From Pararhodobacter aggregans (GTDB taxonomy: Bacteria > Pseudomonadota > Alphaproteobacteria > Rhodobacterales > Rhodobacteraceae), in NCBI RefSeq assembly GCF_003075525.1, contig NZ_QDDR01000008.1, positions 1 to 64,000 of the forward strand: a stretch of DNA of 64,000 nucleotides, given 5' to 3'. Position numbers and translations under genes: made by a program. How positions within the stretch are numbered: position 1 is the first letter of the stretch; each line of letters begins with the position of its first letter. The notes below the pieces were generated by a model. The model saw only the letters and a list, made by a program, of their open reading frames with translations. It ran no database searches and was not told where the DNA came from. This document shows, in pieces, positions 1 through 64,000 of the stretch.

Positions 1-815
1 AGCGCGTCGCGGGCCCGGCGCAACCGGGCGATTTCCGTCTCTAACGTTGCCGAATCCGGCATCTCCTCGGCCCCGACGCCCAGCTGGTTGAGCAGGCCCT
101 GCGGCGTCGGGGCCGAGGAGATGCCGGATTCGAAGAGGCGCCGGGCCTCGAACAGGATCCGGTCCTCCAGGATCTGATGCGCGCCTTTGCCCGCGGTGGC
201 GCGGCAGACGCGGGTCAGGTGGGTCGGCGTCACGCCGAGCGCCTCGGCGTAATCCGCCACCGCCCGGTTCGAGCGGAAATCGCGTTCCAGCAGCGCTGCA
301 TAGCGCGCCGCCAGCCGTTGCGCGGCGCCGGGGCGCTGCGGCATCGTCTCGAGCGCCCGGTCGCGTTCCAGCTGCCGGTCGATCCAGACGCCCAACAGCC
401 CCAGATGGTGCTGCGCCGCCTTCTGCGAGCCCGAGCGGTGGCTTTCCAGCTCGCGCTGGATCGCCTCGAGGATGGCGATCAGTTCCTTCTGGCTGACCGG
501 ATCGCGCGGGCGCAGCATCTGCGGCGTCGACGGCAGGTCGAGCCCGTGGTTGCGGCCGAAGAACACAACCGAACCCTGCACGCGAGGCGCGAAATCGAAG
601 CCGTGCATGACGCCCGGCGGAATGAAGATGGTGTTGTTCGGCCCATAGGCGCGGGTCGAGCCGGCGATGGTGATGCGGCCCTGTCCTTGCGTGAAGAACA
701 GCAGAACCGGCTCACGCAGCGAGCGCATCGCCTCGACCCGCCAGCGGCCACCGGCGGCCAGACGCGAGATCGGCGTCAGGCGCAGGCGCGAGGGGGTATC
801 GGGAATGATCGTCAT
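1..815 (-). CDS. AraC-family transcriptional regulator, C-terminus disrupted, runs off the left edge
   Basis: The reading frame starts at ATG 815 and stays open to base 1. Residues of about 1-110 form a cupin-like AraC sensor domain (the motif FIPPGVMHGFDF is typical). The first DNA-binding helix-turn-helix is recognisable (RAVADYAEALGVTPTHLTRV), followed by the linker ILFEARRLF. In family members that linker leads into the second helix-turn-helix; here it instead runs into a perfect 30-bp inverted repeat (51-80/103-132) and then an unrelated charged stretch (LETEIARLRRARDAL) in the same frame. About half of the DNA-binding domain is therefore missing, and the product is probably defective unless this edge is an assembly error. 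It lies downstream of miaA on the same strand, 128 bp away, with a GANTC-rich leader. Confidence 0.75.
   Translation of the reverse strand, partial: MTIIPDTPSRLRLTPISRLAAGGRWRVEAMRSLREPVLLFFTQGQGRITIAGSTRAYGPNNTIFIPPGVMHGFDFAPRVQGSVVFFGRNHGLDLPSTPQMLRPRDPVSQKELIAILEAIQRELESHRSGSQKAAQHHLGLLGVWIDRQLERDRALETMPQRPGAAQRLAARYAALLERDFRSNRAVADYAEALGVTPTHLTRVCRATAGKGAHQILEDRILFEARRLFESGISSAPTPQGLLNQLGVGAEEMPDSATLETEIARLRRARDA
51..132. repeat. Perfect 30-bp inverted repeat with 22-nt loop
   Basis: Bases 51-80 are the exact reverse complement of 103-132; bases 81-102 form the loop. The match stops abruptly on both sides, so it is not a longer fold-back copy. It lies exactly where the AraC protein loses similarity to its family. 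There is no adjacent T-tract, which argues against a terminator. It may be the footprint of an insertion or rearrangement, or an assembly artefact. Confidence 0.9.
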
Positions 816-873
816 GGTTGTTCCGTGGCAGCGGATTTCCAGCCTAGGAAACCGCGACGACACAGAGGAAGGG

Positions 874-935
874 GAATCACACGCGAGCGTGAGCAAAGCC
901 CGATTCCGAATCATTCCGTTGCAGGAATGTGACTC
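874..935. promoter_or_regulatory. Leader of the AraC gene with four GANTC sites and a CATTCC/GGAATG dyad
   Basis: Four GANTC pentamers, the target of the alphaproteobacterial methylase CcrM, lie at 874-878 (GAATC), 902-906 (GATTC), 908-912 (GAATC) and 931-935 (GACTC). A dyad CATTCC (912-917) / GGAATG (924-929) overlaps them. The region lies between the miaA stop and the AraC start. That GANTC clusters often mark cell-cycle-regulated promoters is family knowledge; a role here is inference. Confidence 0.5.
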
Positions 936-943
936 TGGACAAG

Positions 944-1834
944 TCAGGGGATAAGTACGGGATACCAGTCGGCCATGCGCTTCCTGAACCAGCTGCGCTG
1001 GCGCTTGGCGTATTGCCGCGTGGCCAATGTAGCGGCGTCCCGGGCCTCGGCCAACGAGATCTGGCCCCTGAGATGGGCGATGAGTTCCGGCGCGCCGATG
1101 GCTTTTGTCCACAGGGGGGCGGTGGGCAGGCCCTGATCCGCGGGCCAGCGGGGCAGGGCGGCGCGCGCCTCGTCCAGCGCGCCCTGGGCCAGCATTGTCT
1201 CGAAACGGGCATCGATTCGCGCGTTCAGCCAGTCGATTCGCGGCATCAGCACCAGCCCGGTGGCCGCCGCGAGCGGCAGCAAGGGCGCGCCGGTCTCGGC
1301 CTGCCAGGCGGCGATGCCGCGGCCGGTGGCGCGCAGCACTTCCCAGGCGCGTTGCACCCGGGCGGGGTTCTGCGGGTCCAGACGCGCGCGGCTTTCGGGG
1401 TCGAGGTCGTCAAGAAGCGCCCCGAGGCCCTGCCCGGCAAGGCGCCGGTCGGCTTCGGCCCGGATCTCGGGCGGGGTCGGCGGGATCTCGGCCAGACCCT
1501 CGGTCAGGGCCAGAAAATAGAGGCCGGTGCCGCCGACAATCACCGGGTTTTCCGGCAGATGCGGCGTGACCTCGCGCAGCCAATGGCCGACGGAATAGGG
1601 ATCGTCGCGGCCGACATGGCCGTAAAGATGATGCGGCGCCTCGGCCTCGTCCGCGGCCGAGGGGCGGGCGGTCAGCACGCGCCAGCTGTCATGCACCTGC
1701 AGCGCGTCGGCGTTGACGATGCTGCGCCGCTGCGCCCGGGCGATGCGCAGGGCCAGCGCCGACTTGCCGCTGGCGGTGGGGCCGGCGATCAGCACGGGGC
1801 GCGCGGGGTCGGGCAGGGGCAGGTCGGCGAACAT
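944..1834 (-). CDS. miaA: tRNA dimethylallyltransferase MiaA
   Basis: MiaA transfers a dimethylallyl group from DMAPP to N6 of adenosine 37 in tRNAs that read UNN codons. The N-terminus carries the P-loop GPTASGKS followed by the conserved stretch [10 protein letters not shown]. Other family signatures are [15 protein letters not shown] and, near the C-terminus, [14 protein letters not shown]. The frame extends upstream to 1924, but ATG 1834 (MFADLPLP) places the P-loop at the usual distance from the start and gives 296 aa, normal for alphaproteobacteria. The gene is divergent from pyrH. Confidence 0.95.
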
Positions 1835-1932
1835 GCGTGAGGGGATGGTCCGGGGCTGGATTGAGGCGTTGATCCTGCCGGGGTTTTCCGACATTTTGCG
1901 CGCGAATGTAACCACCCCCCTCAAACGCCCCA

Positions 1933-1955
1933 GGCCCTGCCTTCCGGCAGGGGCC
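1933..1955. other. Strong hairpin in the miaA-pyrH divergent intergenic region
   Basis: GGCCCTGCC (1933-1941), loop TTCC, then GGCAGGGGCC (1946-1955) form a stable GC stem with one bulge. It ends 25 nt before the pyrH start, so it would lie in the pyrH leader. There is no following T-tract, so it is not a classical terminator. Confidence 0.45.
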
Positions 1956-1980
1956 GCGTGCTGCCAGGAAAGGCCCCGCC

Positions 1981-2703
1981 ATGGATCGCACTCCCACCGC
2001 CTATCGCCGCGTGATGCTGAAGATTTCGGGCGAAGCCCTGATGGGCGATCAGGGTTACGGGCTGCACCCGCCGACCGTGGCCCGCATCGCCCAGGAGGTG
2101 AAGGCGGTCCACGACCTCGGCGTGGAGATCTGCATGGTGATCGGCGGCGGCAACATCTTCCGCGGCCTCGCCGGCTCGGCCCAGGGGATGGAGCGGACCA
2201 CGGCCGATTACATGGGGATGCTGGCGACGGTGATGAACGCGCTCGGCATGCAATCGCAGCTCGAGGCGCTGGGGATCCACACCCGCGTCATCAGCGCCAT
2301 TCCGATGGATCAGGTCTGCGAGCCCTACATCCGCCGCCGCGCCGTCCGCCACCTGGAGAAAAAGCGCGTCTGCATCTTCGCCGCGGGCACCGGCAACCCC
2401 TATTTCACCACCGATACCGCGGCGACCTTGCGCGCCAGCGAGATGGGCTGCGAGGGGGTGTTCAAGGGCACCAAGGTCGATGGCGTCTATGACAAGGACC
2501 CCAAGAAACACGCCGATGCCGTGCGTTACGACGTGGTCAGCTACGACGAGGCGCTGGAGAAGAATCTCGGCGTGATGGATGCCACGGCGATCGCGCTGGC
2601 CCGGGACAACCAGCTGCCGATCATCGTCTTCTCGCTGGATGCGCCGGGCGGCTTCCGCTCGATTCTGGCGGGCGAGGGGACCTATACCCGCGTCTCGGGC
2701 TGA
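1981..2703 (+). CDS. pyrH: UMP kinase PyrH
   Basis: PyrH phosphorylates UMP to UDP with ATP and is the bacterial amino-acid-kinase-fold enzyme unrelated to eukaryotic UMP/CMP kinase. At 240 aa it has the standard length. Visible signatures are KISGEAL near the N-terminus, [10 protein letters not shown] around residue 55, and [16 protein letters not shown] around residue 140, followed by [12 protein letters not shown]. It opens the pyrH-frr-uppS-cdsA-dxr-rseP-bamA cluster. rpsB and tsf, which often precede pyrH, are not here; miaA is in that position instead. Confidence 0.97.
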
Positions 2704-2837
2704 GCCCCGCGCAAGGCCGGGAGGGGGCGCCTAAGCGGCGGGTTTGCTTCACTTCCCGGTCAGCGCGCTATACAAAGTCCCGAGGAGGCCCTAAAACGCC
2801 TCGACATGATTGATTGCCTGACGGAGACGCGTGCGCC

Positions 2838-3401
2838 ATGGCCGACGACATCGAGATTGATATTGACGACCTCGGGCGTCGGATGGAGGGGGCGATCGCC
2901 TCGCTGAGGACGGAATTCGCCTCGCTGCGCACCGGCCGCGCCTCGGGGTCCATGCTGGAGCCGATTCAGGTCGACGCCTATGGCCAGATGACGCCGATCA
3001 ACCAGCTGGGCACCGTCAACGTGCCGGAACCGCGGATGGTGACGATCAACGTCTGGGACAAGGCGATGGTCAACAAGGTGGAAAAGGCGATCCGTGAATC
3101 GGGGCTGGGGATCAACCCGCAGCTGAACGGCACGATCATCATGCTGCCGATCCCCGAGCTGAACGAGGAACGCCGCCGCGAGCTGACCAAGGTGGCCGGG
3201 CAATACGCCGAACATGCGCGCGTCGCCGTGCGCAACGTGCGCCGCGACGGCATGGACCAGATCAAGAAGGCCAAGGGCGACGGCATGTCCGAGGACGACC
3301 AGAAATTCTGGGAATCCGAGGTTCAGGAGCTGACCAACAAGCATATTGGCCTGATCGACAAGACTCTCGAGTCGAAGCAGGAAGAAATCATGCAGGTGTA
3401 A
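2838..3401 (+). CDS. frr: Ribosome recycling factor
   Basis: RRF splits the post-termination ribosome together with EF-G. The 187-aa protein begins [16 protein letters not shown] and shows the family core [41 protein letters not shown] and the C-terminal helix ending KQEEIMQV. An in-frame ATG at 2814 would add eight residues (MPDGDACA) with no family support, so ATG 2838 is preferred. Confidence 0.96.
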
Positions 3402-3440
3402 CGGCCCCTCCCGTATTTTCGGGGCCGCGCCTTTGTTCTT
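3402..3440 (+). terminator. Possible weak terminator or attenuator after frr
   Basis: CGGCCCC (3402-3408) pairs with GGGGCCG (3421-3427), followed by the T-rich stretch CTTTGTTCTT. The loop is long (12 nt) and the T-tract interrupted, so partial read-through into uppS 18 nt downstream is likely. Confidence 0.4.
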
Positions 3441-3457
3441 ATTGACCCGGAGTTCCC

Positions 3458-4174
3458 ATGCCCGATCCGTCCGGCACGCCCTGTCATGTTGCCATCATCA
3501 TGGATGGCAATGGCCGCTGGGCAACGCAGAAGGGCTGGCCCCGGCTGGTTGGCCACCGCAAGGGGGCCGAGCGCGTCAAGGAGATCGTGCGCGCTGCGCC
3601 CGATCTCGGCATCACGCATCTGACCGTCTATGCCTTCTCGACCGAGAACTGGAAACGCTCGACCGAGGAAGTGCTGGGGCTGATGAAGCTGTTCGCCCGC
3701 TACATCCAGCGCGAGGCCGAGGCGCTGTCGCGCGAGAATGTGCGCATGTGCTTCATCGGCGACCGGCGGCGGCTGGATCCGAAGCTGCAGGAGCTGATGG
3801 CCTGGATCGAGAAGCGCACCGAGGCCAATACCAAGCTGACCTTCACCATCGCCATCAATTACGGCGGCCGGGACGAGCTGGTGCGCGCGGCGCGGCGGCT
3901 GGCGCGGCAGGTGGCGGCGGGTGATCTGGACCCCGCGGCGATCACCGACACGCTGCTCGAGGCCGAGCTGGACACCGCTTTCCTGCCCGAGCCCGATCTG
4001 GTGATCCGCACCTCGGGCGAGACGCGGGTGTCGAATTTCCTGCTCTGGCAGGCGGCTTACGCGGAATACGAATTCACGCCCGTCCTCTGGCCCGATTTCA
4101 CGCCCGAGGTTCTGGGCGAGATCCTGCGCCGCGTCTCGGGGCGGGACCGGCGGTTCGGCGGGGTGAAGCCGTGA
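3458..4174 (+). CDS. uppS: Isoprenyl transferase (undecaprenyl diphosphate synthase)
   Basis: This cis-prenyltransferase condenses FPP with IPP units to make the undecaprenyl carrier for peptidoglycan and other envelope glycans. IIMDGNGRWA (catalytic Asp16) starts the active site, with AFSTENWKRS and the C-terminal signature LVIRTSGETRVSNFLLWQ. At 238 aa it has the usual length. Its TGA overlaps the GTG start of cdsA by 4 bp, indicating translational coupling. Confidence 0.96.
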   Translation: MPDPSGTPCHVAIIMDGNGRWATQKGWPRLVGHRKGAERVKEIVRAAPDLGITHLTVYAFSTENWKRSTEEVLGLMKLFARYIQREAEALSRENVRMCFIGDRRRLDPKLQELMAWIEKRTEANTKLTFTIAINYGGRDELVRAARRLARQVAAGDLDPAAITDTLLEAELDTAFLPEPDLVIRTSGETRVSNFLLWQAAYAEYEFTPVLWPDFTPEVLGEILRRVSGRDRRFGGVKP

Positions 4175-4959
4175 GCGATTTCTCGGATCTCAGGGCGCGG
4201 GTGATCTCGGGTCTGGCGATGGCCGTGGTGGGGCTGGGCGCGCTCTGGCTGGGCGGCTGGGCCTTCGGCCTGCTGGGTCTGGTGCTGGCGGCGCTGATGG
4301 GGTGGGAGCTGACCCGGATGATGGCGCCTGCCGGGCCCGATGGCCGGGCCGAGGCCGCGGGTCTGGTCGCGGCGCTGCTGGTCGCCGTCTTTACCTGGTA
4401 TCAGCCGGGCTGGATCGGTCTGGCGGGGCTGGCGCTGGGGGCGGCGGTCATGGCCTGGCGGATGCCGAAGGACCGGGTGATCTATGGGCTTTATTACGGG
4501 CTGATCCTCTGGGCGGCGCAGGGGCTGATCCTGCTGCGGGACGGCATGGGCTTTACCTTCGTGCTCTGGCTGCTGCTGATCGTCATTGCCTCGGATGTGG
4601 CAGGCTATTTCGCCGGTCGCATTCTGGGCGGGCCGAAATTCTGGCCGCGCTTCAGCCCCAAGAAGACCTGGTCGGGCACCGTGGCGGGCTGGATCCTGGC
4701 GGCGCTGGTGGGCGTGGCCTTCGTCCTCTGGGCGGGGATGCCCTGGGCCTTGGTGCCGATCTCGGCCGTGCTGGCCTTCGCCGGGCAGCTGGGCGACATC
4801 GCCGAAAGCGCCATCAAGCGGCGGATGGGGGTCAAGGATTCCTCCAATCTGATCCCGGGGCATGGCGGCGTTCTGGACCGGTTCGATGCGATCATCGCCG
4901 TGGCGGCGCTGGCGCTGGTGCTGGCGCTGTTTGGTGCCTTCGCCGGGCTCACGGCCTGA
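4171..4959 (+). CDS. cdsA: Phosphatidate cytidylyltransferase
   Basis: CdsA is the integral membrane enzyme that makes CDP-diacylglycerol from CTP and phosphatidate, the branch point of phospholipid synthesis. It is 262 aa with a GTG start and about seven or eight hydrophobic segments. The C-terminal CDS signature is clear: AIKRRMGVKDSSNLIPGHGG followed by VLDRFDA. It is coupled to uppS upstream and its stop codon overlaps the dxr ATG. Confidence 0.95.
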   Translation: MSDFSDLRARVISGLAMAVVGLGALWLGGWAFGLLGLVLAALMGWELTRMMAPAGPDGRAEAAGLVAALLVAVFTWYQPGWIGLAGLALGAAVMAWRMPKDRVIYGLYYGLILWAAQGLILLRDGMGFTFVLWLLLIVIASDVAGYFAGRILGGPKFWPRFSPKKTWSGTVAGWILAALVGVAFVLWAGMPWALVPISAVLAFAGQLGDIAESAIKRRMGVKDSSNLIPGHGGVLDRFDAIIAVAALALVLALFGAFAGLTA

Positions 4960-6137
4960 TGCGGCGGGTTTCGGTCTTCGGCGCGACGGGCTCCGTCGGG
5001 GTCAGCACGCTGGACCTGCTGGCCCGGCGCGCGGATGTGGCGGTCGAGGTGCTGACCGGCGGGCGCAACGTCGATCTGCTGGCGCGGCAGGCGGTCGTGC
5101 ACAAGGCCCGGCTCGCCGTCACGGCGCATGAGGAATGCTACAAACCCTTGAAAGAGGCGCTGGCGGGCACCGGGATCGAGGTCGCGGGCGGCCCCGGCGC
5201 GGTGGTCGAGGCGGGCTATCGCCCGGCCGATTGGGTCATGTCGGCCATCGTCGGCGCGGCGGGTTTGGCGCCGGGCTTCGCCGCCCTCTCGCAGGGCAAG
5301 ATCCTGGCGCTGGCCAACAAGGAATCGCTGGTGACCGCCGGGCCCCTGCTGCTGGCCGAGGCCCGGGCCCATGGCGCCACCATCCTGCCGGTGGACAGCG
5401 AGCATTCGGCGGTCTTCCAGGCCCTGACCGGCGAGGAGATCGGCGCGGTCGAAACCGTGACGCTGACCGCCTCGGGCGGGGGTCTGCGCGACTGGCCGCT
5501 GGAGCGGCTGGCCCAGGCCACGCCCGACGAGGCAGGCAAGCATCCCAACTGGGACATGGGGCAGCGGATCACCATCGATTCGGCCTCGATGTTCAACAAG
5601 GCGATGGAAGTCATCGAGGCGCATGAATTCTTCGGCCTCGCCCCCGAGCAGGTGCAGGTCCTCATTCACCCGCAATCGCTGGTCCATGCCATGGTGTCCT
5701 TCCGCGACGGGGCGGTGATGGCGCATCTGGGCGCGCCCGACATGCGCCACGCGATCGGCTATGCGCTGAACTGGCCCGTGCGGGCCGAGCTGCCGGTGGC
5801 GCGGCTGGATCTGGCGCGCGCCGGGCGGCTCGATTTCGCCGAACCCGATTACCGGCGCTATCCGGCGCTGGACCTGGCGCGGCAGGTGATGGAGACCGGG
5901 GGCGCCTCGGGCGCGGTGTTCAACGCCGCCAAGGAGGTCGCGCTCGACCATTTCATCGCCCGACGCATCGGGTTTCTCGACATGGCGCCGGTGGTGGAGG
6001 CGACGCTGGCCGCCTATGCCGCCCGCGCCCCGATCAACCGTCGGCCCGAGACCTTGGCCGAGGTTCTGGCCATTGATGCCGAGGCCCGCGCATTGGCGGG
6101 GACCGCGGCCCAGGCCCGCCGCGCGGCGGCGGTCTGA
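4959..6137 (+). CDS. dxr: 1-deoxy-D-xylulose 5-phosphate reductoisomerase
   Basis: Dxr is the first committed enzyme of the MEP isoprenoid pathway, forming MEP with NADPH and a divalent metal; it supplies precursors for uppS upstream and for MiaA. GATGSVG (residues 8-14) is the NADPH motif. NKESLV, LPVDSEHSAVFQ, TASGGGLRDW, HPNWDMGQRITIDSASMFNK and IHPQSLVHAMV are the catalytic and metal/substrate signatures. At 392 aa it has the normal length. The ATG overlaps the cdsA TGA. Confidence 0.97.
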   Translation: MRRVSVFGATGSVGVSTLDLLARRADVAVEVLTGGRNVDLLARQAVVHKARLAVTAHEECYKPLKEALAGTGIEVAGGPGAVVEAGYRPADWVMSAIVGAAGLAPGFAALSQGKILALANKESLVTAGPLLLAEARAHGATILPVDSEHSAVFQALTGEEIGAVETVTLTASGGGLRDWPLERLAQATPDEAGKHPNWDMGQRITIDSASMFNKAMEVIEAHEFFGLAPEQVQVLIHPQSLVHAMVSFRDGAVMAHLGAPDMRHAIGYALNWPVRAELPVARLDLARAGRLDFAEPDYRRYPALDLARQVMETGGASGAVFNAAKEVALDHFIARRIGFLDMAPVVEATLAAYAARAPINRRPETLAEVLAIDAEARALAGTAAQARRAAAV

Positions 6138-6151
6138 GAAAAGGAAAACGC

Positions 6152-7477
6152 ATGGGTCTTCTGCCCGATTTCGGCAATCTGCTCTTTACCGTGGGGGCCT
6201 TCATCGTCGCGCTGTCGATCATCGTGACGGTGCATGAATACGGCCATTACATCGTCGGCCGCTGGTCCGGCATCCATGCCGAGGTCTTCTCGGTCGGCTT
6301 CGGGCCGGTGCTGTTCAAGCGCACCGACAAGCGCGGCACGCAATGGCAGATCGCCGCCTTGCCCTTCGGCGGCTACGTCAAGTTCCTGGGCGACGCCAAC
6401 GCCGCCTCGGCCGGGGCGGATGAGGCGGTGATGTCGCATCTCGACGCGGGCCAGCGACGGCACACGATGCATGGCGCCCCGCTCTGGGCGCGGGCGGCGA
6501 CGATCTTTGCCGGGCCTGCCTTCAACTTCCTCTTCTCCATCGCCGTCTTCGCCGGGTTCATCGCCGTTCAGGGCCTGCCCGCCGACCAGCCGCGCGTCGG
6601 CCAGATCTTTCCCTTGCCGCAAGCCGTGGCGCTGGAAGAGGGCGATCTGATTACCGCCGTCGACGGCCGCCCGACGCCGGAACTGAGCGATTTCTACACC
6701 GTCGCCAACGAGATCGAGCCGGTCGCCACGGTTCCCTACACGGTCGAGCGGGACGGCGCCGTCCTGACGGTCGAGGGGCCGCATCCGATTCCGGCCCGGG
6801 CGGCGGGGATCGCGCTGGCCTCGGCGGCGCGGGATGCGGGGATGCTGACCGGCGATGTGGTGCTGTCGGTGGACGGCGCCCCGGTCCTGGCCTTCTCGCA
6901 ACTGCCGCCGCTGGTCGGCGCGGCGGGCGGAGAGCCGGTGGCGCTGGAGATCTGGCGGGGCGGGGAGGTCATCGACCTGTCGCTGACCCCGCGCCGGACC
7001 GATCTGCCGCTGGCCGATGGCGGGTTCGAGACGCGCTGGCTGATCGGCCTGCAATCGGGCACTTTCTTCGAGCATCCGGTGCGGAATGTGGGGCTGACCG
7101 AGGCGCTGCCGCTGGCGGTCGGCCAGATCGGCACCATCGTGTCGAATTCGATCTCGGGCCTTTATCACATGATTACCGGCGCGATCAGCACCTGCAACCT
7201 GTCGGGGCCGGTGGGCATCGCCGAAACCTCGGGCGAGATGGCCAAGGACGGGCTGGCGAGCTTCATCTGGTTCATCGCCGTGCTCTCGACGGCGGTGGGG
7301 CTGCTGAACCTGTTCCCGATCCCGATTCTCGACGGCGGGCATCTGGTGTTCCACGCCTACGAGGCCGTTCGCGGCAAGCCGCCGAGCGACCGGGTGATGG
7401 GCGCGCTGATGACCACGGGGCTGGTGCTGCTGGGGGCGATGATGCTCTTTGCGCTGGGGAACGACCTGTTCTGCTAA
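6152..7477 (+). CDS. rseP: RIP metalloprotease RseP (site-2 protease)
   Basis: This intramembrane zinc protease cleaves membrane-anchored anti-sigma factors and remnant signal peptides. The zinc motif HEYGH lies at residues 28-32 inside the first membrane helix. The central part contains two PDZ-like regions, and the C-terminus carries the second metal-ligand motif LFPIPILDGGH near residue 390, followed by a last hydrophobic helix. 441 aa is typical. It follows dxr by 14 bp and precedes bamA, as in most proteobacteria. Confidence 0.95.
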   Translation: MGLLPDFGNLLFTVGAFIVALSIIVTVHEYGHYIVGRWSGIHAEVFSVGFGPVLFKRTDKRGTQWQIAALPFGGYVKFLGDANAASAGADEAVMSHLDAGQRRHTMHGAPLWARAATIFAGPAFNFLFSIAVFAGFIAVQGLPADQPRVGQIFPLPQAVALEEGDLITAVDGRPTPELSDFYTVANEIEPVATVPYTVERDGAVLTVEGPHPIPARAAGIALASAARDAGMLTGDVVLSVDGAPVLAFSQLPPLVGAAGGEPVALEIWRGGEVIDLSLTPRRTDLPLADGGFETRWLIGLQSGTFFEHPVRNVGLTEALPLAVGQIGTIVSNSISGLYHMITGAISTCNLSGPVGIAETSGEMAKDGLASFIWFIAVLSTAVGLLNLFPIPILDGGHLVFHAYEAVRGKPPSDRVMGALMTTGLVLLGAMMLFALGNDLFC

Positions 7478-7591
7478 GGTCCGGTTAACCCTGTCCTCAG
7501 GCAGTCATGGCTCGGCCGCATTTGTGCCATGATTGGGCGGGATACCGAAGGGGAATTCCCTCGGCGTCCCGCCTGATCTCGGAGCCTTGCC

Positions 7592-7759
7592 ATGCATCTG
7601 GTCCTTCCCGCCACGCGCAGCCTGCGCAATCTCTATGCCCTGTCCTCGGACCGTCTGTGGTTCCTTCTGGCCACGGTTGCCGGGCTGGTGGTGGCAGGCG
7701 AACTGGTCGAGATCTTGCTGACGCATGAAGTCCCGTCGATGGAGCTTTTCGGCCTCTGA
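7592..7759 (+). CDS. Small single-pass membrane protein (55 aa), unknown
   Basis: The frame from ATG 7592 encodes 55 aa: a basic N-terminal half (RSLRNLYAL), one hydrophobic helix around residues 22-43 (LWFLLATVAGLVVAGELVEI) and a short tail ending MELFGL. It lies alone between rseP and bamA and is followed by a good rho-independent terminator, which supports expression as its own unit. No family is recognised. Confidence 0.5.
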   Translation: MHLVLPATRSLRNLYALSSDRLWFLLATVAGLVVAGELVEILLTHEVPSMELFGL

Positions 7760-7791
7760 CCCCCGAGCCCCCTGAGGGCTTTCGCGAATCG

Positions 7792-7824
7792 TCCCGCCCG
7801 CCGACCCCGGCGCGGCGGGATTTT
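7792..7824 (+). terminator. Rho-independent terminator before bamA
   Basis: TCCCGCC (7792-7798) pairs with GGCGGGA (7814-7820); the loop can form an additional inner stem, and TTTT follows. It separates rseP and the 55-aa frame from bamA, so bamA probably has its own promoter. Confidence 0.65.
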
Positions 7825-7952
7825 CCTTGGGGCGATGCCGTGAATCCCCACATGCTGCGAAATCGACTCCGGGTGTACGCAACTCTTTGACAATCCTGCC
7901 CCGCCTCGATAGCAAGACTCAAAACAAACGGCGGTAATAACGGGGCTTTTGG

Positions 7953-10352
7953 ATGCGCGGCACAGATGTGAACCTGCATGCGCGTGCCCTCGCGGGGGCG
8001 ATGCGCCCGGTGCGAGGCTTGGCGGCAGTTCTTCTCGTTTCCTCTGCGATTTCAATCGCGGCGGCAGGTGGGGCTGCAGCGCAGGCCTATCGTTTTTCCA
8101 ACATCGACGTGCAGGGCAACGCGCTGATCGACGACGATCAGGTGGTCGCCTTCGCGAGAATCGTTCGCAACCGCAGCATGAGCGGGGCGGATCTGAACGC
8201 GGCCTATCAGCGCGTGGCCGGGACCGGCTTTTTCCGGCAGGTGGATTTCACCCCGCGCGGCAACACGCTGGTCATCACGGTTCAGGAATATCCCCTCATC
8301 AGCCGCGTCGCCTTCGAGGGCAACCGCCGGCTGAACGATGAACGTCTGGGCGGCGTCGTCACCTCGCGCTCGGGCGGGGTCTATTCGCCCGCCACCGCCG
8401 AGGCCGACGCCAATGCCATCGCCGCCGCCTATGCCGAGGCCGGGCGCCTGTCGGCCCGGGTCACGCCGCGCCTGATCGAACGCGCCAACGGCCGCGTCGA
8501 TCTGGCCTTCGAGATCGAGGAAGGCGCGGTCGTCGAGGTCGAGCGCATCTCGTTCGTGGGCAACCGCACGTTCAGCGAGCGCCGCCTGCGCGGGGCGCTG
8601 GCCACGGTTCAGGCCGGGCGCCTGTCGACGCTGTTCCGCGCCGACAACTACAACGAGGCGCGCGTCGCCCGCGACCGTCAGGCGCTGCAGGATTTCTACC
8701 TGTCGCGCGGCTTTGTCGATGTGCAGGTCCTGTCCGGCGTGACGGAGCTGACGCGCGAGCGTGACGGCGCCTATGTGACCTTCACCATCCGTGAGGGGCA
8801 ACAATACCGAATCGGCCGGGTTTCCGTCGTGTCCGAGATCGGCGGCATCGACGCCGCGCCCTATCAGGCGGCGCTGACCGACCGCACCGGCATGCTGTTC
8901 ACGCCGACCATGGTCGAATCGCTGATCCAGCAGGCCGAGCGCGTGGGCTACGAAGCCGGCCAGCGCTTCGTCCGCGCCGAGCCGCGTCTGGTGCGCAACG
9001 AGCGGGACGGCACCATCGACGTCGAGCTGGCGCTGGTGCGCGGCGAGCGCGTCTTCATCGAGCGGATCGACATTCAGGGCAACGTCGCCACCCAGGACAA
9101 CGTGATCCGTCGCCAGTTCGACGTGGCCGAGGGCGACCCGCTGAACCCGCGCGAGATCCGCGAAGCGGCGGCGCGCATCCAGGCGCTCGGCTATTTCTCG
9201 GACGTGCAGGTCAACCCGGTCGCCGGGTCCTCGCCCGAGCAGGCGGTGGTCGATGTCCAGGTCGAGGAACAGCCGACCGGCTCGCTGGGCTTCGGTCTGA
9301 GCTATGGCGCGGATGACGGCATCGGCGGCAGCATCACCTATAACGAGACCAACTTCCTGGGCCGCGGTCAGCGGTTGAGCGTCCAGGTCTCGACGGTGTC
9401 GAGCGCGCGGAGCCTGTCGTTCAACTTCACCGAACCGGCGCTTCTGGGCCGCGATCTGGCCTTCGGTATCGCCGTGGGTCTGTCCTCGACCACCTCGAGC
9501 GAGTCGGCGCAGTTCGGCACCCAGCGGTTGCAGTTCTCGCCCTCGCTGACTTTCCCGGTCAGCGAATTCGGCCGACTGTCGGTGCGCGCCTCGATCTCGC
9601 GCGACGAACTGACGGTTACTGTGCCTTACGACGCAACTCCTGCTCCAACGGGAACTGATACGGTTGCCGCGCGTATCCGTCAGGACGCGGGAACCACCAT
9701 GACCTCGTCGGTGGGTTATACCTACAGCTTCGACACCCGCCGCAATGGGCGCGATCCCGACCGCGGCTTCGTGTTCCGCTTCGGCCAGGATCTGGCCGGG
9801 CTGGGCGGTGACCGCCGCTGGCTGCGCAGCACGGTGATGGCGGGCTACGAGCGCCGCGTCTTCAACGGCGACGTGACCCTGCGGGCCGAGTTCGAAGCCG
9901 GGGCCATCGCCCATCAATCGGGCGACAGCCGGATCAACGAGCGCTTCGTGCTGACCTCGGACCAGTTCCGCGGCTTCTCGGCCTATGGCATGGGGCCGGT
10001 GGCCTATTCTCCCAATGGCACGCGCAACGGTCTGGGTGGCAACTTCTTCGCCGTCGCCCGTCTGGAAGCCGAATTCCCGATCGGCCTGCCCGCCGAGTAC
10101 AACATGCATGGCGGTCTGTTCATGGATGTGGGTTCGGTCTGGGGCATCGACAACCCGGGGACGACCTGCGTCGGGCCCGCGCCCTACAGCAATTGCGTCA
10201 TCGACGACCGCACGCTCCGGGCCACTGCCGGTGTCTCGCTGTTCTGGGACTCGCCGATGGGGCCGCTGCGCTTCAACTTCTCGACGCCGATCATGAGCGA
10301 GGATTACGACCAGCCCCGCCGCTTCGACCTGTCGATGGCCACCCGGTTCTGA
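7953..10352 (+). CDS. bamA: Outer membrane protein assembly factor BamA
   Basis: BamA is the central beta-barrel of the BAM complex that inserts outer-membrane proteins. The precursor has a signal peptide ending around GGAAAQA, then five POTRA repeats (the first starts YRFSNIDVQGNALID) and a C-terminal 16-strand barrel ending in Phe (DLSMATRF). In alphaproteobacteria bamA follows rseP. Two starts are possible: ATG 7953 (799 aa) or ATG 8001 (MRPVRGLAAVLL, 783 aa). The second gives a more conventional signal peptide. The stop overlaps the start of the skp-like gene. Confidence 0.95.
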   Translation: MRGTDVNLHARALAGAMRPVRGLAAVLLVSSAISIAAAGGAAAQAYRFSNIDVQGNALIDDDQVVAFARIVRNRSMSGADLNAAYQRVAGTGFFRQVDFTPRGNTLVITVQEYPLISRVAFEGNRRLNDERLGGVVTSRSGGVYSPATAEADANAIAAAYAEAGRLSARVTPRLIERANGRVDLAFEIEEGAVVEVERISFVGNRTFSERRLRGALATVQAGRLSTLFRADNYNEARVARDRQALQDFYLSRGFVDVQVLSGVTELTRERDGAYVTFTIREGQQYRIGRVSVVSEIGGIDAAPYQAALTDRTGMLFTPTMVESLIQQAERVGYEAGQRFVRAEPRLVRNERDGTIDVELALVRGERVFIERIDIQGNVATQDNVIRRQFDVAEGDPLNPREIREAAARIQALGYFSDVQVNPVAGSSPEQAVVDVQVEEQPTGSLGFGLSYGADDGIGGSITYNETNFLGRGQRLSVQVSTVSSARSLSFNFTEPALLGRDLAFGIAVGLSSTTSSESAQFGTQRLQFSPSLTFPVSEFGRLSVRASISRDELTVTVPYDATPAPTGTDTVAARIRQDAGTTMTSSVGYTYSFDTRRNGRDPDRGFVFRFGQDLAGLGGDRRWLRSTVMAGYERRVFNGDVTLRAEFEAGAIAHQSGDSRINERFVLTSDQFRGFSAYGMGPVAYSPNGTRNGLGGNFFAVARLEAEFPIGLPAEYNMHGGLFMDVGSVWGIDNPGTTCVGPAPYSNCVIDDRTLRATAGVSLFWDSPMGPLRFNFSTPIMSEDYDQPRRFDLSMATRF

Positions 10353-11038
10353 TGACCCGCCTGGCCGTGATCCTTCTGGCGGGGGCGCTCTCGGGCGCCC
10401 CCGTTTTCGTGGCGGCGCAGACGGCGCCGCCGGTCTCGCCCCAGGTGCTGGCCCCGCCGCCCGAGGGCGTCTCGAGCGTGCCGTTCCGCATCCTCGATCA
10501 GGACCGGCTGCTGCGCGGCTCGGTGCTGGGCCAGCAGATCCTCGCCCGGATCCGCGAGGCCGAAAGCCAGCTCGCCGCGGAAAACCAGCGGCTTTTCGAC
10601 CAGCTGGCCGAGGAGGAGCAGGCCCTGACCGATGCCCGCGCCGGTCTCGGCGCCGAGGAATTCCGCCGCCGCGCCGATGCCTTCGACACCAGGGTCGAGG
10701 CGATCCGCGCCGAGCGGGCCGATGCCAGCCAGGCGCTGACCCTCTGGTCCGAGCAGCAGGCGCAGCAATTCTTCGACACGGCGCTGCCGGTTCTGGTGCA
10801 GATGATGAACGACGAGGGGCTGCTGGCGCTGTTGAAGCCCGATGTGATGATCCTGGGCTCGGACTGGCTGGATGTGACCGATACCGCCATTGCCCGGCTC
10901 GATGCGGCCATTGCCTCGGGCAATCTGGTCGAACAAGGCGTGACCCCGCCGCCCGATCCAGTCCCGCCCGCGGCCCTCGATCCCGCGACCCCCGATGCCG
11001 CCCCCGCTGAGCCGGCGCCCGCCCCCGCGCAGCCCTGA
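10352..11038 (+). CDS. Skp/OmpH-family periplasmic chaperone
   Basis: Skp-type proteins hold unfolded outer-membrane proteins in the periplasm for delivery to BamA. The 228-aa product has a signal peptide (cleavage likely after FVAAQ), an ILDQDRLL start of the OmpH domain, a long coiled-coil section (about residues 60-130, rich in Glu, Ala and Arg) and a Pro/Ala-rich tail. It overlaps bamA by one base. The tail and the low conservation make it a diverged family member, but position and architecture agree. Confidence 0.85.
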   Translation: MTRLAVILLAGALSGAPVFVAAQTAPPVSPQVLAPPPEGVSSVPFRILDQDRLLRGSVLGQQILARIREAESQLAAENQRLFDQLAEEEQALTDARAGLGAEEFRRRADAFDTRVEAIRAERADASQALTLWSEQQAQQFFDTALPVLVQMMNDEGLLALLKPDVMILGSDWLDVTDTAIARLDAAIASGNLVEQGVTPPPDPVPPAALDPATPDAAPAEPAPAPAQP

Positions 11039-11129
11039 CCCGGCGCTCTGCCTTGTCGGCGGGGGGCTAAGTTGTTAGTGCTGCGGACAAGGCCCCGGGC
11101 CTTGAGGCGAATTCCAGCGGAGTGCACAG

Positions 11130-11615
11130 ATGTCCGAACCCCTTCAGACCCGTGACTGGTCCACCACCTCCGAGGCGGATCTGTCGCTCATCATGCGCAT
11201 CATTCCGCACCGCTACCCGTTCCTGCTGATCGACAAGGTCAAGGGGATCGAGGTCGGCAAGGTCGCGACCGGCGTCAAGAACGTCACCTTCAACGAACCG
11301 CATTTCCAGGGCCATTTCCCGGGCGCGCCGATCATGCCGGGCGTGACGATCATCGAGGCGCTGGCCCAGACCTCGGCGGTGCTGGTCGGGCTGACGCTGG
11401 ACCTCGTGGACAAGAACCCGCTGGTCTATTTCATGTCGATCGACAAGGCCAAGTTCCGCCGCAAGGTGGTGCCGGGCGACGTGCTGGAGCTGAAGGTCGA
11501 CGTGCTGCGCGGCTCGACCAAGATCTGGAAATTCCAGGGCACGGCGACGGTCGATGGCGAGATGGCGGCCGAGGCCGAATTCATGGCGATGATCGACCTG
11601 CAAGGGCGGGGCTGA
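11130..11615 (+). CDS. fabZ: 3-hydroxyacyl-[ACP] dehydratase FabZ
   Basis: FabZ dehydrates 3-hydroxyacyl-ACP in fatty-acid elongation and competes with LpxA for 3-hydroxyacyl-ACP. The hot-dog fold signatures [10 protein letters not shown] and [19 protein letters not shown] contain the catalytic His and Glu. 161 aa. It lies 91 bp after the skp-like gene and 3 bp before lpxA. lpxD, which commonly sits just before fabZ, is absent here. Confidence 0.96.
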
Positions 11616-11618
11616 GCC

Positions 11619-12416
11619 GTGGCGGTCGATCCTTCGGCGCGGGTCCATGCCTCGGCGGTAATCGAGGCGGGGGCGGTGATCGGCCCGGATTGCGAGATCG
11701 GCCCCTTCGCGGTGATCGGGCCGGAGGTGACGCTGGGCCGTGGCGTGGTGGTCAAGTCGCACGCGGTGCTGACCGGCTGGACCGAGATCGGCGACGACAG
11801 CACGATCTTTCCCTTCGCCAGCGTCGGCGAGATCCCGCAGGACCTGAAATTCAAGGGCGAGCGCACCCGGCTGGTGGTCGGCAAGCGCACCCGCATCCGC
11901 GAGGGCGCGACGCTGAACACCGGGACCGAGGGCGGCGGCGGCGTCACCCGGGTCGGCGACGATTGCCTCATCATGACCGGCGCCCATGTCGGCCATGACG
12001 CGCAGATCGGCGACCGGGTGGTGCTGGTCAACAACGTGGCCATCGCCGGGCATTGCGTGATCGGCGACGACGTGATCGTCGGCGGGCTGTCGGGCGTGCA
12101 TCAATTCGTCCGCATCGGCAAGGGCGCGATCATCGGCGCGGTGACCATGGTCACCAATGACGTGATGCCCTACGGGCTGGTGCAGGCGCCGCGGGGCGAA
12201 CTGGACGGGCTCAACCTGGTCGGGCTGAAGCGTCGCGGGGTGGAGCGGGCCGAGATCACCGCGCTGCGCGCCGCCTATCAGATGCTGGCGCAGGGCGAGG
12301 GGACTTTCCTCGACCGGGCCCGGCGGCTGGCCGAGGAAACCGAGAGCCGCCATGTGCGCGAGATCACGGATTTCATCCTCTCGGCCTCGGACCGTTCCTT
12401 CCTGACGCCGAAATGA
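11619..12416 (+). CDS. lpxA: UDP-N-acetylglucosamine O-acyltransferase LpxA
   Basis: LpxA performs the first step of lipid A synthesis, acylating UDP-GlcNAc from 3-hydroxyacyl-ACP. The first ~190 residues are left-handed beta-helix hexapeptide repeats (VIEAGAVIGPDCEIGPFAVI and so on). The catalytic His lies in GAHVGHDAQIG, and a helical C-terminal domain follows. GTG start at 11619, 265 aa. The stop overlaps the lpxI start (ATGA). Confidence 0.96.
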   Translation: MAVDPSARVHASAVIEAGAVIGPDCEIGPFAVIGPEVTLGRGVVVKSHAVLTGWTEIGDDSTIFPFASVGEIPQDLKFKGERTRLVVGKRTRIREGATLNTGTEGGGGVTRVGDDCLIMTGAHVGHDAQIGDRVVLVNNVAIAGHCVIGDDVIVGGLSGVHQFVRIGKGAIIGAVTMVTNDVMPYGLVQAPRGELDGLNLVGLKRRGVERAEITALRAAYQMLAQGEGTFLDRARRLAEETESRHVREITDFILSASDRSFLTPK

Positions 12417-13213
12417 GCCGCATCGCGCTTATTGCCGGGGCCGGAAGCCTGCCCGCGGAACTGGCCGCCCGGCTGGAGGCGCCGCTGATCTGCGCGCCCG
12501 CAGGGGTGCAGCCGGCGGGGCTGACGGTCGATCAGGTGTTTCATTTCGAGCGGCTGTCACCTTTCCTGCGCGCGCTCGGCGACCGCGGGGTCGAGACGGT
12601 GGCGCTGGTCGGCGCGATCCATCGGCCGCGGCTGGATCCGGCGCTTTTCGACCGCGAGACGGCGGCGCTGGTGCCCGATCTGCTGGCAGCGATGCGCGGC
12701 GGCGACGATGCGGCGCTGCGCTGGATCATCGGCCTGATCGAGGAATACGACCTGCGCGTCGCCGGGCTGGGCGAGCTGGCGCCGGACCTGCTGGCCGGGG
12801 AGGGCGTGCTGGGCGCACGCTCCCCGACCGAGGCCGAGCGCGCCGATGCCGAGCGGGGCCGCTCGGTGCTGGCGGCGCTGGATGCGGTGGATGTGGGGCA
12901 GGGCTGCGTCGTGGCTTCGGGCCTCTGCCTCGGGGTCGAGACGCTCTATGGTACCGATGCGATGCTGGAGGACGTGGCCCGCCACCGGGCCGAACGCGAG
13001 CCGCAGGCGGGGGGCGTCTTCGTCAAGCGGGCCAAGGCCGGGCAGGATCTGCGGGCCGATCTGCCGACCATCGGCCCGGGAACGGTGCTGGCCGCGGCAA
13101 CCGCGGGTCTGACCGGCATCGCCTTGCAGGCGGGCCGCGTCGTCGTGCTGGACCGCAAGGGCGTTCTGGCGGCGGCCGATGCCGCGCGCATCGCGCTCTG
13201 GGCCGAGCCGTGA
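12413..13213 (+). CDS. lpxI: UDP-2,3-diacylglucosamine pyrophosphatase LpxI
   Basis: LpxI (DUF1009) hydrolyses UDP-2,3-diacylglucosamine to lipid X. It is the alphaproteobacterial replacement for LpxH and attacks at a different phosphorus. Family signatures are IALIAGAGSLPAELA at the N-terminus, ALVGAIHRP, and GGVFVKRAKAGQDLRADLPTIGP in the C-terminal part. 266 aa. It overlaps both lpxA and lpxB by 4 bp, so the three lipid A genes are translationally coupled. Confidence 0.94.
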   Translation: MSRIALIAGAGSLPAELAARLEAPLICAPAGVQPAGLTVDQVFHFERLSPFLRALGDRGVETVALVGAIHRPRLDPALFDRETAALVPDLLAAMRGGDDAALRWIIGLIEEYDLRVAGLGELAPDLLAGEGVLGARSPTEAERADAERGRSVLAALDAVDVGQGCVVASGLCLGVETLYGTDAMLEDVARHRAEREPQAGGVFVKRAKAGQDLRADLPTIGPGTVLAAATAGLTGIALQAGRVVVLDRKGVLAAADAARIALWAEP

Positions 13214-14379
13214 GGCTGTTCCTGATCGCGGGCGAGCCCTCGGGCGACGCTTTGGGCGCGGCGCTGATGGCCGGGCTGAAGGCGCTGGTGCCGGGCGTGG
13301 TCTTCGAGGGGGTCGGTGGACCCCTGATGCAGGCCGAGGGGATGGCGAGCCTGTTTCCGATGGAGGAACTCTCCATCATGGGGCTGGCCGAGATCTTGCC
13401 GAAATACTTCCCCCTCAAGCGGCGGATCCGCGAGACGGCCGAGGCGATTGCCCACGCGCAGCCGGCGGCGGTGGTGACCATCGACAGCCCGGATTTCTGC
13501 CTGCGGGTGCTGGCTCTGGTCCGGGCGGCGAACCCGGGGCTGAAGACGGTGCATTACGTCGCGCCCTCGGTCTGGGCCTGGCGGCCGGGGCGGGCGGCGA
13601 AGATGGCGCGCTGGGTCGACCATGTGCTGGCGCTGCTGCCCTTCGAGCCGCCCTATATGCAGGCGGCCGGGATGAGCTGCGATTTCGTCGGCCATCCGGT
13701 GGCGGCCGAACCCGTGGCGTCCGGGGCCGAGGTTGCGGCGTTTCGCGCCGCCCACGGGCTGGACGGCGCGCCGCTGCTGCTGGTCCTGCCGGGCTCGCGC
13801 CGGGGCGAGATCGAGCGGCTGGGGCCGGTGTTCGGCGCGGTCCTGCGGGGCCTTTCCGTGCCGGGGCTGCGGCTGGTGGTGCCGACGGTGGCCTCACGCG
13901 CCGCCCAGGTGCGGGCGCTGGTGGCGGATTGGCCGGGCGCGCCGGTGGTGCTGGACGCGGCCGAGGTGCCCGTCGCGGTGAAACGCGCGGCCTTCGGCGC
14001 GGCGGATGCGGCGCTGGCGGCCTCGGGCACGGTGTCCCTGGAGTTGGCGGCGGCGGGCACACCGATGGTCATCGCCTACCGGATGGCGGCGCTCAGCCAG
14101 GCGATCATCGGCCGGATGCTGAGGATCGACACGGTGACGCTGGTCAATCTGGTGAGCGAGACGCGGGCGGTGCCGGAATTCATCGGCCCGGCCTGCAAGG
14201 CCGAGGACATCGCGCCCGCGCTGTCGTCCCTGCTGGCGGGCGGACCCGGCCGGGCGGCGCAGGAGGCGGCGATGGCGGAGACCATGGCCCGGCTTGGCCG
14301 CGGCGGCGAGGCGCCGGGCTTGCGCGCGGCGCGCTCGGTGCTGGGCTATCTCAGGGGGGCGGGCGCTCGGGGGGATTGA
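13210..14379 (+). CDS. lpxB: Lipid-A-disaccharide synthase LpxB
   Basis: LpxB condenses lipid X with UDP-2,3-diacylglucosamine to the tetraacyl disaccharide. The GTG-started 389-aa protein opens with LFLIAGEPSGDALGA, followed by YVAPSVWAWRPGRA, LVLPGSRRGEIERL and AASGTVSLELA, all LpxB/GT19 motifs. It is the last gene of the envelope cluster, and the downstream region is full of GC-rich palindromes. Confidence 0.96.
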   Translation: MRLFLIAGEPSGDALGAALMAGLKALVPGVVFEGVGGPLMQAEGMASLFPMEELSIMGLAEILPKYFPLKRRIRETAEAIAHAQPAAVVTIDSPDFCLRVLALVRAANPGLKTVHYVAPSVWAWRPGRAAKMARWVDHVLALLPFEPPYMQAAGMSCDFVGHPVAAEPVASGAEVAAFRAAHGLDGAPLLLVLPGSRRGEIERLGPVFGAVLRGLSVPGLRLVVPTVASRAAQVRALVADWPGAPVVLDAAEVPVAVKRAAFGAADAALAASGTVSLELAAAGTPMVIAYRMAALSQAIIGRMLRIDTVTLVNLVSETRAVPEFIGPACKAEDIAPALSSLLAGGPGRAAQEAAMAETMARLGRGGEAPGLRAARSVLGYLRGAGARGD

Positions 14380-14394
14380 CCCCCCTCGCGCCCG

Positions 14395-14511
14395 GGGGGC
14401 GTGCCGCCCCCGGCCGGTGGCGCGGTTGCGCGCGGCGCCGGACCGGGCGCTGGTGGCTGCCCCGGGGGTTTTACCCCCGGACCCCCAGGATATTTGCCGA
14501 ACGAAGAGGGG
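14395..14511. repeat. GC palindromes plus GGATATTT repeat (copy A)
   Basis: Behind lpxB lie a GGGGGGC.../GCC(C)CCC hairpin (about 14395-14412), a GGGGGTTTTACCCCC palindrome (about 14464-14478) and then CCCCCAGGATATTTG (14482-14496) followed by a spaced GAAGAGG. The same block order recurs at 42609-42660 and 47488-47628. It probably serves as the lpxB terminator region. Confidence 0.6.
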
Positions 14512-14575
14512 CAGGGCGCGCCTTTGCCCGGAACCGCGGGGCGGGGCGAGGGGTTGGTCCGGAAAGGAGCTTTCC

Positions 14576-14887
14576 ATGTCCAGACCCGTTCCCAAAGATC
14601 TGCCCGCCCCGCGTTCCGGGGTTTCGCCCGTCACCTATGGCGCGGGGATGCTGGCCTTGGGGGCGGTCCTGCTCTTGGCCAAGCCCCGGATCGGCGCGGT
14701 GCCGGAGCCGGTGCAGGCGGGCGACGAGCCGCGCGGCCTGCGGCGGCTGGCAGCGGCGGCGCGGGACGGGGTGTCGGTCTTCGCACCGACGAATGTCACC
14801 GATTCCCTCGGCCGGTCGCTGCTGATCGGCGGCGGGGCGCTGATCCTGGCCCGGGCCTTTGACGCCCTGGCCGGACGGCGCCCGTAG
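14576..14887 (+). CDS. Hypothetical two-helix membrane protein (103 aa)
   Basis: ATG 14576 is preceded by a good ribosome binding site (GGAAAGGAG). The product has two hydrophobic segments, around residues 18-36 (VTYGAGMLALGAVLLLAK) and 80-97 (LGRSLLIGGGALILARAF), separated by a charged, probably exposed loop. No family is recognised. It is convergent with mnmA, only 6 bp from its stop. Confidence 0.6.
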   Translation: MSRPVPKDLPAPRSGVSPVTYGAGMLALGAVLLLAKPRIGAVPEPVQAGDEPRGLRRLAAAARDGVSVFAPTNVTDSLGRSLLIGGGALILARAFDALAGRRP

Positions 14888-14893
14888 CCGGGG

Positions 14894-16039
14894 TCAGTAG
14901 CCGCGCCAGATCCAGCCGCCGCCGAAGACGCGGTTGCCCTCGGGGGCGTAGAAGACGCAGGCCTGGCCGGGCGAGACGCCGTCTTCGGGCGTCAGCAGCT
15001 CGACAAAGGCGGTGGTCGGGCCGGTCGGGCGTAGGATCGCCTCGGCCGGCGGTTTGGTCGAGCGGATGCGCACCCGCATCGGCCATTCAGGCCGCGAGTC
15101 GAAGGCCTCGTCGCCCAGCCAGTTGATCTCGCGCACCGGAACGGTCTTCGTTGCCAGCGCCTCCTTGGGGCCGACCACGACATGGCGCTGGTCGGGATCG
15201 AGGCGGATCACATAGAGCGGCGCGCCGAGACCGCCGATGCCGAGGCCCTTGCGCTGGCCGATCGTGTAATGGATCACCCCGCGGTGCTGGCCCAGCACCC
15301 TGCCTTCGGTATCGACGATATCGCCCGGATCGGCCGCACCGGGGCGCAGTTTCTCGATCACCGCCGCGTAATTGCCGTTCGGCACGAAGCAGATGTCCTG
15401 GCTGTCGGGCTTGTCGGCGACGGCGAGGCCATGCTTGGCGGCCAGCGCCCGGGTTTCGGCCTTCGACGGCAGATGGCCCAGCGGGAAGCGCAGGTAATCG
15501 AGCTGTTCCTGCGTGGTCGAGAACAGGAAATAGGATTGGTCGCGCGCCGGATCGGCGGCCATGTGCAGCTCGGCCTTGGCGGGGCCCTCGGCACGCTGGA
15601 TGTAATGGCCGGTGGCCATGCAATCGGCGTCGAGGTCGCGGGCGGTTTCCAGCAGGTCGCGGAACTTGACCCGTTCGTTGCAGCGGATGCAGGGCACGGG
15701 CGTGGCACCGGCGAGGTAGCTTTCGGCGAATTCCTCGATCACCGATTCGCGGAAGGTGTTCTCGTAATCCAGCACGTAATGCGGGAAGCCCAGGGTTTCC
15801 GCCACCCGCCGCGCATCGTGGATGTCCCGCCCGGCGCAGCAGGCGCCCGCCTTGGCCAGCGCGGCGCCATGGTCGTAAAGCTGCAAGGTGACGCCGATCA
15901 CGTCATAGCCCTGCGCCTTGAGCTCGGCGGCCACGACCGAGCTGTCCACGCCGCCCGACATGGCGACCACGACCCGCGTTTCCGACGGCGGTTTTGCAAA
16001 GCCCAGCGAGTTCACGCCGATGTCGCGTGCCATGATCAT
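14894..16039 (-). CDS. mnmA: tRNA-specific 2-thiouridylase MnmA
   Basis: MnmA thiolates U34 of Lys, Glu and Gln tRNAs using ATP and a sulfur relay. The PP-loop motif [12 protein letters not shown] is at about residues 23-34. The two catalytic Cys lie in [11 protein letters not shown] and [10 protein letters not shown]. The C-terminal part carries the family beta-barrel. 381 aa; ATG 16039 or 16033 are both possible. It is divergent from sciP across 146 bp. Confidence 0.96.
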
Positions 16040-16185
16040 CCCGTCAGTCTGCGGAGGTTGAGGCGGTTTCGGCGAGATATAGTAAAATTCGCGGTACTCT
16101 CAAGCCCTGCGGGTCGGTGTCCTTTATTTCTCCTTAAGCTTCTTTCGTCAGGCTTCGCCTCGGGATGAAGGAAAGGGTGTGACCC

Positions 16186-16464
16186 ATGTTCTTGAAAAAG
16201 ATCGACGGACCACGGGCAGTGACGCTGCCCGACGGGAGTATCATCAGCCGCGCGGACCTGCCGCCAGCCAGCACACGGCGCTGGGTGGCCAGCCGAAAGG
16301 CCATCGTGGTGAAGGCCGTTGCCCACGGGCTGATCGACCGGGAGGAGGCGCTGGATCGCTATGCCCTGTCGGATGAGGAGTTCGATTCGTGGCATAACGC
16401 GGTCGAGACGCACGGAATCGACGCTTTGAAGATCACGGCGCTTCAAAAGTATAGACAACTTTAG
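16186..16464 (+). CDS. sciP: SciP-family cell-cycle regulator (DUF1153), CtrA inhibitor
   Basis: SciP is a small helix-turn-helix protein that, in Caulobacter, blocks transcription of CtrA-activated genes and feeds back on ctrA. The 92-aa product matches DUF1153 along its length: GPRAVTLPDGSIISRADLPP, RWVASRKAIVVKAVAHGLI, a YALSDEEFDSW helix-turn-helix and LKITALQKYRQL at the end. It lies 91 bp upstream of ctrA on the same strand, which supports a paired regulatory role. Confidence 0.93.
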   Translation: MFLKKIDGPRAVTLPDGSIISRADLPPASTRRWVASRKAIVVKAVAHGLIDREEALDRYALSDEEFDSWHNAVETHGIDALKITALQKYRQL

Positions 16465-16487
16465 GTAGAGTGTGATTGACTGTCTCT

Positions 16488-16540
16488 GCCGGTAACCGGC
16501 CGTTAACGATTATTTGTCAAGGTGAGTTCAGTTTAGTTAA
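16488..16540 (+). promoter_or_regulatory. ctrA upstream region: palindrome and CtrA-like half-sites
   Basis: GCCGGTAACCGGC (16488-16500) is a 13-bp palindrome. GTTAAC (16502-16507) begins a TTAA-N7-TTGT element resembling the CtrA box TTAA-N7-TTAA, and GTTAA recurs at 16536-16540, 15 bp before the ctrA ATG. Autoregulation of ctrA is known in Caulobacter; the sites here match only partly. GANTC sites lie inside the 3' end of sciP at 16384 and 16415. Confidence 0.4.
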
Positions 16541-16555
16541 TGCAGGGACAGCAAC

Positions 16556-17269
16556 ATGCGCGTGCTTTTGGTTGAAGACGATCCGGCGACCTCGCGGAGC
16601 ATCGAATTGATGCTCACGCACGCCAATTTCAATGTCTACTGCACTGACCTGGGTGAGGAAGCGGTCGAGCTGGGCAAGCTCTATGACTACGACCTGATCC
16701 TCCTGGATCTTAACCTTCCCGACATGGCAGGGCTGGAGGTCCTGCGCCAGATTCGTCTGGCGCGGGTGAACACGCCGATCCTGATTCTGACGGGAGAGGA
16801 CAGCACCGACATCAAGCTGAAGGGATTCGGCCAGGGTGCGGATGATTACATGACCAAGCCCTTCCACCGCGACGAGCTGGTGGCGCGGATCCATGCCATC
16901 ATCCGCCGCAGCCAGGGCCATGCGCAGGCGATCATCCACACCGGGCGGATCTCGGTTAACCTTGACGCCAAGACGGTCGATGTCGACGGCTCCTCGGTGC
17001 ATCTGACGGGCAAGGAATACCAGATGCTGGAACTCCTCAGCCTGCGGAAAGGGACGACCCTGACCAAGGAGATGTTCCTGAACCACCTCTACGGCGGGAT
17101 GGACGAACCCGAACTGAAGATCATCGATGTGTTCATCTGCAAATTGCGCAAGAAGCTGGCCGAGGCCACGGGCGGCGACAATTACATCGAGACCGTCTGG
17201 GGCCGGGGGTATGTGCTGCGCGATCCGTCCCGGGGCGTCGCGCGCTCACCGCGGGCGGCGAGCGCGTAA
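16556..17269 (+). CDS. ctrA: Cell-cycle response regulator CtrA
   Basis: CtrA is the OmpR-type master regulator of the alphaproteobacterial cell cycle; in Rhodobacteraceae it controls motility, gene transfer agents and quorum-linked traits. The receiver domain has the acidic pocket EDD (7-9), phospho-acceptor Asp51 and the Lys of MTKPF. The C-terminal winged helix contains [23 protein letters not shown]. The tail RSPRAASA differs from the Ala-Ala end that marks Caulobacter CtrA for ClpXP. 237 aa. Confidence 0.97.
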
Positions 17270-17317
17270 GATCTGGAAAATCCTCCGCCGGGCCCCTATC
17301 ACGGGGGAACAAGGTAG

Positions 17318-21651
<4,334 letters not shown>

Positions 21652-21729
21652 ATCTCCTTTTGTTCGCAAATGTTCTTGCAATGATCGCGCAAATATGAGA
21701 ACAAAGTGCTAACAACACGGGAGTTCGCC

Positions 21730-21858
21730 ATGCGCCGCATCCTTCGTCAGATCAACGACCCTCGTAATGAACGCCTGGCGATGCTGGGCGATGCGGTGGG
21801 TGTGCTCGCCTTGTTTATTCTTTTCACGGCTGCGCTTTACGCGCCGCTGATGGCCTGA
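21730..21858 (+). CDS. Small single-pass membrane protein (42 aa), unknown
   Basis: ATG 21730 opens a 42-aa frame with a charged start (MRRILRQINDPRNERLAMLG) and one hydrophobic helix (AVGVLALFILFTAALYAPLM). A strong terminator follows 72 bp later, consistent with a short independent transcript. GGGAG lies 8 bp upstream of the start and can act as ribosome binding site. No family is recognised. Confidence 0.5.
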   Translation: MRRILRQINDPRNERLAMLGDAVGVLALFILFTAALYAPLMA

Positions 21859-21930
21859 CCTGCTTCCTGCCTGCGGTCTGGAGAGGCGCCGACTGTCCCG
21901 TCGCCCTTGACCCACCAGACACGCCACTCA

Positions 21931-21962
21931 CCGCCGCGCCTTGTCGCGGCGGTTTTTTTTTT
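21931..21962. terminator. Strong rho-independent terminator
   Basis: CCGCCGCG (21931-21938), loop CCTTGT, CGCGGCGG (21945-21952), then a run of ten T. It ends the transcript of recG and the small membrane protein, in front of the convergent Fe-S scaffold gene. Confidence 0.9.
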
Positions 21963-21984
21963 ACGCGGTCTTAAGGGCTGGGTG

Positions 21985-22425
21985 TCAGGCTGCGGCCTGA
22001 CGGGCGGCTTCGGCAGCGGCCTGGACCGACAACAGGATCGAGGCGTGGCGATTCTTGAACTCGCGCGCGGGCAGCAGGGCCTCGTATCCGTCGAACGGCG
22101 CAGGCGGCACCGGGCCGTCCTGCTTCAACATTGATTCGAGGGCGCTTGCCGCGGCCTCGAGTTCCTCGGGCGTGCGGCCGATCACCACCTCGCCCAGCAC
22201 CGCGGCCGAGGCCTGGCCCAGAGCGCAGGCCTTGACCTCCTGCGCGAAGTCGACGACGCGGCCGTCCTTCAGCGAAAGATCGACGGTCACGGTCGACCCG
22301 CAGAGCGGCGAGCGCTTCTTGACGCTGGCCTGCGGTGCACCCAACCGGCCGAGATGCGGGATTTCGGCCGCCAGCGCGAGGATGCGCGTCGAATAGAGCT
22401 TGATCAGATCGGAGGTTTCGGACAC
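21985..22425 (-). CDS. IscU/NifU-like iron-sulfur cluster scaffold, third Cys absent
   Basis: The protein resembles the IscU/NifU N-terminal fold: HLGRLGAPQASVKKRSPLCGSTVTVDL carries the first Cys and EVKACALGQASAAVL the second. In IscU the third ligand Cys falls in the last helix; here the corresponding segment reads FKNRHASILLSVQ and has no Cys. GTG 22425 (VSETSDLIKLYS) fits the family N-terminus. The upstream ATG at 22461 would overlap the divergent hisI start codon, so it is less likely. Cluster assembly or a carrier role is inferred. Confidence 0.8.
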   Translation of the reverse strand: MSETSDLIKLYSTRILALAAEIPHLGRLGAPQASVKKRSPLCGSTVTVDLSLKDGRVVDFAQEVKACALGQASAAVLGEVVIGRTPEELEAAASALESMLKQDGPVPPAPFDGYEALLPAREFKNRHASILLSVQAAAEAARQAAA

Positions 22426-22459
22426 TTCAGGCGCTCCCAGTCGCGAGAGGATATAAGCC

Positions 22460-22819
22460 ATGCCGTTCGATCCGCAATCCCTGCGCTATGACGACCAAGG
22501 TCTCATTCCGGCGATCGCGCAGGATCATCGCACGGGCGAGGTGCTGATGATGGCCTGGATGAACGCGCAATCGGTCGTGCGAACGCTTGAGACCGGCAAG
22601 GTGACCTATTGGTCGCGCTCGCGGCAGGCCTTCTGGGTCAAGGGCGAGACGTCTGGCCATGCGCAGAAGCTGGTGGATTTTCGCGTGGATTGCGACCGCG
22701 ATTGCCTGCTGGTGGTGGTGGATCAGACGGGCCCGGCCTGCCACACCAACCGGCGCAGCTGTTTCTATACTGCGGTGCGGGACGGGGCCGAGGTCGAGTT
22801 GATGCAGCCCGAGGGCTGA
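22460..22819 (+). CDS. hisI: Phosphoribosyl-AMP cyclohydrolase HisI
   Basis: HisI opens the purine ring of phosphoribosyl-AMP in histidine biosynthesis using zinc. The 119-aa protein is the single-domain form (not fused to HisE) and shows the signatures GEVLMMAWMN, TYWSRSRQAFWVKGE, the Cys-rich metal motif VDCDRDCLLVVVDQTGPACH and RRSCFY. It is divergent from the Fe-S scaffold gene; no other his genes are in the window. Confidence 0.96.
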   Translation: MPFDPQSLRYDDQGLIPAIAQDHRTGEVLMMAWMNAQSVVRTLETGKVTYWSRSRQAFWVKGETSGHAQKLVDFRVDCDRDCLLVVVDQTGPACHTNRRSCFYTAVRDGAEVELMQPEG

Positions 22820-22839
22820 GGGTCGTCTGGCGGGAGGGG

Positions 22840-23682
22840 CTAAAGCCCCACCATCCGGCGGATGTCGGTGGGGCTGGCACCTTCGGCCCGGTAGAGCGAC
22901 AGCGCGCGGGAATCGTCGCGCTTTGCCAGACGTTTGCCGGTTTCGTCGCGGATCAGGCGATGGTGGTGATAGGCGGGCGTCGGCAGCGCCAGCAGGCGCT
23001 GCAGCAGGGCATGCACGGCCGTGGCGTCGAACAGGTCGGCGCCGCGGGTCACCAGCGTGACACCCTGCGCGGCATCATCGACGGTCACCGCAAGGTGGTA
23101 AGAGGTGCCGATATCGCGTCGGGCCAGCACGATGTCGCCGACATGAGTCGTTAAGAAATCAGGGGCAAACTGGTGGGGTCCGGGGCGCAGCGGCCCGGTC
23201 TCGGTGAAGCCGACGGATCCGGTCAGGGCGGTGGCGCGGGCCATGTCGAGGCGGATGGTGGCGGCGGGATTGTCATGGCCGGCATGGCGGCAGGTGCCGG
23301 GATAGATGGGACCGTCGGGGCCGATCAGGGGCGCGCCCTCCTGCGGAGCGGCGAGCGCGGTGCGGATATCGCCGCGGGTGCAGGTGCAACGGTAGGTGAC
23401 GCCGAGCGCTTCCAGCTGCGCAAGGGCGGCGTCATAGGCGGTGCGTCGTTCGGACTGGCGCATGACCGGCTCGGGCCAGGACAGGCTCAGCCAATGCAGG
23501 TCGTCGTGGATCTGCGCGTCGAAAGCGGGCTTGCTGCGCGCGGTGTCGATATCTTCGATCCGCAGCAGGAATTGACCCCGGGCGGCCTTGGCAAGGTCCC
23601 AGGCGGTCAGGGCGGAGAAGGCGTGCCCCAGATGGAGGGGCCCGGTGGGAGAGGGAGCGAAGCGGGTGATCAGCCCGGCCAC
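22840..23682 (-). CDS. gluQ: Glutamyl-queuosine tRNA(Asp) synthetase
   Basis: GluQ-RS is a truncated GluRS paralog that attaches glutamate to queuosine 34 of tRNA-Asp. The 280-aa protein has the class I motif FAPSPTGPLHLGHAFSAL, the zinc ligands CTC and YPGTC that distinguish the family, and KRLAKRD in place of KMSKS. The anticodon-binding domain is absent, as expected. GTG start at 23682, one base after the trmFO stop, so the pair is co-translated. Confidence 0.93.
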   Translation of the reverse strand: MAGLITRFAPSPTGPLHLGHAFSALTAWDLAKAARGQFLLRIEDIDTARSKPAFDAQIHDDLHWLSLSWPEPVMRQSERRTAYDAALAQLEALGVTYRCTCTRGDIRTALAAPQEGAPLIGPDGPIYPGTCRHAGHDNPAATIRLDMARATALTGSVGFTETGPLRPGPHQFAPDFLTTHVGDIVLARRDIGTSYHLAVTVDDAAQGVTLVTRGADLFDATAVHALLQRLLALPTPAYHHHRLIRDETGKRLAKRDDSRALSLYRAEGASPTDIRRMVGL

Positions 23683-23683
23683 G

Positions 23684-25015
23684 TCAACCCAACCACGCCT
23701 GGAACGCCTCTTTCGCGCGGTCGGTATAGGCCTTGTAGCGGTCCTTGCGGCCGCGACGGCCGCCCTTGGCGTCGATCGGCGGGAAGAGCCCGAAATTGAC
23801 GTTCATCGGCTGGAAGGTCTTGGCGTCCGCATCGCCGGTGATATGGGCGATCAGCGCGCCCATCGCCGTCTCGCGGGGCGGCGGCGGCAGAGCGCGGCCT
23901 TGGATCTCGGCGGCGGCGAGGCGGCCGGCGACGAGGCCCATGGCGGCGGATTCGACATAGCCCTCGACGCCGGTGATCTGACCGGCAAAGCGCAGATGCG
24001 GCCGGACGCGCAGCCGCATCTGCTCGTCCAGCAGCGTCGGCGAATTGAGGAAGGTGTTGCGGTGAATGCCGCCCAGACGGGCGAAACCGGCCTCTTCCAG
24101 GCCCGGGATCATCCGGAACACCTCGACCTGGGCGCCGTGCTTCATCTTGGTCTGGAAGCCCACGATATTATAGAGCGTGCCCAAGGCGTTATCGCGCCGC
24201 AGCTGGACGACGGCATAGGGTTTGTTCGCGGGATCGTTGGCGTTGGTCAGGCCCACCGGCTTCATAGGCCCATGGCGCAGGGTCTCGCGGCCGCGTTCGG
24301 CCATCACCTCGATCGGCAGGCAGCCGTCGAAATAGCCCGCGGTCTCGCCCTCGTGGAACTCGGCCTTGGGGGCGGCGAGGATCGCGTCGATGAAGGCCTC
24401 GTATTGCGGCTTGGTCATCGGGCAGTTGAGGTAGGCCTTGCGCTCCTCCTCGGTCTCGCCCTTGTCATAGCGCGACTGGAACCAGGCCTTCGACAGGTCG
24501 ATGGTGTCGAAATGCACGATCGGGGCGATGGCGTCGAAGAAGGCCAGGGATTGCGTGTCAGTCGCCGCCCGGATCGCCTGCGCCAGCGCGTCCGAGGTCA
24601 AGGGGCCGGTGGCGAAAATCCAGTGACCGGCGCCTGGCAAGTCCCTGATTTCACCTGGTTCGCTGCGGATCAGGGGATGGGCCAGCAGCCGCTCGGTCAC
24701 CGCCTGGGAAAAGGCTTCGCGGTCGACGGCGAGGGCGCCGCCCGCGGGCAGGGAATGGCGGTCGGCCATTTCCATCAACAGGCCACCGGCCGCGCGCATC
24801 TCCCAATGCAGGAGGCCCACGGCATTTTGCTCGTCATCGTCCGAGCGGAAGGAATTGGAACAGACCATCTCGGCGAAATTGCCGGTCTGGTGGGCGAAGG
24901 TGCCGACCTGGGGGCGCATTTCGTGAAGCACGACGGGCACGCCCGCTTGCGCGGCCTGCCAGGCGGCCTCGGATCCGGCCATGCCGCCGCCGACGATGTG
25001 GAGTTCCTGTGTCAT
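23684..25015 (-). CDS. trmFO: Folate-dependent tRNA (m5U54) methyltransferase TrmFO
   Basis: TrmFO makes m5U54 in the T-loop of tRNA using methylene-THF and FADH2, replacing the SAM-dependent TrmA of enterics. The dinucleotide motif [20 protein letters not shown] opens the protein. [20 protein letters not shown] and the Cys-containing [14 protein letters not shown] are GidA/TrmFO signatures. 443 aa is the normal length. It is followed directly by gluQ, making a tRNA-modification pair. Confidence 0.95.
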
Positions 25016-25042
25016 GGGGCGGAAATAGCCGCGCCGGACTGC

Positions 25043-25073
25043 AAAGAAAAGGGGGCGCCGCCCGGGCGCCCCC
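25043..25073 (-). terminator. Rho-independent terminator for the 72-aa gene
   Basis: A perfect GGGGGCGCC.../...GGCGCCCCC stem at 25051-25073 is followed on the minus strand by CTTTTCTTT (25043-25050). It sits between the 72-aa gene and trmFO, so trmFO has to be transcribed from a separate or read-through promoter. Confidence 0.75.
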
Positions 25074-25096
25074 GATCCGGGACGATATCGGGATGG

Positions 25097-25315
25097 TTAC
25101 TGGCCCGGCGCAGGCGCCGGGGCAGGCGTCGTGCCCTCGACCTGCGCGCCGGAGTCCTGCACGGCGGCGGGGCTCGGCGTCGCATCCTCGGGGTTGGGCC
25201 AGAGGGTGAAGACGACGAAGGCCAGTGCCGCCGCGACCAGGGCGATGGTGATGCCGGTCAGGGCGGGGCTGTGGCGTTTCGCGTCACGCTCGACATTGGT
25301 ATGGGGTGCGGTCAT
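25097..25315 (-). CDS. Small single-pass membrane protein (72 aa)
   Basis: A strong Shine-Dalgarno (AAAGGAGG) precedes ATG 25315. The protein has a charged N-terminus (about 16 aa), one hydrophobic helix (about residues 18-39, LTGITIALVAAALAFVVFTLW) and a Pro/Ala/Thr-rich tail, probably in the periplasm. Followed by its own terminator. Function unknown; such tails occur in many rhodobacterial inner-membrane small proteins. Confidence 0.75.
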   Translation of the reverse strand: MTAPHTNVERDAKRHSPALTGITIALVAAALAFVVFTLWPNPEDATPSPAAVQDSGAQVEGTTPAPAPAPGQ

Positions 25316-25374
25316 CGGAAACCTCCTTTCAGAACCAACGCCTTGAGGGGCGGGAGGTTCCGAAATCGGCGGCC

Positions 25375-25725
25375 TCAGATCAGAGTCATGCGTTCGACAC
25401 GCTCAGGATCGGGGAAGGGGCGGTAGAGGCCGACATTGACGTGCTGGATATGCTGGCGCATCTGGTCGTGGAGTTCCGCCGCCTCCTCATCCCCCTGGCC
25501 GAGGTAATGGAAGGCGTGGTCCAGCTGCGACAGATCCTTCACGTCGATCTCGACCAGGAAATCCGAACATTCGTCGCCGCCGAATTTCAGCTTCAGCCGC
25601 ATCAGCCGCCAGCCTTCGATCCGCCCCTCCCGCTGCAGGAGCGAGAGCCAGACATCCAGCGCATGGGCGAAGACCAGCGCCTTGGCGGTCGGTTTCAGGT
25701 CGATCATGCAGTGGTAAACGTTCAT
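25375..25725 (-). CDS. DUF6614-like small protein (116 aa)
   Basis: The product begins MNVYHCMIDLKPTAKALVFA and contains RIEGWRLMRLKLKFG and FLVEIDVKDLSQLDHAFHYL, a ferredoxin-like alpha/beta pattern that I associate with DUF6614; the assignment is from memory. ATG 25725 is chosen because the 12 extra residues of the longer frame (from 25761) encode the hairpin just upstream. It lies downstream of gyrA on the same strand. No function known. Confidence 0.7.
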   Translation of the reverse strand: MNVYHCMIDLKPTAKALVFAHALDVWLSLLQREGRIEGWRLMRLKLKFGGDECSDFLVEIDVKDLSQLDHAFHYLGQGDEEAAELHDQMRQHIQHVNVGLYRPFPDPERVERMTLI

Positions 25726-25751
25726 GGCCGGGCCCCTCAGGAGACCCGGCC
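25726..25751 (-). promoter_or_regulatory. Hairpin holding the Shine-Dalgarno of the DUF6614-like gene in its loop
   Basis: GGCCGGG (25726-25732) and CCCGGCC (25745-25751) form a perfect 7-bp stem directly before the ATG. The loop contains CTGAGGGG (minus strand), the only good ribosome binding sequence. The element may influence initiation or stabilise the gyrA 3' end. Confidence 0.4.
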
Positions 25752-25779
25752 ATCCAACCATGCAGGGCTGAAGAATCGG

Positions 25780-28479
25780 TTACTCTTCCTCGCCCTGTTC
25801 GACGACGCGGGCGACCGAGACGACCTCTTCACCCTTGGCGGTGTTGAAGACCCGCACCCCGCCAGCCGAGCGCGACCGGAAGCTGATCTGGTCGACCGGC
25901 ACGCGGATCGACTGCCCGGTCGAGGTGGCGAGCATGATCTGATCGCCGGGCTCCACCGGGAAGGAGGCGACCAGCGCCCCGCCGCGCATGGCCTTGTCCA
26001 TGGCCATGACGCCCTGGCCGCCGCGACCGCGCACCGGATAATCGTGCGAGGACGAGAGCTTGCCGGCGCCGCCCGAGGTGACGGTGAGGATCAGATCCTC
26101 CAGCGCCGACATCTCGGCATAACGCTCGGTGCTGAGCTGGCCCGCTTCGACGGCTTCCTCGTCATCGGCCTCGGCCTCGTCGGGGGCCCCGGCCATCAGG
26201 CGGCGCTGCTTGAGATAGGCGGCGCGTTCCTGCGGATCGGCCTCGAAATGGCGGATGACCGACATCGAGACGACGCTGTCGCCCTCGGCCAGGCGGATGC
26301 CGCGCACGCCGGTCGAATCGCGGCCCTTGAAGACCCGGACATCGGTGGTCGGGAAGCGGATGGCGCGGCCCTGGGCGGTGACCAGCATGACATCGTCATC
26401 CTCGTCGGCGACGCGGGCGCTGACCAGGCTGACGCCGTCCGGCAGCTTCATGGCGATCTTGCCGTTGCGCAGGATATTGGTGAAGTCCGACAAGGCGTTA
26501 CGGCGCACATCTCCCTCGGAGGTGGCGAAGACCACCTGCAGGTTTTCCCATTCGTCCTCGGGCTCGTCGATGGGCATCAGCGCGGCGATCGAGACACCCT
26601 GCGGAATGGGCAGGATGTTGATGATCGCCTTGCCGCGCGCGGACCGCCCGGCCAGCGGCAGGCGCCAGCATTTCAGCTGATAGACCATGCCGTCGGTGGT
26701 GAAGAACAGAAGATGCGTATGCGTGTTGGCCACGAACAGCGTGGTCACCACATCGTCTTCCTTGGTCTGCATCGAGGCCAGACCCTTGCCGCCCCGGTTC
26801 TGGGCGCGGAATTCGGCCAGCGAGGTGCGCTTGATATAGCCGCCCGAGGTCACGGTCACCACCATGTCCTCGCGCTCGATCAGGTCCTCGTCCTCCAGAT
26901 CGCCCGCCCAGTCGATGATCTCGGTCCGGCGGGGCACGGCGAAGAGCTCGCGCACCTCGTCGAGTTCGGCGGTGATGATCGACAGGATCCGCGCCCGCGA
27001 GCGCAGGATATCGAGGTAATCCTTGATCTTGCCGGCCAGTTCTTCCAGCTCGTCGGTGACTTCCTTGACACCGAGCGCGGTCAGACGCTGCAGCCGCAGT
27101 TCCAGGATGGCGCGGGCCTGAACCTCGGACAGGTTATAGGTCCCGTCCTCGTTGATCGTGTGGCTCGGATCGTCAATCAGCCGGATGTAGCCGGCGATCT
27201 CATGCGCGGGCCAGCGGCGGGTCATCAGCTTTTCGCGGGCATCGGCCGGATCGGCCGAGGCGCGGATCGTCGCCACCACCTCGTCCACGTTCGACACCGC
27301 AACCGCCAGACCGCAGAGGATATGGCTGCGCTCGCGGGCCTTGTTCAGCTCATAGGCCGTGCGGCGCGTGACAACTTCCTCGCGGAAGGTGATGAAATGA
27401 TGGAGGAAATCGCGAAGCGTCAGTTGCTCGGGCCGGCCACCGTTCAGGGCCAGCATGTTGCAGCCGAAGCTGATCTGCATGGTGGTGAAGCGGAACAGCT
27501 GGTTCAGCACCACATCCGGCGTCGCGTCGCGCTTCAGTTCGATCACCACCCGCACGCCGATCCGGTCGGATTCGTCGGCGACATGGGCGATCCCCTCGAT
27601 CCGCTTGTCGCGCACCGCCTCGGCGATCTTCTCGACCATCAGGGCCTTGTTCACCTGATAGGGGATCTCGTCGACGACGATGGCGTAGCGGTCCTTGCGG
27701 ATCTCCTCGACATGGGTCTTGGCCCGCACGATGACCGAGCCGCGGCCCTCCAGATAGGCCTTGCGCGCGCCCGAGCGGCCCATCATCTGGGCCCCGGTCG
27801 GGAAGTCGGGACCGGGCACATAGGTCATCAGATCCTCGGAGGTCAGATCCGGGTTCTCGATCAGGGCCTTGGTCGCGTCGATCACCTCGCCCAGGTTATG
27901 GGGCGGGATGTTGGTGGCCATGCCGACGGCGATGCCGCCCGCGCCATTGACCAGCATGTTGGGGAACCGCGCCGGCAGGACGGTCGGTTCCTGGTCCTTG
28001 CCGTCGTAATTGTCCTGAAAATCGACCGTGTCCTTGTCGATATCGGCCAGCATGTAATTGGCGGATTTGGCCATCCGCACCTCGGTGTAGCGGAAGGCCG
28101 CGGCCTTGTCCCCGTCCATCGAGCCGAAGTTGCCCTGACCGTCCAGCAGCGGCAGCGACATGGAAAAGCCCTGCGCCATCCGCACCAGCGCGTCATAGAT
28201 CGCGCTGTCGCCATGCGGGTGGTACTTGCCCATCGCATCCGCCACGGGGCGCGAGGATTTCCGGTAGGGCTTGTCGAAAGTGTTGCCGACCTCGTGCATG
28301 GCATAGAGAATCCGCCGGTGCACCGGCTTCAACCCGTCCCGAAGGTCCGGAATCGCCCGCGACACGATGACGCTCATCGCGTAATCGAGATAGGCGGTCC
28401 GCATTTCCTGCACGATCGAGACACCCGGCTGGGCGGGTTTTTTCTCGGCTTCGTCAGGGATTTCCGTGTCGTCGCTCAC
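25780..28479 (-). CDS. gyrA: DNA gyrase subunit A
   Basis: GyrA cuts and religates DNA in the A2B2 gyrase. GTG start at 28479; 899 aa. The catalytic Tyr is Tyr131 ([11 protein letters not shown]). The quinolone-determining region reads [13 protein letters not shown] with Ser92 and Asp96, equivalent to E. coli Ser83 and Asp87, the sensitive-type residues. The C-terminal part is the DNA-wrapping pinwheel with the GyrA box QNRGGKG. An acidic insert (residues ~750-785, [14 protein letters not shown]) interrupts the pinwheel domain. Divergent from the rhodanese gene. Confidence 0.97.
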
Positions 28480-28629
28480 CGGGGCCTCGTCTGCGTCAGG
28501 GCGCTAGATTTTGTTGTCGGTCTTATAGCCCACCGCCACCCGCGGGTGCAATGCCGGGGGGAGACAAACCGGCCCAACGTGCTACCTTTCCGGTGGAAAC
28601 CTGTGTGCAAACCTGTCTGGGAGGACCCG

Positions 28630-29220
28630 ATGAAACTTCTGACCCCTCTGGTGATGCTGGCGCTGGCCGCCACGCCCGTCCTGGCCGAGCCGGTGAACAT
28701 CACCCCCGACATGGCTTCGGTCACCGTCGAGACCGATGCAGGCCCGGCCGAGATCTCGCGCATTCAGGACAACGACAATGTCGTGACCGGCGAATGGGCC
28801 ATGACCTCGCGCCCGTGCCCCAATTTCTGCATCCAGCCGATGAGCCCGGCCGAGGGTGTGACCACGGTGGGCGAGTTGGAGGTGATCGCGGCGCTTCAGG
28901 ATCCGGATGTGCTGGTCATCGACAGCCGCGTGCAGGCCGATTACCGCGGCGGCACCATCCCCGGCGCGATCCACATTCCCTATACGGAAATGGCCGACCG
29001 GTTGGGCGAGGTGGGCTGCGAGGTCGATATCGACGGTTTCACCTGCGAGGATCCGAAGCAGGTGCTGCTGTTCTGCAACGGCCCCTGGTGCGGCCAGTCG
29101 CCCACCGCCATCCGCCGCATGATCGAGGCGGGCTTCCCGGCCGATCACATCCATTATTACCGCGGCGGCATGCAGGTCTGGCGGATGCTGGGCCTCTCGG
29201 TGCTGGTGCCGCAGAACTGA
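28630..29220 (+). CDS. Exported rhodanese-domain protein
   Basis: A signal peptide (cleavage likely after VLA at residue 19) precedes a region with CPNFC (Cys63/67) and a rhodanese domain from about residue 78: VLVIDSR, the loop LLFCNGPWCGQSP with candidate catalytic Cys149, and YYRGGMQVWRMLGLSV at the end. Rhodanese domains carry sulfur as persulfide; the exported form with several extra Cys suggests periplasmic thiol or sulfur chemistry. 196 aa. It is divergent from gyrA and 72 bp upstream of the UspA-like gene. Confidence 0.88.
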   Translation: MKLLTPLVMLALAATPVLAEPVNITPDMASVTVETDAGPAEISRIQDNDNVVTGEWAMTSRPCPNFCIQPMSPAEGVTTVGELEVIAALQDPDVLVIDSRVQADYRGGTIPGAIHIPYTEMADRLGEVGCEVDIDGFTCEDPKQVLLFCNGPWCGQSPTAIRRMIEAGFPADHIHYYRGGMQVWRMLGLSVLVPQN

Positions 29221-29292
29221 CCTTGGGCTCGGGGCCGGCGCCCCCTACATCTGGGGGGTCGGCCCCGACCGGGCCTTGCGAAAGGAATTGCC

Positions 29293-29694
29293 ATGTACGC
29301 CAGAATCCTCGTTCCCGTCGCCTATGAGCCGGGGGTCGATATCGGCCGCGAGTTGCAGATCGCCCGGGCGCTCTCGGCGCATGGCGCGCTGGTCATGCTG
29401 GTGCATGTGATGGAAAAGGCGCCGTTTTACGCCATCGACTACATGCCCGCCGGCTGGCAGGACGAGCTGCGCGAGGCGATCCGCGCCGATCTGGCCAAGC
29501 AGGCCTCGGGGCTGACGCAGGCGGGCGTCGCGGTGCTGGAAGGGGACCCGGGCCGGGCCATCCTCGATTTCGCCCAGGCCGAGGGGGCGGATTGCATCGT
29601 GCTCGCCTCGCACCGCAGCGACACCACGCTGATCGGCTCGACCGCGACGCGCATCGCCCGCCACGCGACCTGCGCGGTGCATCTGATCCGTTAA
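29293..29694 (+). CDS. UspA-family universal stress protein
   Basis: The 133-aa protein follows the UspA pattern: MYARILVPVAYEPG at the start, VMLVHVMEKAPFY, a variable helix region and CIVLASHRSDTTLIGSTATRIARH at the end. The glycine-rich loop G-x2-G-x9-G(S/T), which binds ATP in one Usp branch, is shortened and lacks the first two Gly, so ATP binding is doubtful. Its stop overlaps the stop of the convergent DUF218 gene. Confidence 0.88.
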   Translation: MYARILVPVAYEPGVDIGRELQIARALSAHGALVMLVHVMEKAPFYAIDYMPAGWQDELREAIRADLAKQASGLTQAGVAVLEGDPGRAILDFAQAEGADCIVLASHRSDTTLIGSTATRIARHATCAVHLIR

Positions 29695-30170
29695 CGCAGC
29701 CTGAGCAGCACCGCCGCCAGCGCCAGCGCCTCGCGCGGGACATGGCGGCGGCGTTGCTTCGGTCCGATCTGGTCCCAGCCGGGGCTCGAGGTGGTGGCCC
29801 TGAGGCCGATCTGCCAGGCAATGAGCCGGGCGCGTGGCGCATGATAGGGGTCGGTGACGATCACCACCCGCGCAGCTTCGGGCAGCAAGGCCTTGGCGTT
29901 CCTCAGATTTTCGCGGGTGGAGGTAGAGCGGTCCTCGACCAGGATCCGGTCCTCGGGGATACCGGCCTCACCGCAAAGCCGGGCAATGAGCGCCGCCTCC
30001 GTCGGGGGATGAGTGCCCAGCCCGCCGCACCCCATGATCCGGCCGACATGCCCCGCATGGTAAAGACCGATGGCATGCGCCGTCCGCCGCGCCAGCGTCG
30101 GCGAGGGCTCACCCCCGGGCCAGACCGCGGCGCCGAGGATGAGGGCGGTGGGTTTGTCGATGTCAGACAA
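29691..30170 (-). CDS. YdcF/SanA-like DUF218 protein
   Basis: DUF218 signatures are LILGAAVWPGGEPSPTLARR at the N-terminus, IMGCGGLGTHPPTEAALIARL, ILVEDRSTSTRENLRNAKALL and VVIVTDPYHAPRARLIA. Members such as SanA and ElyC influence envelope integrity; their exact reaction is unclear. No membrane helix is present, so it would be cytoplasmic. It starts at TTG 30170, 6 bp after the uvrB stop, and is probably coupled to it. Confidence 0.88.
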   Translation of the reverse strand: MSDIDKPTALILGAAVWPGGEPSPTLARRTAHAIGLYHAGHVGRIMGCGGLGTHPPTEAALIARLCGEAGIPEDRILVEDRSTSTRENLRNAKALLPEAARVVIVTDPYHAPRARLIAWQIGLRATTSSPGWDQIGPKQRRRHVPREALALAAVLLRLR

Positions 30171-30176
30171 CAGGCC

Positions 30177-32375
30177 CTACCGCCGCCGCCCCTTGCTCTT
30201 CGCCGCCTGCTTGGCATTCGACCCGGCCTTGCCCGCGGTCGAGCGGCCGCGGGTCTTGACGGCTTCCTCGACCGCCTCGTCGACGGCGGTCTGGCGGGCC
30301 AGCGGGTCGTCGGCGATGGCGAGTTCGACCGCTTCCAGCCGCTTGATCTCGTCGCGCAGCCGCGCGGCTTCCTCGAATTCCAGATTCTCGGCCGCCTTGC
30401 GCATCTCGGTGCGCATCGCGTCGAGATGGGCGGCGAGGTTGGCGCCGACCATGGGCTTCGACACCTTGGTGGTGACGCGCGACTGATCGGTGTCGCCCTG
30501 CCACAGACCGCTCAGCACGTCATCGACGTTTTTCCTGACAGTCTGGGGGGTTATGCCGTGTTCTTCGTTGTAGGCGATCTGTTTGGCGCGGCGGCGGTTG
30601 GTCTCGTCCATGGCGCGCTGCATGGAGCCGGTGATCTTGTCCGCATACATGATGACCCGGCCATCGGCGTTGCGCGCGGCGCGGCCGATGGTCTGGATCA
30701 GCGAGGTTTCCGAGCGCAGGAAACCCTCCTTGTCGGCGTCCAGAATGGCCACCAGCCCGCATTCGGGGATGTCGAGCCCCTCGCGCAGCAGGTTGATGCC
30801 GATCAGCACGTCGAAGGCGCCGAGCCGCAGATCGCGGAGAATCTCAATCCTTTCAATCGTGTCGATGTCGGAATGCATGTAGCGCACCCGGATGCCCTGT
30901 TCGTGCAGATATTCCGTGAGATCCTCGGCCATGCGCTTGGTGAGCGTGGTGACCAGCACCCGCAGCCCTTCGGCCGCGACCTTGCGGATTTCGTCAAGAA
31001 GATCGTCCACCTGCATGGAAACAGGGCGAATTTCGACCATCGGGTCCAGCAGGCCGGTCGGCCGGATCACCTGTTCGGCAAAGACGCCGCCGGCCTGATC
31101 CATCTCCCAGGCGGCGGGGGTGGCCGAGACGAAGACCGATTGCGGGCGCATCGCGTCCCATTCCTCGAACTTCAGGGGCCGGTTGTCCATGCAGGAGGGC
31201 AGCCGGAACCCGTGGTCGGCCAGCACCGATTTGCGCCGGAAGTCGCCCCGGTACATGCCGCCGATCTGCGGCACCGTGACATGGGATTCGTCCGCGAAAA
31301 CAATGGCCTGATCGGGGATGAACTCAAACAGGGTGGGCGGCGGCTCGCCGGGCGCGCGCCCCGTCAGATAGCGGGAATAGTTTTCGATCCCGTTGCAGAC
31401 GCCGGTGGCCTCCAGCATCTCCAGATCGAAATTCGTGCGCTGCTCCAGCCGCTGGGCTTCCAGCAGTTTCCCCTCGGCGTTCAGCTGCTTCAGCCGGTGG
31501 AACAGCTCTTCCTTGATGCCCTTGATCGCCTGCTGCAGCGTCGGCCGGGGCGTCACGTAATGGCTGTTGGCATAGATGCGGATCTGCTCGAAACTGTCGG
31601 TCTTCTTGCCGGTCAAGGGATCGAATTCGGTAATCGCTTCAAGCTCTTCGCCGAAGAAGCTGAAGCGCCAGGCCCGGTCGTCGAGGTGGGCGGGCCAGAC
31701 CTCGACCACGTCGCCGCGCACCCGGAACGAGCCGCGCTGGAAACCCGCGTCATTGCGCCGGTATTGCTGCGCCACCAGTTCGCCGATGAAGCCGCGCGGG
31801 TCGTAGAGCTGGCCGACCGTCAGATCCTGGGTCATGGCCGAATAGGTCTCGACCGAGCCGATGCCATAGATGCAGCTGACCGAGGCGACGATGATTACAT
31901 CGTCGCGTTCCAGAAGCGCCCGGGTCGCCGAGTGGCGCATCCGGTCGATGGCCTCGTTGATCTGCGATTCCTTCTCGATATAGGTGTCGGTGCGGGCGAC
32001 ATAGGCTTCGGGCTGGTAGTAATCATAGTAGCTGACGAAATACTCGACCGCGTTGTCGGGGAAGAAGCCCTTGAATTCGCCGTACAATTGCGCGGCAAGG
32101 GTCTTGTTCGGCGCCAGGATGATCGCCGGGCGCTGCGTCTCCTCGATGATCTTGGCCATGGTGAAGGTCTTGCCGGTGCCGGTCGCGCCCAGCAGCACCT
32201 GGTTGCGCTCGCCGTCCCTGAGCCCGCCCGACAGCTCGGCGATGGCCGTGGGCTGGTCGCCTGCGGGCTGGAAGGGCGTCTTCAGCACGAATTGCTTGCC
32301 CCCCTCCAGCTTTTCTCGCCGGGGGGCGGCCATCATCGGCATGTCGTTCAGGACATCGGGGCGGTTGTTGTGCAT
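30177..32375 (-). CDS. uvrB: Excinuclease ABC subunit B
   Basis: UvrB is the damage-verifying helicase of nucleotide excision repair. Walker A GATGTGKT is at residues 63-70. The beta-hairpin region [14 protein letters not shown], motif [11 protein letters not shown] and a C-terminal UVR domain ([20 protein letters not shown]) are all present. ATG 32375 gives 732 aa. The frame stays open to 33014, but that extension has no UvrB similarity and covers the divergent complex I gene. The tail is Lys/Arg-rich (SKGRRR). Confidence 0.97.
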
Positions 32376-32546
32376 CGGGCGGACCTTTGGCTTCGCTCCT
32401 AGAATTGTGCCTATTTTGTTCTTCTGCAAGGGGCGGCAGGGCCGCTGCTGCCCTGCTGGTGCGGAAAGCGGCGCAAAGCCTTGCCGGAAAGCCTTGTCAG
32501 GGGGGGCCGAATTTCGGATAAGGCGGCAAGTCAGACGGAGTCTTCC

Positions 32547-32858
32547 ATGCGCGCCCGTATCTATCGTCCCGCCCGCAACGCCATGCAATCGGGCATGGCC
32601 CGCACCAAGCAGTGGATCCTCGATTTCGCGCCGGCCGAAGCGCGCGAAAAGGACCCGTTGATGGGTTGGACCGGCTCGGGTGACACCCAGTCGCAGGTGC
32701 GGCTGCGCTTCGCCACCCAGGCCGAGGCCGAGGCCTATGCCCGCGCGAATGGCATCGACTATGTGGTGCAGGCCCCGAAAGAGCGCGCGGCGAACATCCG
32801 CGTGCAGGGCTACGGCGAGAATTTCGCCACGAACCGCAGGCAAGTCTGGACGCATTGA
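32547..32858 (+). CDS. Complex I accessory subunit, NDUFS4-like (ETC complex I subunit)
   Basis: The 103-aa protein matches the NDUFS4/ETC_C1 family, one of the few accessory subunits shared by alphaproteobacterial and mitochondrial complex [43 protein letters not shown] and [13 protein letters not shown]. It is divergent from uvrB and stands alone, away from the nuo operon, followed by a terminator. Confidence 0.92.
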
Positions 32859-32913
32859 GCGGCTAGGCCGGAGGGGGCAGGTCCCCCGGGATCCGGGTCG
32901 AGGCTGATGCGAG

Positions 32914-32940
32914 GGCGCCCTGTCGGGGGCGCCTTTTTTT
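32914..32940 (+). terminator. Rho-independent terminator after the NDUFS4-like gene
   Basis: GGCGCCC (32914-32920) pairs with GGGCGCC (32927-32933), followed by seven T. Confidence 0.85.
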
Positions 32941-33040
32941 GCTGCGCGGGGGGGCGCCCTGCGCCGATACTTCGGCCTGGATGAAAGCAACGGGGGATGC
33001 GGGCGGGGTAACACCGGGCCGGTATCACAGGGAGCCCCCG

Positions 33041-33949
33041 ATGCAGAGCCAGGACAAGACCCTCGATTACGCCCTGCTGGGGCTTCTGGCGCTGCTCTGG
33101 GGCTCGTCCTATATCTTTACCAAGGTGGCGGTGGCCGAGATCCCGCCGGTCACGCTGATCGCGCTGCGGGTCGCGGGGGCGGCGCTGTTTCTCGGACTGG
33201 TCCTGAGGATCCGCGGCGAGCGCCTGCCGCGCGGCTGGCGGCTTTGGGGCAGGCTGGGGCTGCAGGCCTTCTTCAACAGTATCGGCGCCTGGACGGTGCT
33301 GGCCTGGGGCCAGCAACATGTCGAGGCCGGTCTGGCGAGCGTGCTGAATTCGACCTCGCCGATCTTCGTCTTCCTGTTTACCGTGTTCTTCACGCGGGAG
33401 GCGCCTGACGCGCGCAAGCTGCTGGGGGCGCTGCTGGGGCTGGGCGGCGTGGTGCTGATCGTGGGGGTCGAGGCGCTGGCGGGGCTGGGCGAGTCGCTGG
33501 CCGGACAGCTGGCCTGCCTCTCGGGTGCGATGCTCTACGCGGGGGCGGCGCTTCATGGGCGCAACTTCGCCCGGGTCGGGGCCCTGCAGACGGCGTTGGG
33601 GACGATGATCTGGGCGACCTTGGTGCTGGTGCCGCTGGCCTTCGTGGTCGAGGCTCCGCTGAGCCTCAGGCCAAGCCTCACCGCGCTCGCGGCCACGCTG
33701 ATCCTGGCGGTCTCCTGCACCGGGTTGGCGCTGCTGGTCTATTTCCGGCTGGTGCGGACATTGGGGCCGCTGGGCGTCGCCAGCCAGAGCTATCTGCGGG
33801 CGGGGATCGGGGTGTTGCTGGGGGTGGCGGTGCTGGGCGAGCGGCTGTCGCTGCCGGTGGTGCTGGGCCTCTGCGCGGCGATCGCCGGGGTCTGGATGAT
33901 GAACGCCGGGCCCCGGCGCGCGGCGGTCAGCGCGCCCGGCGCAGGCTGA
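33041..33949 (+). CDS. EamA/DMT-family transporter
   Basis: Ten hydrophobic segments in two five-helix EamA repeats mark a drug/metabolite transporter; the first repeat starts [20 protein letters not shown] and the second around residue 155. ATG 33041 ([14 protein letters not shown]) follows the AGGGAG site. The substrate cannot be read from sequence; many members export amino acids or related metabolites. The last 23 bp overlap the 3' end of the convergent benE-like gene. Confidence 0.88.
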
Positions 33950-35078
33950 ACCGGACCACCAGCCCCAGCAGCAGCGCCCAGAACGGCGCGCCGATCCCGT
34001 AAAGGCTGAAGCCGCTCGCCGTTGCCATGAAGGTGAGGAGTGCCGCCTCGCGCTCGTCCTTCGGGGCCATCGCCGCCGACAGGCTGTTGCCGATGGAGCC
34101 CAGCAGCGCCAGCGCGGCGATGGTCAGGACCAGCGCCCTGGGGAGGATGAGGAAGAGGCCGATCACCGTGGCCCCCATCAGCCCGATGACGACATAGAAG
34201 CTGCCGGCGAACAGCGCGGCCTTGTAGCGGGTGCGGGGATTGTCGTCGGCGTCCGGCCCGGTGCAGATCGCCGCGGTGATGGCCGCGAGGTTGAAGGCGT
34301 AGCCGCCGAAGGGGGCCAGCAGCAGGCTGAAGAGCCCGGTCACGGTGATGGCCCGGCCGATGTCGGGCCTGTAGCCATCGGCGCGCAGCGTCACCACGCC
34401 CGGCATGTTCTGCGAACTCATGGTCACCAGAAACATCGGCAGCCCCAGCCCGATCAGCGCGGGCAGCGAGAATTCGGGCATGACGAATTCCGGCCGGGCC
34501 AGGGCGACCGGCAGGCTGACGCCCTCGAACCCGCCCGTCGCCGCAACGTAGGCAAGGCCCGCAAAGAAGACCCCGGCAATCGCATAGCGCGGCGCGAGGC
34601 GCTTGAGCGCGAGATAGGCGGCGCCCATCAGCAGCACCAATGTCCTGTCGCTGCCGAGCGCGTCGAAGATCTTCATGCCGAAAGAAAACAGGATCCCCGC
34701 CAGCATCGCATTGGCCAGGCTGTCGGGGATGAGCCGCGTGAGCTTGTCGAACCAGCCGCTCAGGCCGGTGGCGATCAGGAGCAGCGCGCAGAGGATGAAG
34801 GCGCCGGTGGCCTGCGGCAGGCTGAGGCCGCTGCTCAGCGCGATCAGCGCCGCGCCCGGGGTCGACCAGGCGGTCAGCACCGGCATCCGGTTGCCCAGCG
34901 ACAGGACCAGGGTCGACAGCCCCATGCCCAGCCCCAGCACCAGCATCCAGCTGTTGGCCTGGGCATCGGTCGCGCCCAGCCGGTCGATGGCCTGAAAGAT
35001 GATGGCGACCGAACTGGTATAGCCCACCAGGACGGCGATGAATCCGGCCGCGACATGCGAAAGCTTGAACGGGAGCAA
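33927..35078 (-). CDS. BenE-family benzoate/H+ symporter-like transporter
   Basis: BenE proteins are inner-membrane transporters related to the nucleobase-cation family and proposed to import benzoate. The 383-aa protein matches the family from its first residues (AAGFIAVLVGYTSSVAIIFQA) through FLVTMSSQNMPGVVTLRADGY and FGGYAFNLAAITAAICTGP. About eleven or twelve hydrophobic segments. It starts with TTG 35078, needed to keep the family N-terminus. No benzoate catabolic gene is nearby, so the substrate is uncertain. Confidence 0.88.
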   Translation of the reverse strand: MLPFKLSHVAAGFIAVLVGYTSSVAIIFQAIDRLGATDAQANSWMLVLGLGMGLSTLVLSLGNRMPVLTAWSTPGAALIALSSGLSLPQATGAFILCALLLIATGLSGWFDKLTRLIPDSLANAMLAGILFSFGMKIFDALGSDRTLVLLMGAAYLALKRLAPRYAIAGVFFAGLAYVAATGGFEGVSLPVALARPEFVMPEFSLPALIGLGLPMFLVTMSSQNMPGVVTLRADGYRPDIGRAITVTGLFSLLLAPFGGYAFNLAAITAAICTGPDADDNPRTRYKAALFAGSFYVVIGLMGATVIGLFLILPRALVLTIAALALLGSIGNSLSAAMAPKDEREAALLTFMATASGFSLYGIGAPFWALLLGLVVRFSLRRAR

Positions 35079-35177
35079 GGCGGCCTCTAAGCAGGAATCG
35101 TGCGTTATTGCGGTCGATCCCCTTTACGCCCGTGCGCTATAGCGCACAAGATGGAAAGCAGCGGAGGCCGCCGAGAG

Positions 35178-35729
35178 ATGACAGAAACACGCGGCGGCGA
35201 TCTGGTCGGGGCCAATCTGCGCAAGGCGCGGGGGCAGGCGGGGCTGAGCCTGTCGCAGGCGGCCGAGCTGACCGGGGTCAGCAAGGCGATGCTGGGTCAG
35301 ATCGAGCGCGGCGAAAGCAGCCCGACGCTGGCGGTGCTGTGGAAGCTCTGCAAGGGGCTGCAACTGCCGCTGACGGCACTGATCGGCCCGGCGGCGACGC
35401 CCTCGACCCGCGGTCCGTCCGAGGGGCAGGCGCCGGTCAGGGAGGGCCCCTCCTTCCGCACGCTCTTTCCCTTCGATCCCCGGACCGGATGCGAGGTCTT
35501 CCTGCATGACCTCGCCCCGCATTGGCAGCATCTGTCGGCGGCGCATGGCGCCGGGGTGATCGAGGATGTCTTCGTCGTCGAGGGCTCGGTGGAGATCCTG
35601 CTCGAGGGGGAATGGCTGCGGGTCGAGTGCGGTCAGGCGCTGCGCTTCAACGCCGACCAGCCGCATGGTTATCGCAACCCGCGGGCCACGCCCTCGCGTT
35701 TTCACAACACGATGCATTATCCGCGTTGA
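35178..35729 (+). CDS. XRE-family regulator with C-terminal cupin domain
   Basis: The N-terminal half is an HTH_3 domain (ANLRKARGQAGLSLSQAAELTG, then SKAMLGQIERGESSPTLAVLWKL). The C-terminal half is a small cupin (VIEDVFVVEGSVEILLEGEW, FNADQPHGYRNP). Such HTH-cupin proteins are usually repressors that sense a small molecule and often control a neighbouring transporter; the divergent benE-like gene 99 bp away is the obvious target. ATG 35178 has GGAGG ten bases upstream; 183 aa. Confidence 0.9.
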   Translation: MTETRGGDLVGANLRKARGQAGLSLSQAAELTGVSKAMLGQIERGESSPTLAVLWKLCKGLQLPLTALIGPAATPSTRGPSEGQAPVREGPSFRTLFPFDPRTGCEVFLHDLAPHWQHLSAAHGAGVIEDVFVVEGSVEILLEGEWLRVECGQALRFNADQPHGYRNPRATPSRFHNTMHYPR

Positions 35730-36640
35730 GCGCCGCCCCGCGTCGCCGCCTCGCGCACCAGCGTCAGGAAGGCGGAGAAACCGGCCGTCGGGTGCCGCCT
35801 GCCGGGGTAGTAGAGGCTGAAGCCGGGGCGGGGCGGCGTCCATTCCTCAAGCAGGCGGATCAGACGGCCGGCGGCGATATCCGCGGCCACGTCCTGTTCG
35901 ATGAAAAAGCCGATCCCGGCGCCCTCCAGCACCGCGGTACGGGCGATGGCGGGTTCGTCCAGTGTCAGGCGTCCCCTGGCCTCGACCTGCACCGACTCGC
36001 CCTGGCGCTGGAACTGCCAGGGGAAGAGGGCGCGGTTCGGCAGGCGCACGCGCAGGCAGTCGTCGGGGCGCAGATCGGCGGGGGTCCGGGGCAGGGGATG
36101 GCTGGCGACCCAGTTGGGCGAGGCCACGACCGCATAGCGTTGCGGCCTCCCCAGCGGCAGGGCGATCATGTCGCGCGGCACCAGATCGGCGGGGCGGATG
36201 CCCAGATCGAAGCCCTCGGCGACGATATCGACCAGTCGGCCTTCGGTCACCAGCTCGACCTGCATCTCCGGGTAGCGGCGCAGGAAATCCACCACCAGCG
36301 GCGCGATCTCGCGCCCGGCCTGGACCGAGGCGTTGATCCGCAACAGGCCCGAGGGGGTGCTGCGCAGCGATTGCGCGCTCTCCATCGCGCCGCGGATCTC
36401 GGCCAGCGCCGGGCCGATACGGTCGACAAAGGCCAGCCCGGCGTCGCTCAGCGACACGCTGCGCGTCGTCCGGTTGAACAGCCGCACGCCGAGGCTGGCC
36501 TCGAGCCGCCCGATGGCATGCGACAGCGCCGTGGTCGACATGCCGAGGTCCAACGCCGCCGCCCGGAAGGAACCGCGCCGGGCGATGGCCAGCACCGCCT
36601 CAAGCCCTTTCAGCCCGGTCTCCATCATCATCCCGTTCAT
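35717..36640 (-). CDS. LysR-family transcriptional regulator
   Basis: The N-terminal winged helix is typical: GLKGLEAVLAIARRGSFRAA, then LSHAIGRLEASLGVRLFNRTTRSVSLS. The remaining ~220 residues form the two-lobed effector domain, closest by eye to the CrgA/DmlR-type group. ATG 36640 gives 307 aa; the frame remains open further upstream to 36901 but that part would cross the operator and the divergent gene. It is divergent from the SnoaL-like gene with a perfect dyad between them. Confidence 0.92.
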   Translation of the reverse strand: MNGMMMETGLKGLEAVLAIARRGSFRAAALDLGMSTTALSHAIGRLEASLGVRLFNRTTRSVSLSDAGLAFVDRIGPALAEIRGAMESAQSLRSTPSGLLRINASVQAGREIAPLVVDFLRRYPEMQVELVTEGRLVDIVAEGFDLGIRPADLVPRDMIALPLGRPQRYAVVASPNWVASHPLPRTPADLRPDDCLRVRLPNRALFPWQFQRQGESVQVEARGRLTLDEPAIARTAVLEGAGIGFFIEQDVAADIAAGRLIRLLEEWTPPRPGFSLYYPGRRHPTAGFSAFLTLVREAATRGGAQRG

Positions 36641-36650
36641 GGCATCAAAG

Positions 36651-36679
36651 CATGCCGATTTATCCCGATTATCGGCATG
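36651..36679. promoter_or_regulatory. Likely LysR operator, 9-bp perfect dyad with 11-bp spacer
   Basis: CATGCCGAT (36651-36659) and ATCGGCATG (36671-36679) are exact reverse complements separated by 11 bp. The dyad lies in the 87-bp gap between the LysR gene and the divergent SnoaL-like gene. A T-N11-A-centred dyad in this place is the classical LysR arrangement. Confidence 0.75.
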
Positions 36680-36727
36680 GAGATCCAGAACTATCTTGCG
36701 GGAGAGACAGATCTGAAAGGACATCCC

Positions 36728-37048
36728 ATGAATCTTCCCGCCGCCGTCAGCACCTATTTCACCGCCCGCGCGCCCGAAGATGGCGCGGCCTTCGCCGCCG
36801 CCTTCGCCCCCGAGGCCATCGTCCATGACGAAGGGCAGCGCCATCAGGGCGGCCCGGCGATCCGCGACTGGTGGCTGGCCGCCAAGGCCAGGTACCGCCA
36901 CGAGGCCGTGCCGCTGGAAGTCTCCGAGCAGGACGGCAAGACAAGGGTCCGCGCCCGGGTCACCGGCGATTTCCCGGGAAGCCCGGCAGTGCTGACCTTC
37001 GCCTTCGGGCTCAGGGACGGGCGGATCGCCGATCTTGCCATCGGCTGA
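36728..37048 (+). CDS. SnoaL/NTF2-like protein
   Basis: The 106-aa protein is a single NTF2-like (SnoaL-type) domain: helix ISTYFTAR-like start, AFAPEAIVHDEGQRHQG, IRDWWLAAKARY, and the beta sheet ending FGLRDGRIADLAIG. These small alpha+beta barrels are isomerases, hydrolases or plain binding proteins; no catalytic residues stand out. Probably the regulated target of the divergent LysR gene. Confidence 0.85.
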   Translation: MNLPAAVSTYFTARAPEDGAAFAAAFAPEAIVHDEGQRHQGGPAIRDWWLAAKARYRHEAVPLEVSEQDGKTRVRARVTGDFPGSPAVLTFAFGLRDGRIADLAIG

Positions 37049-37077
37049 ACCCGACAGGCGGCGGCTGGCCAGATCCC

Positions 37078-37617
37078 TCAGGGCCTGCCCAGCCGCCGCA
37101 GGACCGCTTCCACATCGTCCAGAAGCCGGGTCCAGCCGCCCTCTGCGTCTATGCCGTTGATCCGCATCAGGAACAGGCCCTCGACCGCCAGAAAGGCCAC
37201 GCGGGCGGCCTGGGCCTCGGGACTGTCGCCGGCGAGGCGGGCGAAGGTCGCGTGATACCAGTCGCGGGTGGCCTGCAGATTGGCCGGATCCTCCAGATAG
37301 CTGACCAGAAGCGCCGCCATCTTGGCGTTCATCGCCTGTTGCGAGACGCGCGTCGCCTCGATGTAGCGCAGCGCGAAGTCGACCGGGTCCGCAGGCGCCG
37401 GATCGCCGAGCAGGGCGTCGAACCTGTCGGTCCAGCGGTCGATCAGCGCCCGCACGAGGGCATCCTTGCTGGCGAAGGAATACTGCACGCCCCCCTTCGA
37501 GATCCCGGCCGCCTGCGCCAGTGCGCCGATGGTCAGCGCACCGCCGCCGCCCTGGCGCACGATCTCGTCGGCCAGATCCAGCAGGGCTTCACGGCTGATT
37601 GTCGGTGTCCGTCCCAT
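37078..37617 (-). CDS. TetR-family transcriptional regulator
   Basis: The N-terminal helix-turn-helix reads ALTIGALAQAAGISKGGVQYSFASKDALVRALI, characteristic of TetR repressors with the KGGVQYSFASK signature of a C-terminal TetR_C subgroup. The remainder is the helical ligand-binding domain. 179 aa. It is divergent from the MFS exporter across 75 bp that contain a palindrome, so it most likely represses the exporter and itself. Confidence 0.92.
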   Translation of the reverse strand: MGRTPTISREALLDLADEIVRQGGGGALTIGALAQAAGISKGGVQYSFASKDALVRALIDRWTDRFDALLGDPAPADPVDFALRYIEATRVSQQAMNAKMAALLVSYLEDPANLQATRDWYHATFARLAGDSPEAQAARVAFLAVEGLFLMRINGIDAEGGWTRLLDDVEAVLRRLGRP

Positions 37618-37637
37618 GGCGCCTCACATTGTGATTG

Positions 37638-37657
37638 AATTCCATACGTATGTATTT
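37638..37657. promoter_or_regulatory. Likely TetR operator, CATACGTATG palindrome
   Basis: CATACGTATG (37643-37652) is a perfect 10-bp palindrome with partly symmetric AT-rich flanks (AAT...TTT), in the middle of the unusually AT-rich tetR-MFS intergenic region. This is the usual size and place for a TetR operator. Confidence 0.65.
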
Positions 37658-37692
37658 ATATCGGCGCCTGCAATGATGTTGTCAGGTGACCC

Positions 37693-39216
37693 ATGTCCTC
37701 TCCGACCCCCGATCCGAAACGCTGGCTGGTGCTGCTGGCGGTGATGCTGGCCTTCCTGCCGGTGGTGCTGGACATGACCATCCTGCATGTCGCGGTGCCG
37801 CGGCTGACGCAGGCGCTGAATGCCTCGGGCACCGAGGTGTTGTGGATCATCGACATCTATCCCTTGCTGATGGCGGGGCTGCTGGTGCCGATGGGCACGC
37901 TGTCCGACCGGGTCGGCAACCGCCGCATCCTGTTGACCGGCCTGATGATCTTTGCCGCGGCCTCGGTCTGGGCGGCCTTCGCGCAAAGCGCGGGCGCGCT
38001 GATCGCGGCCCGGGTGTTCCTGGCGCTGGGCGGCTCGATGATCATGCCCTGCGTGCTGGGCCTGATCCGCAAGACCTTCGAGGATCCGGGCGAACGCGCC
38101 ATCGCGCTGGGCCTTTGGGGCACGGTCGGCTCGGCGGGCGCGGCGGTCGGGCCGCTGGTCGGCGGCGCGATGCTCGAACATTTCTGGTGGGGATCGGTGT
38201 TCCTGATCAACGTGCCGGTCATGCTGGTCGTGGCTCCGGCCTGCTGGTTCCTCCTGCCGCGCGTCGAGGCGACGACACCGGGCCAGTGGCGCATCGGGCA
38301 GGCGCTGCTGCTCATCCTTGGCATGATCGCTGTGGTCTATGCCGTCAAGGCCGGTTTCGGCGGCAAGCAGCCCTGGTCCGTCGCCGGGCTGGTGCTGGTC
38401 TTCGGCATCGCCACCCTGACCCTTTTCGCGCGCCAGCAGCTGCGCTCGGCCGAGCCGATGCTGGACCTGTCGCTGCTGTCGCATCCGGCGATCCTGGCGG
38501 GATTGCTGATGGCGATGGTTGCCGCGGGCGCGCTGGCGGGGGTCGAACTGACGCTGGCGCAAGAGCTGCAATACGTGCTGGGCAAGACGCCGCTGCAGGC
38601 GGGCCTCTTCATGGTGCCGATCATGGCGGCGGCGGCCATCGGCGGGCCGGTCGCGGGGTTCCTGTCCAACCGCTTCGGCCTGCGCCTTGTGGCGAGCCTG
38701 TCGCTGCTGATCGCCGCGGCCTCGCTGCAGATGCTGGCGCAGAGCGATTTCCACGCGCCGGGCCTCGCGGTGCCGCTGGCGCTGGCCGTGCTGGGGCTGA
38801 CGCTGAGCATCGGCCTGACCGCCTCGTCCATCGCCATCATGGGCGCGGTGGAGGCCAGCAAGGGCGGCGCTGCCGGGTCGCTGGAGGCCACGGGCTATGA
38901 ACTGGGCACCGGGCTGGGCATCACCTTTTTCGGGGTCTTCATGTCGGGCGTCTTCAGCCGCGCCATGGAGCTGCCCGCCTCGATCCCCGCGACCCTCGCG
39001 GCCGAGGCCAGCCGCACCATCGGCGACGCCTATATCGTGGCGGGGCGGCTGGGCGGCGCCGAGGGCGCGGCGCTGATCGAGGCCGGGAAAGCCGCCTTCA
39101 CCCAGACCCATGCCGTGCTGCTGAGCACCTCGGCCGGGATCATCACGGCGCTGGCTTTGGTGGTGTTCCTCGCCCTGGCCGGGCACCGGCCGCAGGTGGC
39201 GGGGTCGCCTCATTGA
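37693..39216 (+). CDS. DHA2-type MFS drug exporter (14 helices)
   Basis: Fourteen hydrophobic segments and 507 aa fit the DHA2 (EmrB/SmvA/QacA) branch of proton-driven exporters. The N-terminal motif VVLDMTILHVAVPRL carries the Asp of motif D1. MGTLSDRVGNRRIL is motif A, and LGLWGTVGSAGAAVGPLVGG is motif C of drug antiporters. Its control by the divergent TetR gene fits an inducible efflux pump; substrates such as quaternary ammonium compounds are known for SmvA but only a guess here. Confidence 0.92.
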   Translation: MSSPTPDPKRWLVLLAVMLAFLPVVLDMTILHVAVPRLTQALNASGTEVLWIIDIYPLLMAGLLVPMGTLSDRVGNRRILLTGLMIFAAASVWAAFAQSAGALIAARVFLALGGSMIMPCVLGLIRKTFEDPGERAIALGLWGTVGSAGAAVGPLVGGAMLEHFWWGSVFLINVPVMLVVAPACWFLLPRVEATTPGQWRIGQALLLILGMIAVVYAVKAGFGGKQPWSVAGLVLVFGIATLTLFARQQLRSAEPMLDLSLLSHPAILAGLLMAMVAAGALAGVELTLAQELQYVLGKTPLQAGLFMVPIMAAAAIGGPVAGFLSNRFGLRLVASLSLLIAAASLQMLAQSDFHAPGLAVPLALAVLGLTLSIGLTASSIAIMGAVEASKGGAAGSLEATGYELGTGLGITFFGVFMSGVFSRAMELPASIPATLAAEASRTIGDAYIVAGRLGGAEGAALIEAGKAAFTQTHAVLLSTSAGIITALALVVFLALAGHRPQVAGSPH

Positions 39217-39424
39217 TGGCCCAGCCAGCAGGCTGGTGGCCCGTGCCCGCCTGAAAGCCGGGTCCGCGTTCGCGGAGCCGCCTTTTCCTTGCCGCCGGCG
39301 CGCGCCTGCCGCACAACCGGGCAGCGACAGCGCCGGGCGGGCATCGCCACCGGCCGGCCCGCCGAACGGAGGAGCGCCTGCATGCCTGACCAGATCGACC
39401 CGATCCGCCGCGCGGGGCCGCGCG

Positions 39425-40549
39425 ATGTCCGGTAAGCCGCTGTCGGGCCTTCTGGTCGTCGCCCTCGAACAGGCGGTGGCGGCACCGCTTTGCACCCTGC
39501 GGCTGGCCGATGCGGGCGCCCGGGTCATCAAGATCGAACGCGCGGGCGGCGAGACGGCGCGGCATTACGATGCGGCGGTGCTGGGTACTTCGGCCTATTT
39601 CGCCTGGCTCAACCGGGGCAAGGAAAGCGCGGTGCTGGATCTGAAGGCCGAGGCCGATCTGGCGCTGCTGCGCGCGGTTCTGGCCAGGGCCGATGTGCTG
39701 GTCCAGAACCTCGTCCCCGGGGCGCTGGCCCGGATGGGCCTGTCGCCCGAGGTCATCGCCCGTGACTATCCGCGCCTCATCGCCGTCTCGATCAATGGCT
39801 ACGGGCAGGATACGCCTTATGCCGCGATGCGGGCCTATGACATGCTGGTGCAGGCCGAAAGCGGGATCTGCGCGGTGACCGGCACGCCCGAGACGCCGTC
39901 GAAGATCGGGGTCTCGGCGGCGGATATCGCCACCGGCATGAACGCCCATGCCGCGATCCTGGAGGCGCTGATCGCCCGCGGGCAGACCGGCCGCGGCACG
40001 CAGATCGAGATCGCCATGTTCGACGGCATGGCCGAGTGGATGAGCGTGCCCCTGCTGCATCGGACCTATGGCGGGCACGACACCGGGCGGCACGGGCTTT
40101 CGCATGCCTCGATCTATCCCTACCGGCCCTTCGCCTGCGCCGATGGCAGCCTGATCGTGGCGACGCAGACCAATGCCGAATGGGCGCGGCTCTGCGAGGG
40201 GGTGCTGGGGCGGCCCGATCTGGCCGAGGCCCCGGCCTATGCCACGAACGCGCTGCGGGTCGAAAACCGCGCCCGGCTCGATGCCGAGGTCGAGCCCGGT
40301 TTCGCCGCGCTGACCACGGCCGAGGCCATCGCGCGGCTCGACGCCGCGGGCATCGCCTGGAGCCGCTACAGCACGCTGGCGGATCTGGAGGTGCACCCGG
40401 CGTTGCGGCTGATGCCGGTGACGCTGGCCGACGGGCGCGAGGTCTCGATGCCGCGCCCGGCCGGGCGCGGCGCGGATTTCGCGTCCGGCCCGGTGCCAGC
40501 GCTGGGGCAGGCGACCGAGGCCCTGCGCCAGGAGTTCGCGGGCGGGTGA
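39425..40549 (+). CDS. CaiB/BaiF-type (class III) CoA-transferase
   Basis: Class III CoA-transferases swap CoA between acids through an aspartyl-CoA intermediate. The 374-aa protein begins PLSGLLVVALEQAVAAPLCT and has the family DAGARVIKIER segment. The catalytic Asp is probably Asp167 in KIGVSAADIATGM. The C-terminal part ends with the LEVHPALRLMPV region. It is followed after 95 bp by an acyl-CoA dehydrogenase, suggesting a two-step catabolic pair that activates and then desaturates an acid. Confidence 0.92.
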   Translation: MSGKPLSGLLVVALEQAVAAPLCTLRLADAGARVIKIERAGGETARHYDAAVLGTSAYFAWLNRGKESAVLDLKAEADLALLRAVLARADVLVQNLVPGALARMGLSPEVIARDYPRLIAVSINGYGQDTPYAAMRAYDMLVQAESGICAVTGTPETPSKIGVSAADIATGMNAHAAILEALIARGQTGRGTQIEIAMFDGMAEWMSVPLLHRTYGGHDTGRHGLSHASIYPYRPFACADGSLIVATQTNAEWARLCEGVLGRPDLAEAPAYATNALRVENRARLDAEVEPGFAALTTAEAIARLDAAGIAWSRYSTLADLEVHPALRLMPVTLADGREVSMPRPAGRGADFASGPVPALGQATEALRQEFAGG

Positions 40550-40644
40550 TCCGGCGGCGTTTCCTGCCTGTCCGGCGCCCTTGATGATTGTCCTGAGGGG
40601 ATCGGTCTGGCACATCTGGTCCGTCCCCCGAACCGGAGCCCGCG

Positions 40645-41808
40645 ATGACCCTGTCCCGATCAACCGACCATCAGGAAATCCGCGACGCGGTGCGGGCGCT
40701 TTGTTCGCAATTTCCCGATGAATACCACCGCCGGATCGATTCCGAGCGCGCCTATCCCGAGGCGTTTGTCGAGGCGCTGACCCGCGCGGGCTGGATGGCG
40801 GCGCTGATCCCCGAGGCGTACGGCGGCTCGGGGCTGGGGCTGACCGAAGCCTCGGTCATCATGGAGGAAATCAACCGCTCGGGCGGCAATTCCGGTGCCT
40901 GCCACGGGCAGATGTACAACATGAACACCCTGATCCGCCACGGGTCCGAGGAGCAGCGCCGCCGCTATTTGCCGAAGATCGCCTCGGGCGCGCTGCGCCT
41001 GCAAAGCATGGGCGTGACCGAGCCCACGACCGGCACCGACACGACGCAGCTGAAGACCACGGCGGTGCGAAAGGGCGACCGTTATGTCATCAACGGGCAG
41101 AAGGTCTGGATCAGCCGGGTGCAGCATTCCGATCTGATGATCCTGCTGGCGCGCACCACGCCTTTGGCCGAGGTGGCGAAGAAATCCGAGGGGCTGTCGA
41201 TCTTCCTTGTGGACATCAAGGCGGCGATGGGCGCGGGGATGGAGGTGCGGCCGATCCCCAACATGGTCAACCACGAGACCAACGAACTGTTCTTCGACAA
41301 TCTGGAAATTCCGGCCGAGAACCTGATCGGCGACGAGGGGCAGGGGTTCCGCTATATCCTGACCGGGCTCAACGCCGAGCGGGCACTGATCGCGGCGGAA
41401 TGCATCGGGGACGGCTATTGGTTCACCGACCGGGTGACGCGCTATGTCACGGAGCGGACGGTCTTCGGCCGGCCGATCGGCCAGAACCAAGGCGTGCAAT
41501 TCCCCATCGCCGAGGCCTTCATCGAGATCGAGGCGGCGAACCTGATGCGCTACCGGGCCTGCGCGCTCTATGACGCGGGCCAGCCCTGCGGGACCGAGGC
41601 GAACATGGCGAAATACCTTGCCGCCAAGGCCAGCTGGGAGGCGGCCAATGCCTGCCTGCAATTCCACGGCGGCTTCGGCTTCGCCAGCGAATACGATATC
41701 GAGCGCAAGTTCCGCGAGACGCGGCTCTATCAGGTGGCGCCGATCTCGACCAACCTGATCCTGTCCTATGTCGCCGAGCATGTCCTCGGCCTGCCGCGCT
41801 CGTTCTGA
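40645..41808 (+). CDS. Acyl-CoA dehydrogenase family protein, standard catalytic Glu absent
   Basis: The 387-aa flavoprotein shows the ACAD domains: an N-terminal helical part, the middle beta domain (MGVTEPTTGTDTTQLKTTAV, INGQKVWISRV) and C-terminal helices with QFHGGFGFASEYDIERKFRE. Where medium-chain enzymes have YEGTSE with the catalytic Glu, this protein reads LYQVAPISTN. A Glu in GLNAERALIAA (residue 245) sits where isovaleryl-CoA dehydrogenase keeps its base and may replace it. Partner of the CoA-transferase upstream. Confidence 0.92.
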   Translation: MTLSRSTDHQEIRDAVRALCSQFPDEYHRRIDSERAYPEAFVEALTRAGWMAALIPEAYGGSGLGLTEASVIMEEINRSGGNSGACHGQMYNMNTLIRHGSEEQRRRYLPKIASGALRLQSMGVTEPTTGTDTTQLKTTAVRKGDRYVINGQKVWISRVQHSDLMILLARTTPLAEVAKKSEGLSIFLVDIKAAMGAGMEVRPIPNMVNHETNELFFDNLEIPAENLIGDEGQGFRYILTGLNAERALIAAECIGDGYWFTDRVTRYVTERTVFGRPIGQNQGVQFPIAEAFIEIEAANLMRYRACALYDAGQPCGTEANMAKYLAAKASWEAANACLQFHGGFGFASEYDIERKFRETRLYQVAPISTNLILSYVAEHVLGLPRSF

Positions 41809-41811
41809 GGG

Positions 41812-42582
41812 TCAGGCGGCGAAAGGGTCTTCGGGGTAGCCGACGCCGGTCAGGGTCAGGCCCTGCGGCGGGCAGACCGGGCCGCAGGCGGCGCGGTCGC
41901 GGGCCTCCAGCGCCTCGGCCATCCGGCCGGGCGGCCAGGCCCCGGCGCCGATCCGCTCCAGCGTGCCGACGATGGAGCGGACCTGGTTGTGCAGGAAGCT
42001 GCGGGCGCGCAGGTGGATGCGGAATTCCTGGCCGGCGGGATAGGGGTGTTCCTCGATCCGGATCTCGTCCAGCGACTTCACCGGCGATTTCGCCTGACAG
42101 AGGCTGGCGCGGAAGGTGGTGAAATCATGGGTGCCGATCAGCGCCCGCGACGCCTCCTGCATGGCGCCGAGGTCGAGCCGGTGGCGCACCTGCCAGACAA
42201 GGCCGCGGTCCTGAACCACCGGCGCCCGGCGGGCCACCAGCCGGAAGGTATAGCGCCGTTCGATGGCCGAGAAGCGGGCGTGGAAATCCTCGGGCACCCG
42301 CGCGCAGGCGGTGATCGCGACCGGCAGGGGTTTGAGGTGATGGTTCACCGCCTCCATCAGCCGCTCGGGCGCCCAGTCGCGGGCCAGATCCGCATGGGCG
42401 ACCTGACCCGTGGCATGGACCCCGGTATCGGTGCGCCCGGCGGCGGCGAGGCGGGGTTCGGCGGGTTCGAGGCGGGCCAGCGCCTCCTCGACCGATTGCT
42501 GGACCGAGGGCTGGCCGTCCTGGCGCTGCCAGCCGTTGAACGGGGCGCCGAGATAGTCGAGGCGAAAGGCGTAGCGGGGCAT
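41812..42582 (-). CDS. truA: tRNA pseudouridine(38-40) synthase TruA
   Basis: TruA isomerises U38-U40 in the anticodon arm. The catalytic Asp is in [17 protein letters not shown]; further family motifs are [28 protein letters not shown] and [19 protein letters not shown] 42582 gives 256 aa; the frame continues to 42678 but that part encodes the GC palindrome. The preceding SDR gene is on the same strand, 79 bp upstream. Convergent with the acyl-CoA dehydrogenase, 3 bp apart. Confidence 0.95.
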
Positions 42583-42608
42583 CGCGGGCTCCGGTGGCGG
42601 GCGGGGAA

Positions 42609-42660
42609 CCGGGGGGCCAGCCCCCCGGACCCCCCGGGATATTTGAGGCGCAAAGAAGGG
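42609..42660. repeat. GC palindrome plus GGATATTT repeat (copy B)
   Basis: CCGGGGGG (42609-42616), loop CCAG, CCCCCCGG (42621-42628), then CCCCCCGGGATATTTGAGGCG and CAAAGAAGGGG. The block fills the gap between the SDR stop and truA. On the minus strand the same order (CTTTG, AAATATCC, GGGGG, then GGGGGGCTGGCCCCCC) appears in copy D. Confidence 0.7.
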
Positions 42661-42661
42661 G

Positions 42662-43474
42662 TCAGAAACCCGCTTCAAAGATCGCGGTGAGGCCCGCGCG
42701 GTAATCGGGATAGGTCAGGCTGAGCTTCAGTTCCGGGCCCAGACGGCGCGAGCGCAGGCGCTTGTTGTCCTCGTAGAAGCTGCGGGCCATGGGCGAGAGA
42801 TCGGCGTCCTCATAGGGGATCAGCGGCGGCGGCTCGATCCCGAGGAGCTGCGCCGCGAAGAGGGTGACATCGGCCATCGGTGCCGGTTCGCCATCGGCGC
42901 AGATCAGGGGGCCCGCCAGTTCGGCCTCGGCCGCGGCGGCGGCGATGCGGCCCAGATCCGCGACATGGATGCGGTTGAAGACCTGCCCCTCCTTCCAGAC
43001 GCGATGGGCGCGGCCCTGGCGCAAGGCATCGAGAGCCGAGCGGCCGGGCCCATAGATCCCGGCGATGCGCAACAGGGCCAGCGGCAGGCGCCGGGCCTCG
43101 GCGAAGGCCTGCCAATCGTGTTCGGCCTGCGCCCGGGCAAGGCCGCGGCCGGTGGCGGGGGCGTCGGCCGTGCCCTCGTCGATCCAGGCGCCGCCATGGT
43201 CGCCATAAAGGCTGCTGGCCGAGGCATAGCCGATCCAGCGCAGCTTCGGCGCGGGCAGCTCGGCGAGATGGGGCAGCATCGGGTCGCCCTCGGGCCCCGG
43301 GGGCGCCCAGGCGATGAGATGGGTGGCCTGGGCCAGCGCCTCGGCCGCCTGACCGGGCCAGAGGACGGCGGTGCCCGGCCTGCGCGAGGTGCCGAGCACC
43401 CGCCAATCGGGGCCGAGGGCGGCTTCGGTGGCCTGACCGGAGAACCCGTGGCCGAGGGAGAGGAGCGTCTTCAT
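42662..43474 (-). CDS. NAD(P)-binding SDR/epimerase-like protein
   Basis: A Rossmann start ([18 protein letters not shown]), GTSRRPG, and [20 protein letters not shown] with the Tyr of the SDR active site match the atypical extended SDR group that includes E. coli YeeZ. Substrate is unknown; the family lacks a firmly assigned reaction. 270 aa, ATG 43474. It is divergent from the YcjX gene across 99 bp. Confidence 0.85.
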
Positions 43475-43573
43475 GAGGCGCAGCTAAGGCCGGGGGCGGG
43501 GCCGGGGCAAGGGGGTGGGCTTCAAAACCTTGTCGCCAATGCCTATTCTTGGGGGGCAAGACGGAGTGCGCCC

Positions 43574-44983
43574 GTGATATCCTCGCTGACCGGCCTCATC
43601 ACCAATTCGATCGACGCCGTCAGCGACACGGTGTCGGAGGCGTTTTTCGAGCCGGTCGTGCGGCTGGGCGTCACCGGCCTCAGCCGCGCGGGCAAGACGG
43701 TGTTCATCACCGCGCTGGTGCATAACCTGATGGAACCGGGGCGGATGCAGCGGATGCGGGCGGTGCAGCAGGGGCTCATTCGCGGCGCCTGGTTGCAGCC
43801 GCAGCCCGACATGACCCTGCCGCGTTTCGATTACGAGGCGCATCTGGCCTCGCTGACCGGGACCGAACCCCGCTGGCCCGAGGGGACGCGGGCGGTGAGC
43901 GAGCTGCGCCTGTCGTTCCGGCTGGCGCCGACCGGGCTCTTTGGCGGGCTGACCGGGCCGAGGAAGCTGCACCTCGACATCGTCGATTATCCGGGCGAAT
44001 GGCTGCTGGATCTGGGGCTGATGGGCAAGAGCTATGCCAGCTGGTCGGCCGAGGTGCTGGCGCGCCTGCCCAAGCGCCCGCAGGCCGAGGTGTTCCGCGA
44101 GGTGTTGCTGAACATCGACCCGCAGGCCCGGCACGAGGAAAGCGTGGCTCAGGCGCTGGCCCGCGAGTTCACCGCCTATCTGGTCGCCGCGCGCGAGGCG
44201 GGCTGGTCCGATTGCACCCCGGGCCGCTTCCTGCTGCCCGGCGAAATGGCGGGCTCGCCGGTTCTGACCTTCGCGCCCTTGCCCGGCAGCGAGGGCAAGC
44301 GCGGCTCGCTCTGGCGCGAGATGGAGCGGCGGTTCGACGCCTACAAGTCGCAGGTGATCCGCCCGTTCTTCGAGACGCATTTCGCCCGGCTGGACCGGCA
44401 GGTGGTGCTGATCGACGTGCTGGAAGCGGTGCATCGCGGCCCCGCCGCGCTGGAGGATCAGCGCCGGGCGATGGCCGAGGTTCTGGCCGCCTTCCGCCCC
44501 GGGGCGAACGGGTTCTTCACCTCGATGTTGCGGGGGCGGCGGGTGGAGAAGATCCTCTTTGCCGCGACCAAGGCGGACCATCTGCACCACAGCCAGCACC
44601 CCCGCCTGACCGCGCTGGCCGAGGCGCTCTTGCGCGAGGCGCGGGACCGGGCGCGCTTTTCCGGCGCCGAGACGGCGGCGATGTCGATCGCGGCGCTGCG
44701 CTCGACGGTTGAGGAGCAGCGCAGCCACGGCGGGCGCGAGGTCGATCTGGTGCGGGGGCGGCTGGCGGACGGGCGGCAGGTGGCGGTCAACGCGGGCGAT
44801 CTGCCCGAGGACCCCTCGCGCCTGCTGCTGCCCGCCCGCGAAGGGGCCGAGCGTTGGTTGCAGGGCGATTACGGCGTGATGTCCTTTGCGCCGCCGGTCC
44901 TCAGCCGGGTGCCGGGGCAGGGGCTGCCGCACATAAGGCTCGACGCGGCGGCGGAATTCCTGATTGGCGACAGGCTGGTATGA
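43574..44983 (+). CDS. YcjX-like P-loop GTPase (DUF463)
   Basis: The 469-aa protein (GTG start) opens with an amphipathic helix and then the P-loop GLSRAGKTVFITALVHNLM. LDIVDYPGEWLLDLGLM corresponds to the Switch II (DxPG) region, and ATKADHLHHSQHP resembles the nucleotide-specificity motif (TKAD). These fit the YcjX family of stress-induced nucleotide-binding proteins. Immediately followed, 1 bp apart, by its usual partner YcjF. Confidence 0.9.
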   Translation: MISSLTGLITNSIDAVSDTVSEAFFEPVVRLGVTGLSRAGKTVFITALVHNLMEPGRMQRMRAVQQGLIRGAWLQPQPDMTLPRFDYEAHLASLTGTEPRWPEGTRAVSELRLSFRLAPTGLFGGLTGPRKLHLDIVDYPGEWLLDLGLMGKSYASWSAEVLARLPKRPQAEVFREVLLNIDPQARHEESVAQALAREFTAYLVAAREAGWSDCTPGRFLLPGEMAGSPVLTFAPLPGSEGKRGSLWREMERRFDAYKSQVIRPFFETHFARLDRQVVLIDVLEAVHRGPAALEDQRRAMAEVLAAFRPGANGFFTSMLRGRRVEKILFAATKADHLHHSQHPRLTALAEALLREARDRARFSGAETAAMSIAALRSTVEEQRSHGGREVDLVRGRLADGRQVAVNAGDLPEDPSRLLLPAREGAERWLQGDYGVMSFAPPVLSRVPGQGLPHIRLDAAAEFLIGDRLV

Positions 44984-44984
44984 G

Positions 44985-45938
44985 ATGGACAACCGCGGAC
45001 CGATCCTGATTGAACTCGACGCGACCGAGGCCCCGGCCGATGTCGCCGCCGCGCCCGAGGTCGACGCGCCCGAGGGGGCGGCGATGCAGGCGGCGCTGGG
45101 CAGCATGGCGCGCAAACGCGGCGCGGGGCCCGGCAGCTGGGCGCTGGCGGCGGGGGGCGCGCTGGTCTCGCTGGCGGTCAGCGTCGCCGCCTGGGATTTC
45201 GCCGCAAGGCTGATCGAGCGGGCGCCTGTGCTGGGCTGGCTGGCCGCCGTACTGGCCGGGGTCCTGGCGCTGGCGCTGGTCCTCTGGGCCGGGAAGGAGG
45301 CGCTGGGCTATGCGAGGGTCAGCCGGCTGGACCGGCTGCGGGCGCGGGCCTCGGCGGCGCTGGTGTCGGGCGATCTGACCGAGGCGCGGGCGGTGGCGGC
45401 CCGGGTCGCCGGGCTCTATGGCGCCGAGGACCGGACGCTGGAGGCGCTGGACGCCGAAGCGGTGATCGAGGGGGCGGAGGCGCATCTCTTGATCGGCCTC
45501 GACGCGCGGGTGGAGATCGAGATCCAGACCGCCGCGCGGGCGGTGGCGCTGGCCACGGCGATCATCCCGCTGGCCTTCGCCGATGTGGCCGCCGCGCTCA
45601 GCGCCAATCTGCGGATGATCCGGCGGATTGCCGAGATCTATGGCGGACGGCCCGGGGCCTTCGGCAACTGGCGGCTGGCGCGCTCGGTCGCGGTGCATCT
45701 GATGGCGACGGGGCTGGTCGCCGTGACCGATGACGTGATCCATTCGGTGGCGGGCGGGGGCCTTCTGTCGAAACTCTCGCGCCGCTTCGGCGAGGGGGTG
45801 GTGAACGGCGCGCTGACCGCACGGGTGGGGCTGGCGGCGATGGAGCTCTGCCGCCCGCTGCCCTTCCGCATGGGGCGCAAGCCGGGGGTCAGCGCCGTCA
45901 CCGCAACGGCGCTGAAAGGGCTTTTCGACCGCGGCTGA
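44985..45938 (+). CDS. YcjF-like membrane protein (TIGR01620/DUF697)
   Basis: The 317-aa protein has a disordered acidic N-terminus, two hydrophobic helices (about residues 50-100, WALAAGGALVSLAVSVAAWDF and LGWLAAVLAGVLALALVLWAG) and a C-terminal DUF697 region, DVAAALSANLRMIRRIAEIYGGRPG onward. YcjX and YcjF are co-transcribed in the E. coli phage-shock regulon; a phage-shock-like envelope-stress role here is inferred from that. Confidence 0.9.
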   Translation: MDNRGPILIELDATEAPADVAAAPEVDAPEGAAMQAALGSMARKRGAGPGSWALAAGGALVSLAVSVAAWDFAARLIERAPVLGWLAAVLAGVLALALVLWAGKEALGYARVSRLDRLRARASAALVSGDLTEARAVAARVAGLYGAEDRTLEALDAEAVIEGAEAHLLIGLDARVEIEIQTAARAVALATAIIPLAFADVAAALSANLRMIRRIAEIYGGRPGAFGNWRLARSVAVHLMATGLVAVTDDVIHSVAGGGLLSKLSRRFGEGVVNGALTARVGLAAMELCRPLPFRMGRKPGVSAVTATALKGLFDRG

Positions 45939-46064
45939 GGCCGGAATTGTTGCAGCGATGCAAGGACACCTTCGCATACTGCCACGGCCCGCACGGCGCG
46001 GTTTCCCCATAGGCAGCGAGCGGCTATGCGGGGCTGAAATCCCCTTCCGCGCAGGCCCCTTCCC

Positions 46065-47363
46065 ATGCCGCCCCTTCAGGACCACCCGCTGCGCTATGCG
46101 CTGACCAACGAATTGCACGCCCGGCCCTCGCCGGTGATCGCCGTGCCCTCGACCGCCGTGTTCCTGGCGCTGAAACCGGCGCAGGACGCGGTGGCGCGGG
46201 ACCGGGGCAGTGACCGGGCGCATCTGGTGGACCTGCTCGACCGGCACGGCGCGCCGCACCCCGCGCCCGAGGCCACGCATCACGCGGCCGAGGCCGGGCG
46301 GCACGGGCTGAAATGGGAGAACCACACCGAATTCACCACCTGGATGGCCCATGCCGAGGGGCTGACCGACCGCCCCTTCGACCCCGCCGCCTTCGATGTC
46401 TTCCCGGCCGACTGGCTGGAGGCGGCGCCGGGGGTCCGCGTGACCTCGATCCTGTTCCGCATCGAGGAGATGCCGCTTTCGGGCGGGGCCTGCGACGGGC
46501 AGGCGCTGGGGCGCAAGCTGGACGAATGGTTCGTGGCCGAGAGCCTGGCGGCGGTGGCGGTGCTGGACGGGGCGGCGGTGGTGGCCTCGGACTTCCGCAT
46601 CGACCCGGCGGGGCATGTGCGCATGGCGGTCTTCGTGCGGCCTGAGACCGGCGCAAGGCGGATCGGCCGCGTGGTGCAGCGGCTCTGCGAGATCGAGATG
46701 TACCGCGCCATGTCGATGCTGGGGCTGGCGCGGGCGCGCGCCGTCTCGGCCGAGATGGGGGCGCTGGACCGCCGGCTGGCCGCGTTGCAGGCGCAGATGG
46801 CGGGCGGCGCGAGCCAGGCCGAACAGGTGCTGGGCGCGCTGATGACCGTCTCGGCCGAGCTGGAGCGGCTCGACATGGCCTCGTCCTTCCGCTTCGGCGC
46901 GACCCGGGCCTATGAGGCCATCGTGCATGACCGGATCGCGGTCCTGCGCGAGGCCCGGTTCGAGGGGCGCCAGACGCTGGCCGAGTTCATGCGCCGGCGC
47001 TGGGACCCGGCGATGCGGACGGTGAAGGCGGCCGAGGCGCGGCTGGCGCTGCTGTCGGAACGGGCGATGCGGGCCGGGCGGCTCTTGTCGACGCAGGTCG
47101 AGGTGGCGCGCTCGGCGCAGAACCAGGAGGTGCTGCGCTCGATGGATCGCCGCGCCGATCTGGCGCTGCGGTTGCAGCACACGGTCGAGGGGCTGTCGGT
47201 CGTGGCGATCAGTTACTATGCGGTGGGGCTGGCGTCGAACGTGGCGGCGCCGCTGGTGGAGCCTTTCGGGATGGGCAAGACCGGGGTGGCGGCGGTGTTG
47301 ACGCCGCTGGTGGTGCTGGGGGTCTGGCTGGCGCTGAGGCGGATCCGGGCGCGGCTGCACTGA
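46065..47363 (+). CDS. DUF3422 family membrane protein
   Basis: The 432-aa product matches DUF3422 from the start (PLRYALTNELHARPSPVI) and in VRVTSILFRIEEMPLSGG. It has a long helical middle part and two C-terminal hydrophobic helices (LSVVAISYYAVGLASNVAAPL and TGVAAVLTPLVVLGVWLAL). The layout, a large cytoplasmic domain with a C-terminal helical hairpin, resembles CorA-type architecture, but the GMN motif is absent. Function unknown. The upstream 126 bp gap holds no gene. Confidence 0.9.
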   Translation: MPPLQDHPLRYALTNELHARPSPVIAVPSTAVFLALKPAQDAVARDRGSDRAHLVDLLDRHGAPHPAPEATHHAAEAGRHGLKWENHTEFTTWMAHAEGLTDRPFDPAAFDVFPADWLEAAPGVRVTSILFRIEEMPLSGGACDGQALGRKLDEWFVAESLAAVAVLDGAAVVASDFRIDPAGHVRMAVFVRPETGARRIGRVVQRLCEIEMYRAMSMLGLARARAVSAEMGALDRRLAALQAQMAGGASQAEQVLGALMTVSAELERLDMASSFRFGATRAYEAIVHDRIAVLREARFEGRQTLAEFMRRRWDPAMRTVKAAEARLALLSERAMRAGRLLSTQVEVARSAQNQEVLRSMDRRADLALRLQHTVEGLSVVAISYYAVGLASNVAAPLVEPFGMGKTGVAAVLTPLVVLGVWLALRRIRARLH

Positions 47364-47487
47364 GGGGGGAGGGGTTTCGCCCTCGTTGCCCGCTGCCGCG
47401 GGCGCCTCGGGCGACCAGCGGCGCGGCGTGCCGCCGCGCCGAAGAAAGGGGGGCCGTCTGCCCCCCTCTTGGCCTGCGGCCAATTCA

Positions 47488-47570
47488 CCCCCCGAGGATA
47501 TTTGAAGCGCAAAGAAGGCGGCTTAAGGCACTCTTAATCTTCATCTTTGTTCTCTAAATATCCTCGGGGG
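47488..47570. repeat. Two opposed GGATATTT repeats (copies C and D)
   Basis: ACCCCCCGAGGATATTTGAAGC (from 47487) followed by GCAAAGAAGG faces an inverted copy, CTTTGTTCTCTAAATATCCTCGGGGG (47545-47570). Both cores share GAGGATATTT. They lie between the 3' ends of two convergent genes (DUF3422 and the amidase), one copy oriented to each gene. Confidence 0.75.
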
Positions 47571-47573
47571 TTT

Positions 47574-47628
47574 CCAAAGGGGGTGGAAAACCCCCTTTGG
47601 CGGGGGGTGCGGGGGGCTGGCCCCCCGC
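47574..47628. terminator. Tandem GC hairpins between DUF3422 and the amidase
   Basis: CCAAAGGGGG (47574-47583) / CCCCCTTTGG (47591-47600), then GCGGGGGG (47609-47616) / CCCCCCGC (47621-47628), are two perfect stems. The second has the core GGGGGGCTGGCCCCCC also seen in repeat copy B. They probably end both convergent transcripts, although no long T-tract follows. Confidence 0.55.
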
Positions 47629-47629
47629 G

Positions 47630-48289
47630 TCACCCTTGCCGGGCGAGAGCCTTCGCCAGTGCCCGGTCGGTCGCGTCTTCGGGGCCTTCGTGCCTTGGGC
47701 GGAACCGGAGTCGGAAGGCGGCGAGGCGGAGGTCGGGGGCGACGTCGGGATAGCCCAGGGCGTCGAGCGAGGCTTGGAGCGGGGTCTCGGCGTCGCCCGG
47801 GGCCTCGGGCCAGAGGGCGAGGCCTCTCCGCGCGAGGCGCTGCCAGTCGAAGCGGGGGCCGGGGTCGATCTTGCGGGCGGGGGCCATGTCGGAATGGGCG
47901 ATGACGCCCTTGGCCGGGATCGTCCAGCGGGCGAGGATCCCGGGCAGCAGCGCGTCCAGCCGGTCCATCAGCGGCGCGGCAAAGGGGCTTTTGCCGTCAT
48001 TGTCCAGCTCGATGCCGATGGAGCGGGAATTGACGTCGCCGCGCCCCTGCCATTCCCCGGCGCCGGCGTGCCAGGCGCGGGCCTCTTCCTCGACCAGCTG
48101 CCAGAGCCTGCCGTCGCGGCCGATCAGGTAATGGGCCGAGACCTCGGCCGCCGGATCCGACAGCCGGGCGAGCGCGGCTTCGGCCGAGACCATCTCGGTG
48201 TAATGAATCACCACCAGCTCGGGCCGGAGCCCGCCGCGGCGGGGGCCGTGGTTGGGCGAGGGATGCCAGAGGGCGCCGGGGATCGGCAT
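47630..48289 (-). CDS. N-acetylmuramoyl-L-alanine amidase, AmpD-like (amidase_2)
   Basis: The 219-aa protein has the zinc amidase_2 domain: VVIHYTEMVSAEAAL (His ligand), HYLIGRDGRLWQLV, NSRSIGIELDNDG and VIAHSDMAPARKIDPG (second His and Asp ligands). No signal peptide, which suggests cytoplasmic anhydro-muropeptide processing. That fits with murQ and a sugar kinase elsewhere in the window. The start ATG 48289 lies 2 bp beyond the stop of the upstream lipoprotein gene. Confidence 0.9.
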   Translation of the reverse strand: MPIPGALWHPSPNHGPRRGGLRPELVVIHYTEMVSAEAALARLSDPAAEVSAHYLIGRDGRLWQLVEEEARAWHAGAGEWQGRGDVNSRSIGIELDNDGKSPFAAPLMDRLDALLPGILARWTIPAKGVIAHSDMAPARKIDPGPRFDWQRLARRGLALWPEAPGDAETPLQASLDALGYPDVAPDLRLAAFRLRFRPRHEGPEDATDRALAKALARQG

Positions 48290-48290
48290 C

Positions 48291-49082
48291 TCAGCGGCGG
48301 GCGAGGGCCTGGCGCAGCGGCGTCGGGTCCCACCAGCAGGCGAAGCCGTCGCCGTCGGGATCGAGGTTGCCGCGGTCGCGTTCCGGCCCGCCATCCTCCA
48401 GAAACGCCTGCTGGGCGGCGTCCTGGTTGCGGTATTGCAGGCAGGCGTTTTCCCAGCGCGACCAGCGCAGCGGGTTGATGCGGCGATAGGTCTCGGTGCC
48501 CACGGTCTGGGTCTGGCTCAGGGCATAGGCCATGAGGTTCGGCCCGCCATGGTCGGACGGGGCCGGGATCGAGGCGGTGACGATCGGCGCCTGTTGCGGC
48601 GCGGCGCCCTGCGGCGTGATCCGCTGGGCCTCGCCCGCGTGATAGACCTGCTGGTCCTGCACCCCGCCGCGGGGCGCGGTGGCGCTGGCGGCGGCCACCG
48701 GGGCGGGAGCGGGTGCCGGGGCGGCGGCGGCCGGGGCGAGGGTCTGGGTGGCGATCGGGGCCTGCGGCTGCGGCGGGGGCAGCGTGCTGGCCATGGCGCT
48801 CAAGGGCGGGCGCTCGCGCTGGGGGATCGCGTCCAGCGTGGTCGGGGCGCTGGCGGGCATCGAGGCGGGCGGCACGATTGCGGCCGTGCGGCTTTCGGGC
48901 GGGACCGAATAGGGAATGGACGAGCGGGCAGAGGCGGGTGTCGTGCTGCGGTCGCGCAGGTAGCGCTGGTAGTCGCCGAAGCCGACCCCGCTGTTGGTCA
49001 TGGTCGCCAGATTGTCCGGTCCCGGGGCGCAGCCCGCCATGCCCAGAAGGGCCAGCGGTGCCGCCAGTGCCAAGATGCGCAT
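48291..49082 (-). CDS. Lipoprotein with C-terminal excalibur-like calcium motif
   Basis: The start at ATG 49082 gives a lipoprotein signal peptide, LALAAPLALLGMAGC, with Cys18 as the lipidated residue. A long Pro/Ala/Thr/Ser-rich, probably disordered stretch (residues about 50-160) follows. The C-terminus has a conserved pair of motifs, RINPLRWSRWENACLQYRN and NLDPDGDGFACWWDPTPLRQ; the second matches the excalibur calcium-binding pattern DxDxDGxxC. 263 aa. Two bases before the amidase, so the pair is probably co-transcribed. Confidence 0.82.
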   Translation of the reverse strand: MRILALAAPLALLGMAGCAPGPDNLATMTNSGVGFGDYQRYLRDRSTTPASARSSIPYSVPPESRTAAIVPPASMPASAPTTLDAIPQRERPPLSAMASTLPPPQPQAPIATQTLAPAAAAPAPAPAPVAAASATAPRGGVQDQQVYHAGEAQRITPQGAAPQQAPIVTASIPAPSDHGGPNLMAYALSQTQTVGTETYRRINPLRWSRWENACLQYRNQDAAQQAFLEDGGPERDRGNLDPDGDGFACWWDPTPLRQALARR

Positions 49083-49116
49083 GTCTGCCTCTGCTCGATT
49101 ATATTTTTCGAGCAGA

Positions 49117-50601
49117 TTACCACCATTTTTGCGGTTTGGAAACAAAACCGGCCGCGGTCTCCAGCACCTGCGCCGTGTTCAGCAGATCCGCCTCGCCCCA
49201 GGGCTTGCCGATCAGCTGCAGGCCCAGCGGCAGGCCGCGGCTGTCGAGCCCGGTCGGCACCGAGATGCCCGGCAGGCCAGCGAGGTTCACGGTCACGGTG
49301 AACACGTCGTTGAGGTACATCGCCACCGGATCCGCATCCGCCATCTCGCCCAGGCCGAAGGCCGAGGAGGGCGTGGCGGGGGTCAGGATGGCATCGACGC
49401 CGGCCGCGAAGGCCTCGTCGAAGTCGCGCTTTATGAGGGCGCGGACCCGGCGGGCGCGGTTGTAATAGGCGTCGTAGAAGCCCGCGGACAGCACATAGGT
49501 CCCGACCATGACGCGGCGCTGCACCTCGGGGCCGAAACCCTCGGCCCGGGTCTTTTCGTACATCTCGGTGATGCCGTCGCCGGGCGCCAGCTTGGCGCGG
49601 TGGCCGTAGCGGACGCCGTCATAGCGGGCGAGGTTGGACGAGGCTTCGGCCGGGGCGATGACGTAATAGGCGGGCAGCGCGTATTTGGTGTGCGGCAGCG
49701 AGATGTCGGTGATCCTGGCGCCCGCGTCCTTCAGCATGGCGGTGCCGTCGGACCAGAGTTTCTCGATCTCCTCGGGCATGCCGTCCATGCGGTATTCGCG
49801 GGGGATGCCGATGGTCTTGCCGCGGATGTCGCCGGTCAGCGCCGCCTCGAAATCCGGGACCGGGATGTCGGCCGAGGTCGAATCCTTCGGGTCATGGCCG
49901 ACCATGGCGCCCAGCATGATCGCCGCGTCGCGCACGGTCTTGGTCATCGGCCCGGCCTGATCCAGCGACGAGGCGAAGGCGACGATCCCCCAGCGCGAGC
50001 AGCGCCCGTAGGTCGGCTTGATCCCCACGGTGCCGGTGAAGGCGGCGGGCTGGCGGATCGAGCCGCCGGTATCGGTGCCGGTGGCGCCGAGGCAGAGGTC
50101 CGCCGCCACCGCCGAGGCCGAGCCACCGGACGAGCCGCCCGGGGTCAGCGGCGTTGCGTCGTTGCCGCGCCGCCAGGGGTTCACGGCATTGCCGTAGCAC
50201 GAGGATTCGTTGGACGAACCCATGGCGAATTCGTCCATGTTGAGCTTGCCCAGCATGACCGCGCCCGCGTCGCGCAACTGCGCCGAAACGGTCGATTCAT
50301 ACTCGGGGCGGAAGCCCTTGAGGATGTTGGACGCGGCCTGCGAGGGGACGCCCTCGGTGCAGAACAGGTCCTTGATGCCCACGGGGATGCCGCACATCGC
50401 CGGGGCCTCGCCCGCCTGCAGGCGCGCGTCGGCGGCCCGGGCGCGTTCGAGCGCGATCTCGGGTGTCTTGTGGACGAAGGCGTTCAGCGCGTCGGCCGCG
50501 TCGATGGCCGTGAGGCAGGCTTCGGTCAGCTCGACCGAGGTCACCTCGCGTTTCTTCAGCGCGTCGCGGGCGGCGGCGATGGTCAGGGTGTTCAGGCTCA
50601 T
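49117..50601 (-). CDS. gatA: Asp-tRNA(Asn)/Glu-tRNA(Gln) amidotransferase subunit A
   Basis: GatA is the amidase of the GatCAB transamidosome: it releases ammonia from Gln or Asn for Gln-tRNA(Gln)/Asn-tRNA(Asn) formation. The Ser-cisSer-Lys triad is visible as Lys77 (VGIKDLFC), Ser157 (PGGSSGGSA) and Ser181 ([12 protein letters not shown]). 494 aa. gatC overlaps it by 4 bp upstream; gatB is not in the window. Confidence 0.97.
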
Positions 50602-50888
50602 TCCACCACCTTCGGCACGGCAAAGAAGCCCTCGCGGGCATCGGGGGCATTCTTCAGGATCCGGTCCTGGATATTGCCATCGGTCACGCCATCCGGGCGA
50701 CGCTTGAGGCGCATGGGCGTGACCGAGGTCATCGGCTCGATGCCGGTGACATCGACCTCGTTCAATTGCTCCATGAAGCTCAGGATGCCCGAGAGTTGCT
50801 CGGCCAGCTGCGGCAGGTTCTCGTCGGGGACGCGGATGCGGGCGAGCTTGGCCACGCGGCGCGCGGTTTCGATGTCGATGGTGGACAT
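50598..50888 (-). CDS. gatC: Asp-tRNA(Asn)/Glu-tRNA(Gln) amidotransferase subunit C
   Basis: GatC is the small helical subunit that wraps GatA and joins it to GatB. The 96-aa product reads [60 protein letters not shown] and ends [17 protein letters not shown], all conserved. ATG 50888 is chosen over the extended frame (50942), which lies in the divergent intergenic region. Confidence 0.96.
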
Positions 50889-51012
50889 GGCATTCTCCAC
50901 TGAGATGGCGAGCGGTTTAGCCGCAGGGGCGGATGGGTGCAAGCGCGGCGGCGCGGGTTGCCGACGGAACGGGCCGGGTCTAGCGTGGAAGGCTCAAGAT
51001 CGGGGGTAGGGT

Positions 51013-52311
51013 ATGCGGCGGCTTATGGCCTTGTTGATGGTAGTGGCGCCGATCGCGCTGGCGGCAGCGGGCGCGGCGCGGCTGGTGGCCGAGGCGCCGG
51101 GGCCGGGGCGGGTCGCTGGCGCCGAGACCGGGCTTGCGGTCCGGGTGGCGGCGGTGACGGCGGCCCCCTTCGTGCCGGTGGCGCAGGGCTGGGGCAATGT
51201 GCGCGCGGCCGACAGCTGGACAGCGATGAGCGAGGTTCGCGGCTCGGTCCTGTGGCGCGACCCGGATCTGGCCAGCGGCCGGGTGGTGCACGAGGGGGCG
51301 GCACTCCTCAGGATAGATCCGGCGGATTATCAGCTGGCCATCGCCCAGGCCGAGGCGGATCTGGCCTCGCTCACCGCAGAAGCCGCGCAGATCGCGGCCG
51401 AGGCCGAGAATACCCGCCGGGTGCTGGAGCTGGAGGAGGCGCGCCTGGCGCTGAGCGAAGCCGATGCGGCGCGGACGCGCGAGCTGGTGGCGCAGGGCAC
51501 CGCCGCCGCCGCGCGCCGGGACGAGGCCGAGCGGGCCTTGCTGGCGGCCCGGCGCACGGTGGTGGAACTGCAGAATGCCCTGGCGCTGATCCCGTCCCGG
51601 CAGGACCGCAACGCGGCGCAGGTGGCCCGGACCGAGGCCTCGCTGGCCCGGGCGCGGCGGGATCTGTCCCATACCGAGATCGCCGCGCCCTTCGATCTGC
51701 GCATCACCTCGGCCCCGGCGGAACTCTATCAGGTCGTGTCGGTGGGGCAGATGCTGGTCTCGGGCGAGGGATTGTCGCGGGCCGAGGTTCTGGCGCAGGT
51801 GCCCATCGCCGCCTTTCAGCGCATGCTCAGCGGCGTGGTGATCGACGGCAGCATCCTCGATATCGTCGATCAGGAACGCGAAGGGCTGGTGCAGGTCGCG
51901 GTCGAGCCGGTCAGCAACCCCGGCCAGATCTGGCAGGGGCGCCTCACCCGGGTGGAGCCGGCGCTGGATCCAAGGGCGCGGACCGTGCAGGCGGTGATCG
52001 AGGTCGCCGATCCCTATGACGGCGCCGATCCGCCCGAGCGCATCCCGCTGGTCGGCAACCTGCAGGTGCAGGTGACGATGACCGGCCCCGAGTTGCCCGA
52101 GGTGATCGCCATTCCGGCCGGGGCGGTGCATGGCGGCACGGTCTATCTGATGGACGCGGACGGGCGGCTGGAATTGCGTGCGGTGACGGTGGCGTTCCGG
52201 CAGGGCGACCTTGCGGTGATCGCCGAGGGGCTTTCGGCCGGGGAGCGGCTGGTGCTCGATGACATCGCGCCCGCCATCCCGGGCATGGCGCTGACGGCGG
52301 TTTCGCCGTGA
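51013..52311 (+). CDS. RND efflux periplasmic adaptor (HlyD/MFP family)
   Basis: The adaptor of a tripartite efflux pump. An N-terminal hydrophobic anchor (LMALLMVVAPIALAAAGAA) precedes the first lipoyl half. A long alpha-helical hairpin (roughly residues 108-205, rich in Ala, Glu and Arg) docks to the outer channel, and the second lipoyl half (RRDLSHTEIAAPFDLRIT) and beta-barrel/membrane-proximal domains follow. 432 aa. It overlaps the permease gene by 4 bp; no TolC-type channel is encoded nearby. Confidence 0.9.
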   Translation: MRRLMALLMVVAPIALAAAGAARLVAEAPGPGRVAGAETGLAVRVAAVTAAPFVPVAQGWGNVRAADSWTAMSEVRGSVLWRDPDLASGRVVHEGAALLRIDPADYQLAIAQAEADLASLTAEAAQIAAEAENTRRVLELEEARLALSEADAARTRELVAQGTAAAARRDEAERALLAARRTVVELQNALALIPSRQDRNAAQVARTEASLARARRDLSHTEIAAPFDLRITSAPAELYQVVSVGQMLVSGEGLSRAEVLAQVPIAAFQRMLSGVVIDGSILDIVDQEREGLVQVAVEPVSNPGQIWQGRLTRVEPALDPRARTVQAVIEVADPYDGADPPERIPLVGNLQVQVTMTGPELPEVIAIPAGAVHGGTVYLMDADGRLELRAVTVAFRQGDLAVIAEGLSAGERLVLDDIAPAIPGMALTAVSP

Positions 52312-55300
52312 TCCGCTGGTTCGCGGGCCATCCGACGGCGGCCAATCTGCTGCTGATCCTGTTCCTCGCGGTGGGCGCGCTGTCGCTGCCCACGCTGGTG
52401 CGCGAGACCTTCCCGGATTTCCGCGATACCGAGGTCGAGATCGCCGTGACCTATCGTGGCGCCACCGCCGCCGAGGTCGAGGAGGCGATCTGCCGTCCGC
52501 TCTGGGATGCGGTGCAGGGGGTGGAGGCGCTGAAAGAGCTGCGCTGCACGGCGCAGGACAACCGCGCCCGCGCCGTCGCCACCATGGCCGAGGGAGGCGA
52601 CGCCATCCGCTTCGTCAACGCGCTCAGGACCGAGGTGGGCGCGCTGGATACGCTGCCGTCCCGGGCCGAGGCGCCCTTGGTGCGCGAATTGCACCGCACC
52701 GATGTGGTGGCCTCGGTCGCCGTGTCGGGGGCGCTGCCGCTGCGCGACCTCGACCTCTATGCCGAGGGGCTGGCCGACCGGCTGGCGGCGCTGCCCGAGA
52801 TCGCGCTGGTCAACCGTTCGGGCCTTGGCACCCGGCAGTTCCGGATCGAGGCTGACCGCGCGGTGCTGGCCCAGCACGGGCTGACGCCGGCGGGGTTGGC
52901 CAATGTGCTGGGGTCGCAGAGCCTCGACCAGCCCGCGGGCACGCTGGAGACCCCGGGCGGCGACCTGCGGCTCAGGCTGACCGAGGAGCGGCGCAGCATC
53001 GAGGAACTGGAAGCGCTGCCCGTGCTGGTCGAGGATAACGGCGCCCGGCTGGTGCTGGGGGATGTGGCGCGGGTGAGCGAGATCCACGCGCCCTTCGAGG
53101 ATCGCGCCTATGTCGACGGCGTGCCCGCGATCCTGCTGGAGATCCACAAGCCCCGGGGCACCGACGCGCTGCGCGCGCTGGAGGCCCTGCGCGGGCAGAT
53201 CGGCGCCGAGACGGCGCAGCTGCCGCCCACGCTGCGGGTCGAGGTGGTGCAGGACACGACCTCGATCGTGCGCGACCGTCTGGCCATGCTGATCCGCAAC
53301 GGCGCGGCGGGGCTGGTGCTGGTGGTCATCGTCATGAGCCTGTTCTTCCGCCCGGGCCTTGCGCTTTGGGCCGCGATGGGGTTGCCGGTGGCGATGGCGG
53401 GCGCGCTGGCGATGATGGCGCTGATGGGGCTGACGCTGAACATGATAACGCTGGTGGCGCTGCTCATGGCCATCGGCATCGTCATGGACGATTCCATCGT
53501 GCTGTCGGATTCCATCGCCGTGGAATCGGCGCGGGGCGACGGTCTGGCGGGGGTGGTGCGCGGCGTCATGGCGGTGGCGCCGGGGGTCATGGCCTCGTTC
53601 CTGACCACCATCGCGGTGTTCGGGCCGTTGTCTTTCCTGGCCGGGCAATTGGGCAAGGTCTTGCAGGTCCTGCCGGTGGTGCTGATCGCGGCGCTGGCGG
53701 CCAGCCTGATCGAGGCCTTTCTGATCCTTCCCCACCACCTGCGCCACGAGGGCGACCGCGCGGGCAAGCCCGCGGGGCGGTTCCGCCGGGGCTTCGACCG
53801 CGGTTTCGACCATCTGCGCGAGGGGATGGGCCGTCTGGCCGATCTGGCGATCCGGGGGCGGTATCTGACCGTCGGTCTGGCGATTGCCGGGCTGATCCTG
53901 ACACTGGGTGCGGTCGGCTCGGGTCTGGTCAAGCGCGAGGCGCTGCCCGACATCGACGGCGATGTGCTGGAGGCGCGGATCCTGATGCCGCAGGGCACGC
54001 CGCTGGCCCGCACCGCCGAGGCCGTCGCGCAGGTCGAGGCGGCGCTGGCCCGGGTCAGTGACAGGCTCTCGCCCGACCAGCCCGGGGGTCAGCCGCTGGT
54101 GGTGCGGCGGATCACCCGGATGAACCGCAACGTCTCGGCCGGCGAGGCCGGGGCGCATGTGGCGACGGTGGGCGCCGATCTGCTCAGCGCCGAGATCCGC
54201 GCCACCCCCCTCGACACCATTGCCGAGGCCTGGCGGGCCGAGATCGGACCCTTGCCCGGCGCCTCGTCCCTGATTATCGCCGAACCGGGGATCGGTCCGC
54301 AGGGCGTGGCCATCGAGATCCGGCTCACCCATCCCGACCTTGACATGTTGCACAGCCAAGCCGCCCGGGTGCTGGCCGAACTGCAAGGCTACGCGGGCAT
54401 CCGCAACGCCATGATCGACCTCAGGCCCGGCAAGCCCGAACTGAGGCTCACCCTGACCGAGGGCGCCCCGGCGCTGGGCCTGACCGCGGCCGAGGTGGCG
54501 AACCAGTTGCGCGCAGCCTTCCTGGGCGCCCCGCTGGAAGACGTGCGCCGCGGCACCATCGCCCATGAGGTCGAGCTGATCCTCACCGAAACCGACCGCG
54601 ATGCGCTGGCCGATCTGGAGGATTTCCGCTTCCTGCTGGCCGATGGCCGCAGCGTCCCGTTCGAGACCGTGGTCCGGGTCGAGGAGGCGCGCGGCTGGGG
54701 CACGATCACCCAGGTCGACGGCCTGCGCGGGGTCACGGTTCAGGCCGATGTCGACCAGCGGCTCGGCAATGCCGATGCCATCACCGCCGCGCTGCGTGCG
54801 ACCCTGCTGCCGCAGATCGAGGCCGAGGTGCCGGGCCTCGGGGTCCATGTCGAGGGGCAGGCCGCGAATCTGGCCGAGACGTCGGGCTCCATCGTGCGGG
54901 GCTTCGTCATCGGGCTCATGGGCATCTATCTGGTGCTGTCCTTCCAGTTCCGCAGCTATGCCGAGCCGGTGATCGTCATGCTGACCATTCCGCTGGCCTT
55001 TCTGGGTGTGGTCTGGGGGCATTGGGCGACGGGCTATGACATTTCCATGCCGTCGATGATGGGCGCGGCCTCGCTGGCGGGGATCGTGGTGAACAACGCC
55101 ATCCTGCTGGTCGAGGTCACCAAGGCGCGGGTGGCCGACGGGCTGACGCTGGCGGCAGGCGCGGGGGCGGCGGTCCGGGCCAGGTTCCGGCCCATCGTCA
55201 TCACCGTCGGCACCACCATCATCGGCATGGTGCCGCTCTTGGCCGAAACCTCGCTTCAGGCGCAGGTGTTGAAGCCCTTGGTGGTGAGCGTGGTCTTCGG

Positions 55301-55436
55301 CATGCTGGCCTCGACGCTGCTGGTGCTGGTGGTGCTGCCCGCGCTTTACGCGATCCTTGACGATCTGGGGCTGGCGCGGGCCCGCCCCAGGGCCGGCGAG
55401 GATCCACAACTTATACGGGAATCGCCTCAATCCTGA
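52308..55436 (+). CDS. RND-family efflux permease (AcrB-like)
   Basis: The 1042-aa inner-membrane pump has two repeated six-helix halves, each with a large periplasmic loop after its first helix. The proton-relay Asp pair is in TM4 (LMAIGIVMDDSIVLSDSIAV, two adjacent Asp). Its relay with Lys/Thr in the second half is plausible from GIYLVLSFQFRSYAEPVIVM and GIVVNNAILLVEVTKAR. GTG start at 52308 overlaps the adaptor. Exported substrates cannot be read from sequence. Confidence 0.93.
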   Translation: MIRWFAGHPTAANLLLILFLAVGALSLPTLVRETFPDFRDTEVEIAVTYRGATAAEVEEAICRPLWDAVQGVEALKELRCTAQDNRARAVATMAEGGDAIRFVNALRTEVGALDTLPSRAEAPLVRELHRTDVVASVAVSGALPLRDLDLYAEGLADRLAALPEIALVNRSGLGTRQFRIEADRAVLAQHGLTPAGLANVLGSQSLDQPAGTLETPGGDLRLRLTEERRSIEELEALPVLVEDNGARLVLGDVARVSEIHAPFEDRAYVDGVPAILLEIHKPRGTDALRALEALRGQIGAETAQLPPTLRVEVVQDTTSIVRDRLAMLIRNGAAGLVLVVIVMSLFFRPGLALWAAMGLPVAMAGALAMMALMGLTLNMITLVALLMAIGIVMDDSIVLSDSIAVESARGDGLAGVVRGVMAVAPGVMASFLTTIAVFGPLSFLAGQLGKVLQVLPVVLIAALAASLIEAFLILPHHLRHEGDRAGKPAGRFRRGFDRGFDHLREGMGRLADLAIRGRYLTVGLAIAGLILTLGAVGSGLVKREALPDIDGDVLEARILMPQGTPLARTAEAVAQVEAALARVSDRLSPDQPGGQPLVVRRITRMNRNVSAGEAGAHVATVGADLLSAEIRATPLDTIAEAWRAEIGPLPGASSLIIAEPGIGPQGVAIEIRLTHPDLDMLHSQAARVLAELQGYAGIRNAMIDLRPGKPELRLTLTEGAPALGLTAAEVANQLRAAFLGAPLEDVRRGTIAHEVELILTETDRDALADLEDFRFLLADGRSVPFETVVRVEEARGWGTITQVDGLRGVTVQADVDQRLGNADAITAALRATLLPQIEAEVPGLGVHVEGQAANLAETSGSIVRGFVIGLMGIYLVLSFQFRSYAEPVIVMLTIPLAFLGVVWGHWATGYDISMPSMMGAASLAGIVVNNAILLVEVTKARVADGLTLAAGAGAAVRARFRPIVITVGTTIIGMVPLLAETSLQAQVLKPLVVSVVFGMLASTLLVLVVLPALYAILDDLGLARARPRAGEDPQLIRESPQS

Positions 55437-55488
55437 CACGGAGGCCAGCTAGAAGGGCGCAACCGCTTTCCGGCTTTGGAGCCTTGCC

Positions 55489-55977
55489 ATGCTGCGTCTT
55501 GCCCTGTTCCTCGCCCTTGTCGCTGCGACCCTGACACCGGGATCCCCGGCCCAAGCCTTCAACGGCAGGTTTCAGGGCGGCGGCACGATCAATTTCTTTT
55601 CCGAAGAATGCGTGAACGCGGGCTGGATCGAGAATTCGGCCGCCTTCATGGTCCGCTTCGAGCCCGCCAATATCGGCTACAACCCCGACCGCAGCCTGCT
55701 GGCCTTCTTCGCCATGGACCGGGCCTTTGCCGTGCAGATCGACGGCAATTTCACCACCGCCTTCCAGCCGGTCGAGCTGTACCAGATCCTCGACGACGCC
55801 TATTTCTCCTCGGCGCGGGAGCGGCGGCCGACGCAGGTGCGCTTCCGCTCGATGTATCCGGCCCTGATCGGGGCCGAGACGGCCGAAACGGTGCGCATCT
55901 GGGGCGATATCCGCAATTTCGCCGGCACCCCGGGGTGCCGGGTCTCGTTCGAGCTGTTGCTGCAACAGCAGAATTGA
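55489..55977 (+). CDS. Secreted hypothetical protein (162 aa)
   Basis: A signal peptide with cleavage probably after SPAQA (residue 23) precedes a small domain with two Cys (in EECVNAGW and TPGCRVSFELLL) that can form one disulfide. No known domain is recognised. It follows the RND permease by 52 bp on the same strand and converges with the DUF6768 gene; possibly it is co-transcribed with the pump. Confidence 0.75.
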   Translation: MLRLALFLALVAATLTPGSPAQAFNGRFQGGGTINFFSEECVNAGWIENSAAFMVRFEPANIGYNPDRSLLAFFAMDRAFAVQIDGNFTTAFQPVELYQILDDAYFSSARERRPTQVRFRSMYPALIGAETAETVRIWGDIRNFAGTPGCRVSFELLLQQQN

Positions 55978-55984
55978 CGCGGGC

Positions 55985-56332
55985 CTACCGCCCCCCGGCC
56001 AGCCGCAATTCCAGCCGCCGGATCGCCAGCAGCACGCGGTTGGCCTGCATCACCGGCATCAGCGCCATCTTGAGCTGGGTGGCGACGATGGCCAGCGTTG
56101 CGGCGCTGATCCCCCATTTGGTGGCCGCCAGCGCCTCGGTCGCGGTGTAGAAATGCCAGCCCGCCCAGACAGCGGCGAGGAACAGCACGATCTGCACCGC
56201 CATCACCACCCAGTTGGTCCAGCTGCTGCGGCCGTGGAAGATGCTGAGGGCCAACGGGAAATAGCCGGGGTCGGGCATTGCCTTGTCATCCTCGGCCAGG
56301 GCCTCGGCGATCAGGCGGTCAAGATTGTCCAT
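55985..56332 (-). CDS. DUF6768-like two-helix membrane protein, likely sigma-factor partner
   Basis: The 115-aa protein begins [19 protein letters not shown] and has two hydrophobic helices (WTNWVVMAVQIVLFLAAVWAG and ATKWGISAATLAIVATQLKM). It ends NRVLLAIRRLELRLAGGR. This fits DUF6768 as I remember it, a family found beside ECF sigma factors. It starts within the last 14 bp of the sigma gene, so translation is coupled. Anti-sigma function is inference: it has no zinc-finger motif. Confidence 0.75.
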   Translation of the reverse strand: MDNLDRLIAEALAEDDKAMPDPGYFPLALSIFHGRSSWTNWVVMAVQIVLFLAAVWAGWHFYTATEALAATKWGISAATLAIVATQLKMALMPVMQANRVLLAIRRLELRLAGGR

Positions 56333-56879
56333 CGGTTTCTCCTTCCAGATGCGCCCTGAGCCGGGCACGGGCATGCATGAGCCGGGTCTTGACGGTGCCC
56401 GGCGGGATATCGAGGGCATGGGCCACCTCGGCCACCGACAGCCCCTCGAGGTAGAACAGCGCCAGCGCCGCGCGCTGCGGCGGGGGCAGGGCGGCGATGG
56501 CCGCCTGAAGATCGGGGGCGCTGGGCGCGGTGTCGGGGGCGGCGACATGGTCGGGCTGGCTGTCGCCGAAGCCCTTGTCGGCCACCCGCCGCCGCTGCCT
56601 GCGCCCGAGATCGCGCGCCGCGGCCCGGGTGACGATGCGGAGCGCGAAGGCCAGGAACGCGGTTTCGTCCCTGAGGCCGGGCAGGGCGCGGGCGATGGCG
56701 ATCCAGCTTTCCTGCACCACGTCGCGCGCCGTCTCCGTGTCATCCGTCAGGCGCCTTGCATGAGCCAGGAGCCGCGGCGAGCACAGCTGCACCAGCGCCG
56801 CGAGATCCCTCTCGCGTCCCAGCCGGGCGCCCGCGGCGTGATAGGCAATGAGCGCCCTGAGTTTCGCTGTCTCGGCCAT
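56319..56879 (-). CDS. ECF-type RNA polymerase sigma factor
   Basis: Region 2 is visible ([20 protein letters not shown] with [15 protein letters not shown]) and region 4 as [20 protein letters not shown] with [22 protein letters not shown]. Regions 1 and 3 are absent, as in ECF factors. ATG 56879 gives 186 aa. An in-frame ATG at 56933 would add 18 basic residues ([11 protein letters not shown]), not excluded. The DUF6768-like gene overlaps its end. Confidence 0.9.
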
Positions 56880-57012
56880 GACCTTGTCCTTGCCCTTTGC
56901 CTCAAGGTGCCGATCCGGGGGCCTTCGGTTCATCGCGGCGGTGAAATCAACACCGTCTTTTCCCGCGTCCCGCTTTGGTGCATACCTGCGCCAAACCGAA
57001 TTCGAGGACATC

Positions 57013-58305
57013 ATGCACGACATCCGCGCCATCCGCGAGAATCCCGCCGCTTTCGACGCCGCCCTGGCCCGCCGGGGTCTGGCGCCGCAATCGGCCGCTT
57101 TGCTGGCGCTGGACGAGGGGCGCCGGGCCAAGATCCTCGCCGCCGAGACGGCGCAGGCCGAGCAGAACCGCGCCTCCAAGGAAGTCGGCGCCGCCAAGGG
57201 CCGGGGCGATGACGCCGAGTTCGAGCGCCTGCGCGCGCTGGTGGCCGAGAAGAAGGCCGAGATCGCCGCGCTGACCGCCGAGGCCGCGGCCGAGGATGCG
57301 GCCCTGACCGCAGCCTTGGAGGTGATCCCGAACCTGCCGCTGGCCGAGGTTCCGGATGGCGCTGACGAGAACGACAACGTGGAGATCCGCCGTTGGGGCG
57401 AGCCCCGGGCGCTCGATTTCACCCCGGTCGAGCATTTCGACATTCCGGCGGTGAAGCCCGGTCTCGATCTGGGGTTGGCCGCGAAACTCTCGGGCAGCCG
57501 CTTCATGGTGCTGAAGGGCGCCGTGGCCCGCGTCCACCGGGCGCTGGCGCAATTCATGATCGACACGCACACGACCGAGCACGGGCTGGAAGAATGCTGG
57601 ACCCCGGTGCTGGTCAAGCCCGAGGCGATGTATGGCACCGGCAACCTGCCGAAATTCGCCGAGGACAGCTACGAGACGACGAACGGCTGGTGGCTGATCC
57701 CGACCTCGGAAGTCACCATGACGAACTTCGCCGCCGGTGAGATTCTGGACGGCGCCAGCCTGCCGGTGCGGATGACGGCGCATACGCATTGCTTCCGGTC
57801 CGAGGCAGGCTCGGCCGGCAAGGACACGACCGGCATCCTGCGCCAGCACCAGTTCGAGAAGGTCGAGATGGTGACCCTCTGTCACCCCGACGAGGCGCTG
57901 GCCGAGCACGAACGGATGACGGCCTGCGCTCAGGCGATCCTGGAAAAGCTGGAGCTGCCCTACCGCACGGTGGTGCTCTGCACCGGCGACATGGGCTTCG
58001 GGTCGCAGAAGACGCATGACATCGAGGTCTGGCTGCCGGGGCAGGGGAAATACCGCGAGATTTCCTCCTGTTCCACCTGCGGCACCTTCCAGACCCGCCG
58101 CATGAACGGCCGTTTCCGGCCCGAGGGTGGCGGCAAGCCCGAGTATCTGGCCTCGCTCAACGGGTCCGGTCTGGCGGTGGGGCGCTGCCTGATCGCGGTG
58201 CTGGAGAACGGGCAGCAGGCGGACGGGTCGGTGACGCTGCCCGCGGCGCTGCATCCCTGGCTTGGCGGCAAGACCCGGATTTCGGCCGAGGGCGCGCTGG
58301 TCTGA
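57013..58305 (+). CDS. serS: Seryl-tRNA synthetase
   Basis: A class II synthetase that charges tRNA-Ser and tRNA-Sec. The N-terminal coiled-coil arm is about residues 30-105. Catalytic motif 2 is [23 protein letters not shown] and motif 3 is [23 protein letters not shown] 57013 ([11 protein letters not shown]) matches the family start and gives 430 aa. It is divergent from the sigma gene and followed by the REPIN-like cluster. Confidence 0.97.
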
Positions 58306-58338
58306 GGCTGCCGCAGGGAGCCCAGGCGTGGTTCGGAT

Positions 58339-58750
58339 GGTGCGTGCGGAGCACGCACCCTACGGGTTTGTCGCGATCATGGGCGGAGGTGGGATGAAAT
58401 CCCACCCTACGCGGTTGCGCCTGAGAGGCCTCGCCTCAGGTCGGACGGTGCCCCTGTAGGGTGGGGTTTCATCCCACCCAAGCGGATCCCGTTGTGGTTG
58501 GCCGGTCCATGGGTGCCTTTGCGTTGGTGGGGTGAAATCCCACCCAACGCGGCAGGCACGAGAGGGCTCACGTCAAGTCGGCTAGAGCCCTGTAGGGTGG
58601 GATTTCGTCCCACCTTGTGGGGTCGGTCGCGGAAGGTGCGTGCAAGCACGCACCCTACCGGGCGGCCAATCCCGCGGGCGCCGGGAGGGGGCAACTCGCC
58701 GCCACACCCCCCGTAGGGTGCGTGCTTGCACGCACCTTCCGCGACCGACC
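58339..58750. repeat. Cluster of seven REP-like palindromes, last two as a REPIN-like pair
   Basis: Two palindrome types alternate in the 464-bp gene-free gap between serS and murQ. Type 1, GGTGCGTGC/GCACGCACC with flank CCTAC, is at 58339-58365, 58635-58658 and 58713-58736. Type 2, GGTGGGAT/ATCCCACC with the same flank, is at 58388-58414, 58455-58478, 58521-58550 and 58590-58614. Bases 58621-58658 and 58713-58750 are 38-bp perfect inverted copies around a 54-bp spacer, the layout of a REPIN. No gene is visible in the gap. Confidence 0.9.
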
Positions 58751-58769
58751 CGGGCGAAACCGCCCCGCC

Positions 58770-59648
58770 TCACCCCTGCAACGCCGCCGCCAGCTTGCCG
58801 CCCGTGGCCGCGAGCCGCGCCTCGGCCGCGTCCCGCGACAGCCCCAGCGACAGCATCACCACCGCCACCTTGATCGTCCCGCCCTCGGCCAGCGCCGCCT
58901 CCGCCGCCTCGACCGGGGCGTCGGTCAGGTCCGCCACCATCGCCACCGCCCTTGCCTTCAGCTTGGCATTGGTCGGGCGCATCTCGACCATCCGGCCGCG
59001 GTGGACGTAGCCCAGGCGGATCATCACCCCGGTCGACAGGCAGTTCAGCAGCACCTTCTGCGCCGTCCCCGCTTTCATCCGGGTGGAGCCGGCGATGATC
59101 TCGGCCCCGGTATCGGCGACCAGGGCAATCTCGGCCTCGCGCGCCAGCGGCGCCTCGGGCGCGTTGATTATCGCCAGCGTCAGCGCGCCGACCTCCCGCG
59201 CCGCCCTGAGGCCTGCCCGCACGAAGGGCGTTCGCCCCGAGGCCGCGACGCCGATCACCACATCCGCTTCGGACAGGCCCAGCGCGGCCAGCGCCGCCGG
59301 GGCTTCGGTCAGGCTGTCCTCGGCCCCTTCCACCGCTTTCAGCAAGGCGCCGGGGCCGCCCGCCATCAGCGCCACCGCCCGGTCCGAGGGCCAGTCGAAG
59401 GTCGGCGGCAGCTCGGCCGCGTCCAGCACCGCCAGCCGCCCCGAGGTTCCCGCGCCCAGATAGATCAGCCGCCCGCCGCGCTCCAGCCGCAGGGCGCAGG
59501 CGTCGATGGCCCGGGCCAGCATCGGCAACGTCCCGGCCGCGGCGGCAACGGCGGCGAGTTGCGTCTCCAGCAGCGCGGCGGCGAGATCGCGGGTGGGCCA
59601 GGTCTCGATCCCGGCAAAGCGGGCGGGGGCCTCTTCGGTAGAGCTCAT
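58770..59648 (-). CDS. murQ: N-acetylmuramic acid 6-phosphate etherase MurQ
   Basis: MurQ cleaves the lactyl ether of MurNAc-6-P to give GlcNAc-6-P in peptidoglycan recycling. The SIS-domain signatures IYLGAGTSGRLAVLDAAELPPTF (with the catalytic Glu), VIGVAASGRTPFVRAGLRAA and STRMKAGTAQKVLLN are clear. 292 aa, normal length. The start ATG 59648 overlaps the stop of the sugar kinase by 4 bp. Confidence 0.96.
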   Translation of the reverse strand: MSSTEEAPARFAGIETWPTRDLAAALLETQLAAVAAAAGTLPMLARAIDACALRLERGGRLIYLGAGTSGRLAVLDAAELPPTFDWPSDRAVALMAGGPGALLKAVEGAEDSLTEAPAALAALGLSEADVVIGVAASGRTPFVRAGLRAAREVGALTLAIINAPEAPLAREAEIALVADTGAEIIAGSTRMKAGTAQKVLLNCLSTGVMIRLGYVHRGRMVEMRPTNAKLKARAVAMVADLTDAPVEAAEAALAEGGTIKVAVVMLSLGLSRDAAEARLAATGGKLAAALQG

Positions 59649-60523
59649 CGGGCCTCCGTCAGGGCGATATGCGCGGCGGCGAGGGCCGCGTCGGGATTGG
59701 GGAAGGTCAGGGTCAGGTCCGCGGTTCCCTGAAGGATCCCCGCCCTGATCGAGGGATGCAGTCCCAGCGCGCCGCCGAAGACCGCGACCGGGCCGGGACC
59801 CGCACGGGCGTGGATCAGGCGGCAGAGGCGGGCGATCTCGGCCCCGGCCCCGGCCATCAGGGCCAGCGCCAGCGGGTCGCCGAGGGCCGCCGCGTCGGCC
59901 ACCGGGCGGGCCAGCGCCGCCAGCCCGCCGCGGTCGGCGCCATAGACGTAGCGCCGCGTCGCGTCCCAGTCGCTGCCGCCCATGGCGGTGAACAGCGCCT
60001 CGGCCAGGGCTTCGGCGCCGCGGGTGCCGCCCGTCTCCTCGATATGCCGCCAGAGCGCGCGGACCGCCTGCAGGCCGATCCAGCCGCCCGATCCGGCATC
60101 GTCCAGCATCAGCCCGCGCCCACCGACCAGCGTCACCGCGCCGCCCTTGAGCGAGAAGCCGACCGAGCCGGTGCCGGCGGTCACCACATGGCCGCCGCCC
60201 TCGGGCCAGACTGCCCGCCATGCCAGCACCATGTCGTTGACGACGGTTGTCTTTTCCGGGGGAAGGCCCAGAGCCTCGGCCGCCGCCGCCTGCAGCGAGG
60301 GGTCCGCGTCGAACCCGGCGCCGGTCGCGCCGATATAGGCCCCGGCGAGCGCGCCCTTGGACCGGGCCGGGGCAAGGGCGGCCGTGAAAGCCCCCCGTGC
60401 CTCGGGCGTGAAGATCAGGCCGGTGGCGCCGGGGCTCTCACCCCGGGCGACCAGCGCGCCCCCGGCGTCGACCAAGGCCCAGCGGCTGGCCGTGCCGCCC
60501 ATGTCCACGCCGCAATAGAGCAT
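59645..60523 (-). CDS. BadF/BadG/BcrA/BcrD-type N-acetylhexosamine kinase
   Basis: The ASKHA fold is visible: phosphate-1 motif VDMGGTASRWALVDAGG, GAYIGATGAGFD, connecting VVNDMVLAWRA with the catalytic Asp, and phosphate-2 VVTAGTGSVGFSL. Together with murQ it most likely phosphorylates MurNAc or GlcNAc freed by recycling. Start ATG 60523 (292 aa); the frame open upstream to 60727 is inside the glycosyltransferase gene. The 4-bp overlap with murQ couples them. Confidence 0.9.
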   Translation of the reverse strand: MLYCGVDMGGTASRWALVDAGGALVARGESPGATGLIFTPEARGAFTAALAPARSKGALAGAYIGATGAGFDADPSLQAAAAEALGLPPEKTTVVNDMVLAWRAVWPEGGGHVVTAGTGSVGFSLKGGAVTLVGGRGLMLDDAGSGGWIGLQAVRALWRHIEETGGTRGAEALAEALFTAMGGSDWDATRRYVYGADRGGLAALARPVADAAALGDPLALALMAGAGAEIARLCRLIHARAGPGPVAVFGGALGLHPSIRAGILQGTADLTLTFPNPDAALAAAHIALTEAR

Positions 60524-60539
60524 TGCCTGTCCCTTGGGT

Positions 60540-61232
60540 CTATTCGGCGGCCTGCGCCAGATAGAGGTCGCGCTCGGCCCGCCATTCATCGCCGAAATCG
60601 ACCTTCTGCCAATCGTCGAACCAGGGCCCGCCATTGGTGTAATGCACGCACATCGGCAGGGCCTCGGGCTTGGCGTATTCGCCTTCGAGGAAGTTCCACT
60701 CGCGGTCCAGTTCGCCGATATCGGCATCGTCCAGCCACGAGAAGCGGTGCAGGTATTGCGGCGTCTCCTTGTTGACGACGCCGGGCGTCAGCGCCTTCAC
60801 GCCCGGATGGGCACCGTTGAAGGCCATGAACGAGGACCAGTTCTTGCGCGGATAGATGGTCTGCTGCTTGCCGTCCATCTTCACCATATTGGCCGGGGTG
60901 TAATCGTGCTGCACGCAGTAGAGCGCCTTAGCCGGGTCCAGCAAGGACAGGATCTCGGTGATGTCGCGGGTCACCAGGAAATCGCAATCCATGAAGATCG
61001 ACCAGCCGTCATGCGCGGCGAGATAGGGCGTCAGGAACCGGGTGAGCGAAAACTCGGTCGTCGCGGTATCGGCGCCGCGGGTATAGAGGCCGAGCTCGCG
61101 CAGCGCGGGTTGCTTCAGCGGATGGATCTCGACCGGCCGGGTGGCGTGGCGCAGCGTCGAATGGCGCGCCACCTGCCAGGCGATATCCTCGCGCGAATCG
61201 TAGCCGACATAGATCTTCAGGGTCTGGGTCAT
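60540..61232 (-). CDS. GT8-like glycosyltransferase
   Basis: The 230-aa protein reads LKIYVGYDSREDIAWQVARHS, typical of small GT-A glycosyltransferases, with the metal-binding DxD at Asp82/Asp84 (IFMDCDFLVT). The stretch YPRKNWSSFMAFNGAHPGV and LHRFSWLDDADIGELDREW mark the subfamily also found at 63459. The donor and acceptor are unknown. It is upstream of the kinase-murQ pair on the same strand and divergent from kdsD. Confidence 0.85.
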   Translation of the reverse strand: MTQTLKIYVGYDSREDIAWQVARHSTLRHATRPVEIHPLKQPALRELGLYTRGADTATTEFSLTRFLTPYLAAHDGWSIFMDCDFLVTRDITEILSLLDPAKALYCVQHDYTPANMVKMDGKQQTIYPRKNWSSFMAFNGAHPGVKALTPGVVNKETPQYLHRFSWLDDADIGELDREWNFLEGEYAKPEALPMCVHYTNGGPWFDDWQKVDFGDEWRAERDLYLAQAAE

Positions 61233-61394
61233 CGGTCTCTCTTCAACCGTCAGGGGACTGGCTTGCCCGCGTCCTGCGGGTCGCTTGCCGTCTTATAGCG
61301 GCTGGGGATGCATCTTTCGAGGGGGCAGGGCGGCGGGTGGCCGATTACCGCGCTGCCCTGTTTACACGCGCCGCAAACGGCGTATTCAGACCGC

Positions 61395-62369
61395 ATGCAA
61401 GAGACACGACTCAAACGAGAGGCGGTACTGGCCGCCGGACAACGGGTCCTCAGGACCGAAGGCGAGGCCGTCCTGAAGATGGCCGACGCGCTGCCCGGGG
61501 ATTTCTTCGCCGCGGTGGAGGCGATGCTGGCCTGCCGCGGGCGGGTGATCCTGTCGGGCATCGGCAAATCGGGCCATGTCGCGCGCAAGATCGCGGCGAC
61601 GCTGGCCTCGACCGGCACGCCCGCGCAATTCGTCCATCCCGCCGAGGCGAGCCATGGCGATCTGGGCATGGTGACCAATGCCGATGTCTGCATCCTGATC
61701 TCCAATTCCGGCGAGACGGCGGAACTGGGCGACATGATCCAGCACGCGCGGCGCTTCTCGATCCCCTTGATCGGCATCTCCAAGAACCCCGACAGCACCC
61801 TGATGCGCGCGGCCAATCTGCGGCTGACGCTGCCCAACGAGCCCGAGGCCTGCACGATCGGCATGGCGCCCACCACCTCGACCACGCTGACGCTGGCGCT
61901 GGGCGACGCGCTGTCGGTGGCGCTGATGGAGCAGCGCGGTTTCCTGCACGAGCATTTCCGCGTCTTCCACCCCGGCGGCAAGCTGGGCGCGCGACTGGCG
62001 CAGGTGCATCAGTTGATGCATGAGGCGGACGAATTGCCGTTGGTCGGGGCGACGACGCCGATGCAGGAGGTCCTGCTGGCCATGACCGGCAAGGGCTTCG
62101 GCCTCGCCTGCGTGGTGGATGGCGAGGGGCGGCTGACCGGCGTCATCTCGGACGGCGACATCCGGCGCAACATCGACGGGCTGATGGCCAGGACCGCCGG
62201 CGACGTGGCCACCCGCACGCCCAAGACCGTACCGCCCGACATGCTGGCGGCCGAGGCGCTGGCGGTGATGAACGACCGCAAGGTGACGGCGCTGGTGGTG
62301 GTGGATGGCGAGGGGCGGCCGGTGGGCCTGCTCAGGCTGCATGTGCTGCTGAAGGCGGGGCTGGCCTGA
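61395..62369 (+). CDS. kdsD: Arabinose-5-phosphate isomerase (KdsD/KpsF)
   Basis: KdsD interconverts ribulose-5-P and arabinose-5-P, the precursor of Kdo in the LPS inner core, linking it to the lipid A genes at the left. The SIS domain contains VILSGIGKSGHVARKIAATL, EASHGDLGMV, ISNSGETAEL and MAPTTSTTLTLALGDALSVAL. Two CBS domains follow from about residue 205 (LPLVGATTPMQEVLLAM, and a second around DMLAAEALAVMNDRKVTALV). ATG 61395 gives 324 aa. Confidence 0.95.
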   Translation: MQETRLKREAVLAAGQRVLRTEGEAVLKMADALPGDFFAAVEAMLACRGRVILSGIGKSGHVARKIAATLASTGTPAQFVHPAEASHGDLGMVTNADVCILISNSGETAELGDMIQHARRFSIPLIGISKNPDSTLMRAANLRLTLPNEPEACTIGMAPTTSTTLTLALGDALSVALMEQRGFLHEHFRVFHPGGKLGARLAQVHQLMHEADELPLVGATTPMQEVLLAMTGKGFGLACVVDGEGRLTGVISDGDIRRNIDGLMARTAGDVATRTPKTVPPDMLAAEALAVMNDRKVTALVVVDGEGRPVGLLRLHVLLKAGLA

Positions 62370-62382
62370 GGGGTGGCGCTTG

Positions 62383-62445
62383 TGCCTAGCAATTTATGAT
62401 TTTGTTTGGCATGATGTGCCAAGCAAAAGATGAAAGTGCTAGGCA
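62383..62445 (+). promoter_or_regulatory. Symmetric four-half-site operator upstream of the nucleotidyltransferase
   Basis: Four 9-bp half-sites of the form TGCCWAGCA alternate in orientation: TGCCTAGCA (62383-62391), TGTTTGGCA (62403-62411), TGCCAAGCA (62417-62425) and TGCTAGGCA (62437-62445). Their centres are 20, 14 and 20 bp apart, so the array has exact two-fold symmetry about 62414. The inner and outer pairs form two equal 9-N11-9 dyads. The region is AT-rich unlike its surroundings. The last half-site overlaps the first codons. Confidence 0.75.
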
Positions 62446-63455
62446 TGACGCCCTTGAGCAGCATCGCGACCAGCGCCTATACCGACCTCGTGCGGCTTCT
62501 GAAGGATGACGCGCTGTCGGGCGTCGAGGGCAAGCCGACGCTGAAGACGCGCGGCGACAAGGGCTATTGGTACGCGGCCCGCCGGGTCGGGACCGAGACG
62601 CGCTTCGTCTATATCGGCGAGGACAGCGCCGAGACCCGCACCCGGATCGACCGGATCGAGGAATTGCGCGCCACGGCCCAGACCCGGCAGGCCGAACGCG
62701 CGCGCCTCGTGCGCCTGCTCCGGGCCGAGGGGATGACGCCCACGGATCGCGCGACGGGCGCGATCCTGTCGGCGATGGCCGCGGCGGGGGTCTTCCGGCT
62801 GGGCGGCACCATCGTCGGCACCAATGCCTTTCGCCTCTATGAGGGGGAACTGGGCATCCGCCTGCCGCTGGGGGGCATGGCCAATACCGGCGACATCGAC
62901 ATCGCCCAGTTCGAGAAGCTCAGCATCGCGCTGGAGGATCAGGTGGATCCCGGGCTGGCCGAGACCTTTTCGGCGCTGAAATTCGATCCCTTGCCCGCGC
63001 TTGATGCGCGCCGGACCTGGCGCTGGGCGCAGGGCGGCAGCGGGCAATTGGTCGAATTCCTGACGCCCGCCTTCGGCGAGGAGAGCTTGCGCGACCTGCC
63101 GGCGCTGGGGGTCAGTGCGCAGGGGCTCAACTATCTGAATTTCCTGATCGCCGAGCCGATCCCGGCGGCCGCGCTCTACCGCGCGGGCGTGCTGGTGCAG
63201 GTCCCGCGGCCCGAGCGCTACGCGATCCACAAGCTGATCGTCGCCGACCGGCGCCGCGACGGGGCTGGCAGCCTGCGCGCGGTCAAGGACCGCGAACAGG
63301 CGGCGTTCCTGATCGAGGCCATGGCCGAGGACCGGCCGGACGACCTGTCCCGCGCGCTGGAGATCGCGCGCGGGATCGGGCCGCGCTGGCGCGAACGGCT
63401 GGAGGCCTCGCTCGCCCGGATGCCCGAGACGCGGGCGCTGCTGGCCGGTCTCTGA
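62430..63455 (+). CDS. GSU2403-type nucleotidyltransferase-fold protein
   Basis: The protein appears to have an N-terminal helical region of about 110 residues (KPTLKTRGDKGYWYAARRVG, then ELRATAQTRQAERARLVRLL). A nucleotidyltransferase-like core follows: GGTIVGTNAFRLYEGELGIR, then GDIDIAQFEKLS with the Asp pair. I recognise it as a GSU2403/NTP_transf_8-like family; reaction and substrate are unknown. Start is ATG 62430 (341 aa) or ATG 62445 (MTPLSSIATS), the latter clear of the operator. Its own operator is striking. Confidence 0.8.
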   Translation: MKVLGMTPLSSIATSAYTDLVRLLKDDALSGVEGKPTLKTRGDKGYWYAARRVGTETRFVYIGEDSAETRTRIDRIEELRATAQTRQAERARLVRLLRAEGMTPTDRATGAILSAMAAAGVFRLGGTIVGTNAFRLYEGELGIRLPLGGMANTGDIDIAQFEKLSIALEDQVDPGLAETFSALKFDPLPALDARRTWRWAQGGSGQLVEFLTPAFGEESLRDLPALGVSAQGLNYLNFLIAEPIPAAALYRAGVLVQVPRPERYAIHKLIVADRRRDGAGSLRAVKDREQAAFLIEAMAEDRPDDLSRALEIARGIGPRWRERLEASLARMPETRALLAGL

Positions 63456-63458
63456 CGC

Positions 63459-64000
63459 CTATTCCGCCGCGAGCTGCGCCGCGTCATACCCCGCTTCTCC
63501 CTCGAAGGGCCCGTCGATCACCCGTTGCAGCGAGTAATCGGTCAGCAGCTTCTCGCGGTGCCATTCCTCGGCCATCGGCGCATGGGCGAATTCGTGGAAA
63601 CAGGGGGTGCCCAGCGTCCAGTGCAGGAGTTTCGCCTGCGGGTTCGGGCCGAATTCGTCGGGCAGCCAGTTCCAGACCTTCGGGATCTCGCCGATCAGAT
63701 CGTCCGTCAACCAGGTGAAACGGTGCAATTGCGCGCCCGTCGCATTCATCACGAACTCGGGCGTGACCACGGCATTGGCCGGATGCCCGCAATTCCACAG
63801 CACGACCGAGGACCAGTTCTTGCGCGGGTAATTCTGGTTCTTCGCGCCCAGATACTTTGTTTCCATCTTCGTCTTGTAGTCGTGATGCACGCACATCACC
63901 GCCTTGCTGTCATCCCTCAGCGCCCAGAGCCTGGCGATGTCGTCGCGAAACAGCATGTCGCCGTCGACGAACAGCGCCCAGCCCTTGTAGCCCATCAGAT
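63459..64000 (-). CDS. GT8-like glycosyltransferase, partial (N-terminus beyond the right edge)
   Basis: The frame is open to the window end. Visible is the C-terminal part with the DxD motif (GWALFVDGDMLFRDDI) and the subfamily motifs YPRKNWSSVVLWNCGHPAN and LHRFTWLTDDLIGEIPKVW. It is a clear paralog of the gene at 60540-61232. An internal ATG lies at 63995, but the domain clearly starts upstream. It converges with the nucleotidyltransferase gene, 3 bp apart. Confidence 0.85.
   Translation of the reverse strand, partial: LMGYKGWALFVDGDMLFRDDIARLWALRDDSKAVMCVHHDYKTKMETKYLGAKNQNYPRKNWSSVVLWNCGHPANAVVTPEFVMNATGAQLHRFTWLTDDLIGEIPKVWNWLPDEFGPNPQAKLLHWTLGTPCFHEFAHAPMAEEWHREKLLTDYSLQRVIDGPFEGEAGYDAAQLAAE

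Follow-up and report, generated by a model that had tools for sequence, protein, structure and literature searches.

The gap between serS and murQ holds a pile-up of GTAG-tagged REPs of two classes, very probably copied by a class-matched RAYT that is encoded elsewhere in the genome. The window, the 64-kb stretch of DNA that we analysed, is the first 64 kb of contig C8 in a 5.08-Mb genome of 32 contigs (G000). Between the two convergent genes, seven palindromes lie within 398 bp (58339-58736). Three are of type A, with a GCGTGC stem (written GTAGGGTGCGTGC..GCACGCACC), and four of type B, with a GGG stem (written GTAGGGTGGG..CCCACC); type B as counted here is a mix of stems whose next pair is A/T, G/C or T/A, together with a few others. 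The tail reads GTAGGGTG in six units and GTTGGGTG in the fourth, which carries GTTG where the other six carry GTAG. These seven palindromes are GTAG-tagged REPs, and the initial annotation was right to see seven palindromes of two related types. Taking the strand of a unit as the one on which its tail precedes its hairpin, the order is -A -B +B -B +B -A +A. The types, said to alternate, run A B B B B A A and do not strictly do so. Units 2-3, 4-5 and 6-7 form like inverted pairs with their tails facing inward, and unit 1 is single. The features of the region are as follows.

57010..58305, plus strand: serS (serine-tRNA ligase), left flank, convergent; TIGR00414, 463.6 bits
58339..58363, minus strand: REP unit 1, type A, with a longer loop (GTAGGGTGCGTGCTCCGCACGCACC); hairpin z -4.23
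58388..58410, minus strand: REP unit 2, type B (GTAGGGTGGGATTTCATCCCACC); palindrome and tagged-pattern searches
58456..58478, plus strand: REP unit 3, type B; palindrome and tagged-pattern searches
58526..58548, minus strand: REP unit 4, type B, GTTG tail; palindrome search and consensus match
58592..58614, plus strand: REP unit 5, type B; palindrome and tagged-pattern searches
58635..58658, minus strand: REP unit 6, type A; palindrome and tagged-pattern searches
58713..58736, plus strand: REP unit 7, type A; palindrome and tagged-pattern searches
58388..58478, no strand: REPIN-like pair of units 2 and 3, 91 bp; fold z -6.57; kin to units 4-5
58526..58614, no strand: REPIN-like pair of units 4 and 5, 89 bp; fold z -6.13; units 4-6 align with the first three units of the gap in the sister species G208
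58620..58751, no strand: REPIN-like pair of units 6 and 7, with 39-bp perfect arms and a 54-bp spacer; fold z -12.65
58770..59648, minus strand: murQ (N-acetylmuramic acid 6-phosphate etherase), right flank, convergent; NF003915, 340.5 bits, over the cut-off (281.3 bits against the equivalog TIGR00274, below its cut-off of 302)

All six copies of GTAGGGTG in the window fall inside the cluster, against 0.31 expected (0 of 100 shuffles reach six), and the tagged hairpin pattern was found six times in the window against 0.04 expected. Folded as single-stranded DNA, each of the three pairs beats its shuffles (fold z-scores above). The last two units had been read as a perfect 38-bp inverted pair around 54 bp; the pair and its spacer are as described, with arms of 39 bp (58620-58658 and 58713-58751), and a repeat-finding search returns these arms as 43 nt at 98%. 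The 39-bp arms exceed the REPs, 15 outer bases also being inverted copies, and among the like inverted pairs compared units 6-7 are the sole pair with 15 of 15 outer bases in common. Units 2-3 and units 4-5 are identical at 73 of 91 positions, including 31 of 45 in the spacer (a score above all 500 shuffles), and this resemblance ends close to the pair borders. A search for known RNAs gave only microRNA hairpin families, all under the gathering score, and a plasmid search with a 34-nt REP query gave no match.

The RAYT-insertion reading put forward in the initial annotation implied further copies in the genome and a RAYT gene, and we found both. A genome-wide search returned 87 exact type A and 53 exact type B palindromes, with controls at 0, and a wider tagged palindrome pattern matches 153 times (reversed-pattern control, 0). 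From 53 stretches taken around listed copies (948,024 bases including the window, with 149 pattern matches inside), we identified 168 units within four mismatches of the consensus, 98 of them A and 70 B, and none in the reversed sequence. These group into 72 clusters of one to six units. The serS-murQ cluster scores six by this finder, which misses unit 1 with its longer loop, and two clusters reach six; with seven units it is by our own count the richest of the 72, and the finder may miss units elsewhere. Exact A or B palindromes are listed several times on each contig up to C10 except C4, and none on C4, C11 or C12; these three contigs could be other replicons. The same REP with its flanks recurs at L165:10484 and L176:303, close to one end each of C3 and C7. 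This probably reflects overlapping assembly or a repeat, and the unit table described below counts it once.

By rough gene calls, 144 of the 168 units lie outside called ORFs, and of the 139 that fall between a pair of called genes, 96 have convergent neighbours (murQ being miscalled in this set). In having palindromes in the 20-40 nt range with GTAG at their base (six of the seven units), a high copy number and a mostly intergenic location, the cluster and its genomic relatives match the GTAG REPs of Di Nocera et al. 2013 (PMC3733652). Those, too, have a short, perfect stem and a small loop, form dimers and clusters, sit between convergent genes, border RAYT genes and supply a TAG stop codon through their GTAG. 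The same preference for convergent sites would be expected if the hairpins were host-selected 3′-end elements, bidirectional terminators or mRNA stabilisers, kept for their function and not spread by a transposase. We consider this very improbable. A terminator search found no U-tract terminator-like site in the cluster region, copy number ranges from 0 to 153 within one genus and tracks the presence of a RAYT, and next to the same genes the two sister species have units of different class and in different numbers.

The units are arranged non-randomly with respect to one another. REP neighbours within 200 bp (n = 96) comprise 42 like inverted, 7 like tandem, 35 unlike tandem and 12 unlike inverted pairs (Fisher 2.5e-9), and taking the first pair per cluster gives 25, 3, 16 and 2, respectively (p 1.2e-7). 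E. coli BIMEs are likewise built of inverted REP pairs of related subtypes, where unlike subtypes, Y with Z, are paired. Here, in contrast, inverted neighbours are alike (42/54) and tandem neighbours unlike (35/42). Like inverted pairs make up 16 of 18 two-unit clusters in the fetched stretches, and three larger clusters show the nested order -B -A +A +B. This arrangement fits a like pair as the unit, one pair having been inserted into or beside another, as has been reported for Pseudomonas (PMC3116915).

In the REPINs of Pseudomonas fluorescens SBW25 (Bertels and Rainey 2011, PMC3116915), like inverted doublets fold into a long hairpin and REPINs are inserted into or next to REPINs, as appears to be the case here. 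The next-neighbour distances of those doublets peak at 71 and 110 bp, whereas like-pair spacers in G000 run from 5 to 178 bp with mostly unrelated interiors; B pair spacers are partly grouped at 43-47 bp (6/13). Outer flanks are common to pair partners no more than to shuffled partners, the serS-murQ locus apart. Given these variable spacers, unrelated interiors and unshared outer flanks, the pairs lack the fixed spacing and conserved whole unit of a REPIN. The REPIN label of the initial annotation is thus apt for the inverted pairing of like REPs, found three times at serS-murQ, and not for a fixed length.

Two further features of the arrangement were seen in the fetched stretches. Unlike tandem REPs are often 11-14 nt apart (13/35), which hints that insertion downstream of a hairpin may favour a certain distance. 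By eye, two nested -B -A +A +B clusters (L169:8154-8446 and L144:8411-8701) seem to surround the same GC-rich stretch of ~75 bp in opposite orientations, perhaps a further repeat family.

A profile search with NF047646 identified three RAYT loci in G000. The first, RAYT-A (C10:53185-53616), is intact and has A REPs on both borders. It scores 173.6 bits against a cut-off of 80, its residues 1-157 align with E. coli TnpA-REP (4er8, 153.8 bits), HLH and NPVKHG are present, in keeping with the HUH motif and catalytic Tyr context of a RAYT, and its TAG stop codon falls in the GTAG of the adjoining REP. RAYT-C (C2:435519-435950) is bordered by a third REP class, GTAGGATGGGCAATATTGCCCATC. RAYT-B (C10:132745; L136 near 8745) is a pseudogene among REPs. 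Both flanks of the REP cluster adjoining RAYT-B (95 and 93%) are found on a G208 contig with an intact RAYT bordered by GCGCATTCATTGCGC REPs, so RAYT-B and this GCGC-class RAYT are probably one locus. Of 172 units in the stretches taken from G000, 4 are GCGC-class REPs, as are 10 of the first 100 of 107 matches in G208. In G000 we found no intact RAYT with B REPs at its borders, though B units remain; G208 has one. A cognate RAYT with the same REP class at its borders is thus present for type A through RAYT-A, and for type B in the sister species.

The Pfam model PF01797 finds no Y1 transposase in G000 and is not associated with REP number among 198 genomes of the family (5/40 vs 13/158, p 0.37), so we first suspected RAYT-less REPs, that is, orphans moved by another enzyme. 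PF01797 scores both RAYT-A (15.9) and E. coli RayT (15.7) below its 23-bit cut-off, and its negative result therefore reflects a limit of the model. NF047646, which gives E. coli rayT 179 bits, does find RAYTs, most of those examined carry REPs, and we regard the orphan reading as refuted, with virtually no probability left to it.

REP number follows RAYT presence across genomes. Within the genus, the 10 of 18 genomes with a RAYT hold 13-153 copies and the 8 without hold 0-2 (Fisher 2.3e-5), a concordance in 18 of 18. NF047646 scores a RAYT over the cut-off in 63 of the 198 genomes of the family sample: in 30 of the 40 with at least 10 REP copies and in 33 of the 158 others (Fisher 2.8e-10), leaving 10 of 40 REP-rich genomes with no RAYT over the cut-off. 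We also examined 57 RAYT loci (20 from the family sample, 17 from the genus and 20 further ones picked from the family list), of which 56 gave a match. GTAG palindromes occur in or within 500 bp of 42 of these 56 loci and are absent from 14, with G214c counted twice.

At several RAYT loci, palindromes of the border class sit inside the RAYT frame, at one spot between the HUH and Tyr motifs (L223, L221, L216, L219, L232, L199, L193, L195, L230 and L249), where they code for peptides such as CRVGFHPT. REPs within the frame between these motifs are already a described feature of TnpA-REP subclass 2.4 (PMC6006769). RAYT-A departs from that pattern in carrying no in-frame REP, and our search found none in the other A-bordered RAYTs listed.

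These associations are consistent with a mechanism in which a RAYT (TnpA-REP, a Y1/HUH transposase) would copy each REP of the matching class as single-stranded hairpin DNA. We infer from sequence comparison both the role of the RAYT as the copying enzyme and the direction of change set out below. Class B would be the population common to the sister species and class A mostly an addition in the G000 lineage, where the resident RAYT is bordered by A, the class so added. At serS-murQ, B pairs, at least one of them probably from local duplication, and A units would have gathered between two gene 3′ ends.

The corresponding gap in G208, whose SerS is 97.7% identical to that of G000, differs in copy number. 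There serS also adjoins murQ, and between them lie five units (-B +B -A +B +A) against seven here; three of the five carry changes. By local alignment, the first three G208 units correspond to units 4-6 and the last to unit 7; G208 has no counterparts of units 1-3 and one extra B. Most of the serS-murQ pile-up might stem from local duplication and recombination of older REPs with little fresh insertion, a reading compatible with RAYT-driven copying genome-wide. The kinship of units 2-3 and 4-5, spacer included, the outer flank shared by units 6-7 and the G208 counterparts of units 4-7 all speak for it. Against this, the two B pairs cease to resemble each other close to their borders, and the extra B in G208, together with the lack of units 1-3, indicates that units are also gained or lost singly. 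We hold duplication as the main source of the pile-up to be possible and rather unlikely. RAYT-driven insertion, as the initial annotation read the cluster, is thus supported, with local duplication also having built part of it. The hot-spot label given to the gap is indirectly supported by its being the richest cluster, and is weakened by the contribution of local duplication to units 2-3 and 4-5.

Among the murQ neighbourhoods examined, most of them short, serS and murQ adjoin only in G000 and G208; five further members of the genus (G198, G206, G214, G201 and G199) have no serS match in the stretch around murQ. The cluster, in the gap at 58305-58770, may thus sit at a rearrangement junction. 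In wider relatives, the GTAGGGTG palindrome was found in 0 of 80 named serS loci, several of which end at contig ends, and a murQ match in 0 of 80 within the flank taken.

We then compared orthologous loci between the two species. Both flanks of 28 of the 72 G000 clusters were found in G208 stretches, and 23 of these loci entered the unit table, which leaves out c57 (a duplicate of c44) and, because of its distance limits, c2, c3 (beside the RAYT), c26 and c33. At these 23 loci, the 34 A units here face 7 A, 6 B and 1 C unit in G208, with 20 lacking a counterpart, while the 27 B units face 20 B units and 1 A unit, with 6 lacking a counterpart. Units shared within class, 7/34 for A and 20/27 for B (Fisher 3.5e-5), would follow from class B being the common population and class A the added one. 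Eleven G208 units lack a partner in G000, 8 of them B. All seven shared A units are perfect in G000 and carry one to four changes in G208, a comparison that favours perfect units in G000, where loci were picked for holding an exact copy. Over 1.2 Mb of G208 taken without such selection, only 1 A unit out of 10 is perfect, against 28 B units out of 37. The exact A:B count of 87:53 in G000 stands against 6:79 in G208 (among the first 100 of 107 matches), two of the six G208 A matches being one self-complementary palindrome read twice.

Automatic unit pairing is uncertain at multi-unit loci; in the serS-murQ cluster it matched B with A once and left unit 6 unpaired, contrary to the local alignment. 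At the simpler loci c59, c69, c41 and c15, an A unit here lies opposite a B unit in G208, with strand and approximate position in agreement, and from these cases existing REPs may have been overwritten in place. Since c59 appears to lie directly against the end of a gene, such cases may also reflect repeated insertion into one preferred site.

The class difference extends to a shared RAYT locus. RAYT-A lies between a gene for an AI-2E-type permease (NF008930, 105.8 bits, under the cut-off) and lepA. The DNA upstream of the B-bordered G208 RAYT matches that upstream of RAYT-A reciprocally at 94%, and G201, G214, G206 and G198 have matching flanks on both sides. This locus is bordered by A-like REPs in G000, G206 and G198, and by B REPs in G208, G201 and G214. 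Orthologous RAYTs with different bordering REP classes, the old class decaying, have been termed an orthoswitch (Nunvar et al. 2013, PMC3686654), and G000 (A) and G208 (B) present such a pair. On the mechanism, the authors "can only speculate". What sets the present sister pair apart from the cases described there is a drop in identity inside the RAYT gene.

Identity between RAYT-A and the G208 RAYT is 91% as far as residue 77 and falls to 54% beyond it. In 100-base windows, the gene matches that of G208 at 88, 92, then 69, 74 and 44%, and both outer flanks at 88% or more in most windows printed. The second part of RAYT-A is nearest to A-bordered RAYTs, those of G198 (70%) and of G062 and G206 (68%); in G208, the second part of the gene holds a B REP pair that is lacking from RAYT-A. 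In an alignment to 4er8, the identity break precedes residue 82 of RAYT-A; in E. coli, K82 lies in the DNA-binding alpha3 helix that contacts the REP, as described in PMC8266576. With classes assigned from nearby REPs, 11 of 12 A-bordered RAYTs have RL at residues 78-79, and 7 of 7 B-bordered ones have GA there. RL is also seen in one RAYT of class D and in two that are unassigned, and GA is found in several further classes.

With its first 77 residues matching the B-bordered G208 RAYT and its remainder closest to A-bordered RAYTs, the resident RAYT of G000 may have changed REP class by replacement of a segment from the alpha3 helix onward. The REP population would then have followed, as suggested by the new A units and by the shared A units, perfect here and decayed in G208. 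We advance this reading tentatively, at somewhat short of an even chance.

Phylogenetic tests of the exchange were mixed. We built trees from 52 rows, dropping the G000B and G198p remnants, the duplicate G214c and the contig-cut G091. In careful trees, the first 77 residues join G000A with G208b (100/97), and the remainder, loop and tail included, joins G000A with G206 and G198 (80/40, weak). A/B label changes on quick trees number 7 for the first part, 2 for the second part without loop and tail, and 5 for the post-loop piece alone. In AU tests on quick trees, a first-part tree grouping G000A with G206 and G198 outscores the free quick tree by 5.3 log units (p 0.61), and for the second part, stripped of loop and tail, G000A with G208b is not rejected (p 0.47), so these tests favour neither side. 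On careful trees, the G000A, G206 and G198 grouping is 16.9 units worse for the first part and not rejected (p 0.169), and G000A with G208b is rejected for the second part (p 0.0125), in a test that includes the class-bearing loop and a group named after seeing the tree. Residues that agree with only G208b or only G206 divide 13:2 in the first part and 9:20 in the second (p 0.001), with the split point chosen post hoc. The difference between RAYT-A and the G208 RAYT looks like an orthoswitch by segment exchange, which the sequences make likely enough to test and leave unproven.

The cluster itself is ordinary for REP biology and belongs to a known kind of REP. Stop codons supplied by GTAG and a location close to the 3′ ends of genes (PMC3733652), like REPs within RAYT genes, are already-known parts of the system. 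Relative to the GTAG REPs and REPtrons of PMC3733652 as described there, G000 differs in having two main classes, only one of which, A, has an intact class-matched RAYT. The body text of that paper contains neither GTAGGGTG nor Rhodobacter, its 24 families appearing in a figure, and in a literature search that covered subscription journals thinly we recognised no paper on REPs of Rhodobacter, Rhodobacterales or Alphaproteobacteria. The possibly new part is the contrast between the sister species, in which both the REP class at the shared RAYT locus and the dominant class in the genome differ. This contrast makes the mechanism of the orthoswitch, and the segment of the RAYT that reads the REP stem, directly testable.
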